Assembly (NCBI RefSeq): GCF_040958695.1
Contig: NZ_CP162599.1
Span: forward strand, 2,018,001 to 2,082,000
Reading direction: 5' to 3'
DNA: 64,000 nt
Origin: Ornithinibacillus sp. 4-3
GTDB lineage: Bacteria > Bacillota > Bacilli > Bacillales > Amphibacillaceae
This document shows, one piece after another, positions 1 through 64,000 of this stretch (its first letter is position 1; each line of letters begins with the position of its first letter). The position numbers were made by a program, and so were the translations under genes. Below the pieces are notes generated by a model that saw nothing but the letters and a program-made list of their open reading frames with translations, had not been told where the DNA came from and made no database searches.

Positions 1-1570
1 TATCAATTTGTCCTGCAACAGTATCCATAACCTGGCCTTCTTCATAGCCTGGAATGTGAATAAAGAATGGTACTCGTTGTAATTGAATATGGTCATAAGG
101 TGTAATTTCATCTTTATCCAAATACATACTCATTGCCCGATTATGGTTAGCACTAATTCCATCATGGTCACCCATAATAACAATAATTGAATTCTCATAT
201 AGATTATTTTCTTTTAACAGTTCAAAGAATTCTTCAATTGCCTCATCCATGTAACGAACTGTTGGGAAATAATTGTTTAATGTATTTGAGTTAGAATTAT
301 ATGGTTCAATCGAGCGATCCTCTTCTCCTAGCTCAAATGGAAAATGGTTTGTTAGTGTAATAAACTTCGAATAAAAAGGCTGTGGTAATTCTTTTAAATA
401 TGGGATAGATTGTGCAAAATAATCTTTATCCTTTAATCCCCATCCAATTGAATTATCCTCTGTAACCTCGTAAAACTCTTTATCAAAGAAATTATCTACA
501 TGTAATTGTTCATATATTTGGTCTCTGTTCCAGAAACTCTTATTATTCGCATGAAAAACTGCTGAGAAATAATCTTTTCTCTCTAACATCTCCGGCATCG
601 CATGGTATTCATTTCCTCCATGTGTGAAGAAAACAGCTCCTCTTGATGATGGATATAATGAGTTTTCTGTAACAAACTCTGAGTCAGAAGTTTTACCTTG
701 CTGTGTCTGATGATAAAAGTTTTCAAAATAGAATGTACTTTTATCTTCAGTAAGTGAATTTAGGAAAGGTGTAATTGTTTCCCCGTTCACTGTATTATTA
801 ATTACAAAACTTTGTAAGGACTCAGCTGAGATAAATATAATATTTCGATCTTCTGCAAGTCCGAACAGCTCTGATTGTTTACTACTACGTATATTTTCTT
901 GAATGTATTCTTTAATTTCTGGAAGCTCATTACCATCTGCTAGTACACGCTGTGATTTTACTTTGGAATGTACAACCGCATCATAAATATGATAATAGAA
1001 AATCCCGATATTTTTCACTAAATATTCTCTATCAAATGCACGTGAGAATAATTGTGGTCTTTCCAGTTCTGCAAGGAAGAAATTCCCTGTTAATAATACT
1101 AAAGATAAACAAAGGGCAAACATCTTTCCTCGACGATTGTATTGAACTCCTGCCCCTGCTCTCTTTGTTAAATACCAAACAATCACAACATCAACAAAGA
1201 AGAGAATATCATAGACTTTAATCAATGATAAAATACTAGAACCTAAATCTGCAGCGTTACTCGTCTGGAATAGTTGTGGTACCGTTATAAAATCAGTAAA
1301 TGAACGATAAAATACTAGATTAAAATAGATAACTAGTGTACCAATTAACATCGCATAACGAATAAATTTTAACTGTCGTGATGTTTTCTTAAACCAAACA
1401 CTTAGCCCAAAGAAGACAAAGGCTGCAATAAATGGATTCACGAACAAAATAAATTCTTGCATTGTATTATCTAGCCCGATGTTGAACATAAATCGATAAA
1501 TAATATAGGTTTTTAGTCCAAATAATATACTTGCGGTCACAAATAAAGGCATTTTTGCAAGTCTATTCAT
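1..1570 (-). CDS. yqgS: LtaS-family glycerol-phosphate transferase (YqgS-type), C-terminus cut by window edge
   Basis: Membrane sulfatase-fold enzyme of the lipoteichoic acid synthase family, which moves glycerol phosphate from phosphatidylglycerol onto lipoteichoic acid or its primer. About 523 codons are visible from an ATG at 1570, preceded by GGGAGGAAGA. The first 150 or so residues are hydrophobic and form several membrane segments. The extracellular domain carries QQGKTSDSE, whose threonine (residue 294) is the family's catalytic nucleophile, and later motifs such as GDHDG. Position downstream of gluP and yqgQ matches B. subtilis yqgS rather than ltaS itself, but glcK, normally between yqgQ and yqgS, is absent. 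Whether it is a polymerase or a primase cannot be told from sequence alone. The last residues lie beyond position 1. Confidence 0.9.
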   Translation of the reverse strand, partial: MNRLAKMPLFVTASILFGLKTYIIYRFMFNIGLDNTMQEFILFVNPFIAAFVFFGLSVWFKKTSRQLKFIRYAMLIGTLVIYFNLVFYRSFTDFITVPQLFQTSNAADLGSSILSLIKVYDILFFVDVVIVWYLTKRAGAGVQYNRRGKMFALCLSLVLLTGNFFLAELERPQLFSRAFDREYLVKNIGIFYYHIYDAVVHSKVKSQRVLADGNELPEIKEYIQENIRSSKQSELFGLAEDRNIIFISAESLQSFVINNTVNGETITPFLNSLTEDKSTFYFENFYHQTQQGKTSDSEFVTENSLYPSSRGAVFFTHGGNEYHAMPEMLERKDYFSAVFHANNKSFWNRDQIYEQLHVDNFFDKEFYEVTEDNSIGWGLKDKDYFAQSIPYLKELPQPFYSKFITLTNHFPFELGEEDRSIEPYNSNSNTLNNYFPTVRYMDEAIEEFFELLKENNLYENSIIVIMGDHDGISANHNRAMSMYLDKDEITPYDHIQLQRVPFFIHIPGYEEGQVMDTVAGQID

Positions 1571-1607
1571 GTTTTCTTCCTCCCAAGCTATTTCATTCAC
1601 ATTTTAA

Positions 1608-1629
1608 ATTCCCTTATTTATAAGGGAAT
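1608..1629 (-). terminator. Short hairpin upstream of the LtaS-family gene
   Basis: A 9-bp perfect stem ATTCCCTTA/TAAGGGAAT with a 4-nt loop lies between yqgQ and the LtaS-family gene. On the minus strand it is followed by TTAAAATG, a weak U-run, so it may be a weak terminator or attenuator rather than a strong one. Confidence 0.4.
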
Positions 1630-1674
1630 AAACATTCATTTTTAAAATTAGACGCATTCATCATATAAAAAGTT

Positions 1675-1887
1675 TCAATTTTCTGGTTCATTTTTGGCTT
1701 TCCATTGTCTAGCTTCTCGCATTAATATGATTTTAGCAAGCTGATATTCTTCCGCATCAATTAGTTGAGATTTATATAATTCAGTAAGCTCTTCTTGCAT
1801 TAATTCCATATCTCCTAACCGATCCCCTGTATAGATAAATGCACCAAATCGCTTCAGTAACCTTTGAACATCCAACATATTCTTCAT
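1675..1887 (-). CDS. yqgQ: YqgQ family protein (DUF910)
   Basis: Small soluble protein of about 70 residues. It has the pattern DVQRLLKRFGAFIYTGDR near the start and ELYKSQLIDAEEY in the middle, as in B. subtilis YqgQ, a three-helix protein of unknown function. A TTG at 1899 would extend it by four residues, but GGTGAT lies just upstream of the ATG at 1887, so that start is preferred. It follows gluP by about 50 bp and is probably cotranscribed with it. Confidence 0.85.
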   Translation of the reverse strand: MKNMLDVQRLLKRFGAFIYTGDRLGDMELMQEELTELYKSQLIDAEEYQLAKIILMREARQWKAKNEPEN

Positions 1888-1935
1888 TTTTATCACCAAC
1901 TATTATTATATCAAATAAAAGTTTAAGAAGAAATG

Positions 1936-3471
1936 CTACTGATTCAATTCGATCTTAATATTTTCGTGTAACTCTAAATACTCTTCTTTATCAGGTTCCA
2001 GTTCTAATGCACGAGTAATCGCCGTTTCTGCAGCTTCAAACTCACCTATTTCTGCATATAAGAGAGCCAAATTATAATGAGATACTGGAAATTGATCATT
2101 TATCTCAATACTTGCTTCTAAATCTTCAATAGCACGATCAAAATCCAATAAACGAATATATGCAAAAGAACGTTGAAATAGAAGTTCAGCCTGATAATCT
2201 GATGATTCTCCATCTATTTTCTTTGTTGTTTCCTCAATAGCTTCATCATATTTTTCTTCATTAATAAGCTGCTCAATTTGATTTAAATGATCTATTTCAC
2301 TGTTTGCGTCATTTTGATTTCCATAAATCCATAAACTAGACACCAAAATAAGATATGCAGCTAGCGCCAATATTTGAACCATTTTATTATTTTTGTTCGG
2401 TACAAATACAATTGTAGTTGCGATAAATCCGGCAATTAGCCCGCCAATATGGGCGGCATTATCAATTTGCGGAATAGTAAATCCAAACACTATATTAATA
2501 CCAATTACTATGAAAATATTACTCCCCATTGTCCTAAAAAACAAGTCCCGATACATAATACCAAAAAATAACAACGCGCCAAATAATCCAAAAATAGCCC
2601 CTGAAGCACCTGCAGCAATATTTACCGTAAATACAAAGCTAGCAAGGCTTCCTCCTAATCCTCCAAGCAAATAAATAAGCAGAAATCTCCATTTACCGTA
2701 AATCCGCTCCACAAGTGTTCCTAAGTAGTAAAGTGCAAGCATGTTCATCAGTAAGTGTAAAATACCTACATGTAAAAACATCGAACTAAACAAACGCCAC
2801 CATTCACCCTCTAAGATGGCTGGATTATATTTAGCACCAAATTCAATTAATGTGTACGGGTTATTACTTCCCCCATTTATTTCCAGAAGGATAAATATAA
2901 ATACATTGATAGCTATTAAAATATAAGTAAACATCGGTTTACCATACATTAAAATACTTTCCGCTCTTTTCTGCTGAACCTTCACATATTCACTTAATGC
3001 ATAAACTGTTTTTTCAATCTCAGCTGCTATTTCAGTTTCTGTAAATGCATGTTCAAAAACATGATGTTCTATTTTCCCATCTATTTTTTCATTCAGAATA
3101 TTGATCGCATTTTGCCAATTCGTTGCTGTGATCGAATAAAATTTAATTATCTTTCCTTTAGAATCCGTTATATTGTTCTCCACATTTTCTATTGGTGCAT
3201 GTGATGCGATGTAAATATTATGAAATTCAAACTTACGTCTCGCCTTCTTTTCTAAAAGCCTGACTTTTTGGTCAGCCTCTAGTACATCCATGTTAAATTG
3301 ATTTTCCCAACCAAATTGATGTGTCGAGAGACGAAGTAATGTATTTGTTCGCTTCTCTTGCTTCTCTACCCATACCTCAGCATTTGGCCTATCAAAATGA
3401 AGGATATTAAAGCCGTTTTCCATTACAAGCTGCTGAACCAACTTAAAAAGCATTAATTGTTCATTAAACAT
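1936..3471 (-). CDS. gluP: Rhomboid intramembrane serine protease with TPR tail (GluP/YqgP)
   Basis: Polytopic membrane protease of 511 residues. An N-terminal cytosolic domain (about 1-175) precedes a rhomboid core of roughly seven membrane segments (about 180-390). The catalytic serine is S290 in GASGAIFG and the partner histidine is H341 in AAHIGG. The C-terminal 100 residues form tetratricopeptide-like repeats (LLFQRSFAYIRLLDFDRAIE; SHYNLALLYAEIGEFEAAE). In B. subtilis YqgP cleaves the magnesium transporter MgtE and cooperates with FtsH. The ATG at 3471 has a strong AAGGAGG. A terminator-like hairpin just upstream suggests its own promoter. Confidence 0.93.
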   Translation of the reverse strand: MFNEQLMLFKLVQQLVMENGFNILHFDRPNAEVWVEKQEKRTNTLLRLSTHQFGWENQFNMDVLEADQKVRLLEKKARRKFEFHNIYIASHAPIENVENNITDSKGKIIKFYSITATNWQNAINILNEKIDGKIEHHVFEHAFTETEIAAEIEKTVYALSEYVKVQQKRAESILMYGKPMFTYILIAINVFIFILLEINGGSNNPYTLIEFGAKYNPAILEGEWWRLFSSMFLHVGILHLLMNMLALYYLGTLVERIYGKWRFLLIYLLGGLGGSLASFVFTVNIAAGASGAIFGLFGALLFFGIMYRDLFFRTMGSNIFIVIGINIVFGFTIPQIDNAAHIGGLIAGFIATTIVFVPNKNNKMVQILALAAYLILVSSLWIYGNQNDANSEIDHLNQIEQLINEEKYDEAIEETTKKIDGESSDYQAELLFQRSFAYIRLLDFDRAIEDLEASIEINDQFPVSHYNLALLYAEIGEFEAAETAITRALELEPDKEEYLELHENIKIELNQ

Positions 3472-3500
3472 AAGACGCCTCCTTCAACAAAACTTAGCTA

Positions 3501-3536
3501 TTAAAAAGCCTTGCATCAAAACCATATTAATGCAAG
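3501..3536 (-). terminator. Terminator-like hairpin just upstream of gluP
   Basis: Stem CTTGCAT/ATGCAAG (outer part 3510-3536) is followed on the minus strand by GCTTTTTAAT. It is the second of two minus-strand terminator-like structures between the ThiF/MoeB gene and gluP. Confidence 0.6.
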
Positions 3537-3671
3537 ACTGTCACTTAATCCCTTTATTTTATCGTATCCATTTATTAGCCTATATATAATTCTTCTACGA
3601 TTTTAACATATTTGTTCTATTGACTCACATCATTAGCAATTTCTACCTGGAAGTAAATTCTATTGATTTCT

Positions 3672-3709
3672 AAAAGTAAAAAAGCTACAGCACAAAAACT
3701 AGCACTGTA
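3672..3709 (-). terminator. Rho-independent terminator of the ThiF/MoeB gene
   Basis: An 8-bp stem TACAGTGC/GTGCTGTA with an 8-nt loop is followed on the minus strand by GCTTTTTTACTTTT. It begins about 16 bp past the stop codon at 3726. Confidence 0.8.
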
Positions 3710-3725
3710 ACTAAATATAGAAATA

Positions 3726-4733
3726 TTAAGAGCCAATATAGCGATCATAGTAATTTCGGGCCATGACAACATCTTCTGTCCCTTGCACAAGTACACGACC
3801 ATCTGGAAAAATAACAAATTGAATTTGATTATCAATTTGTACTTTAAGCAAAAAAGGTGTTTTTTGTACCGTTCCTATTTTCTCTAGTATTACGGCTAGC
3901 TCATTTAACTCAAAAGCATCTCGTTGGTGGATTTGAACTGTATTTCTACCACATAAAGAAATATTTTGCTCGTGAGCTTGTCTTTCTAAAGCAGGAAACT
4001 CTTCTTTCTGACAGGTTGAACAATTTACCATCGACTTTGAAAATTTTATTTCATAGAATTGATTATGCCAAAGATCGATGGTTTGTAGGGTATTTCGTAA
4101 ATAATCTTCATTCCCTGTCAAATATTTCAAAGCTTCCGTTACTTGATTAGAGGAAATAAGATCCACTATTGGTGAAATAACACCGACTGTATCACAGGTT
4201 TGACCATTATTTACTCCTTCATTCACCATACATCTTAAGCATGGTGTTTTTTCCGGAATAAAAAATGCATTCATTCCTCGTGAAGCAACTACTCCGCCAT
4301 AGGCATAGGGAATATTCCTTTTAAAGGCAATATCATTTAATAAAAATCTTGTTGAAAAATTATCTGTTCCATCGATAATAACATCCATTCCTTCAACAAG
4401 TTCTTCTATATTATCATTGGTTACATTACCAATGATTGCTTCTATTTCAATCTCAGAATTTATTTTTTCTAATTTATTTTTGGCTGCAATTACTTTTGGT
4501 AAGTATTCTTGAGCATCTTCTTCTTCAAATAGCATCTGTCTTTGTAAATTACTAAATTCCACATAATCACGATCAATCATGCGTATCTTCCCAACCCCTG
4601 CTCGAGCAAGGTGATTGCAGGATACTGTACCTAGCGCCCCTATTCCCACAACAAGGACTGCACTGTTCTTTAATTTATTTTGTCCGCTCTCTCCGATAAA
4701 TGGAAATAAAACTTGTCGAGAGTACCGTTCCAT
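3726..4733 (-). CDS. ThiF/MoeB-family E1-like adenylyltransferase
   Basis: A 335-residue protein that adenylates the C-terminal glycine of a ThiS- or MoaD-type sulfur carrier. The N-terminal Rossmann region has GIGALGT (about residues 30-36), followed by RDYVEFSNLQRQ, DGTDNFSTR and the catalytic-cysteine motif QTCDTVGVISP. Two CxxC pairs (CLRC and CSTC) should bind zinc. The roughly 70-residue C-terminal tail shows no complete rhodanese active site. No thiamine or molybdopterin gene lies nearby, so ThiF and MoeB cannot be separated here. It follows the cyclo-ligase gene by 17 bp, suggesting cotranscription, and ends at its own terminator. Confidence 0.87.
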   Translation of the reverse strand: MERYSRQVLFPFIGESGQNKLKNSAVLVVGIGALGTVSCNHLARAGVGKIRMIDRDYVEFSNLQRQMLFEEEDAQEYLPKVIAAKNKLEKINSEIEIEAIIGNVTNDNIEELVEGMDVIIDGTDNFSTRFLLNDIAFKRNIPYAYGGVVASRGMNAFFIPEKTPCLRCMVNEGVNNGQTCDTVGVISPIVDLISSNQVTEALKYLTGNEDYLRNTLQTIDLWHNQFYEIKFSKSMVNCSTCQKEEFPALERQAHEQNISLCGRNTVQIHQRDAFELNELAVILEKIGTVQKTPFLLKVQIDNQIQFVIFPDGRVLVQGTEDVVMARNYYDRYIGS

Positions 4734-4750
4734 CGCGCTTCCAACTCCTC

Positions 4751-5308
4751 TTACTTCACAAAGCCACGTTCTGTAATGATATGCTGAACAGAAATATCAT
4801 ATTTTTCCTTAGGAACAGCATCAATAAGCTGTTTATGACTTATTAATGAAATCGTTTTATTTGGAAAGTCAACTAAGAATCGATCATAAAATCCTCCACC
4901 AAACCCTATTCGATAGCCATCTTCATCAAATATTAATCCAGGAACAAACAGTAAATCTATTTGGTCTTTGGCAAGCCTATTTTCTTTCACTGGTTTTGGT
5001 TCTAATAAATTGAAATATACGGATTCTAATTGATCATAAGATTCAAATGTATAAAAGGTAAGCTCTTTGCTCTTGGGATCACATTTTGGTACACATACAG
5101 ACTTCCCTGCTCTCCATGCCGCTTCAATAATTGGTCTTGTATCCCATTCCATTCCTTGTGAGATGGTAATCCCAATAGACTTCGCATTTTCCCATAATAA
5201 GGAATTGAATAGAGTATTCTGTAAAGTTTGTTCAATTAACAGTTTCTCATCTTGAGCTTGTTCTAATAAGGTACTAATCATTTGCTTTCTTAATTGTTTT
5301 TTGTCCAC
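4751..5308 (-). CDS. yqgN: 5-formyltetrahydrofolate cyclo-ligase (YqgN)
   Basis: Cytosolic enzyme of one-carbon metabolism that converts 5-formyl-THF to 5,10-methenyl-THF using ATP. The 185-residue length and motifs fit the family: KKQLRKQM at the start, CVPKCDP, DLLFVPGLIFDEDGYRIGFGGGFYDRFL as the folate/ATP site, and a C-terminal VPKEKYDI. The start is GTG at 5308 with GAGGAG about 10 nt upstream. It lies between rpmG and the ThiF/MoeB gene, as yqgN follows rpmGA in B. subtilis. Confidence 0.93.
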   Translation of the reverse strand: MDKKQLRKQMISTLLEQAQDEKLLIEQTLQNTLFNSLLWENAKSIGITISQGMEWDTRPIIEAAWRAGKSVCVPKCDPKSKELTFYTFESYDQLESVYFNLLEPKPVKENRLAKDQIDLLFVPGLIFDEDGYRIGFGGGFYDRFLVDFPNKTISLISHKQLIDAVPKEKYDISVQHIITERGFVK

Positions 5309-5341
5309 CTTAGTACATCTCCTCTACCTTATTTCCTTTGA

Positions 5342-5380
5342 TAATACAATAAAACTCCTATCACAAAATGATAAGAGTTT
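5342..5380 (-). terminator. Rho-independent terminator of rpmG
   Basis: A 12-bp stem AAACTCTTATCA/TGATAGGAGTTT (one G-U pair) with a 5-nt loop is followed on the minus strand by TTTTATTGT. It starts about 10 bp after the rpmG stop codon and just before the GTG of the cyclo-ligase gene. Confidence 0.8.
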
Positions 5381-5389
5381 ACCGAACAT

Positions 5390-5539
5390 TTATTTAGTTT
5401 CGCGATGTAATGTATGTTTTTTCAAACGAGGACTATATTTCATTAATTCAATACGTTCAGGATTCGTACGTTTGTTTTTTGTAGTAATATAGTTACGATC
5501 ACCAGTTTCCGTACAAGCTAGTGTAATGTTTACGCGCAT
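5390..5539 (-). CDS. rpmG: 50S ribosomal protein L33 (zinc-independent type)
   Basis: A 49-residue basic protein of the large ribosomal subunit, read from an ATG at 5539 with GGAGGG upstream. It starts [20 protein letters not shown] and ends [10 protein letters not shown], near-identical in pattern to B. subtilis RpmGA. It contains only one cysteine and lacks the two CxxC pairs of zinc-binding L33, so it is the C-minus paralogue. Such forms matter under zinc limitation, which makes a second rpmG elsewhere in the genome likely. Confidence 0.96.
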
Positions 5540-5620
5540 GATTTTCCCTCCAAACTATACAAACTAAAGTTTTCGACTAATTTATTATAGCAGATTACTT
5601 CGAACAATCAAGTCTATCTT

Positions 5621-6784
5621 TTAATTGTTTTTTGCTGCAAAAGCTTTACACACTTCTGCAACCAATGCACAACGATCAACAAACTGATCAAATAGAATAT
5701 GTTCTATTCTAGCATGTGCACCATCACCAGGAATACCTAAACCATCTAATGTAGGAACTCCAATGGCAGAAGTGAAATTACCATCACTACCTCCACCTAC
5801 AGCAGAAGCAGAGATTTCAATACCTAGCTTTTCAGCTGCTGTTTCTGCTAATTTAAATAATTTTTCATTCTCAGGTGTTTTCTCAAGTGGTGGACGGTTT
5901 AGTCCTCCCTCAATTTCTAATTTAATATGCTTATCTTCTGGAACTAGTGCATTCATAAATGCTTGAATACGATCAGCTTCTGTTTGTGTTTTCACTCGAA
6001 AATCAATTTCAATTTGAGCTTTTTCTGGAACTACATTTGTTTTTGTACCACCAGTAATTTGTCCAACATTCACTGTTGTACCTACAGCATAATCCGTTAA
6101 ATCAGCTACCTTCGTTACTATTCTAGCAATTTCATTAATTGCATTCACGCCATCCTCATGATGGTTTCCAGCATGTGCACTCTTTCCATGTGCGATAACT
6201 GTATATCTACCTACACCTTTACGTTCTGTTTTTAACGCGTTAGTTGTTGCTTGTGGTGGTTCTAGAATAAACGCTGCATCACAAGTCTGTGCCACTTCTT
6301 CGATGAGCGGACGAGACGTTGCACTTCCTAGCTCTTCATCAGATGTAAATAAGAACACTGGCTCAATTGGTAACTCCCCTTCTTCCAACAAGGTAGCAAT
6401 TGCCCAGACAGAAGAAAGTAAACCAGATTTCATATCGAAAATTCCTGGTCCATAAATTTTATTTCCATCTTCTTTAATCTCTAAATCTCCAACATTCCAA
6501 ACCGTATCATAATGAGATAAAAATAAAATACGTGCTTTCTGATTAGATTCATTTAATTCATACAATAGATGTGTTCCATACTCTTCATCGGTATACGTTG
6601 TTACTTTAAATAAATCATTGAATTTCTCTTTCATCATTTGCTGAATAACTTCACGACATTGATTTAATTTTTCTATGTCTTTACTAGGAGATTCTGCTTG
6701 CACTAACTTCAGTAAATCTTTTTTAATCTGATCAATATTTGCATTTAAAAATACTTGACTATCATTTGTAGAAATAACAATCAC
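5621..6784 (-). CDS. M20 family metallopeptidase (glutamate carboxypeptidase-like)
   Basis: A zinc-dependent amidohydrolase of about 385 residues, similar to carboxypeptidase G2-type enzymes. Visible motifs are SHYDTVW (first metal histidine and aspartate), GPGIFDMKSGL (bridging aspartate), FTSDEELGS (catalytic glutamate), GKSAHAGNHHEDGVNA in the dimerisation domain, and a C-terminal DGAHARIEHI. The substrate is unknown. The frame opens at GTG 6784, but that codon overlaps the Shine-Dalgarno AAAGAGGTGATT. The best-spaced initiator would be ATT at 6775, three codons later. It is divergent from the plus-strand pair that begins at 6982. Confidence 0.85.
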   Translation of the reverse strand: MIVISTNDSQVFLNANIDQIKKDLLKLVQAESPSKDIEKLNQCREVIQQMMKEKFNDLFKVTTYTDEEYGTHLLYELNESNQKARILFLSHYDTVWNVGDLEIKEDGNKIYGPGIFDMKSGLLSSVWAIATLLEEGELPIEPVFLFTSDEELGSATSRPLIEEVAQTCDAAFILEPPQATTNALKTERKGVGRYTVIAHGKSAHAGNHHEDGVNAINEIARIVTKVADLTDYAVGTTVNVGQITGGTKTNVVPEKAQIEIDFRVKTQTEADRIQAFMNALVPEDKHIKLEIEGGLNRPPLEKTPENEKLFKLAETAAEKLGIEISASAVGGGSDGNFTSAIGVPTLDGLGIPGDGAHARIEHILFDQFVDRCALVAEVCKAFAAKNN

Positions 6785-6981
6785 CTCTTTGATATAATAT
6801 ATTAATTATAGCAGTACTAATTTTTATATTGCAAATGGATTAGATTTTTTCGCTTATCCTCTACATTACAGTATAAAGCTTAAATATAATAAAATTGATA
6901 CTAGATTTTAATATTTGCGTGTTTATACTTCTAGCTTTTTATGATATAACTAATATTGATGAACAGTTTGGGGGTTAGACG

Positions 6982-7326
6982 ATGACGATAGTAGTTATTT
7001 CATTACTGAGTGTTGCAGTTGTGCTCATTATCATATCTTTGTTTCTCAACGACAGATATGCTGAACTCGAGAAACAAATTGAGCAAGTTTCTATTTCCGC
7101 AATGCAAGACACTTACCAATTAAATAAAAAAATCAAAGTTTTAGAAGAGGAACTACTTACAGAAAATTTACCGACGTCGAATGAGACATCGAATGTAGAA
7201 AAAAAGCCATTGCTCATTCAAAAAGTAGTCCATCTAAATTTACAAGGATACTCTATTGAAGATATTGCACAACGTACAGATTTAAGTCCAAATGATGTAC
7301 AAGCCATCTTGAAAAACAGTAAGTAA
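6982..7326 (+). CDS. Small membrane-anchored protein with C-terminal HTH-like segment (SwrB/DUF6115-like)
   Basis: A 114-residue protein with one N-terminal transmembrane helix (about 3-23), a coiled-coil stretch (about 27-60) and a C-terminal 40 residues (GYSIEDIAQRTDLSPNDVQAIL) that read like a sigma-factor-type helix-turn-helix. This order of parts recalls B. subtilis SwrB, but SwrB lies in the flagellar operon and similarity here is only architectural. GGGGG precedes the ATG. The next gene begins 10 bp after its stop, so the two form a plus-strand pair. Function unknown. Confidence 0.75.
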   Translation: MTIVVISLLSVAVVLIIISLFLNDRYAELEKQIEQVSISAMQDTYQLNKKIKVLEEELLTENLPTSNETSNVEKKPLLIQKVVHLNLQGYSIEDIAQRTDLSPNDVQAILKNSK

Positions 7327-7336
7327 GGAGGATAAT

Positions 7337-7903
7337 ATGAAACAGCCTATCAGTTTTTTTGGAATTGGGATAATCACAGCTTGTTTCGTCTTTTTAATTG
7401 CCAATTTCTTTATAGATGATACAGCAGAGACAGCAGAAGAATTAAGCTATGATGAGCTTGTTGCTGCTGCTCAAAAAGAAGGTTATCGTGTTATTTCGGA
7501 AGATGATTACATCTCTATGACCGTGAATAAAAATGGTAACGATGAAAAAGCAGAAGATGAAGCAAATGACGAAAACCAAGATACAGAAGAAGAAAATAAA
7601 GATGAAGATGCTGCTAAAGAAGACGAAGAAAAAGAAGAAAAGAAAAAAGAAGAAAAGAAAAAAGAAGAAGAGAAAAAAGAGGAACCTAAAAAGTTCAAGC
7701 TTAATGTTAAATCTGGTATGCTAAGCCCAGAAATCAGTCAAATTCTTGAAGACAATGATATTATTGATGATGCATCAGCATTTAACAGATTTATAGAAGA
7801 TGAAGGTTATGCAACATACATTCAATTAGGTGAACATGAATTAACAGATCAAATGACCGATGAAGAAATAGCTGTTGTTATCACTAAAAATAGAAGACCT
7901 TAA
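7337..7903 (+). CDS. Membrane-anchored protein with acidic/lysine linker and MltG (YceG) N-domain-like end
   Basis: A 188-residue protein. One N-terminal membrane helix (about 7-26) is followed by SYDELVAAAQKEGYRVIS, then a low-complexity Glu/Lys/Asp linker (about residues 64-120) and a C-terminal domain with SGMLSPEISQILEDNDIIDD. That last pattern is like the LysM-like N-domain of the endolytic transglycosylase MltG, but the catalytic domain is missing. It may bind cell-wall material or a wall enzyme; this is inference. AAGGAGG precedes the ATG. It ends at a convergent terminator shared with pbpA. Confidence 0.75.
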   Translation: MKQPISFFGIGIITACFVFLIANFFIDDTAETAEELSYDELVAAAQKEGYRVISEDDYISMTVNKNGNDEKAEDEANDENQDTEEENKDEDAAKEDEEKEEKKKEEKKKEEEKKEEPKKFKLNVKSGMLSPEISQILEDNDIIDDASAFNRFIEDEGYATYIQLGEHELTDQMTDEEIAVVITKNRRP

Positions 7904-7910
7904 TTAAAGA

Positions 7911-7951
7911 ACAGCCATGATAAAAGGAAATTTCCCTTTTATCATGGCTGT
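7911..7951. terminator. Bidirectional terminator between the MltG-like gene and pbpA
   Basis: A near-perfect palindrome with arms ACAGCCATGATAAAAGG and CCTTTTATCATGGCTGT lies between two convergent genes. TATTTTTATT follows on the plus strand and TCTTTAATTAAG on the minus strand, so it can serve both. Confidence 0.9.
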
Positions 7952-7955
7952 ATTT

Positions 7956-10013
7956 TTATTCTTCATCTTCATTTTCGTGTTCTTTTGAGTCAAAGTAGGC
8001 ATCCATAATTCTTTTACCAATTTTGTGGTTTACACTATCTCCAGAATTTTTTCCGATATTTGGAACAATAATCGCAAAAGCAACTTCTGGATCATTATAC
8101 GGAGCATAGCCTACTAAGCTTAAATTCTCTGTATCGTATTTTACACCATCTACAAAAACCTCATTTTCAGCTGTTCCTGTTTTTCCTGCTACCTGATGTG
8201 GATTATTACCCCAGTGTGTTCTCGCTGTTCCGCCACTAGCATTAAAAACCTGACGAAATCCCTCTTGTACACGGCGAATTTCTGAATTATCCATATCAAT
8301 CCGATTTAATACCTCTGTTTCCTGTCTACGATAAACGGATCCTAAAGTATCTTCATATGGAACTGGGTTACGAATTTCTTGCACTAAATGTGGTTTAACC
8401 CGGTAGCCATCATTTGCGATTGTTGAAACATATTGCGCTAGTTGTAATGTCGTAAATGTATCATACTGCCCAATCGCATAGTCCATTAATAAACCGGCTT
8501 TTCTTTCATTGCCAACATATCCTGTAGATTCAAATGGAAAATCAATTCCTGTTTTCACACCTAAACCAAATTGATGGAAGTAATTACGCATCTCTTGAAA
8601 CGCCGCTGGGTCAAAGTCTACTGCTTTATCATAACTATAATTGTATTCTCCACCCATTCGTAATGCAATATAAAACATATAGACGTTTGAGGATCTTCTT
8701 AGTGCATCATAATCATTGACCCAACCTAAATTGTTATATGATCCTTTTGCTGGTGTTCCTCTAATTTTCATTTTCTGATCGTTAAAGCTTTGCCCAGGTA
8801 CAATAACACCAGATTCATAGCCGGCTAAAATTGTCGCTCCCTTGACTGATGAGCCTGGACGATGTGCATCATAAATCGTTTTAAAAGCGGCATTTTCCAC
8901 TTCCCCTGTTTCTCGATTATAATGTTGGCCAGACATTGCCAAAATTTCACCAGTTTTCGGATTCATTACAACAGCAAGCGCATCTTCCATATGTCTGTTC
9001 GCATATGGATGAGCTCGAATAATTTTGCTTAATTCGTCTCCAACAATCTCATCCACTTCTGCTTGGAAGTCCATATCGACTGTTAAGATTAAATCTTTTC
9101 CTCGTTCACCTGGAACGATGACAGTAGAATCAATCACTGTACCGGATTTACTTGTTGTATATTCAATTTGTTCCTTACGTCCTCTTAAAACATCTTCGTA
9201 TTGCTCTTCTAAGCCACTTCTACCTACTCGATCATTACGGCTGTATCCTCTTGCTAAATAATATTGTTCTCTTTCTGCTAAGATTCCTTGTTCTTGGGAT
9301 GTAATCGAACCAAGGAAGCTATTGAAAACATCTTCATATGGATATACTCGATCCCAATCCGTTGTCGCATTAATTCCTGGTAGATCACTTAAATGCTCAG
9401 CAATCATTGCATATTCTTCGGGAGTTACATCTTCATTTTTAACAATTTGTGGTGTTAATGCAGATGCCTTGTCTAACTCTCTTTTAATCGCAATAACCTC
9501 TAATTCTTCATCCGTAAAGCCTTCTATTTCTTCATCCGTTATTCGTTCTAATATTAAATTATATTGTTCCGCATTTTTTAAATCTGCTGCCTCTTCTTCA
9601 GATAATCTCTTAACAGCTTCTTCTTCATTTTTCAAATACCAATATTCTCTTTTATTACGTGGTGTAATAGCATCAATACGTTTTTCATCATCCATAGAAA
9701 TAAACTCTGCTAATTTTTCAGCTACTTCTAATTTATCTTTAGCTTGAACACCTTTTTGTGGTGTATATGTGATGGAATACATTGGCTTATTATCAACAAC
9801 TACATTATGATTCCGATCAAAAACCTTACCTCTTGGAACAGGAATTTTTGTTACATCCTGAATCGTTCGATCTATTTCTGTTTGATAGGATTCACCATTT
9901 AAAATCTGCACAATCCCTAATTGAATAATCAAAATAGAAAACATCAAAAACACTACAAAAAATAATAAGTTTAATCGAAAGGGAAGTTGTGCTCTTTTTT
10001 TCTTTTTCTTCAT
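7956..10013 (-). CDS. pbpA: Class B penicillin-binding protein (PBP2A/PbpA-type transpeptidase)
   Basis: A 685-residue D,D-transpeptidase that cross-links peptidoglycan during side-wall elongation. A basic cytoplasmic tail (KKKKKRAQ) and one membrane anchor (about 13-35) lead into the dimerisation/pedestal domain, which contains GKVFDRNHNVVVDN. The catalytic domain has SSVK with nucleophile S388 and K391, then SSN, and KTGTAEN near residue 615. No PASTA domains are present. Position next to sodA matches pbpA (yqgF) of B. subtilis, where PbpA and PbpH share the elongation role. The ATG at 10013 has GGGGAG upstream. Confidence 0.92.
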   Translation of the reverse strand: MKKKKKRAQLPFRLNLLFFVVFLMFSILIIQLGIVQILNGESYQTEIDRTIQDVTKIPVPRGKVFDRNHNVVVDNKPMYSITYTPQKGVQAKDKLEVAEKLAEFISMDDEKRIDAITPRNKREYWYLKNEEEAVKRLSEEEAADLKNAEQYNLILERITDEEIEGFTDEELEVIAIKRELDKASALTPQIVKNEDVTPEEYAMIAEHLSDLPGINATTDWDRVYPYEDVFNSFLGSITSQEQGILAEREQYYLARGYSRNDRVGRSGLEEQYEDVLRGRKEQIEYTTSKSGTVIDSTVIVPGERGKDLILTVDMDFQAEVDEIVGDELSKIIRAHPYANRHMEDALAVVMNPKTGEILAMSGQHYNRETGEVENAAFKTIYDAHRPGSSVKGATILAGYESGVIVPGQSFNDQKMKIRGTPAKGSYNNLGWVNDYDALRRSSNVYMFYIALRMGGEYNYSYDKAVDFDPAAFQEMRNYFHQFGLGVKTGIDFPFESTGYVGNERKAGLLMDYAIGQYDTFTTLQLAQYVSTIANDGYRVKPHLVQEIRNPVPYEDTLGSVYRRQETEVLNRIDMDNSEIRRVQEGFRQVFNASGGTARTHWGNNPHQVAGKTGTAENEVFVDGVKYDTENLSLVGYAPYNDPEVAFAIIVPNIGKNSGDSVNHKIGKRIMDAYFDSKEHENEDEE

Positions 10014-10099
10014 TTATCTATCTCCCCGTTTATGAAATAATCTCTAACTATTATAACATCTAGCCTATGATATGCTACTGTTTCCTATTATTTTCTTTC

Positions 10100-10135
10100 A
10101 AAATAAAAAGAACACATGGATAATTATCCATGTGT
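10100..10135 (-). terminator. Rho-independent terminator of sodA
   Basis: A fully palindromic stem ACACATGGATAA/TTATCCATGTGT (10112-10135) is followed on the minus strand by TCTTTTTATTTTG. It lies 20 bp past the sodA stop codon. Confidence 0.88.
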
Positions 10136-10155
10136 CCTATATATATGTTAAACAA

Positions 10156-10767
10156 TTATTTTGCTGCTTCGTAATTTTTCGCTACTGCATCCCAATCTAC
10201 TACATTCCAGATTGCTTTAGCGTAATCAGGACGTCTGTTTTGATAGTTTAGATAGTAAGCATGCTCCCAAACATCTAAACCGAATAATGGAGTTTTACCT
10301 TCCATAACTGGGTTGTCTTGGTTTGGAGTACTTGTAATTTCTAATTCACCATTATTTACTACAAGCCATGCCCAACCTGATCCAAAACGACCTGCTGCTG
10401 CCGCTTCAAAATCTTCTTTGAACTTGTCAAAGCTACCAAATTTTTCATTGATTTTATCAGCTAATTCACCTGATGGATTTCCTCCACCATTTGGAGATAA
10501 TGTATTCCAAAATAAGCTATGGTTAGCATGTCCCCCACCATTATTACGCACTGCTGTTTGAACGCTTTCAGGTAAGCTATTTAGATTTGTAAGTAAGTCT
10601 TCTAAAGACTTATCTTGTAAATCTGCATGCCCCTCTAACGCATTGTTCAAATTAGTTACATACGTGTTGTGATGTTTTGTATGATGGATATTCATTGTTT
10701 CCTTATCGATTGTAGGTTCTAATGCATCGTATGCATAAGGTAATTCTGGTAATTCAAACTTTGCCAT
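10156..10767 (-). CDS. sodA: Superoxide dismutase, Mn/Fe family
   Basis: A 203-residue cytosolic enzyme that converts superoxide to hydrogen peroxide and oxygen. The four metal ligands are visible: a histidine in MNIHHTKHH, one in [11 protein letters not shown], and aspartate plus histidine in [27 protein letters not shown] and the overall length fit the manganese-type enzymes of Bacillus ([12 protein letters not shown] family start, here [18 protein letters not shown]). GGGAG precedes the ATG, and a plausible sigma-A promoter lies about 70 bp upstream. Monocistronic. Confidence 0.97.
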
Positions 10768-10827
10768 ATTTAGAACATCTCCCTTTATTATTTTAATTTA
10801 ATGAAAGTTCATTACTTTCTATAGTTA

Positions 10828-10856
10828 ACATTACCAAAACTGGAAGGTTCATGCAA
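10828..10856 (-). promoter_or_regulatory. Candidate sigma-A promoter of sodA
   Basis: On the minus strand TTGCAT (10851-10856), a 17-bp spacer and TAATGT (10828-10833) sit about 60 bp upstream of the sodA start. Confidence 0.55.
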
Positions 10857-10996
10857 ATTTTTAGCTTTAGGTAATGATTAACCTACCCTCTTGTTATAGT
10901 ATGTACATTCCCAAAATCCATTCCCCTTAAACGTATAACATTTAATTAAAATCTTAATTTAAATCTATGAAATGGATCTATTAGATATTTTTAAGC

Positions 10997-11031
10997 AAAA
11001 TAAAAACAAGCTACCCATAATATGCTTGTTT
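10997..11031 (-). terminator. Terminator of the tRNA array
   Basis: Stem AAACAAGC/GCTTGTTT (11004-11031) is followed on the minus strand by TTATTTTGC. It lies 7 bp past the CCA end of tRNA-Phe, the last gene of the array. Confidence 0.75.
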
Positions 11032-11037
11032 ATCAAA

Positions 11038-11113
11038 TGGTGGCTCGGGACGGAATCGAACCGCCGACACAAGGATTTTCAGTCCTTTGCTCTACCGACT
11101 GAGCTACCGAGCC
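11038..11113 (-). tRNA. tRNA-Phe (GAA)
   Basis: A 76-nt tRNA with encoded CCA, acceptor GGCTCGG/CCGAGCC, A73, and anticodon GAA in the loop CTGAAAA. The D and T arms are intact. It is the last gene of the array, and its 5' half is copied 180 bp upstream as a broken remnant. Confidence 0.95.
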
Positions 11114-11271
11114 ATTATTATATGTAATTTTATATTTGCATCTAGCTCCAAAATTGGTTTCGAAGTTTATTCAATGGTGCTTCCTTTGCTCGTCGTGTTG
11201 CAAGCTATTTCGATGATGTCGCACTCCTCGCATGCCTGCATATAGAAGAGGTTTCGATGAAGTGTACGGCA
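11114..11271. other. Insert-like spacer between tRNA-Phe and its truncated copy
   Basis: About 27 bp next to tRNA-Phe (CATTATTATATGTAATTTTATAT) match the flank of the truncated copy at 11297. The remaining 130 bp or so are richer in GC than typical spacers here and contain three TTTCGA(A/T)GA-like motifs. No open reading frame or RNA structure is obvious. It looks like foreign or repeat-derived DNA filling a broken tRNA duplication. Confidence 0.5.
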
Positions 11272-11297
11272 TGCTCTACCGATTGAGCTACCGAGCC
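11272..11297 (-). pseudogene. Truncated tRNA-Phe (acceptor and D arm only)
   Basis: The 26 nt match the first 26 nt of the intact tRNA-Phe with one change in the D loop (G to A). After the D stem the sequence diverges completely, so anticodon and T arms are missing. The upstream 27 bp also match the flank of the intact gene, showing a partial duplication. It should not give a functional tRNA. Confidence 0.8.
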
Positions 11298-11358
11298 ATT
11301 TATTATATGTAGATTTATATCTCAATTAATCTAAAAATTCTATGTAAAAATAAAAAAA

Positions 11359-11451
11359 TGGAGGAGGAAGAGGGATTCGAACCCCCGCGGGCTTTGACAC
11401 CCCTTTCGGTTTTCAAGACCGACCCCTTCAACCAGACTTGGGTATTCCTCC
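11359..11451 (-). tRNA. tRNA-Ser (TGA)
   Basis: A 93-nt class II tRNA with long variable arm, acceptor GGAGGAA/TTCCTCC, and anticodon TGA in CTTGAAA. CCA is encoded. The discriminator base reads T, whereas serine tRNAs of Bacillus normally have G73. Confidence 0.92.
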
Positions 11452-11461
11452 GTATGCTAAA

Positions 11462-11538
11462 TGGTGGACCCTGCAGGACTCGAACCTGCGACCAATCGGT
11501 TATGAGCCGATCGCTCTGACCAACTGAGCTAAGGGTCC
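11462..11538 (-). tRNA. tRNA-Ile2 (CAT, lysidine-modified type)
   Basis: A 77-nt tRNA with encoded CCA, A73, acceptor GGACCCT/AGGGTCC and anticodon CAT in GCTCATAAC. The acceptor and body resemble the tRNA-Ile(CAU) of Bacillus, read as isoleucine after TilS modification, and not the elongator Met tRNA beside it. The array order Met-Ile-Ser agrees with the B. subtilis trnB array. A methionine assignment remains possible. Confidence 0.8.
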
Positions 11539-11636
11539 CTTTACAAATAGGAAATCTTCCTTCCTATAAGTTTCGAATCCGCATCCCAGCTATTTACAAG
11601 CATGTAGCATCTATGCGAAAATTTAATTCAAAAAAA

Positions 11637-11713
11637 TGGTAGCGGCGGAGGGGATCGAACCCCCGACCTTACGGGTATGAACCGTACGCTCTCGCCAGCT
11701 GAGCTACACCGCC
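11637..11713 (-). tRNA. tRNA-Met (CAT, elongator), copy 1
   Basis: A 77-nt tRNA with encoded CCA, A73, acceptor starting GGCGGTG and anticodon CAT in GTTCATACC. The G1-U72 wobble pair and the body match the elongator methionine tRNA of Bacillus. It is identical to the copy 254 bp upstream. Confidence 0.93.
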
Positions 11714-11718
11714 AAAGG

Positions 11719-11792
11719 CTCCACAGGTAGGATTCGAACCTGCGACCAATCGGTTATGAGCCGATCGCTCTGACCAACTGAGCTAAGGGTCC
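11719..11792 (-). pseudogene. Chimeric tRNA: Ile2 5' body fused to the Asn 3' end
   Basis: The 5' acceptor strand, D arm, anticodon arm (CAT) and 5' T stem come from tRNA-Ile2. The 3' T strand and acceptor strand come from tRNA-Asn. Acceptor GGACCCT cannot pair with CTGTGGA, and the T stem has a C-A mismatch, so a normal cloverleaf is impossible. It is the expected by-product of the 254-bp duplication and almost certainly non-functional. Confidence 0.88.
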
Positions 11793-11890
11793 CTTTACAA
11801 ATAGGAAATCTTCCTTCCTATAAGTTTCGAATCCGCATCCCAGCTATTTACAAGCATGTAGCATCTATGCGAAAATTTAATTCAAAAAAA

Positions 11891-11967
11891 TGGTAGCGGC
11901 GGAGGGGATCGAACCCCCGACCTTACGGGTATGAACCGTACGCTCTCGCCAGCTGAGCTACACCGCC
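11891..11967 (-). tRNA. tRNA-Met (CAT, elongator), copy 2
   Basis: Identical in sequence to the tRNA-Met at 11637, offset by exactly 254 bp, with the same anticodon CAT and encoded CCA. It is probably the ancestral copy because it lies next to the intact tRNA-Asn. Confidence 0.93.
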
Positions 11968-11970
11968 AAA

Positions 11971-12044
11971 GGCTCCACAGGTAGGATTCGAACCTACGAC
12001 CGATCGGTTAACAGCCGATAGCTCTACCACTGAGCTACTGTGGA
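11971..12044 (-). tRNA. tRNA-Asn (GTT)
   Basis: First gene of the array: acceptor TCCACAG/CTGTGGA, G73, and anticodon GTT in CTGTTAACC. The 3' end continues CC then T, so the terminal A of CCA must be added after transcription. The T arm (GGTTCGAATCC) is the site where the duplication junction formed. Confidence 0.93.
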
Positions 12045-12089
12045 ATTATACTAATTTTTTTGTCGTTATTTAATAATTGCGACTTTTTT

Positions 12090-12118
12090 AATATAACATA
12101 GGGAATAATCTATGTCAA
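12090..12118 (-). promoter_or_regulatory. Sigma-A promoter of the tRNA array
   Basis: Consensus TTGACA (12113-12118), a 17-bp spacer and TATATT (12090-12095) on the minus strand, about 46 bp before the 5' end of tRNA-Asn. Confidence 0.85.
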
Positions 12119-12304
12119 TATTTTACTTCCTAATAACTTTCTTATTATGTAAGTTATGGTTATTGCGCAAGTTCGACAACAAATATAACTATATCATCAC
12201 AGAATTGAAATGGCAATATGTTTTATTAGAATTAATTTTTAAAAGCACAAATAAATTATTTCTCTTCTCTAGAGTATCCCAAAACCTGATAACTAAACTA
12301 TTTA
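12119..12304. other. AT-rich spacer between the Na/Pi cotransporter and the tRNA promoter
   Basis: I see no supported gene here. The plus-strand open frame across 12112-12348 has no ribosome binding site and runs through the tRNA promoter and the cotransporter terminator. The string is simply AT-rich. Confidence 0.6.
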
Positions 12305-12335
12305 GAAGAAGAAAAAAGGCGAGTTTCCCCACCTC
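12305..12335 (-). terminator. Rho-independent terminator of the Na/Pi cotransporter gene
   Basis: Stem AGGTGGG/CTCGCCT with a GAAA tetraloop (two wobble pairs) is followed on the minus strand by TTTTTCTTCTTCT. It lies about 40 bp past the stop codon. Confidence 0.78.
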
Positions 12336-12372
12336 TTTTTCATTCTAATACATGTTCAAAAGGACTCTTCTA

Positions 12373-13998
12373 TTATTTTCTTAATACTTCTTCTGCAATA
12401 TTAACAGCATGATCAGCAATTCTTTCTAAATCATTGACAATATCAACAAAAATCATACCTGCTGTTGCATCACTTATTCCTTCGTTCATACGAATGATGT
12501 GTTTTTTACGGAATTTTTGTTCCATTTGATTAATCAGATTTTCTCTTTGTAAAACGGTTAATGCTTCTTCTTTATCTATATGATTTAATGCATAAATCGA
12601 CTGTCTTACATTCAATAATGCTAAGTCAAACATATTATTAATATCTTCTAAAGCCTCTTCTGGTAATTGAACTTTATTGGTCACTTGGTATTCAATCGTT
12701 TCGATGATATTTTCAAAATGATCTCCTATTCTTTCTATATCGCGAATGGTATCCATTAAACTTGTATGCTCTGCACTTTCTACCTCAGACATTGTTTTAG
12801 ATGATATGTCAATTAAATATTTTGTAATTTCCTTATCTAAATGATTTAAAGCACCTTCTATTTTCATTGCTGTAGTTGCGTGATGAGGTTGTTTCGTTGT
12901 TAAAAATAAGTAAGTTTCATCAAGGCCTTTGCACGCAATATCCCCCATCCGAATCACTTCTGATTTAGCTTGTGATAAAGCTACTGTTGGCGAACGTTGA
13001 ATAAAAATAGGATCTAAATGCTTCGCTTCATAATCTACAATAATTGCTTCACCTGGAATTAACTTAGTTACTATCCATGCGAGTACACCAATTAATGGTA
13101 ATTGAATAAATGTATTAAACGTATTGAAACTACCATGAGCAAAGGCAATTGTCATTTGTGGATTTAGATTAAAACTAGCCTGTAAATATGCTACATATGT
13201 AGTAAAGAAATCTAAAAAGATAAGAAAAATCACTGTTCCTAGCAGATTAAAAATAACATGTGTCAAAGCCGCTCGTTTAGCAGCTACACTTGTCCCAATT
13301 GCAGCAAGCACTGCGGTCATTGTTGTTCCAATATTATCTCCGAATAATACTGGCAGCGCTGCATGAAGATCAATTGCTCCTTCTGAAAAAAGACCTTGTA
13401 ATATCCCAATAGTTGCACTTGAACTTTGGACAATTAATGTGAAAAAAGTACCTATTACAACACCTAAAACAGGTGTAGAACTCATATTGATCGCTAGCTC
13501 TTGAAAGGATGCCAGATTGCTTAAAGGAGCCATTCCACTTGTCATTAAATTAATTCCAAAAAATAATGCTCCAAACCCAAAAATAGCTTGTCCAATCGAA
13601 GTAATTCGTTGATGTTTAAAGAAAAAGATTAAGAAACTACCGACAGCAATAATTGGTAAAGCAAAATCTCCAATATCTAATCCAATAATAAAGGCAGTAA
13701 TCGTTGTTCCAATATTTGCTCCCATAATAACACCAATTGCCTGTCTCAATGTCATAAACCCTGCATTTACAAGCCCAACTGTTAATACAGTAGTACCAGA
13801 GCTACTCTGTATAAGCATTGTAACAAGCATTCCTGCTAGCACTCCAAGTAGTGGGTTACTTGTAAATCGATCTAGGATTTCTCTTAATCGTTCTCCTGCT
13901 GAATTTTGTAATCCTTCACCTAAATATTTTATACCTAGAAGAAAAATTCCTAATCCTCCGATAAATTCGAATAGGAGTTTCATAAAATCTATTTCCAC
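12373..13998 (-). CDS. Na/Pi cotransporter family protein with PhoU-like tail
   Basis: Integral membrane phosphate importer of about 541 residues. Two inverted-repeat transport halves each carry the signature pair: QSSSGTT with GANIGTT in the first, QSSSATI with GDNIGTT in the second. After about eight membrane spans, the last 200 residues form a helical PhoU-like domain (NHLDKEITKYLIDIS; RDIERIGDHFENI; NDLERIADHAVNIAE). A frame from TTG 14019 exists, but GGAG lies just after it, so GTG at 13998 is the better start. No pst genes are nearby. Confidence 0.88.
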   Translation of the reverse strand: MEIDFMKLLFEFIGGLGIFLLGIKYLGEGLQNSAGERLREILDRFTSNPLLGVLAGMLVTMLIQSSSGTTVLTVGLVNAGFMTLRQAIGVIMGANIGTTITAFIIGLDIGDFALPIIAVGSFLIFFFKHQRITSIGQAIFGFGALFFGINLMTSGMAPLSNLASFQELAINMSSTPVLGVVIGTFFTLIVQSSSATIGILQGLFSEGAIDLHAALPVLFGDNIGTTMTAVLAAIGTSVAAKRAALTHVIFNLLGTVIFLIFLDFFTTYVAYLQASFNLNPQMTIAFAHGSFNTFNTFIQLPLIGVLAWIVTKLIPGEAIIVDYEAKHLDPIFIQRSPTVALSQAKSEVIRMGDIACKGLDETYLFLTTKQPHHATTAMKIEGALNHLDKEITKYLIDISSKTMSEVESAEHTSLMDTIRDIERIGDHFENIIETIEYQVTNKVQLPEEALEDINNMFDLALLNVRQSIYALNHIDKEEALTVLQRENLINQMEQKFRKKHIIRMNEGISDATAGMIFVDIVNDLERIADHAVNIAEEVLRK

Positions 13999-14115
13999 AA
14001 ATATCTCAACTCCAATCAAATAACAAATAGACTTCCTGTAGACTATTATTCAAAAGAAAAAGTCTTATGTAAAGGATATACGAAGGAATTAACATTTTCT
14101 TTACAACTTCTCTTT

Positions 14116-14754
14116 TTAGGAATTAATTTTTCTAACTAAAATTCTCGTTCCATCAACCTCTTCTACTCTAATTGGTGTATCTTTTTCAATCCATTCAGCA
14201 TTTGAAATTCCACTGTATTCTTTACCATCTATTCGTATCGTGCCAATAGGACGTAAATCAGTTAAACTAACTCCTTCTTGCCCTACCAATGCCTTGTATT
14301 CCTCGTTCATGGAAGAATAGCCTGCTTCTGAGGTTAACCGATCTGATAATGTTAACTTCGACCAAAGCTTTCTTTTTCTTGTTTTAAATATTTTTAATAA
14401 CAAGAAGGATGCCCCAGCTCCTAGTAATACACCGATAACTGCATATAATCCAGCAGTTAAGTTTGGTGCAGATAGTGCAACTGCTATAAGAACAGAAACA
14501 ATCCCAATAGTACCTATTGTCCCATCATTTATGAATTTACCATCTATAATAATCAAAGCTAATCCAATCAAATAAATAATAATCATTAATGTCAATGATT
14601 CCGTTTCAGCATAAGTAGTGAAATAAAATGTCATTGTACCAATACCTAAAAGAGCAAATATAGCTCGCATATTAACAAGTATTTCACCAAATAAAAATAA
14701 TGTTCCTAATCCTGTAATCAACATTGCCATTGGATCCTGTAGTAACCAATCCAT
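14116..14754 (-). CDS. NfeD-like membrane protein with C-terminal OB fold
   Basis: A 212-residue protein with about four or five membrane segments (residues 10-125) and a C-terminal NfeD domain (about 145-210: YKALVGQEGVSLTDLRPIGTIRIDGKEY). Such short NfeD proteins (B. subtilis YuaF type) work with flotillins in membrane microdomains. It lacks the protease domain found in YqeZ at 41104, with which it shares the phrase GQxGVxLTxLRPxGTxxxxG. No flotillin gene adjoins it here; an IS element lies directly upstream. GGGGG precedes the ATG at 14754. Confidence 0.85.
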   Translation of the reverse strand: MDWLLQDPMAMLITGLGTLFLFGEILVNMRAIFALLGIGTMTFYFTTYAETESLTLMIIIYLIGLALIIIDGKFINDGTIGTIGIVSVLIAVALSAPNLTAGLYAVIGVLLGAGASFLLLKIFKTRKRKLWSKLTLSDRLTSEAGYSSMNEEYKALVGQEGVSLTDLRPIGTIRIDGKEYSGISNAEWIEKDTPIRVEEVDGTRILVRKINS

Positions 14755-14858
14755 TCTGATATCCCCCTTTATTTATTATTATATTTTAAGTATTTCTATT
14801 ATAACATGTTTTAAAATTTACTATTATGCAAAAATCCCCGGAATAACTGATTTAAAAC

Positions 14859-16643
14859 CTATTTTAAAAAAACAAAGGACGAGGCTGTCCAATAAGCCCC
14901 CAAAATAAAACAAGAGGAAGAAAAATAAATCATTTTTCTCTTCTTGTTTTTCATTTGTAAAAAATTCCTGAAAAGTAGCCTGCGAAGCTCAGCTATTTTC
15001 AGGATATTGTGGGCTATTGCCACGATCCCGAATTCTGTGTGGACTTTATCGATACCCCGTAAAGAAAATCTACGGAACGACCGATTGCCCTTGATGTGAC
15101 CGAAAACACTTTCTACTTCCACTTTTCGTTGGGCGTAGATTGCTGCTTCCTCTTCACTTTCAAGGGCTGCTTTTGCCTTAGCTTTCATTTCTTCAAAGAT
15201 TGTATTCCAAAAAATTTGTCTGTTCCCCTTTGCCTTCGTACACTGGGGCTTCAATGGACAATCCAAACAACTTTCACATTCATAAATTTTATAACTCTGC
15301 ACATAACCAGACCTATTCTTCCGATTGAGATATTTTTTGAACACGACTCTTCGGTTATTTGGGCAGATATAATCATCCTCATGGGCACGATAGGTCCAAT
15401 TTTTAAAGTTTTTAATGTCTTTTTTGTACGCTCTTTTTTGTTCTTTGAGATAGGTGCCATAGGGTATTAAAAATTCAAAACGAGGGGATTTCTCTTCACC
15501 AATCGCATATAAATAATTTGCTTCACTTCCATAACCTGCATCGGCAATGATCCGTTGAGGCATCGGAAGGTTAGAAGCTGCCAACTTCTCCAAGTGTGGA
15601 ATAAAACACCGAGTATCATTTGGTCGTTGATGCACGGAGTAATCGACAATCAATTGATTTTCTGTGGCCATTTGTACATTATAGCCTGGCTTCAACTGTC
15701 CATTTCTCATATGATCTTCTTTCATCCGCATAAACGTGGCATCCGGATCTGTCTTGGAAAAGCTGTTTCGATCTCCTAAGATGGTTTGATAGGTCTGATA
15801 CTTTTCCATACGTGGAAGAAAGTTCTCACGTATTTGTTTCATTGGTTTTTTTAAGGTGCTACGACGAGAGCGGAGCTGTTTTCGAAGCTGACTTTCTTCC
15901 GTATTTTCGATAGCTTCAGAAAGGGCATCTACTTTTTCTGCTAGTTGATTGGCAATCGCTTCTAAGTCTTCCGCAGTCGCTTCTTCTTTAGAATGGCTTA
16001 TCTCTAGCTCTTCCTGTGCGGCAATCGTATCGATATGTGCCAACGTTTCCTGGATGCGTTGCTTTAACTGCGCCTCCCATCGCACGGTTGATTTTTTCCA
16101 TACGAAAGAATACTTATTGGCATTGGCTTCTATCTTTGTGCCATCCAAGAAGTAGTTTTCCATCGTAATCCATTGATCTTCTATCAGTTGCAGAATCATC
16201 GTTTCAAATAGCTGATCCATCATGGCTTTCATTCGCTTCCCACGAAACGCATTGATGGTGCGAAAATCAGGGGTTTGCATACCTGCAAGCCACATAGTTG
16301 GTAGATTTTCTTTGGTCATTTTTTCGATGTCTCTACAGGAATATATTTTTTGGCTGTAAGCATATAAAATAACTTTCAGCATCATTTTGGGATGAAAGGC
16401 TGGTCTACCTCCACCGCTATAATAACGATAGAGCTGTTCCTTTGGGATACGCTCCACCATTTCATCTACCACTCGTGCTACATGATGTGTAGGGATATAA
16501 TCTTGGATATCAAAAATCACCGTGCTTTGTCGGTTATCGTAAGGTTTAAATAAGGGAGTTGCTGGGTTAGAAGCTGTAACTTTTTCCTCGATTACCTCTA
16601 GAGGAAGTGTCGTTTGTGTGGTACAATTTGTATGAGATTTCAT
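14859..16643 (-). CDS. IS1182-family transposase
   Basis: DDE transposase of about 594 residues. A DUF772-like N-terminal region (GGGRPAFHPKMMLKVILYAY) is followed by a long charged helical insertion (about 215-300) and the catalytic core: LDGTKIEANANKY, IADAGYGSE and ESVFGHIKGNRSFRRF. A cysteine cluster (CESCLDCPLKPQC) precedes the last block. The ATG at 16643 has AAAGGG upstream; the open frame extends further up through the terminal repeat but without a start signal. The frame also runs through the other terminal repeat and stops in flanking host DNA at 14859. No frameshift is visible. Confidence 0.92.
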   Translation of the reverse strand: MKSHTNCTTQTTLPLEVIEEKVTASNPATPLFKPYDNRQSTVIFDIQDYIPTHHVARVVDEMVERIPKEQLYRYYSGGGRPAFHPKMMLKVILYAYSQKIYSCRDIEKMTKENLPTMWLAGMQTPDFRTINAFRGKRMKAMMDQLFETMILQLIEDQWITMENYFLDGTKIEANANKYSFVWKKSTVRWEAQLKQRIQETLAHIDTIAAQEELEISHSKEEATAEDLEAIANQLAEKVDALSEAIENTEESQLRKQLRSRRSTLKKPMKQIRENFLPRMEKYQTYQTILGDRNSFSKTDPDATFMRMKEDHMRNGQLKPGYNVQMATENQLIVDYSVHQRPNDTRCFIPHLEKLAASNLPMPQRIIADAGYGSEANYLYAIGEEKSPRFEFLIPYGTYLKEQKRAYKKDIKNFKNWTYRAHEDDYICPNNRRVVFKKYLNRKNRSGYVQSYKIYECESCLDCPLKPQCTKAKGNRQIFWNTIFEEMKAKAKAALESEEEAAIYAQRKVEVESVFGHIKGNRSFRRFSLRGIDKVHTEFGIVAIAHNILKIAELRRLLFRNFLQMKNKKRKMIYFSSSCFILGAYWTASSFVFLK

Positions 16644-16784
16644 AAAAAATCGCCCTTTCTGAAATGTTGTGTGGTAACTCCATTTTACAAGAAAAGGCGA
16701 TTTTTTTATATGTTTTTTAGGAAGAATAAAGAAAAAAAGGGCCGTCATAGAAAAGCAGTTTTCACTGACTTTTTGGACAGCCCC
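14881..16784 (-). mobile_element. IS1182-family insertion sequence, about 1.9 kb
   Basis: Terminal inverted repeats GAGGCTGTCCAATAAG (left, from 14881) and GGGGCTGTCCAAAAAG (right, read inward from 16784) bound the transposase. The element is flanked by GGAC on the left and GTCC on the right, a palindromic target rather than an obvious direct repeat. Taking the element out joins AAATGGAGGAC to GTCCTTTGTTTTTTT, which reads as the stem and U-run of a terminator for the upstream DUF4190-type gene. The outer 4 bp could instead be counted in the repeats. Confidence 0.88.
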
Positions 16785-16797
16785 GTCCTCCATTTCA

Positions 16798-17166
16798 CTA
16801 AAAAAGAAAAGGTCGTACAAAGAGAGCCAAAATAATTGAAATTGCTCCTACAACAATAGCTGTATTTCCTAGCCATACAGCATTACGATGTCGAGCAAAG
16901 AAGCCAACGATAATTCCTAGGGCTCCTAATATAATCGGTAAAAAGAAAAAAGATAAAACGGATAAAATTAACGCAATCCAACCTGAAAGATTTCTCATTT
17001 CAACGCGAAAATCTTCCATTTCATCTACATTTGATGCATCCCACTCTCTAGAAAATTCTTCATCATCTGAATTTCTTTCATCAAAAGATTTATGCTGGTC
17101 ATTGTAGCGATGATTATTTGTGTTTCTCTCCTGATTTCTTCTTGGATGATTGAAGTAATCCGCCAC
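16798..17166 (-). CDS. DUF4190-type small membrane protein
   Basis: A 122-residue protein. The first 60 residues are hydrophilic and rich in Asn, Arg, Asp and Glu (HPRRNQERNTNNHRY). The rest contains two transmembrane helices (about 63-88 and 98-120) with LGIIVGFFARHR between them, as in DUF4190 proteins of unknown function. It starts with GTG at 17166 after AAGGAGGG. An IS1182 element lies 14 bp past its stop codon, apparently in its terminator. Confidence 0.75.
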   Translation of the reverse strand: MADYFNHPRRNQERNTNNHRYNDQHKSFDERNSDDEEFSREWDASNVDEMEDFRVEMRNLSGWIALILSVLSFFFLPIILGALGIIVGFFARHRNAVWLGNTAIVVGAISIILALFVRPFLF

Positions 17167-17318
17167 TTAAATCCCTCCTTTATAAAAATCTAAAATGCAA
17201 CATTAGTTTATGGATATTTGCCCAAACTTAATATGTTAGTTTATGGCAAGGAATTTTTTCACATTTCAAGGAATGTTTGCATAAGATTCTCTAGGAACAA
17301 TAAAGGAGCAGATTAACT

Positions 17319-17603
17319 ATGGTAAATCAGTTAAAGAAATTGATTCAACACTACATGACAAACTTAACCGCAAAAGAAGTGCTGACGTATAGTAAAAAGT
17401 ATAATATTTCTATTTCTGAAGCAGAAGCTCATCAGATTGTAAATTATTTACAAACAACTAGCATTGATCCATTTAAGGCAGCTGATCGAGAAAAAATGTA
17501 TAATGAATTGGAAAATATTACCAATTCACATACAGCGCAAAAACTTGAGCATTTATTTAACTCCATTATTAAGCTATATGGATTAGAACACCTATTTTCC
17601 TAA
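17319..17603 (+). CDS. yqfT: DUF2624 family protein (YqfT)
   Basis: A 94-residue helical cytosolic protein with LTAKEVLTYSKKYNISIS near the start and DPFKAADREKMYNELE in the middle. This pattern and the position beside nfo fit B. subtilis YqfT (DUF2624), function unknown. The ATG has AAGGAG upstream. It converges with nfo and shares a bidirectional terminator with it. Confidence 0.87.
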   Translation: MVNQLKKLIQHYMTNLTAKEVLTYSKKYNISISEAEAHQIVNYLQTTSIDPFKAADREKMYNELENITNSHTAQKLEHLFNSIIKLYGLEHLFS

Positions 17604-17641
17604 GAAAAGCAGATGGATTTTCACTCCATCTGCTTTTCTTA
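17602..17641. terminator. Bidirectional terminator between yqfT and nfo
   Basis: Arms AAGAAAAGCAGATGGA and TCCATCTGCTTTTCTT form a 16-bp perfect stem. Each strand ends in a U-rich run, serving both convergent genes. Confidence 0.9.
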
Positions 17642-17644
17642 TGT

Positions 17645-18538
17645 TTATCCATTTAAAATTTTATTTTTTAAATCAGGATCAAATTCACCTTTACAAATCA
17701 TTTCAATTTCATATTTATAAGGTGCTTTTTTATTTTTTTTATCTTCTCCAACATAAGGACTTTCTAAAATCTTCGGAAGGTCCATCAGTTGTGGATGATA
17801 AACTACTCCATGTAATGCATCAAATCCAATATGTCCAAATCCAAAATTCTCATGTCTATCTTTATGAGCACCTTGTTCATTTTTACTATCATTAATATGG
17901 ATTACTTTCAAACGATCTATACCAATAATTTTATCAAATTCATTTAAAACACCATCAAAATCTTCACTCACATTATAACCAGCATCATGAATATGACAAG
18001 TATCAAGACAAACAGATAAGTGCTCATTATGTGTTACACCATCGATAATTTGTGCCAGTTCTTCAAATGTACGTCCTATTTCTGTACCTTTTCCAGCCAT
18101 GGTTTCAAGTGCGATTTGTACTTGATCATCCTTCGTTAACACTTCATTTAAACCTTCTATAATTTTCTTAATACCAGCTTCTGCTCCTGCACCAACATGT
18201 GCTCCTGGGTGAAGTACAATTTGATGAGCACCAATAGCCGCTGTTCGATCAATTTCACTTCTTAAAAAGGAAACACCAAGTTCAAATGTTTCTGGTTTAG
18301 TAGTATTTGCGATATTAATAATATATGGTGCATGAACTACTATATCAGTCATTCCATATTCTGCCATATGTAATTTACCTGCTTCAATATTTAACTCCTC
18401 TATTGGCTTCCTACGCGTGTTCTGAGGGGCACCTGTATAAATCATAAAGGTATTTGCATTATACGAAGCCGCCTCTTCACTTGAAGCTAGTAGCATTTTT
18501 TTTCCGCTCATTGAAACATGTGATCCAATTTTCACCAT
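17645..18538 (-). CDS. nfo: Endonuclease IV (AP endonuclease)
   Basis: A 297-residue zinc-dependent apurinic/apyrimidinic endonuclease of base excision repair; in Bacillus it helps protect spores. It is a TIM barrel with family motifs: [88 protein letters not shown]. The metal-ligand histidines, aspartates and glutamates in these motifs are present. AGGTGAG precedes the ATG. It follows cshB by 18 bp and is the last gene of the trmK-yqfO-cshB-nfo run. Confidence 0.97.
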
Positions 18539-18556
18539 ATCCGCTCACCTCATATA

Positions 18557-19873
18557 TTATTTTTTACGTTTATTTTTCTTAAGTAATTGCTTTTTAATAG
18601 CTTCTTGCTCGAATTTCATTTTCTTTTTATAGCCTGGTTTTACTTTCTTTGGTTTTCGAACGTGCTTCCATGCTTCTTGATCAATAGACGTGCTTTTATC
18701 TTTCTTTCTTAATTCCCGTTTATTCCACGGAGCTGCCTGGACAAATTCTCCATTTTTCACATCACAGTAGATAAATTCTATCCCTTTATCCTCTAGCTGT
18801 TTAATTAATTTAATATCTTCTTCATCATATAAGCTAATAGCAGTACCTTCTAATCCTGCTCTTGCTGTTCTACCAACTCGGTGGACATAAAATCCCTCTT
18901 CCTTTGGTAAATCAGCATTAATTACATGACTTACTCCCTTAATGTCAATTCCTCTAGAAGCTAAGTCTGTTGCCACTACATATTGATAACGTAAATTTAA
19001 AATATCATTTAATGCTCGTTTTCTTTCACGAGGAGATAATCCACCATGGATTAAGCCGACCTCTAAACCATTTTCTAATAAAGCATTAGCTAGCTTATTT
19101 GCTTGCTCTTTTCCATTTGTGAAAATGATTGCTAAAAATGGATTAAAAGCTTTTGATAACTCTTTGATTATTTTTGCTTTATCTCGATGTTTTATTGCAA
19201 TCAAGCGATGTTCCATTGTTTCTGGTGATAAATGTCCTTTAATGATTACATGAAGCGGATTATCCATATACTTTCTAAAAAAGTGTTCTAATCTTACCGG
19301 AATAGTTGCAGAAAACGCTAATAATTGGATATCACGCTTACAACGTACCAATAATTGGTCAACCTCTTCAATAAAGCCTAAATCTAGCATTAAATCAGCT
19401 TCATCCACTACAAAAGCATGAGCTGAATATATGGATAAAGAGCCGTCCTTAACATGGTCTAGGATTCTCCCAGGTGTGCCTACAATAATATGTGGAGGTC
19501 TTTTTAATTGCTCAGCCATTTTCAATTTATCTGTTCCGCCTACTAACAGCTTAGTTGACCAAACTTCTTCTTTTTCGGCTAATTGAATCATATTTCTTAC
19601 CTCATCATATACTTGCTGAGCAAGTTCACGAGTTGGTAAAGTAATAACAAATTGTACTTCTTGTTTAGTTTCATCCAACTTATTAAACAAAGGTAATAAA
19701 AAAGCATGTGTTTTTCCAGAGCCTGTATGCGATTGTCCAATAACACTTTTTCCTTTTAAAATTGCAGGGATTACTTTTTCTTGAATTTCCGTAGGCTTTT
19801 TAAAATGCAACGCCTGTGTTATATCAATCATCTTTTCTCCTAAAGCAAAAGCTTTAAATGTATTAGTTGTCAT
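18557..19873 (-). CDS. cshB: DEAD-box ATP-dependent RNA helicase (CshB)
   Basis: A 438-residue RNA helicase with a full motif set: SHTGSGKT (motif I), PTRELAQ (Ia), TPGRILD (Ib), DEAD (II), SAT (III), and HRVGRTARAG (VI) in the second RecA domain. The last 50 residues are strongly basic (KKPKKVKPGYKKKMKFEQ; KKNKRKK) and probably bind RNA. Position between nfo and yqfO matches cshB (yqfR) of B. subtilis, which acts with cold-shock proteins and in RNA turnover. The preferred start is ATG 19873. Confidence 0.95.
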   Translation of the reverse strand: MTTNTFKAFALGEKMIDITQALHFKKPTEIQEKVIPAILKGKSVIGQSHTGSGKTHAFLLPLFNKLDETKQEVQFVITLPTRELAQQVYDEVRNMIQLAEKEEVWSTKLLVGGTDKLKMAEQLKRPPHIIVGTPGRILDHVKDGSLSIYSAHAFVVDEADLMLDLGFIEEVDQLLVRCKRDIQLLAFSATIPVRLEHFFRKYMDNPLHVIIKGHLSPETMEHRLIAIKHRDKAKIIKELSKAFNPFLAIIFTNGKEQANKLANALLENGLEVGLIHGGLSPRERKRALNDILNLRYQYVVATDLASRGIDIKGVSHVINADLPKEEGFYVHRVGRTARAGLEGTAISLYDEEDIKLIKQLEDKGIEFIYCDVKNGEFVQAAPWNKRELRKKDKSTSIDQEAWKHVRKPKKVKPGYKKKMKFEQEAIKKQLLKKNKRKK

Positions 19874-19890
19874 TCATTCAGCCTCCCTTC

Positions 19891-21006
19891 CTACATATAA
19901 TGAAACGGGTTTGTATTTTCCTTAGAAATAATTACTTCAATAGCTGAATCTGCTAATTGCTCAGCCAATTTTTCTTGAACAACTTCTTTCATAATTTGTT
20001 CAATATAATGCCCTGCATCGATAACACATAAACCTAATTCCATTGCATCTTGAGCCATATGGAAAGTCATGTCACCAGTCACATATACATCTGCACCCAT
20101 TCTCAATGCTTGATGAATATATTTTTCACCGCTTCCGCCAAGAATAGCTACCTTTTTCACTTTTTTATCGAGATTACCTGTTACACGTACATTTGCTAAT
20201 CCTAAATTTTCTTTCACTTGCTGGATAAACTCCTGAAACGTAACAGCTTGATTTAAGCTGCCAACTCTACCTATACCTAAAGGTGTCTCATCTTTATTAG
20301 CAAGCAAATAAACATCATATGCAACCTCTTCATATGGATGTGCTTCTAATAACACATGGATCACTTGCTGGATTTTCTCTTCAGAAACAATAACTTCTAC
20401 CTTCATTTCTTCTACTCGCTCGATCTGGTTTTGCTCACCAATAAACGGCTTTGTACCCTCTAATGGCTTGAATGTTCCTGTTCCTTCTGTTTGAAAAGTA
20501 CAATTGCTGTAATTTCCAATATGTCCAGCACCAGCCTGCGCTAAGGCTTCACTTACTTCATCCACATAATCCTCGGGAATAAAAACTGCCAATTTATATA
20601 ATTTCTTCTCATCTGTATCTTGCAAATTAGCTGTTTTTGTAAGCTTTAATTGATCTAGTAGCATATCATTCACACCGTCAGCTGCGATATCTAAATTCGT
20701 ATGTGCAGCATAGACTGTAATATCATGCTTAATTAGCTTTTCTAAAACTCTGCCCTTTGGTGTGTTCGTATCTATTTTTTTTAATGCTTTAAATAGCATA
20801 GGGTGATGTGCGATGATTAAATCAACCTTTTCTGTAATGGCTTCATCCACAACGGATTCCAGTACATCCAAGGTTATCATAACTTTTTTTACCTCTTTAT
20901 TAGCTGAGCCGACTTGTAAGCCAACATTATCCCAATCATACGCTAAATTTAGTGGAGCCCATTTTTCCATCAAATCAAATACTTTTTTATTCGTCCATTT
21001 CCCCAT
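19891..21006 (-). CDS. yqfO: NIF3-family protein YqfO (annotated as GTP cyclohydrolase 1 type 2)
   Basis: A 371-residue dinuclear-metal protein. The N-terminal half has AYDWDNVGLQVGS, IIAHHPMLFKALKKI and YAAHTNLDIAADGVNDML with the metal histidines. The C-terminal half has GGSGEKYIHQALRMGADVYVTGDMTFHMAQDA and DAGHYIEQ. Between them (about 140-260) is an inserted PII-like or CutA-like domain, containing HPYEEVAYDVY. Cellular function is unsettled. Its start overlaps the 3' end of trmK by 20 bp, so the two are translationally coupled. Confidence 0.94.
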   Translation of the reverse strand: MGKWTNKKVFDLMEKWAPLNLAYDWDNVGLQVGSANKEVKKVMITLDVLESVVDEAITEKVDLIIAHHPMLFKALKKIDTNTPKGRVLEKLIKHDITVYAAHTNLDIAADGVNDMLLDQLKLTKTANLQDTDEKKLYKLAVFIPEDYVDEVSEALAQAGAGHIGNYSNCTFQTEGTGTFKPLEGTKPFIGEQNQIERVEEMKVEVIVSEEKIQQVIHVLLEAHPYEEVAYDVYLLANKDETPLGIGRVGSLNQAVTFQEFIQQVKENLGLANVRVTGNLDKKVKKVAILGGSGEKYIHQALRMGADVYVTGDMTFHMAQDAMELGLCVIDAGHYIEQIMKEVVQEKLAEQLADSAIEVIISKENTNPFHYM

Positions 21007-21706
21007 CGCTTAAAACCTCCTCTATCCATGCTAACTCTGTTTCAAAGGCAGCTATTTTTTCCTTACTCACTTCCGTACCAGCCTTCATTTGTTCAATGAT
21101 TCTATAATATTTATTTTTTTCATGCTTCCATTTTTTTATAAAGGCTGCGGATTTCTCTTTTAAAAGCCATGGTCCAAAAAATAACTCTTTCTCACTTAAT
21201 GTATAAGGAGTAGGATCTGTTTTTTTATCAGCAACTATAATCTCATAAATATGGTTATTCTCATCAATAATAGCTTCTTCAGAAATTACATAATCATGAT
21301 CATAAAACCAGCTTCTTACAATAGGCGCTGCTATATTGGGCTGTGCAATAATTCTTCTAACCTTAGATAGTTTGTTATGTCCTTGATCTAATATTTGCTT
21401 GATTAGGCTTCCACCCATCCCGGCAATAACAATTTCAGTAACTTCCCCATCATGGATAACTGCTAATCCATCCCCTAAACGTACATCAATCCGCTCCTCT
21501 AACTGATTGGATTTAATATTCGTTTGAGCACTTTCATATGGACCAAGATTTACCTCACCAGCAATTGCTCTTGCAGTAGGATCGAGTTCACAAACATAAC
21601 ATGGTAAATATGCATGGTCAGAACCAATATCTGCAAAAAAACTGCCTTTTGGTAAATAGGTCGCTATTTTCATTAATCTATTAGATAAATTATTCGTTTG
21701 ATTCAC
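20987..21706 (-). CDS. trmK: tRNA (adenine(22)-N1)-methyltransferase
   Basis: A 239-residue S-adenosylmethionine-dependent enzyme that methylates A22 in the D loop of some tRNAs. FADIGSDHAYLP is the AdoMet motif, followed by RLGDGLAVI and EIVIAGMGGSLIKQIL. A coiled-coil C-terminal region follows (about 185-235). The start is GTG at 21706 with GAGGGAG upstream. It is the first gene of the trmK-yqfO-cshB-nfo run, as in B. subtilis (yqfN-yqfO). Confidence 0.95.
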   Translation of the reverse strand: MNQTNNLSNRLMKIATYLPKGSFFADIGSDHAYLPCYVCELDPTARAIAGEVNLGPYESAQTNIKSNQLEERIDVRLGDGLAVIHDGEVTEIVIAGMGGSLIKQILDQGHNKLSKVRRIIAQPNIAAPIVRSWFYDHDYVISEEAIIDENNHIYEIIVADKKTDPTPYTLSEKELFFGPWLLKEKSAAFIKKWKHEKNKYYRIIEQMKAGTEVSKEKIAAFETELAWIEEVLSDGEMDE

Positions 21707-21736
21707 TTTTTCTCCCTCATACCGCTTATTTATAGT

Positions 21737-21970
21737 GCTTGTTCAAAAAGGACAGTAAAAAGGACAGTCATTGGTTAAGTCCACAACATCATGCGAGCAA
21801 CATCTGCACTAGTACATCCTGTATGTCGTAGCATCTCGTGTCCGTCGAAAGTTCAAGGCGACGTGGCTTAGAGTAGTGGTGTGATGACTTCAACGTTCGA
21901 CACAAGACGTGTTGGAATCGAAGTTCCTCCGTTCGATGTGTCATTTTTGTTGGACTTTTTGAACAACCTC
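21737..21970. repeat. Dispersed palindromic-ended repeat, copy A (234 bp)
   Basis: The left end TTGTTCAAAAAGGAC and the right end GGACTTTTTGAACAACCTC are inverted relative to each other. The inner 200 bp have higher GC than neighbouring spacers and no credible open reading frame. Its right end matches copy C at 36789-36820 over more than 30 bp, and its ends match copy B at 32384. It fills the gap between cccA and trmK, which otherwise holds only the cccA terminator. Confidence 0.75.
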
Positions 21971-22099
21971 TTATAGAAAAATACTACTTTCATCATACTA
22001 GTAATTACCGAAATTTTAAAATGATAACCACGGTTTCCAGCACTTTAAGGGGTTATTGATACTTCGTTTTTAAAAGATATAGCACTAATTTTTCTAATG

Positions 22100-22132
22100 A
22101 AAGTAGAAAAGCTTCCTGATTTCTCAGAAAGC
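22100..22132 (-). terminator. Rho-independent terminator of cccA
   Basis: Stem CTTTCTGA/TCAGGAAG (one wobble pair) with a GAAA loop is followed on the minus strand by CTTTTCTACTTTC, about 20 bp past the cccA stop. Confidence 0.75.
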
Positions 22133-22153
22133 CCTTCGTAAAATTATTTTTTA

Positions 22154-22507
22154 TTATTTGTAATTTTCTACTAGCCAGTCAGCTAAAATTTCAGCTTGTG
22201 GCGGAGTTGCTTGTCCAGGAGGCATTGCACCTCTACCATTGTTAATAATATCCTGAATTTCTTCTGCTGAGTATTTGCTTCCAATTGCCGTTAAATCAGG
22301 TGGTCCAGTTAAGTCTCCACCATGACATGCTGCACAAGAGCTCTGGTAAATCTCTTCTGGGTCATGTGTTTCTTCTGCTGCATCAGCATTTTCTTCTGGA
22401 TTTTGGATTGCTTCACGTTGATTTACGCCTACGTAAGATAAAATAATTACCAATGCTATCCCTAAAATGGCAATAATCGCATATGGGACTACTGGGTTTT
22501 TGCTCAT
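22154..22507 (-). CDS. cccA: Membrane-anchored cytochrome c550
   Basis: A 117-residue c-type cytochrome of the aerobic respiratory chain. One uncleaved N-terminal membrane anchor (about 8-26) is followed by an acidic linker and the haem domain. CAACH binds haem covalently and a methionine in RGAMPPGQ is the likely axial ligand. A C-terminal ADWLVENYK helix closes the domain. AAGGAGG precedes the ATG. Position between sigA and trmK matches B. subtilis cccA. Confidence 0.94.
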   Translation of the reverse strand: MSKNPVVPYAIIAILGIALVIILSYVGVNQREAIQNPEENADAAEETHDPEEIYQSSCAACHGGDLTGPPDLTAIGSKYSAEEIQDIINNGRGAMPPGQATPPQAEILADWLVENYK

Positions 22508-22612
22508 TGTATTTCCTCCTTATGTATTTCCCCAAAATCTTAATATAATAAAGCAAGCTATATATATATTACTCGAAAATCGAAATTCTTTAAAGAGTTA
22601 TCATAAGAATAT

Positions 22613-23140
22613 TTATAAAAGCCGATTAAATACAGTAAAAAGTATGCCTAAAAGACTTATAAATGACAAAATTTTGTACTTTTTTGCCATACTAAAAGAT
22701 AACCAGCCCATAAAAGTAATTATAAAAAGCATGGTTATTAGCAATTCATCTACTTGTAATTCTTGTGAAATAAAAGTCAAAATAAATAAACTTAACATGA
22801 ACGAAATAATTAAAGAAAAATATTGCAAAATACCCTCTTTATTTCGAAAAAAACTAATATATAATATAACTGATAAAATGAATATGCTTGTTAATACAGA
22901 CAACTTAATTAGTAATGAAATTGGGAAAACAGCTGTGAATAAAAAAGATAATGGTAAGAGTAACAATAGTATCGTGATGTAAATAAAAAGGAGTATATTT
23001 CCTTGTTTCTGTTCACTATTACTACCCTCACCTTGTGTATACAGCGCTAATAAATAATCGCAATACTCTACTGGTAAAAGCTTATTTTTTTTCCAATGCT
23101 CAATTTCTTGAATAATTATCTTATGTCTATTTTCAGCCAT
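22613..23140 (-). CDS. Membrane protein of unknown function between sigA and cccA
   Basis: A 175-residue protein. The soluble N-terminal 45 residues contain IEHWKKNKLLPVEYCDYLLALYTQGE, a pattern seen at the start of several Bacillaceae membrane proteins. The rest forms about five membrane helices. TAGGAG precedes the ATG. It lies only 34 bp downstream of sigA. No function can be given. The DNA is more AT-rich than its neighbours. Confidence 0.75.
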   Translation of the reverse strand: MAENRHKIIIQEIEHWKKNKLLPVEYCDYLLALYTQGEGSNSEQKQGNILLFIYITILLLLLPLSFLFTAVFPISLLIKLSVLTSIFILSVILYISFFRNKEGILQYFSLIISFMLSLFILTFISQELQVDELLITMLFIITFMGWLSFSMAKKYKILSFISLLGILFTVFNRLL

Positions 23141-23174
23141 CTTGATAACTCCTATATTAAGAAGTGTGTATACA

Positions 23175-24299
23175 TCAATCCAAGAAATCTTTTAATTGTT
23201 TACTACGACTAGGGTGTCTAAGCTTTCTTAACGCTTTTGCTTCAATTTGTCGAATTCTTTCACGTGTTACGCCAAATACTTTTCCTACTTCTTCAAGTGT
23301 TCTCGTTCTTCCATCATCTAAACCAAAACGAAGTCGCAACACATTTTCTTCACGATCCGTCAATGTATCCAAAACATCTTCTAATTGTTCTTTTAGAAGT
23401 TCATATGCCGCATGATCAGATGGAGAAACAGCTTCTTGATCTTCTATAAAGTCGCCAAGATGTGAATCATCCTCTTCTCCAATCGGTGTTTCTAAAGAAA
23501 CAGGTTCTTGTGCAATTTTTAAAATGTCACGAACTTTTTCAGGAGATAATTCCATTTCTTCACCAATTTCCTCCGGTGTTGGTTCGCGTCCTAGATCTTG
23601 AAGGAGCTGTCTTTGAATACGAATTAACTTATTAATGGTTTCCACCATATGCACTGGAATCCTTATCGTTCTTGCTTGATCGGCAATCGCACGAGTAATA
23701 GCTTGGCGAATCCACCATGTTGCGTACGTACTAAATTTAAAGCCCTTTGTATGGTCAAATTTCTCAACAGCTTTGATTAGTCCCATGTTTCCTTCTTGAA
23801 TTAAATCAAGGAATAACATACCACGACCAACATAACGTTTAGCAATACTTACAACAAGACGTAAATTAGCTTCTGCAAGCTGACGACTTGCCTCTTCATC
23901 GCCCTCTTTAATTCGTTTTGCTAAATTAACTTCTTCTCCAGCAGTAAGAAGATTCACTCGACCTATTTCTTTTAGATACATACGAACTGGGTCGTTAATC
24001 TTTACGCCTAATGGGATACTTAGATCGTCATCTAAAGGCGTATCCTCTTCCTTCTCAATCTCTTTAACATCTGGGTCAACATCTACGTCAGCATCTCCAA
24101 TAACTTCGACACCTTGATCTGCTAGGTACTCATAAAATTCATCCATTTGATCTGGCTCGATAGCAAAATTTGATAGTTGATCAGCAACTTCTTCAAACGC
24201 TAATACTCCACGCTTTTTCCCAGCTTCTACCAACTGCTCTTTAGCTTGTTCTAATAATTGATTATTATCAATTGTTTGTGAAGTTTTATTGTCTGACAT
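23175..24299 (-). CDS. sigA: RNA polymerase primary sigma factor SigA
   Basis: A 374-residue housekeeping sigma factor. Region 1.1 is short and acidic, and region 1.2 has [13 protein letters not shown]. Region 2 has [24 protein letters not shown] and [13 protein letters not shown] for -10 binding. Region 4 ends in [20 protein letters not shown] for -35 binding. The frame extends to TTG 24317, but AAGGAGGGGG lies just before ATG 24299, so that is the true start. It follows dnaG by about 30 bp in the classic macromolecular-synthesis operon. Confidence 0.98.
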
Positions 24300-24331
24300 G
24301 AGTCCCCCTCCTTCCAATATCCATCAATATA

Positions 24332-26146
24332 TTATCGATTATTAAACTGCTTCTTTATAGCAATAATTTGCATTGCTATTTGTGCGGCTCTTATCGGATC
24401 ATTCTCTTGCTCTGCTTGCTTTTGCTGCAGATATAACTCGTGTAATGAAGTGTTTTCTTCTGCATGATTTTGAATCATTTTTATTAAATCACGAATTTCT
24501 TGTTCATCAATGTCCTCACGTATTGAAATCATTGATAATTCAATAACAAGCTGTTTTAATTGCTCATCATCTAATTTATCTAAATAACCACTTACATCAG
24601 GAGCTGTTGCTTCTTCGTAAAAGGCATATAAGTGAGTTGCAATAATTTTATGCACTTCAATATTAAAATTACCAGCTAAATCTTTTTGTACACGTTCAGC
24701 AATTCCCTTATTTTGCAACATATATGCAAGTAATTGTCTTTCTGCATTTTGAAATGCAGGATACAATTGATTTGTCAACTGTTTTGAACTTGCCTTATTA
24801 GTATATCTGTTCTTTGCTCTCTTATCCTCAGTAAATTGCGCATTCTGTCGGATTTTATGAATTTCATCTAACATAGAGTCCATTGATAATTGAAATTCAT
24901 TACTTAAATCACGAATATAATGTTCTCTTTCTACTGTGCTTTCAATTTTGGCAATTTCTTTTAATATCTCTTGAATATATGTGATACGATCACTTTCTAT
25001 TTGCAAATTATAATTCCTTTTTATATAACGCATGTAAAAATTTATAAACGTATCACTATTTTTAATAATTTTATTTAAAAAGTCTTCGGATCCATATGTT
25101 TTAATATACTGATCTGGATCCAAATTTTCAGGTAAGTTTGCTATTTTTACATGACACCCAGCTGTACGTAATAACAATGCTGCACGATAGCTTGCTTCTA
25201 AACCTGCAAAATCAGAATCATAACAAATTACTGCTGTATCTACATATCTTCGTATTAACTGAGCTTGACTTTCAGAGAGTGCAGTCCCTAATGTTGCCAC
25301 AACATGTCCAATTTCTGCTTGATATGCTGAGATAACGTCCATTTGTCCTTCTAATAAAATAACTTCATTTGCTTTGCGAATATGTTTTTTTGCTAAGTCG
25401 AAATTATATAATATTCTACTTTTATGAAACAAATCGCTTTCCGAACTATTTAAGTATTTAGGTTTCTCATCTGTAATAGTTCTCCCACCAAAAGCAACAA
25501 TTTTTCCAAGATGATTACGGATTGGAAAAATAATCCTACCACTAAATCGGTCATAGGCTGTTTGGTCATCTTGAATACCAAGTAACCCTGCTTTTACAAG
25601 TAGTTGTTGATGAAATCCTTTCTTTGTTAAAAAGTCAGCAGTAAAGTTTTTAATATTTGGAGCATATCCCAATTGGAATGTTTGAATACTTTCATCTGTG
25701 ATTCCTCTTTGCTGAAAATAGTTATAACCTTGTTTACCCTCTTCTGTGTATTTTAAAATATGTTGATACAATTTAGTTAACCACTCATACACAGATAAAA
25801 GTTGTTGACTTTCTTCTGAAACATTAGAAGTCGGCTCCCTTATTCCAGCATCCGATAAGTCAATACCACCTTTCTCAGCAAGGAAATTTAATGCCTCATA
25901 AAATGAGTATCCTTCAAGTTCCATTAAGAAACTTATAACATTTCCGCCTTTTTTACACCCAAAACAATAATATATCTGTTTGTCTTGTGTGACAGAAAAT
26001 GAAGGTGTTTTTTCTCCATGAAATGGACATAGGCCAAAGTAATTTCTACCTTGCTTCTTAAGCTGAACATAATTTCCAACCACATCAACGATGTCATTTG
26101 CCTTACGAACTTTCTCAACCACTTCATCAGGAATTCGGTTATTCAT
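24332..26146 (-). CDS. dnaG: DNA primase
   Basis: A 604-residue primase that lays RNA primers at the replication fork. The N-terminal zinc finger has CPFHGEKTPSFS and CFGCKKGGNVISF. The central TOPRIM core has ILLEGQMDVISAYQAE and CYDSDFAGLEA, and the C-terminal helical region contacts the DnaB-type helicase. An ATG at 26161 would add five residues, but GGTGGT sits about 8 nt before ATG 26146, which is preferred. Cotranscribed with sigA. Confidence 0.97.
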   Translation of the reverse strand: MNNRIPDEVVEKVRKANDIVDVVGNYVQLKKQGRNYFGLCPFHGEKTPSFSVTQDKQIYYCFGCKKGGNVISFLMELEGYSFYEALNFLAEKGGIDLSDAGIREPTSNVSEESQQLLSVYEWLTKLYQHILKYTEEGKQGYNYFQQRGITDESIQTFQLGYAPNIKNFTADFLTKKGFHQQLLVKAGLLGIQDDQTAYDRFSGRIIFPIRNHLGKIVAFGGRTITDEKPKYLNSSESDLFHKSRILYNFDLAKKHIRKANEVILLEGQMDVISAYQAEIGHVVATLGTALSESQAQLIRRYVDTAVICYDSDFAGLEASYRAALLLRTAGCHVKIANLPENLDPDQYIKTYGSEDFLNKIIKNSDTFINFYMRYIKRNYNLQIESDRITYIQEILKEIAKIESTVEREHYIRDLSNEFQLSMDSMLDEIHKIRQNAQFTEDKRAKNRYTNKASSKQLTNQLYPAFQNAERQLLAYMLQNKGIAERVQKDLAGNFNIEVHKIIATHLYAFYEEATAPDVSGYLDKLDDEQLKQLVIELSMISIREDIDEQEIRDLIKMIQNHAEENTSLHELYLQQKQAEQENDPIRAAQIAMQIIAIKKQFNNR

Positions 26147-26161
26147 TTTAAATACCACCAT

Positions 26162-26576
26162 ATTTAGTTCTATTAAACTAATAATTCGTAATTAAATAGG
26201 AAAACTCCTTTAAAATTCGACATTTTTTTCTAAAAAAATATAAATTACTACATATAAAACTGAAAATGTTATCCTTATTATTCTTTATTGAGGTTCTTTT
26301 TTCCTTTATTTCAGAAAAGTTTTATATGCTCTTATATTCTATGTCGAAATTGATGAATTTAACATTTTGTCGACAAGATTCTATTATAGTCGAAACTATT
26401 TAATCAGGCTAGTAAAAAAACTGAAAATCTACCTTAAAAAACGTATAAAAAACTGGTTTTGTGTAAATACTGTGCTTTGTACAAAACATACTTATAGATT
26501 AACAAACGCAATTTCCTATTATATCGCCTTTTTCGGCATGTCCTACGACATCATAAAAAATTTTGGAAACTTGAAA
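26162..26576 (-). other. Leader/promoter region of dnaG-sigA
   Basis: About 415 bp of very AT-rich DNA without a supported gene. On the minus strand it contains several -10-like strings (TATAAT near 26386, TATAAA near 26317), four TCGAC/GTCGA motifs and a weak hairpin GTTTTGT/ACAAAAC followed by CAGTTTTTT near 26450-26490 that may end ppsR transcription. The exact promoter cannot be fixed by eye. A plus-strand open frame here has no ribosome binding site and enters ppsR antisense. Confidence 0.5.
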
Positions 26577-27392
26577 TTAATTATGAACATTTTTCATCAT
26601 TTGAATAATTATATTAGCAGTTTCTTCTACTGCCTTATAGGAAACATCGATTACTTCACAACCGATTTTTTCAACAAGTTCATTAAAATAAATAATCTCT
26701 TCATTTATTCTGTGTTTATTCGCATATATTGCCTGATTACCAAGACCAAGTGCTTTTAATCTTTCTTTTCTGATCTCATTTAATTTCTCAGGATTAATTC
26801 GTAATCCTATACATTTTTTTGGATCAATACGAAATAGCTCTTCAGGAGGATCAACCTCTGGCACAATAGGAACATTGGCTACTTTATATCGTTTCAAAGC
26901 TAAATATTGAGAAAGTGGCGTCTTTGAGGTTCGAGATAATCCGATTAGCACAATATCTGCCCTTGTTATGCCACGTGAATCTCTTCCATCATCGTACTTT
27001 ACAGCAAATTCCATAGCTTCAATCCGCTTAAAATAATCATCATCTAATGCATGAACAAGTCCTGGTTTTTTTAACGGTGGACGTTTAAAAACTTGTTCCA
27101 TCGTTGTCAATATCGGCCCCATAATGTCCATTGTAGCAATATTATATTGCTCTGCTTTATCATTTAAATACTTACGTAAATCAGGATCAACAAAGGTAAA
27201 ACCTAGGATAGTATTATCCTTACCTTCCATCATTCTCAGCGTATCATCAATAGTATGATAATCACAGATATAGGGAATACGATGAATAATATAATCTTCG
27301 CCTTGAAACTGGCTTAGACCTGCTTTGGTAACAAGTTCAGCTGTTTCTCCAACAGAATCAGATAAGACATATACTTCGATTTGTCTATTCAT
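26577..27392 (-). CDS. ppsR: Pyruvate, phosphate dikinase regulatory protein (YqfL)
   Basis: A 271-residue bifunctional kinase/pyrophosphorylase of the DUF299 family that controls pyruvate phosphate dikinase or a related enzyme by threonine phosphorylation. [12 protein letters not shown] opens the protein, and the P-loop-like [15 protein letters not shown] lies near residue 155. [23 protein letters not shown] precedes it. It follows ccpN by 19 bp, the same pair as yqzB-yqfL of B. subtilis, where it links to control of gluconeogenesis. Confidence 0.94.
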
Positions 27393-27411
27393 AATTGATT
27401 TAACCAGCCTC

Positions 27412-28041
27412 CTATAGTTCGTCGTTTGTTACCAATTCTACAAATACTTTTGTAATCGTAGTTTTAGTAATTCGCCCTACCACTTCTAGTCCAAATTCCG
27501 TTTTCTTCACAACAGGAAGTCCATCTATCTGCCTTGTTATTAATTTTTTGGCAGCATCAATAAGCAAATCTTCTCCTGTGCAAATGGTAATATTTGGCAT
27601 GCGTGTCATAATAATATGCACTGGCATCGTATTTAAATCTTGATTACCTAAACAAGCTCTTAATAAATCCTTCCTAGAAAGCACACCTATTAAACAGCTA
27701 TGTTCATCCACAACAAATATAGTCCCTACATCCTCTAGAAAGAAAGTAGAAACAGCATCGTATGCTGTCATGTTCTCTCTAATAACTACTGGCACAGATT
27801 TATATTCATTTACCTTATACTTTTTTATCTTCTCTGTTAGTAACTCTGAACCCGATTTTCCTGAATAAAAATAACCAACTCGTGGTCTTGCTTCTAAATA
27901 GCCAGCCATTGTTAAGATTGCTAAATCTGGTCTTAATGTTGCTCTTGCTAAATTAAGCTTTCCTGCAATTTTTTCTCCTGTTATTGGTCCATCACTTTTT
28001 ACAATAGCAATTATTTTTTCCTGCCGTACTGATAAATCCAC
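27412..28041 (-). CDS. ccpN: CcpN-type transcriptional repressor (HTH plus two CBS domains)
   Basis: A regulator of about 209 residues that represses gluconeogenic genes when glycolysis is active. An N-terminal winged helix ([38 protein letters not shown]) is followed by two CBS domains (about 75-200: [47 protein letters not shown]) that sense adenine nucleotides. The frame opens at TTG 28062, but GGTGAT sits just before GTG 28041, the better start. Cotranscribed with ppsR. Confidence 0.93.
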
Positions 28042-28172
28042 TTTTATCACCGTCCAAAACAATTACGTTATACTACTCATGCACAACATTATACAACTAT
28101 TTATATTCAACTGCTATGACACAAATCAAAAATAGAGGGAAAACTTTACCCGCTACCTAAAACATTTCTTGA

Positions 28173-30263
28173 TCAAGCATGTTGCTTCCATTGAACATAT
28201 GATAAATCAGCAAAATCATGAATCAATAAAGAGATATGAGCTAATAGTGAGAGACGATTTGTTTTAAGCTTTTCATCATCTACCATTACCATATTATTAT
28301 CAAAAAAGGCATGGATTGGATTAGCTAATGCTGATAGTGCTTGTAACGCATCTTCAACATTTAATTGATTTGTAGCCTGTGCGTACTTTGTTTGTGTTTG
28401 CTCATATGCTACAAATAAATCTTTTTCCGATTCTGTTTCAAAAATACCCTCATCAATATCTAATGCTTTCCCTTTTTTAGCAATATTCAACACACGAACA
28501 AGAGCTTCTTGAACAGGTTTAAATGCTTCATCATTACGCTTTTGTGAAAGGAGTTTAGCTTTTTCAAACTGATATGAAAACACACCAATTTGCTTAGCAA
28601 AAACTGCTTGAATAACATCCTGTTCGATTGCTTGTTCTTTTAAAAGGAAGGAAGCTCTTAATGCAAAAAATTGATGTAGCGCGTCTGTTATCTTTTCGTT
28701 TTCCTCATCACTTAACTCTAAATATTGATATAGGCTTCTTCCAATGGATAATAAACTTTCTAATTTAATATTCCATTGATTTTCCTTCAAAATCCTTAAT
28801 ACACCTGTTGCTTGACGACGTAAACCATATGGATCCTGAGAGCCTGAAGGTGTTAATCCTACAGACACATAACCAATAATCGTATCTAATTTATCTGCAA
28901 TACTAAGAATAGATCCGATTGTTGATTCTGGTAAATCTCCACTTGCCTGAATTGGTAGATAATGTTCACGAATAGCCTGTGCGGTAGTAACATCTTCTCC
29001 GAAGTATCGCGCATATTTTTCCCCGATAATCCCTTGGAGTTCTGGGAATTCATCGACCATATTTGTCATCAAGTCGAATTTACATATTTCTGCTGCTCGT
29101 TTCCCCTGCTTGACTTGATCTGCATCTAATTTTAATAAATTGCCAATCTCTTCAACAAATGCTGTTACTCGATTAACCTTTTCAGATACCGTTCCTAATT
29201 TCTCCTGAAACACTAACTTTTCTAGTTTCTCTTGATAAAAGGAGATAGACTGCTTTTGATCCTCATCATAGAAGAATTTAGCATCTGCTAAACGCGCACG
29301 AAGTACTTTTTCATTCCCTCTTCTTACTGTTTCTAACCCATCTGCATCTCCATTACGTACACTTATAAAGTATGGTAATAGCTGGTTCTGTGCATTCATC
29401 ACAGGGAAATAACGTTGATGTTCCTTCATCGATGTGATTAAAACCTCTGCTGGAATATCTAAGAATGCTTTATCATACTCACCATAGAAGACGGTTGGAT
29501 ACTCTACTAAGTTTCTTACTTCGTGTAATAATTCTAGATCGAGCCCAATATGGAAGTCTTTTTCTGCTTCTAATTTTTGAATACCTTCAAGAATTATTTG
29601 TTCACGTACTTCTTTGTTAACAATGACATAGCTTTCCCGCAATGCTGCTTCATAGTCTAAAGGATCAGATAAGGATACTTTTCCACCTAGAAAACGGTGC
29701 CCATTTGTTACTCGACCAGTGCAAACCCCAGCAATTTCAAAAGGAATCACCTCATTATTATAAAGAGCAACTAACCAGCGTATTGGACGGGCATATCGCA
29801 TTGTATAGCTATCCCAGCGCATATTTTGCTTAAAAGGAATGGATTCTATAACTGTTTTATAGCCTGGAAGTAAACTTTTTGTTTCTTGTCCTTCAATATG
29901 CTTTTGAATAAAAATATAATTTGTTCCTTTTTCTTCTTTTAAATAAATGTCCTCTGTTGATTTTCCCTGCCCTTTAGTAAAACCAATTGCTGCTTTTGTC
30001 CAATTTCCATCGGCATCCTTTGCAATTTTCTCTGCAGGTCCTTTTACTTCTTCTGTAATAGATGTCTGCACGTCAGCTATATTTTCAATAACAACAGCTA
30101 ACCGACGAGGTGTTGAGAAGGAATGAATAGCATCAAAATCAATTCGTAATTCTTCTAGCCATTGTTTGGTTCGATCTGCTAAAAATATTTCTGCATCATC
30201 AATAAAACGTGCTGGTAATTCTTCAATACCAATTTCAAATAACACGTTATTTGTCACTTTCAT
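28173..30263 (-). CDS. glyS: Glycyl-tRNA synthetase beta subunit
   Basis: A 696-residue subunit of the alpha2beta2 glycyl-tRNA synthetase; it holds the tRNA-recognition and HD-like domains. [16 protein letters not shown] opens it, with [18 protein letters not shown] and [14 protein letters not shown] later. It overlaps the 3' end of glyQ by 17 bp. ATG 30263 is only 2-3 nt from GGGAGG, so GTG at 30257 may be the real start. Transcribed with glyQ under T-box control. Confidence 0.96.
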
Positions 30264-31134
30264 TTCCTCCCTTCAGCATTGGGAATCCAAGTTCTTCTCT
30301 TTTAGAAATATATGCTTTTGCAATACTTCTTGCTAAATTACGAACTCGCCCAATATAAGCTGTTCGCTCATTTACAGATAAAACACCTTTAGCATCTAAC
30401 AAATTAAAGGTATGTGAGCATTTTAGAACATAATCATACGCTGGAAAGACAAGATTCTTTTCCATCGTGTCCTTAGCTTCCTGTTCGTATAACGTAAATA
30501 ATTGGAATAATGTATCTGTATTTGATTCATCAAACGTATAAGTAGAATGTTCAAATTCCGGCTGCATGAAAATATCTCTCACTGTTACTCCTGGTCCCCA
30601 CTCTAAATCAAAGACATTTTCCTCATCTTGAATATAGGATGCCAATCGTTCAATTCCGTAAGTGATTTCAACAGCAACTGGATTTGTTTCAATTCCACCA
30701 ATCTGTTGGAAATACGTAAACTGCGTAATTTCCATTCCATCTAACCATACTTCCCAGCCTAAGCCTGCCGCTCCAAGAGTAGGGTTTTCCCAGTTATCCT
30801 CTACAAAACGGATATCATGCAGTAAAGGATCAATTCCTAAAGTCTCTAATGATTTTAAATATAATTCCTGAATATTTGCAGGAGATGGTTTCATAATTAC
30901 CTGGAATTGATGATGCTGATACAATCTATTCGGGTTTTCTCCATATCTCCCGTCAGCAGGGCGGCGAGATGGCTCTACATATGCTACATTCCATGGTTCT
31001 GGACCGAGACTACGTAATAATGTCATTGGCGACATCGTACCGGCTCCTTTTTCCGTATCATATGCTTGCACTAATAAACAGTTTTGCTCTGACCAATATT
31101 TTTGTAACGTTAGAATCATTTTTTGAATGTTCAT
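30247..31134 (-). CDS. glyQ: Glycyl-tRNA synthetase alpha subunit
   Basis: A 295-residue class II catalytic subunit that charges tRNA-Gly. [14 protein letters not shown] opens it, followed by [44 protein letters not shown] and [17 protein letters not shown]. An ATG at 31140 exists, but GGAGGG touches it, so ATG 31134 with proper spacing is chosen; this also gives the usual 295-residue length. A T-box leader lies upstream. Confidence 0.97.
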
Positions 31135-31189
31135 TGTCATCCCTCCATCATTCGCTAAAGAAAACCTTACTTTTTTATTCTAGTGCAAC

Positions 31190-31404
31190 AAAAAAACCGC
31201 CTCTATGTCGATAATTGACATAGGGACGGGATTAACCGCGGTTCCACCCTATTTGCTTTTCGTATAGAAAAGCCACCTTCATCATAAGTTGCTCCAGAAC
31301 GCCGACTTTTATCTTCCTTTTATCTGGCTTACACTATCCCAGACTCGCTTGGAAAAGTATTTATAAAAGCTTTTCTTTCAACGCAATAAATAAATTTTTT
31401 AGTA
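31190..31404 (-). promoter_or_regulatory. T-box riboswitch of glyQS
   Basis: On the minus strand the leader contains the T-box sequence GGGTGGAACCGCGG (about 31236-31249), whose core pairs with the tRNA acceptor end. A terminator hairpin CTATGTC/GACATAG followed by AGGCGGTTTTTTTG (31190-31226) comes next. A GGC triplet at 31301-31303 may be the glycine specifier; that placement is tentative. Uncharged tRNA-Gly should favour the antiterminator and so glyQS expression. Confidence 0.92.
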
Positions 31405-31410
31405 TGTATA

Positions 31411-31439
31411 AATATACTGTTATCCGCTCATTTTGTCAA
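31411..31439 (-). promoter_or_regulatory. Sigma-A promoter of glyQS
   Basis: Consensus TTGACA (31434-31439), 17-bp spacer, TATATT (31411-31416) on the minus strand, just before the T-box leader. Confidence 0.88.
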
Positions 31440-31449
31440 ATATTGCATG

Positions 31450-32193
31450 CTATTTCAATAAATCAATTTGAGACAAGAATTTTTTTGTTTTCAAATAATG
31501 ACCACCATATTGGTCATAATAAGCATCCAATATCTTTCTTAGGATTTTTTCATTCTCTTCTTTTACTGAAATAGTACCAACCTGTTCTAAGCCAACCTTT
31601 GCAAAAGTATAGATGAGCTTAACTAATGTGTTAGACATTGGAATACCGTTTATATCAAGACTATGGCAATTTCGGCAGAGCAAGCCACCTTCCTTAATCG
31701 AAAACAGAAATGGTGCTTCTTTTTTTCCGCAATTAACACAATGATGTACAACTGGGCTGAAGCCACCCTCCTCAAATATTTTCATTTCATACATCATGAT
31801 AGGGATTGTCACCTCATCATGTGTTTTCATCCAATCTAATGTTTGCAAAAATTGATCAAATAAGTGAGGCACTGGCTTTTTACTTTCTAATAATTTATCC
31901 GAGAGCTCACCAATATATGCTGCATAAGCTGTTTTAATAATATCCTCACGAACCTGGCGATAAGAATCAAGGATTTCTCCTTGTTGAATCGTACTAAGTC
32001 CTGTATTTACATAGACAAAAAATTCTCCATAGACAAATGGCTGCGTTACGGCAGCCATTCTACTTTTAGGTTTTTTTGCACCTCGAGCCAATGCGGTGAA
32101 TTTTCCAAGTTTCTTACTGAAAATGGTCACTAGTTTATGTGTTTCACCGTAATCTTGCGTCTTTATAATAATACCATTCATTTTTTCAAGCAA
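31450..32193 (-). CDS. recO: DNA repair protein RecO
   Basis: A 247-residue recombination mediator that helps load RecA with RecR. An N-terminal OB fold (MNGIIIKTQDYGETHKLVTIFS; GAKKPKSRMAAVTQPF) leads to a helical domain and a four-cysteine zinc site (CVNCGKKEAPFLF; GGLLCRNC). It starts with TTG at 32193, 7 nt after GAGGGG; no ATG is well placed until residue 5. It follows yqzL, as in B. subtilis. Confidence 0.95.
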   Translation of the reverse strand: MLEKMNGIIIKTQDYGETHKLVTIFSKKLGKFTALARGAKKPKSRMAAVTQPFVYGEFFVYVNTGLSTIQQGEILDSYRQVREDIIKTAYAAYIGELSDKLLESKKPVPHLFDQFLQTLDWMKTHDEVTIPIMMYEMKIFEEGGFSPVVHHCVNCGKKEAPFLFSIKEGGLLCRNCHSLDINGIPMSNTLVKLIYTFAKVGLEQVGTISVKEENEKILRKILDAYYDQYGGHYLKTKKFLSQIDLLK

Positions 32194-32208
32194 TGTACAT
32201 CCCCTCTT

Positions 32209-32343
32209 TTATCCATCAGTATTTTTAGAAAGAGAATGGTTGCTTTGGCCAGTCCATATTAATTTCTTATTTTCTAGTTCTTTAAAATATAAATAGGCTT
32301 CGATGTGACCTGTCTGACAAAAGAATTTCCATGCGTCCAACAA
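32209..32343 (-). CDS. yqzL: YqzL family small protein
   Basis: A 44-residue open frame between era and recO, exactly where B. subtilis has yqzL. The protein reads LLDAWKFFCQTGHIEAYLYF followed by KELENKK, which fits the YqzL pattern (W-K-F-x-Q-T-G-x-I-x-x-Y-L-x-x-K-E-L-E). No ATG is available; one of two adjacent TTG codons (32343 or 32340) is the start, with GGTGGAG 6-9 nt upstream. Function unknown. It ends 15 bp before the recO start and is probably cotranscribed. Confidence 0.8.
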   Translation of the reverse strand: MLDAWKFFCQTGHIEAYLYFKELENKKLIWTGQSNHSLSKNTDG

Positions 32344-32383
32344 CAGTAACTCCACCCTTCTATATGATTTTAAATTTCTATAC

Positions 32384-32452
32384 GAGGTTGTTCAAAAAGC
32401 TGCGACAGGACATTGTTTACTTGACGATCCTTTATCGGACTTTTTGAACACG
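32384..32452. repeat. Dispersed palindromic-ended repeat, copy B (69 bp)
   Basis: The left end GAGGTTGTTCAAAAAG and the right end CTTTTTGAACACG are inverted copies, with about 40 bp between them. It lies in the era-yqzL gap, 60 bp past the era stop. Same terminal sequence as copies A and C. Confidence 0.72.
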
Positions 32453-32512
32453 CATTATACATATTATGTTGACCAAAATTCGTTGAAAAATCGTATTCAA
32501 TTATTTCCAATC

Positions 32513-33412
32513 TTAGTAATCCGTGTCATTAAAACCATATTCACGTAAATGTCTTTCTTTATCTCTCCAGTCACGTTGAACTTTTACCCATAAATCCAAA
32601 TAAATTTTACTTCCTAGCAAGCTTTGAATTTCTAAACGTGCTTTTTTTCCGATATTTTTCAGCATACTTCCTTGCTTTCCAATTAAAATACCTTTTTGCG
32701 ATTTTCTTTCTGTAATGATTGAAGCCTGAACAAGTACAGTGTCATCATCCTGCTTTTCAATATTATCTATCACAACAGCAACAGAATGTGGGATTTCCTC
32801 ACGTGTATATTCCAATACTTTTTCACGCACTAATTCACTAATGATAAATCTTTCTGGATGATCCGTAATTTGATCTTCATCATAAAACTTAGGTCCTTCT
32901 GGTAAATATTTCTTTAATGTATCTATTAAACGTGGAACATTATTACCAGTCAATGCAGAAATAGGCACAATCTCTGCAAAATCAAGCTTTTCTCTGTATA
33001 AATCAATAAGTGATAGTAGTTCATCTGGATGAATCAGATCTATTTTGTTAATAATTAAGAAAATAGGACTTTCTACTTTTTGTAAACGATCTAATATGAA
33101 CTGATCCCCTTTTCCATACCCTTGATCAGCATTCACCATAAACATAACAACATCTACTTCATTTAATGCACTTTCGGCAACTTTTACCATGAAATCACCA
33201 AGACGATGCTTCGGTTTATGAATTCCTGGAGTATCAATAAGCACCATTTGTGCTTCTTTATCTGTTACAATTCCTTGTATTTTATTTCTTGTTGTTTGCG
33301 GTTTATCGCTAATAATCGTTATCTTTTGTCCTACTGCGCGATTCATAAATGTTGATTTCCCTACATTTGGTCGTCCAACGATTGCAATAAATCCTGATTT
33401 AAAGTCTTCCAT
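32513..33412 (-). CDS. era: GTPase Era
   Basis: A 299-residue GTPase that binds 16S rRNA and helps 30S subunit maturation. The G domain has GRPNVGKST (G1), DTPGIH (G3) and NKIDL (G4). The C-terminal KH domain (about 200-299) carries [26 protein letters not shown] lies upstream of the ATG. In B. subtilis cdd lies between dgkA and era; here the gap is only 31 bp and cdd is missing. Confidence 0.97.
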
Positions 33413-33443
33413 AAAAGTCCCCCGAACCCTTGTTTTTAACTAT

Positions 33444-33815
33444 TTAATTTACTAATTCCACTATTTTCGGTATAAAGATAATCAATCCGATAATTACAGC
33501 TGTAAGCGCACTTACTAATACAGCACCTGCTGCAACATCTTTAATGATTTTTGCTTGGATATGATATTCAGGCTTTACATAATCTATAATCCTTTCAACG
33601 GCACTGTTTATCATTTCTGTAATAAACACAGAGCTCATTGTTAAAATAATTATCGCCCATTCGATATAACTTAGCTTTACAATAAAACTGAACAGTACCG
33701 CGATTATCCCAGCAAATAAATGGATTTGAAAGTTACGCTCTTTCTTTACTATTTCTACTATACCCTGTTTTGCATAAAGAAAGCCTATATTTTTCTTTTT
33801 CGGTTTATCTTTCAA
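33444..33815 (-). CDS. dgkA: Undecaprenol kinase / diacylglycerol kinase (DgkA)
   Basis: Small integral membrane kinase of about 123 residues that phosphorylates undecaprenol, recycling the wall lipid carrier. The signature EWAIIILTMSSVFITEMINSAVE holds the catalytic glutamates, and ERNFQIHLFAG lies upstream. Three membrane helices are visible. A GTG at 33827 overlaps the likely ribosome site AGGTGA, so a TTG at 33815 or 33821 is more likely. It overlaps the end of ybeY. Confidence 0.92.
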   Translation of the reverse strand: MKDKPKKKNIGFLYAKQGIVEIVKKERNFQIHLFAGIIAVLFSFIVKLSYIEWAIIILTMSSVFITEMINSAVERIIDYVKPEYHIQAKIIKDVAAGAVLVSALTAVIIGLIIFIPKIVELVN

Positions 33816-34269
33816 GGCCAAATTCACCTAAAAGTTCATTTTGTCTTGCAAACATAATCTTCTCTTCTTCTTCTGTAAGATGATCATAACCAAGCAAATG
33901 AAGAAAACCGTGTACGATTAAGAAACCCATTTCTCTTTGTAAGGAATGATTATATTCTGCTGCTTGTTCTTTTGCACGATCAACAGAAATAATAATGTCT
34001 CCAAGCATTAAAGGCATGTCCTCCATATGAAAGGCTACCTCACCCTCTGCTTCATCCTGTAGTGCAAAAGAAATTACATCTGTTACCTCATCTTTCTGTC
34101 GATAATCTCGATTAAGCTGCTTGATTTCTGCATTATCGACGAAGTTAATGGATAACTCAGTATTATCAGCAACTTCTTCTTTTTGGGCAACAAATTGCGC
34201 TAGTTTTTCATACAAGGCAAGATCTTCTTCAGAAAGTTGGTTAGTTTGATCAGAAAAGTCAATTTGCAT
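33805..34269 (-). CDS. ybeY: Endoribonuclease YbeY (rRNA maturation factor)
   Basis: A 154-residue zinc-dependent RNase involved in 16S rRNA 3'-end processing. The metal site HGFLHLLGYDH is complete, and TDVISFAL precedes it. The frame extends 22 codons upstream, but AAGGAGG lies 9 nt before ATG 34269, which is the true start. That ATG shares one base with the pgpH stop (TAATG), so the two are translationally coupled. Confidence 0.96.
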   Translation of the reverse strand: MQIDFSDQTNQLSEEDLALYEKLAQFVAQKEEVADNTELSINFVDNAEIKQLNRDYRQKDEVTDVISFALQDEAEGEVAFHMEDMPLMLGDIIISVDRAKEQAAEYNHSLQREMGFLIVHGFLHLLGYDHLTEEEEKIMFARQNELLGEFGLER

Positions 34270-36416
34270 TACTTGGCTTCCTCCTTTGATGGGTACTGAA
34301 TACGTGAATGGAATATTCCTTTTAAGCTTTCGCAAATCGCAATACGAATATTTTTAAGATCCATTAAAGTAATAGGTGCTTCATCTAGCTGTCCATCAAT
34401 CATACGATCTTGAATAATTGATGCAACGATTTCTTCTATTTTCTCTTCTGTTGGTTCTTTTAATGAACGCACTGCCGCTTCTACAGAATCACAGATACAA
34501 ACAATTGCCGCTTCTTTTGTCTGTGGCTTAGGGCCTGGATAACGGAATTCCGCTTCCTTCACGTTCTCGTTATTTTTTTTCTCTTGAAAGTAAAAGTATT
34601 TCAGTAAAGAAGTACCGTGATGTTGTTTCGCAATATCGATAATTTCTTTAGGTAAACGCTGCTCCTTCAACATGGTCACTCCATCATAGGGGTGACTAAT
34701 GATGATTTCAGCACTTTGTTTCGGACTAATGCTATCATGAGGATTTTTTATTGATAATTGGTTTTCAATGAAATAATGTGGCCTCACCGTCTTACCAATA
34801 TCATGATAATACGCTCCAACTCGAGCTAGCAATCCATTTGCACCAATTGCTTCACAAGCAGTTTCACTTAAATTAGCTACCATAATGGAATGATGATAAG
34901 TTCCAGGCGCCTCAACTAATAATTTTCTTAACAAAGGCTGGTTTGGATTAGATAAGCTTAATAATTTAATATCTGATAAAATCCCTAAGCTTGTCTCAAA
35001 GAATGGTAATAAACCCAGTGTAAGGACAGCTGATAAAAATGCTGATGCTACACCAAATCCAGATTGAATCATAATATCTTTTAAGCCATATTTTTCAAAA
35101 GATAATAGGATAAATATTAAGATAGTTAGTACATTGATAATGGCCATACCAATTCCTGAACGAACGATGGATAGACGATCTTTTACATTACGTAAAAAGA
35201 TAATTGCTGCCATTTGCGAAAAGAAAAAGTATACTGCTGCTTCAAAATTTAATGATCCGGGAATTTCGCCATTAAAGATAATGCTTCCTATAATTGCATA
35301 AAGCACAGATAAAACAATTGCCATCCGTTCCCTGATCAACTGTTTCATCAACAATGTTCCTGTTGCAATTGGCACGAGAAAATACAACCTATTTGTTTGT
35401 GTGGTGTATATACTAACTACTTTCATTAAGGATAAAATAAGAATGGTAACAATAATAATTGAAATGACCTTACGAAAATCTAGACGTTTTTGCTTTGCTA
35501 ACCGGTCCATTTCATATGCTAATACACCAGTAATTAATAAGATAAAAATAATCAAGCCTACAATTGGAAAAATATTTCTTTCTTTATCTAATACACCAAC
35601 TAATGCAAGTTCCTCGTAGACTTCATTCGTAATAATTTGTCCTTCACGTACAATAATTTCTCCAGCACGAATGATTACTGGATCCACACTACTTGCAGCC
35701 TCATTTCTGGCTTCTGTTGTTCTCTCAGGATCGAAAAAGGAATTTTCAACTATAGCAAAATCAGTTAAATCAATTAACACTTGTTTCAAATTCACATTCA
35801 TTTTGGCATACATAACATTTTGCTTTACATTATTACGTGCAGTTTGAATATTTTGTGTTCGAACACCTTCGTTTAATGTATTCCTTAATGTCTCTATAAA
35901 TATCTCTTTACCTTCTTGGCGTTCCGCTTCCCCCAAGTCAATCAATTGAATGAAAATATTCTCACCTACAGCTTCAATAATTTCTGGAGATAAGATTTGG
36001 TTTAAACGTTTCACTTTTTCTGCTTCTGTTAAAGTAACCTCTGGCTCTGCTGTATCTGCAGAATGATTTTCATTTTCTAATCGATTGTCTAACTTTGAAA
36101 TAGCTTCAAAAATTTCCTCTATATAGTTTAATCTTTCCTCTGTTATTTCCTCTGATACACTATATCTGTCTTCTACTGCTAGCGAAGTTTCTCTAACTTT
36201 TCTTTGCGTTTCTGATTCATTCTCAATTGTTATTGGTGAACGAATAGTTTCCTTTGCACGGTTAAAACGTTCAATATCATATGTTTCTGTGTACACATTA
36301 TTTAAGGTTAAAAGCACCGTAAAAATCCCCAACACAAGCACAGGTAAAGTAATTAAAATACTTCTCGTTTGAATTCGGAAAATTTTTTGGAATGAATGGT
36401 ACAATTTATTCTTCAT
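34269..36416 (-). CDS. pgpH: Cyclic-di-AMP phosphodiesterase PgpH (7TM-HD family)
   Basis: A polytopic HD-domain enzyme of about 715 residues that hydrolyses cyclic di-AMP. One N-terminal membrane helix precedes a long extracellular 7TMR-HDED domain (about 45-280). Seven membrane helices follow (about 285-480), then a cytosolic HD domain with YHHSIMVANLSE, YYHDIGKTVRP, SHPYDGV and QHHGTSL. The frame opens at GTG 36425, but AGGTG overlaps it; ATG 36416 is better spaced. Position between phoH and ybeY matches yqfF of B. subtilis. Confidence 0.95.
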   Translation of the reverse strand: MKNKLYHSFQKIFRIQTRSILITLPVLVLGIFTVLLTLNNVYTETYDIERFNRAKETIRSPITIENESETQRKVRETSLAVEDRYSVSEEITEERLNYIEEIFEAISKLDNRLENENHSADTAEPEVTLTEAEKVKRLNQILSPEIIEAVGENIFIQLIDLGEAERQEGKEIFIETLRNTLNEGVRTQNIQTARNNVKQNVMYAKMNVNLKQVLIDLTDFAIVENSFFDPERTTEARNEAASSVDPVIIRAGEIIVREGQIITNEVYEELALVGVLDKERNIFPIVGLIIFILLITGVLAYEMDRLAKQKRLDFRKVISIIIVTILILSLMKVVSIYTTQTNRLYFLVPIATGTLLMKQLIRERMAIVLSVLYAIIGSIIFNGEIPGSLNFEAAVYFFFSQMAAIIFLRNVKDRLSIVRSGIGMAIINVLTILIFILLSFEKYGLKDIMIQSGFGVASAFLSAVLTLGLLPFFETSLGILSDIKLLSLSNPNQPLLRKLLVEAPGTYHHSIMVANLSETACEAIGANGLLARVGAYYHDIGKTVRPHYFIENQLSIKNPHDSISPKQSAEIIISHPYDGVTMLKEQRLPKEIIDIAKQHHGTSLLKYFYFQEKKNNENVKEAEFRYPGPKPQTKEAAIVCICDSVEAAVRSLKEPTEEKIEEIVASIIQDRMIDGQLDEAPITLMDLKNIRIAICESLKGIFHSRIQYPSKEEAK

Positions 36417-36481
36417 CAACATCACCTCATACCTGTATAAAACAAAAATTACATCGTAAAACTTTCACTAATGATAAAGAT

Positions 36482-36683
36482 GAGACTGGGATGAAAATAT
36501 TTTATTTAATTAAGAAGTTAAGACAAAAGAAGTGATTAGCATAAAAACGAACGGTATATAGATACACGAAGTATATTTCTAAAGCGAATAATAACACAAT
36601 TTTTGTTCGAGATTTGCTAGTTAAAATACTTTCATCTCAACTATATCCGCTTCTATGGATTCATATTTTCTCCCAGTCTTCTC
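36482..36683. repeat. Candidate inverted-repeat element upstream of pgpH
   Basis: The left end GAGACTGGGATGAAAATA and the right end TATTTTCTCCCAGTCTTCTC are imperfect inverted copies about 200 bp apart. A second internal copy, TAAAATACTTTCATC (36622-36636), is inverted to GATGAAAATATTTTA (36490-36504). No open reading frame. It fills most of the phoH-pgpH gap and looks like a small non-coding mobile element or a structured repeat. Confidence 0.55.
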
Positions 36684-36693
36684 TTGATAAAAA

Positions 36694-36736
36694 TTAAATG
36701 TAATTCTCCTTAGGCATTAAAAGAAAATTACATCTA
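36694..36736 (-). terminator. Terminator-like hairpin downstream of phoH
   Basis: Imperfect stem ATGTAATTTTC/GAGAATTACAT is followed on the minus strand by TTAATTTTTATC. It lies about 85 bp past phoH, after repeat copy C. Confidence 0.6.
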
Positions 36737-36752
36737 AATAGTTAGTTAAAGT

Positions 36753-36819
36753 ACGTGTTCAAAAAGTGTGATAAAGCAGAAATTCGAAGTATCATTTTTA
36801 TTGGACTTTTTGAACATCC
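36753..36819. repeat. Dispersed palindromic-ended repeat, copy C (67 bp)
   Basis: The left end GTGTTCAAAAAGTG and the right end GGACTTTTTGAACATCCTC are inverted. The right 30 bp match copy A closely (TCATTTTT-TTGGACTTTTTGAAC), while the middle is much shorter, as if internally deleted. It begins directly at the phoH stop codon. Confidence 0.72.
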
Positions 36820-36821
36820 TC

Positions 36822-37784
36822 TTAAACCTCTTTTTCATATGCTTGAATAATTTTTTGTACAAGTGGATGACGTACTACATCTGTGTGTTCTAAATGAATA
36901 AATGAAATACCTGATACTTCACTTAACATTTCTTGAGCTACGACTAATCCTGACTTAACTCCTTTTGGTAAATCTACTTGAGTAATGTCTCCGGTGATGA
37001 CCATTTTTGATCCAAATCCTAAACGAGTTAAAAACATTTTCATCTGTTCTGGTGTTGTATTTTGAGCTTCATCCAAGATAACAAAAGCATCATCTAATGT
37101 ACGTCCACGCATATAGGCTAATGGTGCAATTTCAATCGTTTCGCGATCAATTAATCGAACTGTATGCTCTACCCCTAAAACATCGTGTAAGGCATCATAC
37201 AATGGACGTAAATAAGGATCAACCTTTTCCTTTAAATCACCTGGTAAGAATCCAAGGCTTTCTCCAGCTTCAACAGCGGGGCGAGTTAAAATAATTCTTT
37301 TCACAAAGCCATTTCTTAATGCATGAACAGCTAAAACAACTGCTAAATATGTTTTACCTGTACCTGCGGGACCAATTCCAAATACTAAATCATTAGATCT
37401 AATAGCAGAAACATATTTCTTCTGACCTAATGTTTTTACACGAATTGATTTCCCTTTTGTGTTTTTCGTTATTTCATCTTCATACAGCGTTTCAAATTGT
37501 TCTATTTTTCCTGCTTTCGCAAGATTTACTGCATAGACTACATCACGCTCGGCAATTGTTTGTCCTTTACGAATAACTGCTAACAAAGCTAGTAATGTAT
37601 CTTCCACATAACGAATAGCATCATCTGCTCCAGAAACGCTTACTTGTTCCCCACGTGTGACTAATTTCACATTTGCTTTTTCTTCAATTTGCTTTAAATA
37701 TTTATCATTTGTACCAAATAAAGCAAGTGCTTCACTTGGATCTGTTAGCTGAAGATCTATAACATGAAGTTTATCTGCTGCCAT
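36822..37784 (-). CDS. phoH: PhoH family ATPase
   Basis: A 320-residue cytosolic P-loop ATPase of the PhoH family, linked to RNA metabolism through its constant neighbour ybeY. GPAGTGKTYLA is Walker A, VILDEAQN is Walker B, and GDITQVDLPKGVKSGL and HLEHTDVVRHPLVQKII follow. The N-terminal 100 residues contain a KH-like segment (LKQIEEKANVKLVTRGEQVSVSG). AAGGAG precedes the ATG. It follows yqfD by 11 bp. Confidence 0.95.
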   Translation of the reverse strand: MAADKLHVIDLQLTDPSEALALFGTNDKYLKQIEEKANVKLVTRGEQVSVSGADDAIRYVEDTLLALLAVIRKGQTIAERDVVYAVNLAKAGKIEQFETLYEDEITKNTKGKSIRVKTLGQKKYVSAIRSNDLVFGIGPAGTGKTYLAVVLAVHALRNGFVKRIILTRPAVEAGESLGFLPGDLKEKVDPYLRPLYDALHDVLGVEHTVRLIDRETIEIAPLAYMRGRTLDDAFVILDEAQNTTPEQMKMFLTRLGFGSKMVITGDITQVDLPKGVKSGLVVAQEMLSEVSGISFIHLEHTDVVRHPLVQKIIQAYEKEV

Positions 37785-37795
37785 AATCTATCTCC

Positions 37796-39001
37796 TTAGG
37801 TTACCGGTTCTGACATTGCAATGTCTTCTTCCACAGTAATGAATAAGTGTAAGTTTACTTTACCATTGTCTAAGGATTCATGCAAAACTTTTTCCGATAT
37901 TACTTCTGCATCTATCCCTAGTTGTGATTTTATTTTGACTTTTGCATATTCAATCCCTAATTCAATTGCCTCTGATTTTGTTCGGGTTTCTTTTATCATT
38001 TCCTTTTCTCTTATGGTTGTTTGAATAAAATATAGTGGAAGTTTGTAGTGAAATAAATGTAGCTGATCTACTTGGTCTTCCTCCTGTACTTGTTCAAAAG
38101 GAACAGGTTTAAAATTCCAAATAGGTAATTGTAGCTGGCTCATCTGAAGATAGTACTTCTTTTGCTCTGCACCAGTTAAACGTTCATAATTAATTTCAAG
38201 TGGAATGGCCATTTTCATTTCATACCATGTTCTTGCTATTATTTTTCCCTCTGCTCCGACAATTTCCTTAGCAGAGTTTTTATCCTCATCTTCTTCATCT
38301 TGTTCATCTTCTTCCTCAGGTTCATATACCCCAGACACCAATCTTTTTCCTGGAGTAACGTAATCATTCACCCGCACTTCTGGGAAGCCTTTACGTACCT
38401 CCATTCGCTTAATAACCCCTTTTTTCGTAGCAACAAGATGACTAGGAACCGTTTCTTCAGTTTTTGGAACAATTGACTTTTCTACAGCATCAATTTGATA
38501 TCTTGTCCCCTTTTTTTCAACTCCTATCCAGAGCAACTCAGGAATTTCTTGGAGTAAAGAAGTTTGTAGTTCGTGGTTAGATTTTTTTGTGAAAGAAAAT
38601 TGAAGTGGCATAATATCATGTTGCTTTAATTGCTCTTCGATTTTTTGTTGGATATCGAAGGAAACTCCATTAATTTTAACAGACCATATGAGATTAGCCA
38701 GCATGAATAAAAAAAGTATAGAAATTGTTCCAGCAATAAATAATGCTTTATGCTGCAGTACATACTTAATCAATGATTTAAACCGGTAAAAAGCGAAAAC
38801 TTTTAATGTAATATTCATTTGCTGGGCTATTTCTTTTGCTTTGGGTAAATGCTCAATAGAGATATGTGCTTCATAAAACTCATTATCTATATTGATGACA
38901 TTCCATATAATAATTCCCTCTTCCATCGCTTCTTGCAAAAATTTATTAAAATACTTACGTTCTACTTGAATAATTGCATAATTTAAGCTATTCCTTTTCA
39001 T
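37796..39001 (-). CDS. yqfD: Sporulation protein YqfD
   Basis: A 401-residue sporulation protein, expressed in the mother cell under sigma-E in B. subtilis. The N-terminal 85 residues are soluble, one membrane helix follows (about 90-112), and the remainder lies outside with VKINGVSF, GTRYQIDAVEKSIVP and a highly acidic loop (EPEEEDEQDEEDEDKN). GTG 39010 overlaps the ribosome site, so ATG 39001 is chosen. It follows yqfC by 15 bp, the same pair as in B. subtilis. Confidence 0.92.
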   Translation of the reverse strand: MKRNSLNYAIIQVERKYFNKFLQEAMEEGIIIWNVINIDNEFYEAHISIEHLPKAKEIAQQMNITLKVFAFYRFKSLIKYVLQHKALFIAGTISILFLFMLANLIWSVKINGVSFDIQQKIEEQLKQHDIMPLQFSFTKKSNHELQTSLLQEIPELLWIGVEKKGTRYQIDAVEKSIVPKTEETVPSHLVATKKGVIKRMEVRKGFPEVRVNDYVTPGKRLVSGVYEPEEEDEQDEEDEDKNSAKEIVGAEGKIIARTWYEMKMAIPLEINYERLTGAEQKKYYLQMSQLQLPIWNFKPVPFEQVQEEDQVDQLHLFHYKLPLYFIQTTIREKEMIKETRTKSEAIELGIEYAKVKIKSQLGIDAEVISEKVLHESLDNGKVNLHLFITVEEDIAMSEPVT

Positions 39002-39015
39002 TTCTTCCACCTATT

Positions 39016-39303
39016 CTAATCATTTTCAGACATTGTTTTTATTTCATGAATGATACCTGTTATGATAATAACCTCAGGATGAATAAGCTTTAATTCTAAA
39101 TCATTTCCATTAATTAAAAAGATATGTTGATTTGCTTTTATTTGCACTTGTTGCTCTGTAAAATGATGTAAACCATGATGATTTTCAATAATAACTTGCT
39201 GTGTTCCAATCATTGTTACCTTTGGAGTATTCTGAATAAAATCCGCTGGTAAATCAAAAGTCTTGAGCATTGTCGATTGAAATTGTGTCCAGATTTTCTT
39301 CAA
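39016..39303 (-). CDS. yqfC: YabP/YqfC family sporulation protein YqfC
   Basis: A protein of about 95 residues similar to YabP. It has DLPADFIQNTPKVTMIGTQQ, ENHHGLHHFTEQQVQIK and ITGIIHEI. A frame from 39369 would add 22 unrelated residues and has no ribosome site; AAGGGGG lies 7 nt before TTG 39303, which gives the usual family length. YqfC works with YqfD in stage IV sporulation and is sigma-E dependent in B. subtilis; a promoter is not obvious by eye. Confidence 0.88.
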   Translation of the reverse strand: MKKIWTQFQSTMLKTFDLPADFIQNTPKVTMIGTQQVIIENHHGLHHFTEQQVQIKANQHIFLINGNDLELKLIHPEVIIITGIIHEIKTMSEND

Positions 39304-39355
39304 AACAATGCCCCCTTCCCTAATGATATAATTATGAAAGAAATAGCTTTTTAAG

Positions 39356-39402
39356 AACCAAAAAACCAATCATTACACATAATTTGATGTGCAATGATTG
39401 GT
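39356..39402 (-). terminator. Rho-independent terminator after the yqeZ-floA operon
   Basis: Stem AACCAATCATTGCACAT/ATGTGTAATGATTGGTT (one mismatch) is followed on the minus strand by TTTTGGTTC. It separates this operon from yqfC-yqfD. Confidence 0.85.
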
Positions 39403-39416
39403 TTTCATTTGCTATA

Positions 39417-40010
39417 TTAACGTCTACGTTTTGTTGGCGTTTGATAAGGCTGTTTTGCTCTAGGCGAACCTAATACCTCTGCCATAATAACACTATTTAC
39501 TAAGCCTTGTTTACCAAGCGATTTTGTAAAGCTTTGTTTGAATTTGGTTTGCTGGTATTGAGAAACCAAGCTCTTTTCCTCTTTTTCACGGCGGCGTTTT
39601 GCATCCATTCCGCGTTGATAAGCTCTTTCTCTCTCCTCTTTTGCAGCATTTACTCGTTCATACATATCATCCACTTGCTGCATGCGAGGGATTTCAGTAG
39701 CAACAGGCTCTACCTGTTTCTCTTCCCTCATGTTGGCAAACTCTTTCTCAATCGCTTCTTTTAACTCTCGTAATGGAGAAGTTCTTTTCTCAGAAGCTTG
39801 TTGCTCCGGATTCGGCTTTCTTGTGCTATGTTGGTCAGACCTAGTTCTTTGCTGTGGCTGCCTTTGACCTTGTTGCTGTTGCCTTTGTTGCTGTTGTTTC
39901 TCTTGTTGTTCTTTCGCTGTTTTACTTCCTTTCAGCAAGCTAAACAATGCACCAACAATGATAATAATTAAGAAGGGATTACTTAATATCAAGTCAATTA
40001 ATTGTTCCAT
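39417..40010 (-). CDS. Membrane-anchored Gln/Arg-rich protein in the yqfB position
   Basis: A 197-residue protein: one N-terminal membrane helix (about 8-25), then a long Gln- and Arg-rich, probably disordered stretch (residues 33-75, many QQQ runs), an acidic/basic helical part and a basic C-terminus. It is the third gene of the yqeZ-floA operon, where B. subtilis has yqfB, but I cannot show homology. A role in flotillin membrane domains is suggested only by position. GGAGGG precedes the ATG. Confidence 0.72.
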   Translation of the reverse strand: MEQLIDLILSNPFLIIIIVGALFSLLKGSKTAKEQQEKQQQQRQQQQGQRQPQQRTRSDQHSTRKPNPEQQASEKRTSPLRELKEAIEKEFANMREEKQVEPVATEIPRMQQVDDMYERVNAAKEERERAYQRGMDAKRRREKEEKSLVSQYQQTKFKQSFTKSLGKQGLVNSVIMAEVLGSPRAKQPYQTPTKRRR

Positions 40011-40040
40011 GAATGCCCTCCTTTCATTTCCACAAAAAGA

Positions 40041-41039
40041 TTATTTTTCATCATTTTTATTATGGTCATGATTTTCTTCTGATAAGTTACCAATTGTATT
40101 ACGCATATCTGTATCAGCAGAAATGTTTTGGTAATTCATATAATCCATAACACCTAATTTCCCAGAACGTAATGCTTCGGCAAGCGCTCTTGGTACTTCT
40201 GCTTCTGCTTCCACAACATGTGCGCGCATTTCTTCTACTCGTGCAGACATTTCTTGTTCTAATGCAACAGCCATTGCTCTTCTTTCTTCTGCTTTAGCTT
40301 GTGCAATGTTCTTATCAGCTTGTGCTTGATCTGTTTGTAGAATCGCACCGATGTTTTTACCGATGTCCACATCAGCAATATCAATAGATAAAATTTCAAA
40401 AGCTGTACCAGAATCTAGTCCTTTAGATAGAACAGTATGTGAAATAGAATCTGGATTTTCTAATACTTGTTTATGTGTTTTAGAGCTACCAATTGTACTT
40501 ACTACCCCTTCACCAACACGTGCGATAACTGTTTCTTCTCCAGCACCCCCAACGAGTCTGTCGATGTTTGCACGTACTGTGATTCTCGCTAATGCTTTAA
40601 CCTCGATACCATCCATCGCAATACCTGCAATAAATGGTGTTTCAATTACTTTCGGGTTAACGCTCATTTGAACGGCTTCTAATACATTTCTTCCAGCAAG
40701 GTCAATTGCTGCTCCACGTTCAAATGACAGATTAATATTTGCACGATGTGCTGCAATTAATGCATTTACTACTCTGTCTACATTACCACCAGCTAAGTAG
40801 TGACTCTCCAGCTGGTTTGTTGTTACATCGAGTCCTGCTTTGTATGCTTTGATCAACGGATTAATAACACGTGATGGAACAACACGACGTAAACGCATTC
40901 CGACTAAAGTGAATAATCCCACTTTAACACCCGCTGCCAAAGCGCTAATCCAAAGCATTACCGGAACAAACGAGAATAGAATTGCAATTGCAATTAATAT
41001 TACCGCAATGATAATGATTGGCATAATATCTAATTCCAT
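40041..41039 (-). CDS. floA: Flotillin-like protein FloA
   Basis: A 332-residue scaffold protein of functional membrane microdomains. An N-terminal hairpin in the membrane (about 5-45) is followed by a prohibitin-like domain ([39 protein letters not shown]). The coiled-coil repeat region then has [19 protein letters not shown] and [27 protein letters not shown] precedes the ATG. It follows yqeZ by about 60 bp, as yqfA follows yqeZ in B. subtilis. Confidence 0.96.
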
Positions 41040-41103
41040 ATATTTCCCTCCTAATGATGTGTTCTAAATATAGTATATAGATAAATTCTTTGTGAATAAA
41101 GAA

Positions 41104-42441
41104 TTAACTATCATTATTTACCTCTCGTACAACAATTCGCATTCCTTCCACTTGAACGATTTCTACTTTTTTATTATTTTCAATCCAAACACCCTCTGAT
41201 ACGACATCCATTCGGTCATTACCAAGTAGCATTGTTCCTGCTGGACGTAAAGGTGTTAAAGTAACTCCTTGTTGACCTACTAAATCATAGCGATTTACTG
41301 CAGACACATAGCCTTGGTCTGTCATTGTTCGATCTCTTAAAATAATTTGACGGAAAATTCCTCTTTCTAGTCCAATTGTTTTATAGAGAATTACAAATAC
41401 AACAATCGCAACAACAAAGGCTATTAAAATACTTAATGACATATGTCCAACATCATAGCCAGCCATAAACAGCGAACCAATCATGGCCCCGGCCCCTAAT
41501 ATGCCAAGTATTCCACCAGGCACAAAAAATTCAGCTATGATTAATATGAGTCCAAGTACTAAAAGAATTATCGCTTCCATACCAGCCAACCCCGCTATAA
41601 AATGTCCATAGAAAAATAATAATAAAGCAAGTAAGCCCATTGATCCAGCTACCCCAAAGCCTGGAGAATACAGCTCTACAATTAAACCTATACTCGCAAC
41701 CGATAATAAAATAGGAATCACAATCGGACTTGTAACAAATCTTGCAACTTCCTCAGCGAAAGTTGTTTCCATTTCCACTATTGTTGCATCAGATAGTCCA
41801 AGCTCATGTAATAATTCCACTCTATTGCTTACCGTACCTTCTGAATAATTGACCTCTAAAGCCGTATTAGCATCCAATGTTAAAAACTTTCCTGCTGGAG
41901 CTCCATATTCTGAAAGATCAACTTCTGGATCTGCCATTGCAACAGCATACTGAGGGTCTCTTCCTTTTGATTCAGCTGCTCCTCGCATCGCTGCGATCCA
42001 CGCTGATTGAGCTTTTTCATCCGCCGCAGTACCATCTTGATTAATAACACCACTTGCTCCCATTGTTGCTTGTGGTCTCATATAAATCGTATCTGTATTC
42101 AAAGCAATATAAGAACCAGCAGATAGCGCTTGGTTTAAAATAAATGAAGTTGATGGCATATCCATACTTTGTAATAAAAGAGCAATATCACTGGCTGCAT
42201 CTACTCGACCACCCGGTGTATTAATTTCAAAAACAATGTGGTTTGCCCCTTCCTCTGTTGCTTCTCTCACTGCACGATCTAAAAAGGCCTCTAATCCCCG
42301 TTCTACTTCTTTTTCAACAGGTACAATATATACTAATTTCCCTTCACCTTCTCCTTTTACTTGATCTATCAGTCCTAAAAAACCAGCTAAAAAAGTAAAG
42401 GTCAATGTAATAATTAACGGTATTCTTCTAATTAACTTCAT
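41104..42441 (-). CDS. yqeZ: NfeD/YqeZ membrane-bound ClpP-class serine protease
   Basis: A 445-residue protein. After a signal-like helix (about 5-24) comes a ClpP-fold protease domain (about 30-210) with FEINTPGGRVDAA and the likely nucleophile serine in NQALSAGSYIA. Four or five membrane helices follow (about 230-370), then an NfeD OB-fold domain ending in VEGMRIVVREVN. The open frame runs 34 codons further up, but GGGGTGAG sits just before ATG 42441. It partners FloA. yqeY, normally between rpsU and yqeZ, is missing. Confidence 0.93.
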   Translation of the reverse strand: MKLIRRIPLIITLTFTFLAGFLGLIDQVKGEGEGKLVYIVPVEKEVERGLEAFLDRAVREATEEGANHIVFEINTPGGRVDAASDIALLLQSMDMPSTSFILNQALSAGSYIALNTDTIYMRPQATMGASGVINQDGTAADEKAQSAWIAAMRGAAESKGRDPQYAVAMADPEVDLSEYGAPAGKFLTLDANTALEVNYSEGTVSNRVELLHELGLSDATIVEMETTFAEEVARFVTSPIVIPILLSVASIGLIVELYSPGFGVAGSMGLLALLLFFYGHFIAGLAGMEAIILLVLGLILIIAEFFVPGGILGILGAGAMIGSLFMAGYDVGHMSLSILIAFVVAIVVFVILYKTIGLERGIFRQIILRDRTMTDQGYVSAVNRYDLVGQQGVTLTPLRPAGTMLLGNDRMDVVSEGVWIENNKKVEIVQVEGMRIVVREVNNDS

Positions 42442-42860
42442 ACTTCTCACCCCTTTTCCTTTATCTCTTAATCTCATTATACTAAATATTGCTCTTGATA
42501 CCCCATCATAACCATTATAATTGTCAAAAATTATTTTCATCAAATGGAAGATTTTTCAGAGAAATATTAGTTTTTTTAGAGCATCTGCTTAATATAGGAG
42601 CTTTCTTCAAAAGGTTTCCATAAAACGCCTTCGATGTTAAAGCAAAATAAAAAGGCCTTACACATGGTAAGGACCCTTTATCTTCATATATACTAAACTA
42701 ATAGTATATGTTCATACATATTTAATAAATCCCTCTATTATGATTTCTTAAAATTTATTATGATTACTTCATCATAATAAACCATCTGACAGGTTACTTT
42801 ACGTGGGAGGGAATCCTACTTAAGACCTGATTTAAGCTGGTAGTAAATGATTATAATAGA
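42442..42860 (-). other. rpsU-yqeZ gap lacking yqeY
   Basis: About 420 bp with no supported gene. It holds the rpsU terminator (42640-42676), a perfect 11-bp AT-rich hairpin TTTATTATGAT/ATCATAATAAA (42754-42781), and the yqeZ promoter region. The GC-richer stretch 42783-42840 has no reading frame and no named motif. Confidence 0.6.
42640..42676 (-). terminator. Terminator downstream of rpsU
   Basis: Stem GGTCCTTAC/GTAAGGCC with a bulged U is followed on the minus strand by TTTTTATTTTGC. It lies about 185 bp beyond the rpsU stop, so the rpsU message has a long 3' tail. Confidence 0.72.
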
Positions 42861-43037
42861 TTAAAATTTACGTTTACGAGCAGCCTCAGATTTTTTCTTA
42901 CGACGCACACTAGGCTTTTCATAATATTCGCGCTTACGGTATTCTTGTAATGTTCCGCTTTTGGATACAGTACGCTTAAAACGACGAATAGCATTTTCAA
43001 TAGATTCGTTTTTACGAATGCGAGTAGTATTTGACAT
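42861..43037 (-). CDS. rpsU: 30S ribosomal protein S21
   Basis: A 58-residue basic small-subunit protein: [19 protein letters not shown], then [20 protein letters not shown] and a lysine/arginine-rich tail [12 protein letters not shown]. The frame extends upstream, but GGAGGGAGGG sits before ATG 43037. It stands alone here, whereas B. subtilis has rpsU followed by yqeY. Confidence 0.97.
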
Positions 43038-43193
43038 GATAAATCCCTCCCTCCGGAGCATAACAACAAATTAATAAATACATGTAATACGTATCATACA
43101 TGCTTTTTAAATTATACTATAATCATTTTAATCGGTCAACGCCTTCTATATGATTATCTTTACCAATCAAGAATATAGATAACCATCATAACT

Positions 43194-43235
43194 AGAAACA
43201 CAGTCCAAGTGGAAATATTACTGGACTGTGTTTCT
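43194..43235 (-). terminator. Rho-independent terminator of the haem operon
   Basis: A 14-bp perfect stem AGAAACACAGTCCA/TGGACTGTGTTTCT lies 8 bp past the stop of the DinB gene, ending the five-gene operon. The U-run on the minus strand is weak (AGTTATG). Confidence 0.75.
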
Positions 43236-43242
43236 AATAACT

Positions 43243-43659
43243 TTATAAACTTCCATGTTTCTTTATATCTGTAATTTGTCCTGCATGAATTCCAGCATGA
43301 TACATGAGTCTACCAACAGCTTCTAATGGTGTAGATTTACCCATCTGTGTCTCTTTTTCTTCTTGCCATGCCGCATCAGGTAATTCTGACATTGCTTCTT
43401 TGAAAAATTGACTAGATTCTTCTAAATAAGTTACTAACTCATCAATACTTGTTAGTGAAGGCTTCTTTATTTCATCGCTTTTCTTCTCGAAGAACCAATC
43501 TGCAAAATAAAATTCTACCTCTCCAGTATGATAAAGTAAGCTGCCAATCGTTGTTTCCCCAAGCTTAAGCTTTAAATCCTCATCTGTTAATCCCTTAGCT
43601 TTCTCTAAAAAGCGTGTACGTAGTGCATCCCAAATTGGTAGTACTACTTCATATGTCAT
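43243..43659 (-). CDS. DinB-family protein, last gene of the haem operon
   Basis: A 138-residue four-helix-bundle protein of the DinB/YfiT type. The three expected metal histidines are seen in LLYHTGEV and in MYHAGIHAGQI. Members include thiol S-transferases (bacillithiol or mycothiol dependent) and proteins of unknown role. It lies 23 bp after the HugZ-like gene and before the operon terminator, so it is likely coexpressed with haem uptake. Its substrate is unknown. Confidence 0.83.
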   Translation of the reverse strand: MTYEVVLPIWDALRTRFLEKAKGLTDEDLKLKLGETTIGSLLYHTGEVEFYFADWFFEKKSDEIKKPSLTSIDELVTYLEESSQFFKEAMSELPDAAWQEEKETQMGKSTPLEAVGRLMYHAGIHAGQITDIKKHGSL

Positions 43660-43682
43660 TTTTATTTTCCTCCATTATTAGC

Positions 43683-44180
43683 TTATTTCTTCTTATCTAT
43701 TACTACATGATTAAACATCGATCCATCTATTGTCACATCAAAAGCTAGTCCAAACCCTACCACATAACGACCTTCATGTGGTGTTAATTCAAATAATGAA
43801 AAATCTAAGCCCCTTAATAAATTCATTAAGCTTGGCTGAAATACTTCATTAAACACTTCAAATATTTCTTCATTGTCATCATTACCAAGATTCTTGGGTT
43901 TACAAGTAAATCGTAGACGTTCTGTTGCAAACGCATTCTTCGTTTCAGATTCATCCCCTACAAGCAAAACATCTACCCATTCACTCTTATCTGCTAAATC
44001 ATGATGCTCGGCAATCTGACTAATATACACATAGAGTTTATTATCTTTTTTCACAAAAGGTGCTATGCTACTAAACGGTTTTCCATCTTCATCAACAAAA
44101 CTCAATATTACTGTACGTTTTTTCTCAACGAATGATTGAAACATCCCTCTGTGTTTATCTAGATCAATTTCTTTCTTCAA
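43683..44180 (-). CDS. HugZ-like haem utilisation protein (pyridoxamine phosphate oxidase fold)
   Basis: A 165-residue split-barrel protein. The N-terminal strand region (KKRTVILSFVDEDGKPFSSIAPFV) and ISQIAEHHDLADKSEWVDVLLVGDE resemble pyridoxamine phosphate oxidase-like proteins. The C-terminal HEGRYVVGFGLAFDV is typical of HugZ, which binds and degrades haem to release iron. Placement in a Fur-controlled haem ABC operon strongly supports that role. The start is TTG 44180, 7 nt after GAGGG. It follows the ATPase gene by 15 bp. Confidence 0.82.
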   Translation of the reverse strand: MKKEIDLDKHRGMFQSFVEKKRTVILSFVDEDGKPFSSIAPFVKKDNKLYVYISQIAEHHDLADKSEWVDVLLVGDESETKNAFATERLRFTCKPKNLGNDDNEEIFEVFNEVFQPSLMNLLRGLDFSLFELTPHEGRYVVGFGLAFDVTIDGSMFNHVVIDKKK

Positions 44181-44195
44181 TGTAATCCCTCGCTT

Positions 44196-44975
44196 TTATT
44201 TTGCTTTTCTTAATAAATGAATTCGTGGTTTCTTCTCTGTAGAGATGTACTGAATTTCCGAGTTCATATGATAAACCTTACGAATCATTTCCTCTGTCAT
44301 TACTTCGATTGGCGTTCCAACCATTTCCCTTTCACCTGATTGAACAACAATCACACGATCACTGTATTGTGAAGCTTGATTTAGGTCATGAAGCACCATT
44401 AATACTGTCATATTTTCTGTTTGATTTAGTTCACTGACTAGTTCTAATACTTCATGCTGATGTGCGATATCTAAATAAGTTGTTGGTTCATCAAGCAAAA
44501 GAATTTTAGGTCGTTGAGCCAACGCCATTGCAATCCACGCTCTCTGTGATTCTCCACCTGATAAGGACGCAACAGCTCTATCTTTAAAAGATCTGAGATT
44601 CGTTTTTTCCAATGCCCATGTAATGATCTCTCTATCTTCATCATTAAATCGCTCAAACCAACGTTTATGTGGCATCCTTCCGTATGAAACAAGATCTTCA
44701 ACAGTCATATCATATGGTGCTTGGTTTTTTTGACTAAGCATGCATAAGGATTGAGATATCTGCTTTGATTTCATTGATTTTAAGTTTTTCCCAGCAATTT
44801 CTACTGTTCCAGCATGATAAGGAATGAAACCCGAAATTGCTTTTAATAAAGTTGATTTTCCTGATCCATTTGGGCCGATAATGGACACTACTTCTCCTTT
44901 ATTCACCGAAAAAGAAAAATCCTGTATTGCTTGCTTTTGATCATAACGAACCGATATCGAATCAACTGTAAACAT
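44196..44975 (-). CDS. Haem/iron ABC transporter ATP-binding protein (FecE/HmuV type)
   Basis: A 259-residue ATPase energising the neighbouring permease. Walker A GPNGSGKSTLL, Q-loop MLSQKNQ, ABC signature LSGGESQRAWIAMALAQ, Walker B ILLLDEPT and the switch histidine in MVLHDLNQA are all present. AAGGAGG lies upstream, and the ATG directly follows the permease stop (TAAATG), so translation is coupled. Confidence 0.94.
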   Translation of the reverse strand: MFTVDSISVRYDQKQAIQDFSFSVNKGEVVSIIGPNGSGKSTLLKAISGFIPYHAGTVEIAGKNLKSMKSKQISQSLCMLSQKNQAPYDMTVEDLVSYGRMPHKRWFERFNDEDREIITWALEKTNLRSFKDRAVASLSGGESQRAWIAMALAQRPKILLLDEPTTYLDIAHQHEVLELVSELNQTENMTVLMVLHDLNQASQYSDRVIVVQSGEREMVGTPIEVMTEEMIRKVYHMNSEIQYISTEKKPRIHLLRKAK

Positions 44976-45965
44976 TTAGAACTTCCTCCTTTTCATTAAA
45001 TATAGAAAATAAGGACCACCAACAACTGCCATTAAAATTCCTGCTGGGATTTCCATTGGTGCAAAGAGTGTTCTACCACCTGTGTCTGCTACAAGTAAAA
45101 CAAGGGCACCTAGTACCATACTCATTGGCAGTAAATATTTATAATTGGAACCGACGATTAATCTTGCCATATGTGGCACAATTAAACCGATAAATCCAAC
45201 TATACCTATTGTTGCTACAGAAATAGCCGCTAAGAAAACTGCAAGTAATGAGAGCAGAATTCTGTTTCGATTTACATTTTCTCCTAGGTTTGCTGCAACC
45301 TGTTCTCCCATACGTATGATATTAAGCTTTCGTATCGCAAATATCGAAATAACCCAACCAATAATGGCATAAGGGACAATTAAGCTTAAAGCATTATTAC
45401 CTTTTGCTGCTAAGCTTCCGTTCATCCATTGTACTGTTGCGGGTAAACGATCACTGAACATAACAGATAAATAACCCATTACTCCACCAGCTAATGCATT
45501 TACCGCTACTCCTGCTAGTATAATAGTTATCGGTGAAATACCATTTCTATTCCAAGCAAGTATAAAAACAACAGTTGCAGCTAGTATTCCTCCCACAAAT
45601 GCTGAGATTGGAATGAAATTGGAATACTGTGGTGCAACCAACATAATAATTAATACAAATGCAGCTGCTCCACTTGTCACACCAGTCAATCCAGGATCAG
45701 CTAAAGGGTTTCCTACTACTGCCTGCAATATTGCACCAGAAACCGCCATATTTGCTCCAATAATCATAGCTAGCAAAACACGAGGTAGGCGTATTTCGAA
45801 AATGATCGTATTATATTCTACTTTTCCTGAGGTTCCAAATATAGTTTGTAATATATCTGGAATAGGTATTTTTACACTACCTAATCCAATTGCTACTACT
45901 GCCATAGATATAGTTAACAACAAAGTGAAAATAATAATTGTTCCGCTGTTTACTTTTTTCGACAT
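44976..45965 (-). CDS. isdF: Haem/iron ABC transporter permease (FecCD family, IsdF-like)
   Basis: A 329-residue integral membrane permease with about ten helices. Family motifs are RLPRVLLAMIIGANMAVSGAILQ, NPLADPGLTGVTSGAA and the ATPase-coupling region GFIGLIVPHMARLIVGSNYKYLLP near residue 255. GRTLFAPMEIPAGILMAVVGGPYFLYL closes it. It lies 14 bp after the IsdE-like gene. The symbol reflects the pairing with an IsdE-like binding protein; a siderophore role is not fully excluded. Confidence 0.9.
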   Translation of the reverse strand: MSKKVNSGTIIIFTLLLTISMAVVAIGLGSVKIPIPDILQTIFGTSGKVEYNTIIFEIRLPRVLLAMIIGANMAVSGAILQAVVGNPLADPGLTGVTSGAAAFVLIIMLVAPQYSNFIPISAFVGGILAATVVFILAWNRNGISPITIILAGVAVNALAGGVMGYLSVMFSDRLPATVQWMNGSLAAKGNNALSLIVPYAIIGWVISIFAIRKLNIIRMGEQVAANLGENVNRNRILLSLLAVFLAAISVATIGIVGFIGLIVPHMARLIVGSNYKYLLPMSMVLGALVLLVADTGGRTLFAPMEIPAGILMAVVGGPYFLYLMKRRKF

Positions 45966-45979
45966 ATATACGGCCTCTT

Positions 45980-47020
45980 TTACTCAATAAAGAAATTTAC
46001 AACTTCAGATAATGCTGTTTCCACATTCAAAATTGACGTTACACCAAAAACTTCATAATCAAGAATATGAATATTATCATTTTCATAAGCTGAAAGTGTT
46101 TTCCATAAATCATTATTCTCTACTTCTTTTTCAAACATTTCTTCTGTAGCACCATGATCACCTGAGGCAAGTACAAGAATTAGATCTGGATCAGCTACAA
46201 CAATATCTTCCATATTCATTGTGGAATAAGTTGATTCTACATTTAGAAGCGTTGTCGCAATATTTTCTGCTCCTAGTCTATCTACTAAGCTACCTAAATA
46301 AGATTGATCACTCATCACCATAAATGAATCAGATGTACCGATCATCAGCATAACACTTGGCAATGTTTCGTCTTCCATTAATTGCACGAGTTCATTTTCT
46401 TTATCTAAAATAGATTGTAGCTTCTCATTCATTTCTTCTGTTTTCCCGTAGTATGTACCTAATGCTTTAAAAGCTAGCTTTAAATCATCAAATGAATCGG
46501 TACGTAAATAAGCAGTTGGTAAATCCATTCCACCTAAACTTTCTTCTAACGAACTACGAAGTGATTCAGCTCCAAGTACTAAATCAGGTGATAATTCAGT
46601 AATGACTTCTAAATCTGGTGCCATCGGTGATCCAATTTGATCAATATCTTTAAAATCCTCTGGCAGTGGGTTTGTAGAAGTGGGAACACCTACTGGAGTT
46701 ATATCAAGCAGAGAAAGCATTTCTGCTAGTGGTACAGAAGTAGTGATTAATCGTTCTGGGATCTCTTCAGGAAATTCTTCCAATGCTTCATTCAAGTCTG
46801 CTTCATCTATTCCATCATTTTCTAATGTCAAACCAACTTCTTCTGCTTCATTATTTTCTTCTAGGCCTTCTTCTTCATTCTCTACCTCTTGTTCTGCTAC
46901 TTTCTCATCTGTAGCATCTCCATCGTCATTGCTACAAGCAACTAATAAAGCCATCATTGCTAACAATAAAATAAGATAGGCTTTTCCTATCCCTTTTCTC
47001 TTTCTTACTATGTAATCCAT
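45980..47020 (-). CDS. isdE: IsdE-like haem-binding lipoprotein of an ABC transporter
   Basis: A 346-residue lipoprotein anchored outside the membrane. The start is ATG 47020 after GGAGGG; the signal sequence ends in LLVAC with C29 as the lipid cysteine. An acidic linker (about 31-80) leads to a cluster A-III binding fold. GSPMAPDLEVI (M133) matches the haem-ligand methionine of S. aureus IsdE (GQPMEPN), and a histidine in SGDHGATEE lies where IsdE has its second ligand. GVPTSTNPLPEDFKDI also follows IsdE. This supports haem as the ligand. Confidence 0.88.
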   Translation of the reverse strand: MDYIVRKRKGIGKAYLILLLAMMALLVACSNDDGDATDEKVAEQEVENEEEGLEENNEAEEVGLTLENDGIDEADLNEALEEFPEEIPERLITTSVPLAEMLSLLDITPVGVPTSTNPLPEDFKDIDQIGSPMAPDLEVITELSPDLVLGAESLRSSLEESLGGMDLPTAYLRTDSFDDLKLAFKALGTYYGKTEEMNEKLQSILDKENELVQLMEDETLPSVMLMIGTSDSFMVMSDQSYLGSLVDRLGAENIATTLLNVESTYSTMNMEDIVVADPDLILVLASGDHGATEEMFEKEVENNDLWKTLSAYENDNIHILDYEVFGVTSILNVETALSEVVNFFIE

Positions 47021-47038
47021 CTCGTCTTCCCTCCAATT

Positions 47039-47057
47039 GATAATGATTTTCATTCTC
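47039..47057. promoter_or_regulatory. Fur box 1 of the haem operon
   Basis: GATAATGATTTTCATTCTC matches 17 of 19 bases of the consensus GATAATGATTATCATTATC. It lies between the promoter and the isdE start. Confidence 0.75.
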
Positions 47058-47065
47058 TTTTATAA

Positions 47066-47094
47066 ATGATAATGGTTATCATTATCAAAGTCAA
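47066..47094 (-). promoter_or_regulatory. Promoter of the haem operon
   Basis: TTGACT (47089-47094), 17-bp spacer, TATCAT (47066-47071) on the minus strand. The main Fur box covers the spacer and -10, so bound Fur should exclude RNA polymerase. Confidence 0.7.
47068..47086. promoter_or_regulatory. Fur box 2 of the haem operon
   Basis: GATAATGGTTATCATTATC matches 18 of 19 bases of the Fur consensus and overlaps the promoter. Iron-replete repression of the operon is expected. Confidence 0.88.
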
Positions 47095-47213
47095 TGTAAA
47101 ATAAAGAATATTATATACAACATTCAGAGTGAGACTGTAAAAGCTGTATCTCTTTATTTAGCATTGCCTAGATCCACTGAATCCCACTAACTGCTCGTAA
47201 AATTAATCTGCTA

Positions 47214-47255
47214 CACAAAAAAAGCCAAGCATCCATTTATACATGGATACTTGAC
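47214..47255 (-). terminator. Rho-independent terminator of deoC
   Basis: Stem GTCAAGTATCCAT/ATGGATGCTTGGC (wobble pairs) is followed on the minus strand by TTTTTTTGTG, about 27 bp past the deoC stop. Confidence 0.85.
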
Positions 47256-47281
47256 TTTTGCTTCATTTCTATTCTCATTGT

Positions 47282-47935
47282 TTATTCTTGAACAATCGTT
47301 ACACTAGCACTTGCACCAATACGAGTAGCTCCAGCTTTTATCATGGCTTTTGCTTGCTCATTATTTTTTACTCCTCCAGACGCTTTAACACCTAGGCTCG
47401 GGCCAACTGTATTACGCATCAATTCAACATCTGAAATCGTTGCTCCACCCGAACTAAAACCAGTCGATGTTTTGACAAAATCTGCACCTGACGCTTTAGC
47501 AATCTCACAAGCTCTTACTTTCTCTTCATCTGTTAATAAGCAAGTCTCAATAATTACTTTTGTAAGGACTTTATTTTCTTTAGCTACATTTACTACTGCT
47601 GCGATATCGTCTGCTACAAGCTGATCTTTTTTATTTTTCAGTGCACTAATATTAATCACCATATCTACTTCTGTTGCACCATCTTCAATGGCTTGTTTTG
47701 TTTCATATGCTTTCACCGTTGACACAGATGCACCTAATGGAAAGCCAATAACTGTGCATACTTCAACAGGAGAATCCTTTAATTTTTCATGACAGTAAGA
47801 GACCCATAATGGATTCACACAAACAGAAGCGAATTCATAATTTAATGCTTCTGTTAATAGCTTATCTATTGCCCGTTGATCCGCATCGGGTTTTAATAAT
47901 GTATGATCAATATATTTTGCTAAAGACTTATTCAT
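47282..47935 (-). CDS. deoC: Deoxyribose-phosphate aldolase
   Basis: A 217-residue class I aldolase that splits 2-deoxyribose 5-phosphate into glyceraldehyde 3-phosphate and acetaldehyde. The Schiff-base lysine lies in [16 protein letters not shown], a second active lysine in VKASGGVKN, and KVIIETCLL precedes them. It follows prmA by 27 bp and is probably the last gene of the heat-shock run. rsmE and mtaB, normal neighbours of prmA, are absent. Confidence 0.96.
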
Positions 47936-47962
47936 TTCCTTACTCCCACCTTTTTAAAAGAC

Positions 47963-48901
47963 TTACTTTTTCGCAATAATAGAGACCCAATCCTTTAATT
48001 CATTTACTTCAACAATGGAAAAACCAGCAGCAGTCATTTTATCAATAACCTCTTGTTTTTTCTTCTGAATAATTCCTGCTGTAATAAACATCCCGTCTGT
48101 CTTTAAAAGACGATATGCATCATCAACACAAAGTAAAATAATTTCTGCTAAAATATTTGCAACAATAACATCTGCCTGGGTATCAATATCTTTTAAAAGA
48201 TTGTTTTCTCTTGCTTCTACCAAATTCGCAAGTCCATTTATTTCAGCATTCATCTTTGTACTATTAATTGCGACAGGATCGATATCAAATGCATAGGATT
48301 TCTGTGCACCTATTAAACATCCAGCAATGCTTAGCACTCCAGACCCACAGCCAACATCTATCATCGTATCATTTGGTTTCACATATTGTTCTAAACCACG
48401 TACACTTTGCATCGTTGTTGGATGTGTACCAGTTCCAAATGCCATACCAGGATCTAACTCAATTAATAAGCCATCCTCAGGCATATTCTCTACTTTCTCC
48501 CAAGTAGGTGCAATCGTGATTTTTTCTGATATTTTTACAGGTTTATAATATTTCTTCCATTCATTCGCCCAATCATCTTCATGAATTTCCTTTGAAGTCA
48601 GTTGATTTTGTCCTAAATCTATACCCAAACTTGCTAAATCATCTATCTTCCCTTTAATTTGCTCAATTTGTTTCTCTGCATTTGCTTCCCTAGGTAGATA
48701 AAACTTTATATATATCCCTTCTTTTGGAAAGTTCCCTAGATCAAGCTCATAGATTTCACCAAAAAAACTATCTCTTTCTTTCGTAAGATCTAATGGATCT
48801 TCAATTACAACTCCATTAACACCAGCTTCTTCAATAATATTTGTAATAGCCTCTTGTGCTTCATTTGTTGTATGAATACAAATTTCTAACCATTTTTTCA
48901 A
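47963..48901 (-). CDS. prmA: Ribosomal protein L11 methyltransferase
   Basis: A 312-residue AdoMet-dependent enzyme that trimethylates ribosomal protein L11. An N-terminal substrate-recognition domain (about 1-110: WLEICIHTTNEAQEAITN) leads to the Rossmann methyltransferase with LDPGMAFGTGTHPTT, IDVGCGSGVLSIAG and VIVANILAEIIL. It starts with TTG at 48901; the ribosome site is weak, so translation may be coupled to dnaJ, which ends 35 bp upstream. Confidence 0.95.
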   Translation of the reverse strand: MKKWLEICIHTTNEAQEAITNIIEEAGVNGVVIEDPLDLTKERDSFFGEIYELDLGNFPKEGIYIKFYLPREANAEKQIEQIKGKIDDLASLGIDLGQNQLTSKEIHEDDWANEWKKYYKPVKISEKITIAPTWEKVENMPEDGLLIELDPGMAFGTGTHPTTMQSVRGLEQYVKPNDTMIDVGCGSGVLSIAGCLIGAQKSYAFDIDPVAINSTKMNAEINGLANLVEARENNLLKDIDTQADVIVANILAEIILLCVDDAYRLLKTDGMFITAGIIQKKKQEVIDKMTAAGFSIVEVNELKDWVSIIAKK

Positions 48902-48935
48902 TCTATTTCACTCATTTCTTTGGTGATTTCTATTC

Positions 48936-50051
48936 TTATTCGCCTTTAAAAGCTTTTTTAAATCTTTTAAAAATCGAATCTTCTTGTTCTTCTGTCGGAT
49001 CATTTCCACCTAGCTCATTAAATTCACGTAGTATTTCTTTTTGCTTCGTTGTTAAGTTCGTTGGTGTTACCACTTTTACCTGAATATGTTGGTCACCTAC
49101 GCCTCTACCATGAACATTTGGAACACCTTTATCTTTCAAACGAAAGACTTTGCCTGATTGTGTTCCAGCTGGGATTTTTAATTTTACTTTACCATGTACA
49201 GTTGGGACTTCAATTTCATCCCCTAAAGCTACTTGAGCAAATGTTAAAGGCAGCTCACAGTATATATTATCTCCTTCGCGCTGGAAGTACTCATGTGGAC
49301 GAACTTCTACAACAACATATAAATCACCAGGAGGGCCACCGTTTATACCAGATTCTCCCTTACCTGCGATACGAATTTGTTGACCGTCATCAATTCCTGC
49401 TGGGATTGATATTTTCACCTTCACTTGTTTTGTTACACGACCTGTACCATGACATGTCGTACATTTCTCAGGAATGATTTTTCCAGTACCACCACAATGA
49501 TTACATGTACGGCGATTTACAATTCGACCAAAAGGTGTATTTTGCTCCACGTTAATTTGTCCAGATCCATGACATGTTGTACATGTCTTAGCACTTGTTC
49601 CAGGTTTTGCACCTGAGCCATGACAAGTCTCACAATCTGTCTCTTTTGGAAGTGTTATTTCTGTTTCTTTTCCAAAAACAGCTTCCTCAAAATTCAATAT
49701 CATGCGATATTGCAAATCATTTCCTTGCTGAGGTGCATTGGGGTCAGGGCGTCTGCCTCCACCACCAAAGAACATATCAAAGATATCGCCGAAGCCAGAG
49801 AAGTCTCCACTACCGCCAAAACCTTGGCTTTGAGGTCCTGCATGCCCAAATTGATCATATTGAGCCCGTTTTTCCTCATTGCTTAAAACTTCATATGCTT
49901 CTTTCGCTTCTTTGAACTTTGCCTCTGCATTTTCTTCTTTTGATACATCTGGATGATATTTTCGAGCTAATACTCTATATGCTTTACGAATATCTTGCTT
50001 CGAAGCATTTTTATCAACACCAAGCACTTCATAATAATCACGCTTACTCAC
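48936..50051 (-). CDS. dnaJ: Chaperone protein DnaJ
   Basis: A 371-residue Hsp40 co-chaperone that stimulates DnaK. The J domain has YHPDVS (HPD triad), a Gly/Phe region follows ([24 protein letters not shown]), and the zinc domain has four CxxCxGxG repeats ([32 protein letters not shown]). The C-terminal substrate domains follow. The start is GTG 50051. A strong terminator after dnaK separates it from the upstream genes, so some expression may need its own promoter. Confidence 0.97.
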
Positions 50052-50212
50052 TAAAATTCACGCTCCCAATCTTCTACTACCTATGCTTTAGTCTAACATT
50101 GGCCGTCTATCCTGCCAATCAATTATGTTTAGTCTTATTCATCATGTAAAAACTTGGCAAGTGGATTGCCTTCGTTGCACGTTCATCAACTAAGAACGTA
50201 TTCTTAAAGTGG

Positions 50213-50254
50213 AAAAAAGTCAAAGTCAAGGAATTCCTGACTTTGACTTTTTTA
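50213..50254. terminator. Strong palindromic terminator between dnaK and dnaJ
   Basis: A perfect 16-bp stem AAAAAAGTCAAAGTCA/TGACTTTGACTTTTTT surrounds AGGAATTCC. It lies 7 bp past the dnaK stop codon and ends in a U-run on both strands. Confidence 0.88.
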
Positions 50255-50260
50255 AATTAA

Positions 50261-52096
<1,836 letters not shown>

Positions 52097-52120
52097 TCAT
52101 TTCCTCCTAAAATCCATAGC

Positions 52121-52690
52121 CTATTTATTTACTTTAACCATTGCAGGTCGAATAACACGATCGTGGATAAGATATCCTTTTTGTAGTTCTTCTAGTATTT
52201 CATTTGATTCTTTTTCTTCGTCTTCTACTTGCATGATTGCATGATGTAAGTTCGGATCAAATGGCTGACCAATCGTTTCAATTTGCTGAATCCCGTGTGA
52301 TGCTAAGGCTTCTGTTAATTGATTATAAACCATTTGAATTCCTTCAATGATACCTTGATTGCTTTCATTTGTTTCTACTTGTAAAGCACGTTCAAAATTA
52401 TCTAATACAGGAAGTAAATCGCTCGCTAAGTCTTGTGATTTATACTTGCGTTCTGCGACTCTCTCCTTTTGTGTACGCTTTTTAAAATTATCATACTCCG
52501 CTTGTAAGCGTAGATAGCGATTTAATGTTTCTTCCTGCTCTGTACGCAGTTTTTCAAGTTCTGCTTGTTCAGGTTGGGATTCCTCGATTATTGTAACTTC
52601 TGCATCTTCATCTACTTCTTCGGTTTCTTGTTCAAGAATTACCTCGTCAACTTCCTCCGAAGCAATATTTTCTTTATTTTTCTCTTCCAA
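52121..52690 (-). CDS. grpE: Nucleotide exchange factor GrpE
   Basis: A 189-residue dimeric co-chaperone that releases ADP from DnaK. A very acidic N-terminus (EEVDEVILEQETEEVDEDAE) is followed by a long coiled coil (about 55-100) and the beta domain with GQPFDPNLHHAIMQVE and GYLIHDRVIRPAMVKV. An ATG at 52710-52711 is frame-open but has no ribosome site; AGGAGG lies 8 nt before TTG 52690, the likely start. Confidence 0.95.
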   Translation of the reverse strand: MEEKNKENIASEEVDEVILEQETEEVDEDAEVTIIEESQPEQAELEKLRTEQEETLNRYLRLQAEYDNFKKRTQKERVAERKYKSQDLASDLLPVLDNFERALQVETNESNQGIIEGIQMVYNQLTEALASHGIQQIETIGQPFDPNLHHAIMQVEDEEKESNEILEELQKGYLIHDRVIRPAMVKVNK

Positions 52691-52826
52691 CTTTGGTACC
52701 TCCTGGAGCATATTTTATCGCAAATCAACTCTTCAATTATAGGAAATTTCTATCCTATTTAGAAGATTTTTGATTACCTCATATTTTTATTCAAGGGTAA
52801 TTTAATGGTTTATTTGTCTAACATAG

Positions 52827-53867
52827 CTACCCTTTATGTTTATACCATATGTCTAGGGCATCTGTCATTTCATTTGATAAATTACGTAGCAGGTGAATTC
52901 CTTTGTCATACCTCATTCTAGTTGGTCCAATCAATGCGATTGTTCCTGCCTGATTATCAGATAATCTATAAGTCGTTGTAATCAAACTGAAATCCTTGAT
53001 GGCATCTACTTTATTTTCATTGCCAATTGTAACCTTAATTCCTGTTTCTAGCTGTTCATATGCTTTTAACATTTGAACAAGCTCCTCTTCTCTTTCCATC
53101 ATGGAATAAAAAGAATAGAGCTTCTCTACATTATGAAATTCTGGTTGCATTAAAATATTAGATTTTCCACCTATATACACTTTAATTGGTTGATCATAGA
53201 ACAAGATTTCTTTTAGATAATCAAAAACTAAATCCATATTCTGAATGTATTTATTAATAATGATACGCAATTCCGCGTTTAGCTTTTCCGTTAACTGTGA
53301 AATCGGTACATCTTTTAGACGTTCATTCAAAATATTAGCTAGTTTTTCGATATCTGAAGCTTTCATATTCTCTGGAATAGAAAAAGTTCGATGCTCCACA
53401 TATCCAGTATTTGTAATTAATATAGCTACTGCCATTTGCGGGGATAACGTGACAATTTCTAGCTGCCTAACCTTTGCCTCAGATAGTTCAGGACCTAAAA
53501 TAATAGAAGTGTAATTCGTTAAATCTGATAACACCTGTGCTGATGTTTGCACAATTTGTTCAAATTCAACAACACCATCTTGTAAAAAGTCTCTAATAAT
53601 GTTAGATTTCACATTCTCTACTGGTGCAGTGATTAAATGATCCACATAATATCTGTAACCTTTTTCCGAAGGGACACGTCCTGATGAAGTATGTGTCTTT
53701 TCTAAAAAGCCCAGATCTTCTAATTCTGCCATTACGTTTCTAATGGTTGCAGATGAGACATTAATATTTTCCTTTTTTGAAATAGCATTTGACCCAACAG
53801 GATTAGCCGTCTCAATAAAGTCATCAACAATGGCTTGAAATATCAGTAATTGTCTAAGTGTTAACAT
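52827..53867 (-). CDS. hrcA: Heat-inducible transcription repressor HrcA
   Basis: A 346-residue repressor that binds CIRCE and is kept active by GroEL. The N-terminal winged helix (LTLRQLLIFQAIVDDFIETANPVGS; SSATIRNVMAELEDLGFLEKTHTSSGRVPSEKGYRYYVDHL) precedes GAF-like and insert domains. It starts at ATG 53867 after GGGGTGATT; an upstream extension overlaps CIRCE. First gene of the operon and autoregulated. Confidence 0.96.
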   Translation of the reverse strand: MLTLRQLLIFQAIVDDFIETANPVGSNAISKKENINVSSATIRNVMAELEDLGFLEKTHTSSGRVPSEKGYRYYVDHLITAPVENVKSNIIRDFLQDGVVEFEQIVQTSAQVLSDLTNYTSIILGPELSEAKVRQLEIVTLSPQMAVAILITNTGYVEHRTFSIPENMKASDIEKLANILNERLKDVPISQLTEKLNAELRIIINKYIQNMDLVFDYLKEILFYDQPIKVYIGGKSNILMQPEFHNVEKLYSFYSMMEREEELVQMLKAYEQLETGIKVTIGNENKVDAIKDFSLITTTYRLSDNQAGTIALIGPTRMRYDKGIHLLRNLSNEMTDALDIWYKHKG

Positions 53868-53881
53868 GATAATCACCCCTG

Positions 53882-53908
53882 TTAGCACTCTATGCTTACG
53901 AGTGCTAA
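53882..53908. promoter_or_regulatory. CIRCE operator
   Basis: Perfect TTAGCACTC-N9-GAGTGCTAA, the HrcA binding site, 15 bp before the hrcA start and just downstream of the promoter. Confidence 0.98.
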
Positions 53909-53918
53909 TGCTATTAAT

Positions 53919-53947
53919 AAATTATCAAATCTTAAATTTTTTGTCAA
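53919..53947 (-). promoter_or_regulatory. Sigma-A promoter of the hrcA operon
   Basis: TTGACA (53942-53947), 17-bp spacer, TAATTT (53919-53924) on the minus strand; the start of transcription falls at the edge of CIRCE. Confidence 0.82.
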
Positions 53948-54035
53948 CGATAGAAGCATAAGATAATGGAATTCTAAACAAAGAAATTATTTTATAAGCT
54001 ATTTCACAAATCCTTCACTGATTTCTAGTTCAAAC

Positions 54036-55712
54036 TTATCTATTAACTTTGGTACGCTTCCGAATTTTTACAACAATAGATGAGATAAGAATAATTAAAA
54101 TAATACCTGCTAGTCCAAAGTAAATTAAATTTTCATCAAAAAACACTTTGCGTTCATATGTACTCGCAAAAAATGGTTTAGAAACTTCTATTTCGCCATC
54201 CTTTGATTCAATTCTAATATCGTTTATTTCAACCTTATTGTCCTCTGCTTTTAAATCTAACCAACTTGCATTTGGTATTGATTCTAGACTTTCTACTACT
54301 TCTTTTAAACCTTCTAAACCCAAATAAGGATGATAAAATCCAGCAATATAAACTTGATTAAAAAGCTGTAACACTTCTATATTAGCTTGCATTTGTTGCA
54401 GTGAATCCTCCACATCTGCTTCAATAAAACCTATTGTTTCTGGATATACTGTCATTCCATGTAAAAAAGCCGGTGTTGATTTATATAATGGCGAATAGCT
54501 ACTTTCCCAAAATAAATCTGTTAATTGTAGTCTACCTACATATGTTGTGAAGTACTGCGAAAGTATTTGATAACCATTCTGTGACATCGTGTAATGTGGT
54601 GCTTCAAAAGCAAGTGGATAAATCCGATGAGCTACCAGTTCCTGAACACCTTTCAAAACAGCATCTTCTATATATGCTTCTTCAAATGCTTCCCCTTCTT
54701 TAACAAATTGCTCGTACGCTTCTTTAGAAGGAAAATCTTCTAAAAGCTTTGCTGGTTCATCAGCCGCCTGATAAATCGGACGATTATTTTCTACATCCCA
54801 AAACTCAAAACCTTCTCCCGTTTCGGAGCTACGATATTGATGTCGATATCCATGGAGAAGAATGCTTGCACCATTTTTCTGCATATATCTCAATGTTTCT
54901 GTCAGCTCTTTTGAATCAGAGAAATGAATCGTTCGATCACCATCTGTATAAACTGGAATCACTGCAACCATGTATGGAATATTTTTTTCTTTTAAATATT
55001 CTGCTTGTTCTCTTAAAACCTTAGCATCCATTAAAGGATGAACATCTTCTAAACGTAAATACCGAATATGTGATGCTTCCTTATTTGAGTAGAAATGATA
55101 AAGTCCTTCTGCTAGCACTTCACCAAATGGAGAAAATAAGCTTTGACCAGTAAAATAGTATTCATTCTCATGATAAGCAATTAAAGGAAACTTCTCACTT
55201 GAATTCGTATCGTTATATGTATTTGCAATTGTAGAATATGTACCTTCAGCTAGCTGATAGATAATTCGCTCTTCAGATAATGTTATTGTATAATCATTAT
55301 TTGGAATTTCCACATAACCACTTAATACTTCATCATCTACATTTATCCAGGTAAAATGCCCTTTTAACTGCTCTATGTTATGACCAACAGCAAAAAATTT
55401 ACCGTTAAATCCAGTTATTGCTTCTAATACATTTTCGGGAATCTGTACCTTATCAGCACCTACGTATATAAGATGAGATACATCTAATAAATCTTCTTTC
55501 TTTACTTCTGTATCCGCAATTACTAAGAAGTCTTGAGTAAATTGACCAATTACCGAATCTAAAATACGGATTTCCCTTAAGCTTTCCTCTTCTTCATATG
55601 AGTAGATAATAATCGTCTTATCCGTTTCACTAGCACTAATATGAAATGGTAGAACTAGTAATACTATACAAAATAATCCCCATATTAATAATTGTTTCTT
55701 CCGCATCATCAT
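54036..55712 (-). CDS. DUF2334 (polysaccharide deacetylase-like) membrane-anchored protein
   Basis: A 558-residue exported protein. A signal peptide (about 8-27, ending SASE) is followed by a 200-residue N-terminal region and then the DUF2334 core. The core contains RYLRLEDVHPLMDAKVL, MVAVIPVY, SILLHGYRHQYRS, FEAPHYTMSQ and AGFYHPYLGLEGL, with the aspartate and histidines expected of a metal-dependent carbohydrate deacetylase fold. A C-terminal membrane helix (about 527-547) and basic tail anchor it. Substrate unknown. ATG 55712, 55709 or 55706 may be the start. It sits where hemW is expected. Confidence 0.85.
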   Translation of the reverse strand: MMMRKKQLLIWGLFCIVLLVLPFHISASETDKTIIIYSYEEEESLREIRILDSVIGQFTQDFLVIADTEVKKEDLLDVSHLIYVGADKVQIPENVLEAITGFNGKFFAVGHNIEQLKGHFTWINVDDEVLSGYVEIPNNDYTITLSEERIIYQLAEGTYSTIANTYNDTNSSEKFPLIAYHENEYYFTGQSLFSPFGEVLAEGLYHFYSNKEASHIRYLRLEDVHPLMDAKVLREQAEYLKEKNIPYMVAVIPVYTDGDRTIHFSDSKELTETLRYMQKNGASILLHGYRHQYRSSETGEGFEFWDVENNRPIYQAADEPAKLLEDFPSKEAYEQFVKEGEAFEEAYIEDAVLKGVQELVAHRIYPLAFEAPHYTMSQNGYQILSQYFTTYVGRLQLTDLFWESSYSPLYKSTPAFLHGMTVYPETIGFIEADVEDSLQQMQANIEVLQLFNQVYIAGFYHPYLGLEGLKEVVESLESIPNASWLDLKAEDNKVEINDIRIESKDGEIEVSKPFFASTYERKVFFDENLIYFGLAGIILIILISSIVVKIRKRTKVNR

Positions 55713-55876
55713 AGCCCTCTTCCTAAGAACATCATATTATGATTATCGACTCTTTCATAAGGCATCAAATTTTCCAGCTCATATTTTTCCTTCATCAACT
55801 AGAAATTTAATACGGTAAAACCTTCTATTATCAAGCAGGGCGATACCAGTTTTCTTAGAATAAATAACAACAGACT

Positions 55877-55922
55877 AAAACTCGTCACTGAAAGAAAATC
55901 CATTCTTCAGCTGACGAGTTTT
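55877..55922 (-). terminator. Terminator of lepA
   Basis: Stem AAAACTCGTCA/TGACGAGTTTT extended by CTGAA/TTCAG-like pairs lies about 70 bp past the lepA stop. The U-run is short (TTTTAGTC). Confidence 0.7.
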
Positions 55923-55994
55923 ATTTACTTTAAATGGTGGAAAAATCACGAAATATTTGTTTTTATATTCTCTAAAACATTGATTTATTAATAC

Positions 55995-57803
55995 TTAATC
56001 ATCATTCAATTGCAATACTGCCATAAACGCTTCCTGTGGAACCTCCACAGATCCAACCATCTTCATTCGTTTTTTACCTTCTTTTTGTTTCTCTAGTAAT
56101 TTACGTTTACGCGTTACATCTCCACCGTAAAGCTTCGCTGTTACATCTTTACGAACTGCTTTAATATTCGAACGAGCAATGATACTATTACCAATTGCCG
56201 CCTGCACAGGCACTTCAAATTGCTGTCTTGGAATTAATTCCTTTAGCTTCTCCACAATCTTCTTGCCTCGTTCATAAGCAAAATCGCGATGGACAATTAA
56301 AGATAATGCATCAATTGGTTCACCATGTAATAAAATATCCATTTTCACTAAATTGGATGCTTCGTCCCCGATTAATTCATAATCCAAGGATGCATATCCC
56401 TTTGTATGTGATTTTAACTGATCAAAAAAGTCATAAACAATTTCAGATAATGGAATTCGGTAAATTACATTTACTCGAATATCATCTAGATATTGCATAT
56501 CCATAAATTGACCACGTTTACGTTGACAAATCTCCATTACGCTTCCAACATATTCATTTGGCACCATAATAGACGCTTTAACAAATGGCTCGCGAATTTC
56601 TTCAATGTTTTGTGGTGGTGGCATTGCAGAAGGATTATCTATATGGACAACACTTCCATCTGTCTTTTCTACCTCATAAATTACACTTGGTGCAGTTGTA
56701 ATAAGATTGATTTTGAATTCCCGCTCAATTCTTTCTTGAATAATTTCCATATGCAATAACCCTAAAAATCCGATTCGAAATCCAAAGCCTAATGCTTTAG
56801 ATGTTTCTGGCTCGTATTGTAGAGCAGAATCATTTAATTCCAATCGTTCTAATGCTTCACGTAGATCATTATATTGATCTGTATTCACTGGATACAGTCC
56901 ACAGAATACCATTGGATTTAATTTACGATATCCTGGTAATGCTACGTCAGCAGCATGATTTGCCAATGTAATGGTATCCCCTACTCGAGTATCACTTACA
57001 TCTTTCATCGCAGCAGTTAAGTACCCTACATCTCCGACCGTTAACATATCCCGCTTAACCGCAGTAGGTGTGAATACTCCAAGTTCAGTTACATCATAGG
57101 TAAGCCCTGTTGACATCATTTTAATTGTGTCACCAACTTTTACGCTTCCTTCTTTCAAACAAACATAAGCAATAACACCCTTATACGGATCATATAACGA
57201 GTCAAATATCAATGCCTTTAAAGGATCTTCGCTATTCCCCTCTGGAGGTGGTACTTTTTCTACTACACGCTCTAAAATTTCCTCAATACCTATATTCGCC
57301 TTTGCTGAAGCAAGAATCACATCATCTGGATCAATACCAATTACGTCAACCAATTCTTTAGTAACTCGCTCCGGATCAGCATTAGGTAAGTCGATTTTAT
57401 TAATTACAGGGATAATTTCTAAATCATTATCTAAAGCCAGATACACATTTGCTAATGTCTGGGCTTCAATTCCTTGTGCGGCATCTACTACTAAGATAGC
57501 TCCCTCACAAGCTGCTAAACTACGAGAAACCTCATACGTGAAATCGACATGTCCAGGTGTATCAATTAAATGAAACGTATACTTTTCTCCGTCTTTACTA
57601 TTATATTCAAGCTGTACCGCATTTAATTTAATAGTAATACCACGTTCTCTTTCTAAATCCATTCCATCAAGAATCTGCTGCTTCATCTCTCGTTTGGAAA
57701 CTGTATTTGTATTCTCTAAAATTCGATCTGCTAATGTAGATTTTCCATGATCTATATGAGCAATAATCGAGAAATTACGAACATTCCTTTGTCTATTATC
57801 CAT
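55995..57803 (-). CDS. lepA: Elongation factor 4 (LepA)
   Basis: A 602-residue ribosome-binding GTPase implicated in back-translocation and ribosome assembly. The G domain has [25 protein letters not shown] and [11 protein letters not shown]. The rest has the EF-G-like domains III-V and the LepA-specific C-terminus ending [24 protein letters not shown] 57803. Transcribed from a near-consensus promoter about 230 bp upstream. Confidence 0.97.
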
Positions 57804-58035
57804 CTATGTTGCACACTCCTAACCCATACATCAAACTGGGAAAATTAACGATTCTTATCCAGTTCAAAAGACTTTTCCATCCAAGCCAGGAAGGCGTTAG
57901 ATTCCCTTAGTTGCATTTTTATCAGTTGATATCAATCACGATAAAAATTTATATTTTCCTCATGTGCAAAATGTGCTTAATAAGTTTTTCATATGCAACT
58001 AATTATCTCATGAACTGCTATTATTGCTAGGAATG

Positions 58036-58064
58036 ATTATAACAATTGAACCTCATTGTTTCAA
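58036..58064 (-). promoter_or_regulatory. Sigma-A promoter of lepA
   Basis: TTGAAA (58059-58064), 17-bp spacer, TATAAT (58036-58041) on the minus strand. The leader to the lepA ATG is about 225 nt and holds no obvious riboswitch. The rest of the 57804-58181 gap shows no gene. Confidence 0.82.
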
Positions 58065-58181
58065 TAAAAATCCGAAAACTTCCGCCAGATTCGCTCATAA
58101 TAGAAAATTCCTTGCAAATATGCTGACAATATATTGAAATGTTTATTCTATTTGCCCTTAGAAAATCTAACATATTAAGTG

Positions 58182-58502
58182 CTAAAAAAATATTTTCGCT
58201 ATTTGATACAACAATTCAACAATTATTTCATAAAAAGTGGTAACTACCGTTTCTAATATACCGGCTACTTTTTCAACAAATAATGGAGATTCATCTACAT
58301 CTTCTAATTCTTCCATTTGCCATACTTGGTTTTTTGAAGCACTCTCGTCCGCTTCTGTAATTCCCTGTTTTTCTTCTACTTGTACTTGTTCTGAATTTGG
58401 ACTGGCAGATAAATCATCTTTTGTTTCCCTTTCAATTCCTACAACAATCCCACATAAAAATACAATTAATAAGATGAGCATAAACACAAATGAACGTACC
58501 AT
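58182..58502 (-). CDS. yqxA: YqxA family membrane protein (DUF3679)
   Basis: A protein of about 106 residues with one N-terminal membrane helix (about 4-24), an acidic linker (TKDDLSASPNSEQVQVEEKQ) and a C-terminal amphipathic/hydrophobic helix. Position between spoIIP and lepA matches B. subtilis yqxA, function unknown. AAGGAG is best spaced for ATG 58502; ATG 58508 is too close. It begins 12 bp after the spoIIP stop. Confidence 0.82.
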   Translation of the reverse strand: MVRSFVFMLILLIVFLCGIVVGIERETKDDLSASPNSEQVQVEEKQGITEADESASKNQVWQMEELEDVDESPLFVEKVAGILETVVTTFYEIIVELLYQIAKIFF

Positions 58503-58514
58503 CAGCATTTCTCC

Positions 58515-59681
58515 TTAAGGGTTAGCATCAACTTTTTCAGCCTCCCAATAAAAATCACTAAATACTTCTCCAACAATTTCGACAGTTCTATAAAGCTCAT
58601 CTAATGTATTTTCATAGCCACCAAATTCAATTAAAACTGCATTATCTGATAAATCCTGATTATAAATCCCATTGCTTCCTGCACCTTTTTTCGTAATGAC
58701 TCCTCGTGTAAGTTGCTTATGTTCTGCTTCAATAAGACTATTTAACTTGGTTGCTAGAGCAAGATTTTTCTCATAATTTGGATGTTCTGCACCAACAACG
58801 AATAATAGCTTAGCGTATGATTTTCCATCAATCTCTGCTGTTACTAAATTTCTTGGCAAACTATCACGATGAATATCGAATAAGTACTGTACATCTTTTT
58901 CATTAGCAACTGCTTCAGCTACCGTTTCTCTTGATGCCTTGTAAGATTGACTATAATTCCAACCTTTATCCTGTAGCATTTGCATGTAATCTGTTTTATC
59001 TACAATCGTCCCAATTCCCTTAGATTCTAATATTTTGGCAAAGTGATCACTTACTTTTTCGATATTTACTTCTTGATGATAGGCTGAATTAGGGTCATCG
59101 GTATCTGGTAAATGCGGTAAGAATGACTCTCGATTATGCGTGTTGTATATAAATACAGTTTTTCTTGCTGTTTCATCTATCTCGGTCTTCGGTTCTTCTT
59201 CCTTAATTTCCTTTTCTTCTTCATCATCAACCGCAATTCGGTCTTTTAGAACATCCTCTAAAGGAGGAGATGATTCAAAAGATAGATTAGCATAGTTCGT
59301 CCCCTCTCCTGCTACAACAATCTGATTATTAAATAAAGCTAATCCTGGTGTTTCTCTTTGCAGCAGGCTTGCAAAATCATATGGTTTTATATGCATGATT
59401 GTTTCAAGTGCCAGCTTAGATAAACTAGGAGAACCTTGATCCATCTCTAGAGAATCTAATAACATTCTATTTTCTAAACCCATCAACCATAGGAATACGG
59501 ATGAATCCACTTCACTTGTTAAATTAGTTATTGTTTTTGAAGAAAGACGATACGCTGGTTTAACTGTAGTTAGTACACTAATTAAAATAAAAATAATTAT
59601 GATGCTCAAGCTATAAATGAACCACCCATTTTTTAAAAACGGGTGGTAGGATTTTGACTTGCCATATCTTGAGTCATTCAT
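58515..59681 (-). CDS. spoIIP: Stage II sporulation protein P (cell-wall hydrolase)
   Basis: A 388-residue membrane-anchored amidase and endopeptidase that works with SpoIID and SpoIIM to thin septal peptidoglycan during engulfment. One N-terminal membrane helix (about 22-42) is followed by an extracellular domain with VFIYNTHNRESF and LFDIHRDSLPR, which hold the zinc ligands, and LIEFGGYENTLDEL with the catalytic glutamate. It follows gpr by about 70 bp; AAGGTGG precedes the ATG. Confidence 0.95.
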   Translation of the reverse strand: MNDSRYGKSKSYHPFLKNGWFIYSLSIIIIFILISVLTTVKPAYRLSSKTITNLTSEVDSSVFLWLMGLENRMLLDSLEMDQGSPSLSKLALETIMHIKPYDFASLLQRETPGLALFNNQIVVAGEGTNYANLSFESSPPLEDVLKDRIAVDDEEEKEIKEEEPKTEIDETARKTVFIYNTHNRESFLPHLPDTDDPNSAYHQEVNIEKVSDHFAKILESKGIGTIVDKTDYMQMLQDKGWNYSQSYKASRETVAEAVANEKDVQYLFDIHRDSLPRNLVTAEIDGKSYAKLLFVVGAEHPNYEKNLALATKLNSLIEAEHKQLTRGVITKKGAGSNGIYNQDLSDNAVLIEFGGYENTLDELYRTVEIVGEVFSDFYWEAEKVDANP

Positions 59682-59752
59682 CGCTCCACCTTCTTTCCAT
59701 ATATCTATTTATATCTATATGGAAAAAAGTAAAAAGATAGAACAACTCTATT

Positions 59753-60841
59753 TTATCTTGTATAAGTTGATGCATTATTGATAGTTACATTTTCATGCAA
59801 AGCTGCGTTAATACCGCGTGCTAACAAGTCTGCCATATCTACCATAAATCCATCTACTTCTTTTGGAGTTACCATTAAATTCTGTCCCATCGGTGTTAAT
59901 ACTTCAGAAATAAGAGTTCGTTTTTCCGCATCTGTTAAATTTCCAATCAAGCCTAATACCGTATTACTTTGTTGCTTATTTGGTAAATCCTCTTCTGAGA
60001 ATGGTTTACTTTGAAATGGTAAATTAAATGGAGTTAATTTTTTAGAAAGCTTATCCTTCTCTTTCCACTCCCTACCAAAGTGCTTTAAAATATAATCAAT
60101 AGTGTCACTAGCAATGGTTACAGCATCTACTACAGTTGGTACACCAATTGCAAATACAGGAATACCGAGCACTTCCTCACTTAGCTCTTTTCTACGATTA
60201 CCTACACCTGATCCTGGTTGAATCCCTGTATCTGTCAGCTGGATGGTTTCATTTACTCTTTCAATCGACCTTGCAGCTAAAGCATCAATAGCAATAATAA
60301 AATCAGGCTTAAATTTATCAACAACCCCATAAATAATATCGCTTGTCTCAATCCCAGTAACTCCCATTACACCTGGCTGTATCGAGGCAACTGGTCGATA
60401 TCCTTCATGTACATTTTCATACTCTAATTGAAATAGATGACTTGTTACCATAATTTTATCTGTTGTCATTGGTCCAAGCGCATCTGGGGTCACTTGCCAA
60501 TTACCTAAGCCAACAATTAGAGCGGTTTGCTTTTTTAAAACTTTTTTCTTTTCTAATAGTTTTTTTATTTCTAATGCTAGTACTTTTGCTGCTTTGTCTT
60601 GTTTTTTTGTATCTTGCCTTTTAACACCATCTGCATAAATCGTAATGTATGTTCCTTCTTTTTTCCCTATTTCCTTTTCTCCCTGTTTATTAACAAGAAC
60701 ATCAGTAATTTTAATATCATCTTCAAGACGATCTTTTACGATAACACCTTGTTTTTCCTTTTTAGCTTTATCCTCTACATACATTTCCTTTGCTTCAATT
60801 GCTAAGTCTGTGCGCACTTGAAACGATTTATTTTCTTCCAA
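59753..60841 (-). CDS. gpr: Germination protease GPR
   Basis: A protease of about 362 residues that degrades small acid-soluble spore proteins at germination; it is made as a zymogen. VRTDLAIEAKEMYV opens it, followed by GLGNWQVTPDALGPM, GVMGVTGIETSDII, AIDALAARSIERVNETIQLTDTGIQPGSGVGN and GVPTVVDAVTIA. The frame runs up to TTG 60865, but GGAGG sits 8 nt before TTG 60841, the more likely start. sigma-G control is expected. Confidence 0.95.
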   Translation of the reverse strand: MEENKSFQVRTDLAIEAKEMYVEDKAKKEKQGVIVKDRLEDDIKITDVLVNKQGEKEIGKKEGTYITIYADGVKRQDTKKQDKAAKVLALEIKKLLEKKKVLKKQTALIVGLGNWQVTPDALGPMTTDKIMVTSHLFQLEYENVHEGYRPVASIQPGVMGVTGIETSDIIYGVVDKFKPDFIIAIDALAARSIERVNETIQLTDTGIQPGSGVGNRRKELSEEVLGIPVFAIGVPTVVDAVTIASDTIDYILKHFGREWKEKDKLSKKLTPFNLPFQSKPFSEEDLPNKQQSNTVLGLIGNLTDAEKRTLISEVLTPMGQNLMVTPKEVDGFMVDMADLLARGINAALHENVTINNASTYTR

Positions 60842-61041
60842 AATAAATTCCTCCATTTCATACAACTAATAGCTCGATTTGCTATATATCATGTGCGATT
60901 TCATGCTAATTCATGTATGCTAATTAGATTTGTCTCGTGTGGAATGGAGTTGTAATTCAACATTTTAAAAAATTAGAAGAACATAGGAAAGGAATTTTCT
61001 GCCATTATTGCTAGAGAACGCATAAATTTCACGAATAATAC

Positions 61042-61070
61042 TTGTACTTCATTCGTAGCTTTGGTAAAAT
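61042..61070 (+). promoter_or_regulatory. Candidate sigma-A promoter of rpsT
   Basis: TTGTAC (61042-61047), 17-bp spacer, TAAAAT (61065-61070), about 50 bp upstream of the rpsT start. Confidence 0.68.
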
Positions 61071-61121
61071 ATCAATTGTTCAATGAAGAATATAGAACGG
61101 TTGTATTTAGGAGGTGGAACG

Positions 61122-61388
61122 ATGGCAAATATTAAATCAGCAATTAAACGCGTTCAAACAAATGAGAAAAAACGTTTAGAAAATCAATCCGTTAAATCTG
61201 AAATGCGCTCATATATTAAACAAGTTGAATCTTTAATCGAGGCAAATGATGCAGAAAACGCTAAAGCAGCTTACTTAAAAGCAGCTAGAAAAATTGATAA
61301 AACAGTTCAACGCGGAATTATTCATAAAAACAGTGGGAATCGTCAAAAGTCTCGCTTAGCTAAGAAACTAAAAAGCTTATCTGTATAA
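61122..61388 (+). CDS. rpsT: 30S ribosomal protein S20
   Basis: An 88-residue basic protein: ANIKSAIKRVQTNEKKRLEN, then KAAYLKAARKIDKTVQRGIIHKN and a Lys/Arg-rich tail. A frame from 61083 exists, but AGGAGGTGG lies before ATG 61122. Divergent from gpr and convergent with holA, as in B. subtilis. Confidence 0.98.
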   Translation: MANIKSAIKRVQTNEKKRLENQSVKSEMRSYIKQVESLIEANDAENAKAAYLKAARKIDKTVQRGIIHKNSGNRQKSRLAKKLKSLSV

Positions 61389-61393
61389 TGACA

Positions 61394-61423
61394 TAAAAAA
61401 CGACCCTTATGGATCGTTTTTTT
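61394..61423 (+). terminator. Rho-independent terminator of rpsT
   Basis: Stem AAAAAACGACC/GGATCGTTTTTT (one wobble/mismatch) with a TTAT loop and terminal U-run, 6 bp past the stop codon. Confidence 0.87.
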
Positions 61424-61510
61424 ATTGTCATTTTTTCTTTTAAGGATGTATAAAGTAATTCTTGTTCAAAGATACTCTAGCTTGGAGCGCAAAAAATGGA
61501 CTCTACTTGC

Positions 61511-62536
61511 TTAGTATCTCTCTATCTTTTGTGTCAATTCATATAATAACAATTCAAAGGCTAATGCCTTCTCCATCGTACCTTGTTTCATAGTTGCATC
61601 TGCATCAGCTAATTTCAAAATGATGGCTTCTAATTGTACTTTTGTAAATGATTTTTCCCGCTGATAAGCTATCTTAATCACATATGGATGCATTGCTAAT
61701 TGCTTTTGTACTTGTGCTTGACTATAGCCTTTTGCTTTTAAAAGCTTTACTTGTAAGAGTGTCCGGAACTGAAATGCTAATAAAGCGATTAAAGCAATGG
61801 GTTCCTCATTTAGCTTCTCTAAGTCCTTTAAAATAACAATCGCTTTATGAAAATCCTTCTCTACAACTGCATCAACAAGTCTTAAAGCAGAGCTGTTTGC
61901 TGTTTTTGCAATTAGATCTTCGGCAACTTCCTTTGTGATTATTCCATCCTCTCCAACATACATTGCCATCTTCATTAATTCATTTCGAATCAGCTGTAAA
62001 TTTAACTGGAGCTCTGTAATAAAAATCTCATATGCCTCTGGCGCAATACGAATTCCTAGACTATCGGCTAAATTTTTAATCCATTTATCTAGCTCATACT
62101 CTTTTACCTCTTGACACTGCGCTATGAGTCCATTCTTTTTCATCAATTTAAAAGTTTTTTTCCGACTATCCACTTTTTCATATGGTGCGATAAATACAAT
62201 AATTGAATAATCTACAGGATTTTCAATATACGCTTCTAAAGATTCCATATGATGTTCAAAAGGTAATTTAGGCTGCTTCGTCTTTAGAAAAACAGGATTA
62301 GATGCTATAATCAATTTCTTTTCTGCAAAAAATGGATATGTTTCTGCATCTGCAACTACCTCTTCAATCGGATTTTCTTCTAAATCGTAATTTGAGATAT
62401 TTTCTTCATCTATTTTTAACTTTTTCATAATCTCTTCTTTTAATTGCTGTATAAAAAAAGCTTCCGTCCCATATAGTAAGATAACTGACGGGATTTGATT
62501 CGCTTTAATTTTCTTTAACGCTTCAAAATATGACAT
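61511..62536 (-). CDS. holA: DNA polymerase III delta subunit
   Basis: A 341-residue clamp-loader subunit that opens the beta clamp. IPSVILLYGTEAFFIQQLKEEI opens the AAA-like domain, with EEVVADAETYPFFAEKKLIIA, FIAPYEKVDSRKKTFK and LIRNELMKMAMYVG later, and a C-terminal collar domain (LEKLNEEPIALIALLAFQFRTLLQ). The open frame extends upstream to 62596, but GGGGAGTG sits before ATG 62536. Position next to comEC matches yqeN of B. subtilis. Confidence 0.94.
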   Translation of the reverse strand: MSYFEALKKIKANQIPSVILLYGTEAFFIQQLKEEIMKKLKIDEENISNYDLEENPIEEVVADAETYPFFAEKKLIIASNPVFLKTKQPKLPFEHHMESLEAYIENPVDYSIIVFIAPYEKVDSRKKTFKLMKKNGLIAQCQEVKEYELDKWIKNLADSLGIRIAPEAYEIFITELQLNLQLIRNELMKMAMYVGEDGIITKEVAEDLIAKTANSSALRLVDAVVEKDFHKAIVILKDLEKLNEEPIALIALLAFQFRTLLQVKLLKAKGYSQAQVQKQLAMHPYVIKIAYQREKSFTKVQLEAIILKLADADATMKQGTMEKALAFELLLYELTQKIERY

Positions 62537-62806
62537 TTTTTCACTCCCCATTTTCACCCTATATGTAATGTTAATTTGTCTAAGTGGGAATAGCAACTAA
62601 TAATATTTATGAGAGAGTGTATAAAATAATTTTCTTAAAAAATTCACTAAATCTATTTTTATTTTGGAACACTTCACCGAAGTACGTTTCTTTTTTAGGA
62701 ATTCATGTTATTATAGAACAAGAAGAAATTCGATATGTCCATTTAAATTAAAGTAGATTTTTTTTCATTATTATCATATAATTATGTTGATATGGGAGGG
62801 ATAACG

Positions 62807-62941
62807 ATGAACAAATTTGAACAAGATACTCAATCAAAAAACAATGATGTTGTAGACTCGATTAAAGGATTTACTTTTTCTTTTCTTTTCTTTTTTATCA
62901 TTTTCGTAATTGGTGCAGCAATTAGTGTGTTCCATTCCTAA
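62807..62941 (+). CDS. yqzM: YqzM family small membrane protein
   Basis: A 44-residue protein read from ATG 62807 with GGGAGGG upstream. It starts MNKFEQDTQSKNNDVVDSIK and continues with one membrane helix rich in Phe and Ile. This fits B. subtilis YqzM (MNEFEKNVQSKRNDAVDS start) in the same place between holA and comEC. Function unknown. Confidence 0.88.
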   Translation: MNKFEQDTQSKNNDVVDSIKGFTFSFLFFFIIFVIGAAISVFHS

Positions 62942-62970
62942 GCGTTTTCTAATGAATCAAGTACATATAT

Positions 62971-63015
62971 AATAATGAGCTAAGTAAACTTTTATTTTTT
63001 TCTTAGCTCATTATT
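62971..63015. terminator. Bidirectional terminator between yqzM and comEC
   Basis: A 14-bp perfect stem AATAATGAGCTAAG/CTTAGCTCATTATT with a 17-nt loop lies between the convergent genes. The loop and flanks are U-rich. Confidence 0.8.
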
Positions 63016-63045
63016 ATTTAAGCAAAGACTGCAAATATGTGGTCT

Positions 63046-64000
63046 TTATTTGTTTTGATCCAAAAAGGTTTGAAATACACCCTCTTCTCCTTTATAAAGA
63101 AACTGCACTGCCCCATTTTCATCTGTCCTTAATATTTTAATTGCTCTCTCCTCCAACGTTCGAATTACGTCATCTGTGGGATGACCATAACGATTATTCC
63201 GCCCTGCAGAAATAAGTGCATACATTGGTTTCAGTTGATCAATAAATCTCTCTGAACTCGAAGTATTACTGCCATGATGAGCTACTTTTAAAACATCCCC
63301 TTTTATATTGGTATGATTTTTTAAAATTTCTTCCTCTGTTTCTTTGCCAATATCGCCGAGAAAAAGCCAAGATTCCCCTCCTATTGTTGTTTGTAAAACA
63401 AGAGAATTTTCATTGTCATCATGTTTATCCTTTGCTGGAGACAGCACATGAAATTGTAATCCATTTCTTTCTATCTTTTCATTCCACGCCACTCTTCTGA
63501 TATTAATATTATGACTTGTCCAATCCCGCATCTCCTCTATAGAAATTGGATAATATTCACTAATGATAATTTCCTTCACTTTTATTTCGCTTATTAGATA
63601 AGGGACACTTCCAATATGATCAAGGTCTGAATGAGAGAGAAAAATAGTATCTATCTCTTGTATCCCTCGGGAAAGTAAATAAGGTTTAATAACGCTTTTA
63701 AACACCTTACTTGATGGTTGCATATCAGAAAATGAAAAACTAGCACCTGCATCAATTAGAAATACACCTTTCCGGTAAGGAAGTTCTATAATAAATGCAT
63801 CCCCTTGACCAATATCTAACATTGTCACATAGCCAATTGGTGAAAAATATGGTTTAGCTGCTCCATAAATAATGAACATTGCTAACATAAAACCTATGAT
63901 AAAAGTCCGGATTTTTTTCGTTTGATAGAGATGAATCATAAAAATAACAAATATAATATAGTAAATTATCGTATAACCAATACTAATCTCACCGATAACA
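63046..64000 (-). CDS. comEC: ComEC DNA-uptake channel protein, C-terminal part (cut by window edge)
   Basis: The reading frame enters from the right edge without a stop, so only the C-terminal third (about 318 codons) is visible. Hydrophobic segments at the edge (GYTIIYYIIFVIF; TFIIGFMLAMFIIYGAAKPYF) belong to the membrane channel. The rest is the metallo-beta-lactamase-like domain with MLDIGQGDAFIIELP, LIDAGAS, FLSHSDLDHIGSVPYL, LFLGDIGKETEEEIL and VLKVAHHGSNTSSS. ComEC passes single-stranded DNA into the cytoplasm in competence. The location next to holA supports the call. Confidence 0.95.
   Translation of the reverse strand, partial: VIGEISIGYTIIYYIIFVIFMIHLYQTKKIRTFIIGFMLAMFIIYGAAKPYFSPIGYVTMLDIGQGDAFIIELPYRKGVFLIDAGASFSFSDMQPSSKVFKSVIKPYLLSRGIQEIDTIFLSHSDLDHIGSVPYLISEIKVKEIIISEYYPISIEEMRDWTSHNINIRRVAWNEKIERNGLQFHVLSPAKDKHDDNENSLVLQTTIGGESWLFLGDIGKETEEEILKNHTNIKGDVLKVAHHGSNTSSSERFIDQLKPMYALISAGRNNRYGHPTDDVIRTLEERAIKILRTDENGAVQFLYKGEEGVFQTFLDQNK

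What the first reader, a model, noticed from the sequence alone, without database searches (positions are those of the whole stretch)
11481..11988. Exact 254-bp tandem duplication in the tRNA array creates a chimeric Ile2/Asn tRNA
The two units read as identical, and the junction lies in the shared T-arm string CGAACCT. The duplication gives a second intact tRNA-Met and a hybrid tRNA (11719-11792) with Ile2 acceptor GGACCCT facing Asn acceptor CTGTGGA, so the acceptor stem cannot form. This is a fresh unequal-exchange event between tRNA genes, because the copies have not diverged. Two elongator Met genes and transcription of a mispaired tRNA with a CAU anticodon could have effects on tRNA quality control. 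The alternative is an assembly error.
Basis: seen in the sequence. Interest (0 to 1): 0.7.

Follow-up and report, generated by a model that had tools for sequence, protein, structure and literature searches.

The report
Duplicated tRNA segment with hybrid tRNA
A 254-letter piece of a bacterial tRNA gene row has been copied in place, giving an extra methionine tRNA gene and a broken hybrid of two other tRNA genes; this is an ordinary kind of event, but the same gene row also carries a small folded element whose relatives sit beside tRNA genes in many related bacteria.

Summary
Bases 11480-11741 are identical to the bases 254 positions further on (262 nt: a 254-bp unit plus the 8-nt TCGAACCT shared by the Asn and Ile2 genes). 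The hybrid (11719-11792, minus) has the Ile2 5' part and the Asn 3' end. Only 1 of 7 acceptor pairs can form, and it is the only one of 45 tRNA matches in the genome that does not cover the whole model. The one other held genome of the genus has the unduplicated order Asn-Met-Ile2-Ser-Phe. A pattern for the hybrid matches only this genome, among 159 of the family and 397 of the order. Best explanation: recent unequal exchange between two similar tRNA genes; the second Met is intact and the hybrid is a pseudogene. An assembly error is less likely but not excluded, as no reads were available. The kind of event is known, so interest is modest. In the same array, 11139-11297 is a copy of a structured element that I could not match to a known family. 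The element is in 64 of 159 family genomes; in the best-matching loci it mostly lies between a tRNA 5' piece and the intact tRNA.

The parts
11480..11733 (-). unit 1 of the 254-bp tandem duplication (most of Ile2, 98-nt spacer, Met, 3' end of hybrid)
   Evidence: offset-254 identity run 11480-11741
11734..11987 (-). unit 2 of the 254-bp tandem duplication
11719..11792 (-). hybrid tRNA pseudogene: Ile2 5' part (CAU anticodon) joined in the T loop to Asn 3' part; acceptor stem 1 of 7 pairs, T stem 4 of 5
   Evidence: sequence; Rfam tRNA match 8-63 only, 45.9 bits; fold without acceptor stem
11637..11713 (-). elongator tRNA-Met, copy 1 (name by recalled likeness to the B. subtilis gene)
11891..11967 (-). 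elongator tRNA-Met, copy 2, identical to copy 1
11462..11538 (-). intact tRNA-Ile2 (CAU; called Met by ARAGORN)
   Evidence: Ile2 identity inferred from recalled sequence likeness
11971..12044 (-). intact tRNA-Asn (GUU), first gene of the array
11539..11636 (-). 98-nt spacer, second copy at 11793-11890; absent from the same-genus genome, whose spacer is 9 nt
   Evidence: fold z -2.54
12090..12118 (-). promoter-like TTGACA-17-TATATT before tRNA-Asn
   Evidence: 11 of 12 consensus matches; 6 such sites found against 3.9 expected, so not evidence of function
11139..11297 (-). second, separate feature: truncated tRNA-Phe 5' part plus structured element X (core 11187-11279) between Ser and Phe
   Evidence: 104 bits; the window copy is in the model's training set

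Best explanation
A real and recent tandem duplication made by one unequal exchange between the T arms of two similar neighbouring tRNA genes, Asn and Ile2, on sister chromosomes. Shown: the exact repeat, the 8-nt shared junction and the single-copy array in the sister genome. Inferred: the array is transcribed from the promoter before Asn through the hybrid. RNase P frees the second Met normally, because its 5' side is still flanked by the Asn tail. The hybrid has no acceptor stem, so it is neither properly processed nor charged, and the piece between the two Met genes is degraded. The net effect is one more Met gene (three instead of two in the genome) and a neutral or nearly neutral pseudogene. 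The direct repeat should make the array prone to collapse back.
For: Exact 262-nt identity at offset 254. The hybrid is the only one of 45 genome-wide tRNA matches not covering the model from 1 to 71 (150 of 225 first-look candidates were scored). Folding: hybrid -25.4 kcal/mol with no acceptor stem, against -35.6 for Ile2. The same-genus genome has Asn-Met-Ile2-Ser-Phe with one Met and no hybrid. The wider order is Asn-Met-His-Ile2-Ser in 29 of 29 family loci and in 14 of the 21 named sodA loci that hold any tRNA. The hybrid pattern matches 1 of 159 family and 1 of 397 order genomes, the window's own both times; its two halves match the Ile2 gene in 49 and the Asn gene in 43 of 50 arrays. The locus is at about 2.03 Mb of a single 3.69-Mb contig, away from the contig ends. 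Tandem duplication of a tRNA block is also seen in another family genome: Glu-Val-Met-Asp-Thr-Lys twice in L207, with an exact run of 872 nt at offset 1,224.
Against: No reads, no coverage and no second strain of the species were available. Identical copies can also be kept so by exchange between them. The longest exact stretch shared by Ile2 and Asn is shorter here (9 nt) than in the other arrays read except L174 (13-30 nt), and those show no such duplication, so similarity alone does not explain why it happened here. No RNA data bear on the processing steps.
Confidence: 0.84

Rival explanations
1. Assembly error: the genome has one unit and the second was made by the assembler or by chimeric reads.
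For: Exact copies with no difference; no other genome searched has the hybrid (1 of 159; 1 of 397); no reads to check.
Against: The join lies at homologous positions inside two similar tRNA genes, as recombination predicts. The place is far from the contig ends. Short exact tandem repeats are more often collapsed than invented by assemblers (general knowledge).
Confidence: 0.12
2. The duplication is real and was selected for a higher dose of elongator tRNA-Met, the hybrid being a tolerated by-product.
For: It adds a third Met gene. Duplication that raises tRNA dose under selection was seen in Pseudomonas fluorescens SBW25 (PMC7661048; abstract and passages read).
Against: No sign of Met shortage was looked for or found; the arrays of relatives do without it. 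The SBW25 duplications are 45-290 kb, with junctions outside tRNA genes in the table rows that I saw.
Confidence: 0.2
3. The hybrid RNA is stable and acts, for example as a decoy for tRNA enzymes or as a substrate for CCA-based quality control.
For: D, anticodon and most of the T arm can form; the hybrid begins with GG as Ile2 does.
Against: No acceptor stem; too recent and too rare to show conservation.
Confidence: 0.04

Closest known systems
Tandem duplication that adds a tRNA gene, Pseudomonas fluorescens SBW25 (PMC7661048; abstract and passages read)
   Same: A tRNA gene gains a copy through an in-place tandem duplication.
   Different: There 45-290 kb, arising in laboratory evolution, with junctions outside tRNA genes in the rows I saw; here 254 bp, junction inside two tRNA genes, selection unknown.
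tRNA gene fragments in prokaryotes (PMC9897764; passages read)
   Same: A partial tRNA sequence sits beside intact genes and can be mistaken for a gene.
   Different: In the passages read, theirs come from element integration or a CRISPR spacer; this one is a join of two tRNA genes by exchange.
RtT repeats of the E. coli tyrT operon (recalled; one search gave a listing only, no text was read)
   Same: Tandem units of about 180 bp that contain a piece of the neighbouring tRNA, like the tandem X units of relatives (181-184 bp apart).
   Different: RtT repeats are recalled to carry the tRNA 3' end; X follows a tRNA 5' part.

Membership tests
functional tRNA (Rfam RF00005) | seven-pair acceptor stem | tested here: not met
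   1 of 7 pairs by position; model match stops at 8-63; fold has none
functional tRNA (Rfam RF00005) | D, anticodon and T arms | tested here: met
   D and anticodon arms intact; T stem 4 of 5 pairs
functional tRNA (Rfam RF00005) | processed, CCA-ended, charged | not testable with these tools
   no RNA data
tandem duplication by unequal exchange | two head-to-tail identical units | tested here: met
tandem duplication by unequal exchange | shared sequence at the two parental sites | tested here: met
   8-nt TCGAACCT inside wider Ile2/Asn similarity, 55 matches in 77 aligned columns
tandem duplication by unequal exchange | unduplicated order in relatives | tested here: met
   same-genus L174 and other arrays
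tandem duplication by unequal exchange | two units in single DNA molecules | not testable with these tools
   needs reads or PCR
RtT-like tRNA repeat (for the neighbouring element X) | unit carries the tRNA 3' end (recalled) | tested here: not met
   the tRNA piece before X is a 5' part, ending at tRNA nt 11-28 in 39 of 43 cases

The most novel reading that the evidence does not exclude
The tRNA array is a rearrangement hot spot, and the truly new thing in it is element X (window 11139-11297). X would be a family of about 130-nt structured, tRNA-gene-targeting elements that enter the D arm of many different tRNA genes and duplicate the tRNA's 5' part and upstream flank, so that the gene is restored. 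The duplicated pieces of tRNA in these arrays would then keep feeding unequal exchange. The link from X to the 254-bp duplication itself is not shown: the X model finds nothing in the duplicated spacer.
Probability: 0.45. Interest if true: 0.8.

Novelty: new member of a known kind. Interest (0 to 1): 0.35.

Why it matters
The duplication is a clean snapshot of how a tRNA array gains a gene and a pseudogene in one step, with a single-copy sister genome to compare. It also warns that automated annotation can misname such arrays: ARAGORN calls Ile2 a Met and skips the hybrid, so Met genes can be miscounted. If element X is what it looks like, it matters more. It would be a small non-coding element that uses essential tRNA genes as a safe landing place and repairs them by long target duplication; which enzyme would do this is unknown to me and was not searched for.

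Tried and rejected
The 98-nt spacer as a decayed tRNA-His, since His stands there in other genera: local score 8.0 against one His gene (L065), mean of 200 shuffles 7.9, rejected. The same spacer as a copy of element X: no match with model R1, filters off. The spacer as imported from elsewhere in the two genus genomes: no match better than E 0.169 outside the array. A chance repeat: rejected by the 262-nt exact run. A first permutation test of the X stem was uninformative, because the best-match rule scored shuffled stems nearly as high (6.52 observed, shuffled mean 6.37, maximum 6.54); I replaced it by pair counts on an alignment. X in plasmids (one 201-nt query from L217) and phages (one 56-nt query): no match. 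Literature: searches listed, in the titles and abstract starts that I saw, no paper on this duplication or on X. For X itself only (0 papers; 1 paper; 10 of 111 papers listed) were aimed at it, and the library lacks most subscription journals. on CCA quality control was seen as a listing only and supports no claim here. Dropped rows: 6 of 43 X candidates were left out of alignment A1 because the start was misplaced or the module differed (L200, L203:751, L208, L212, L221, L245). One search used 10 of the 12 loci first asked for; L090 and L093 were dropped for size.

Full report
WHAT WAS CHECKED. The window lies at 2,018,001-2,082,000 of a single contig of 3,694,176 bases. The best named matches to the adjacent superoxide dismutase protein reach 84% identity (Terrihalobacillus insolitus, Oceanobacillus sojae; records of the window's own genome may be left out there), so it belongs among Bacillaceae-like Bacillales. 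The array reads on the minus strand.

THE DUPLICATION. Every base from 11480 to 11741 equals the base 254 further on, 262 nt in all. No other exact repeat of 40 nt or more, direct or inverted, exists in the window. The 8 nt in excess of 254 are TCGAACCT, the part of the T arm that Ile2 and Asn share at this place. On the minus strand the order is Asn, Met, hybrid, 98-nt spacer (which also stands before the hybrid), Met, Ile2, Ser, truncated Phe with element X, Phe: in full, Asn - Met - spacer - hybrid - Met - spacer - Ile2 - Ser - X - Phe.

THE HYBRID. 11719-11792 has the Ile2 sequence up to the T loop and the Asn sequence after it. By position only 1 of the 7 acceptor pairs can form. The Rfam tRNA model matches only positions 8-63 and marks the two sides of one broken T-stem pair. 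Of 45 tRNA matches in the whole genome, 44 cover positions 1-71 and this is the exception (150 of 225 first-look candidates scored). Predicted folds: -25.4 kcal/mol without an acceptor stem for the hybrid, -35.6 with it for Ile2.

RELATIVES. The only other genome held for the genus (L174) has Asn-Met-Ile2-Ser-Phe with spacers of 3, 9, 22 and 32 nt. In other genera the order is Asn-Met-His-Ile2-Ser, usually followed by Phe: 29 of 29 family loci brought in, and 14 of the 21 named sodA loci that hold any tRNA. Of the other seven, four Halobacillus loci begin at Met, two show one Met only, and Priestia abyssalis (L118) reads Asn-Met-Asn-Met-Ser. The remaining 59 of the 80 sodA loci had no tRNA in the stretch held. 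His is missing from this place in both genomes of the genus. A degenerate pattern for the hybrid matches 1 of 159 family genomes and 1 of 397 genomes drawn from the order, the window's own in both. The halves of the pattern match the Ile2 gene in 49 and the Asn gene in 43 of 50 arrays read, so the negative result means something, but it tests this hybrid only and not other tRNA hybrids. Against a simple similarity rule: Ile2 and Asn share at most 9 exact nt in a row in this genome and in L174, but 13-30 in the other arrays compared. Tandem growth of tRNA rows is seen elsewhere in the family: in L207 a block Glu-Val-Met-Asp-Thr-Lys appears twice, with an exact run of 872 nt at offset 1,224.

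HOW IT LIKELY AROSE AND WORKS. Shown: repeat, junction, sister state. Inferred: one unequal exchange between the similar Asn and Ile2 genes (55 matches in 77 aligned columns). The reciprocal product would lose the Met gene and the intact Asn and Ile2 genes at this place and would not be expected to last. A promoter-like site, TTGACA-17-TATATT, lies before Asn at 12118-12090; the scan found 6 such sites where shuffles give 3.9. No terminator-like site was found inside the array by the same scan, whose loop limit is 3-8 nt. Transcription therefore probably runs through the hybrid. The second Met keeps its natural upstream neighbour sequence, so its maturation should be normal. The genome then has three elongator Met genes: the two here and one at 72844-72918, identical over 74 nt but without an encoded CCA. 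Two identical 254-bp units side by side should recombine easily, so the state may be unstable (general knowledge).

ARTEFACT OR NOT. I had no reads. The join at homologous places in two tRNA genes and the position far from contig ends favour a real event.

A SECOND FEATURE IN THE SAME ARRAY. The Ser-Phe spacer (11114-11358) holds a copy of the 5' part of tRNA-Phe followed by about 130 nt of other sequence, element X. Blast of one X copy finds matches in 52 of 159 family genomes, and a covariance model (R1) in 64 of 159, with up to 26 matches in one genome, where 26 is the number of candidates scored. In 397 genomes drawn from the order a blast search finds 14, nine of them in three other families (few candidates per genome were scored). 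The window genome has one copy (104 bits) and the same-genus genome has none.

In 30 loci returned by the tool for the best matches (not a random sample; several hits share one tRNA piece) there are 47 core hits. Of these, 43 have a tRNA gene on the same strand within 400 nt downstream. In 39 of the 43 the best ungapped local match to that tRNA's 5' region lies before X and ends at tRNA nucleotide 11-28, in or just after the D arm. Of the other four, one had only 9 nt, and in three the best match lay just upstream of the tRNA. No shuffled control was run on these matches. The tRNAs are Phe, Lys, Thr, Asn, Met (initiator by recalled sequence) and Gly. Three loci (L216, L218, L222) have no tRNA gene in the stretch held. 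The clearest case, L220, has a perfect 44-nt repeat, 20 nt of upstream flank plus the first 24 nt of tRNA-Phe, on both sides of 136 nt. In L197, L203, L204 and L219 the unit of tRNA piece plus X is tandem, 181-184 bp apart.

X is structured. On 37 distinct copies (alignment A1; 6 of 43 candidates dropped; candidates were picked with motifs on both arms) RNAalifold finds two helices with double-sided changes at 6 of 11 pairs. Counts on a structure that I named from the alignment: 97.9% of 478 cells paired, 7 pairs and 24 cells changed on both sides, against 2.7 and 3.4 in shuffles (0 of 500 reach either); sliding the partners gives at most 38% paired and 6 such cells. One measure is weaker: 14 further pair types against 11.5, reached by 27 of 500 shuffles. 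Related copies inflate such counts. The second helix has the form TGC-GA-G-GA-GTG with CAC-GA-C-GA-GCA, where the GA/GA steps look like tandem sheared pairs (inference). Against a function as RNA: the window copy alone does not fold better than shuffles (z -0.26), and no transcript data were available. I read X as a small mobile or formerly mobile element with a long target duplication. How it moves is unknown. That it is undescribed rests only on Rfam showing no family at X at gathering threshold and on the narrow literature searches.

VERDICT. It is an ordinary type of rearrangement with an unusual, clean outcome. Its larger value was to lead to element X.

Noticed in passing
window 11139-11297 (minus), core 11187-11279; relatives in L197-L246: Element X: about 130 nt, structured with covariation, placed after a truncated tRNA-Phe 5' part. 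The family is in 64 of 159 family genomes. In 39 of 43 examined copies with a tRNA downstream, a 5' piece of that tRNA lies before X (Phe, Lys, Thr, Asn, Met, Gly). Looks like an element that targets the tRNA D arm with long target duplication.
   Followed up: partly
L216, L218 (around 1440-1550, minus) and L222: The second module of X also occurs where no tRNA gene is in the stretch held, in L216 and L218 joined to another repeat that contains CCCACGGAAAGCGACGAGC; several genomes have sets of copies with equal scores.
   Followed up: no
window 11539-11636 and 11793-11890: 98-nt spacer with no match elsewhere in the two genus genomes; it takes the place of tRNA-His of other genera and folds better than shuffles (z -2.54), but is neither His nor X by the tests made.
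   Followed up: partly
L207 (G083) 66-2316: A tRNA block Glu-Val-Met-Asp-Thr-Lys is present twice in tandem, exact over 872 nt at offset 1,224.
   Followed up: partly
L118 (Priestia abyssalis) 1469-1907: Array beside sodA reads Asn-Met-Asn-Met(CAU)-Ser, with a second Asn gene where His stands in other genera.
   Followed up: no
window 14859-16820 (minus): A long ORF of 653 aa that looks like a transposase of the IS1182 kind by recalled likeness; not searched.
   Followed up: no
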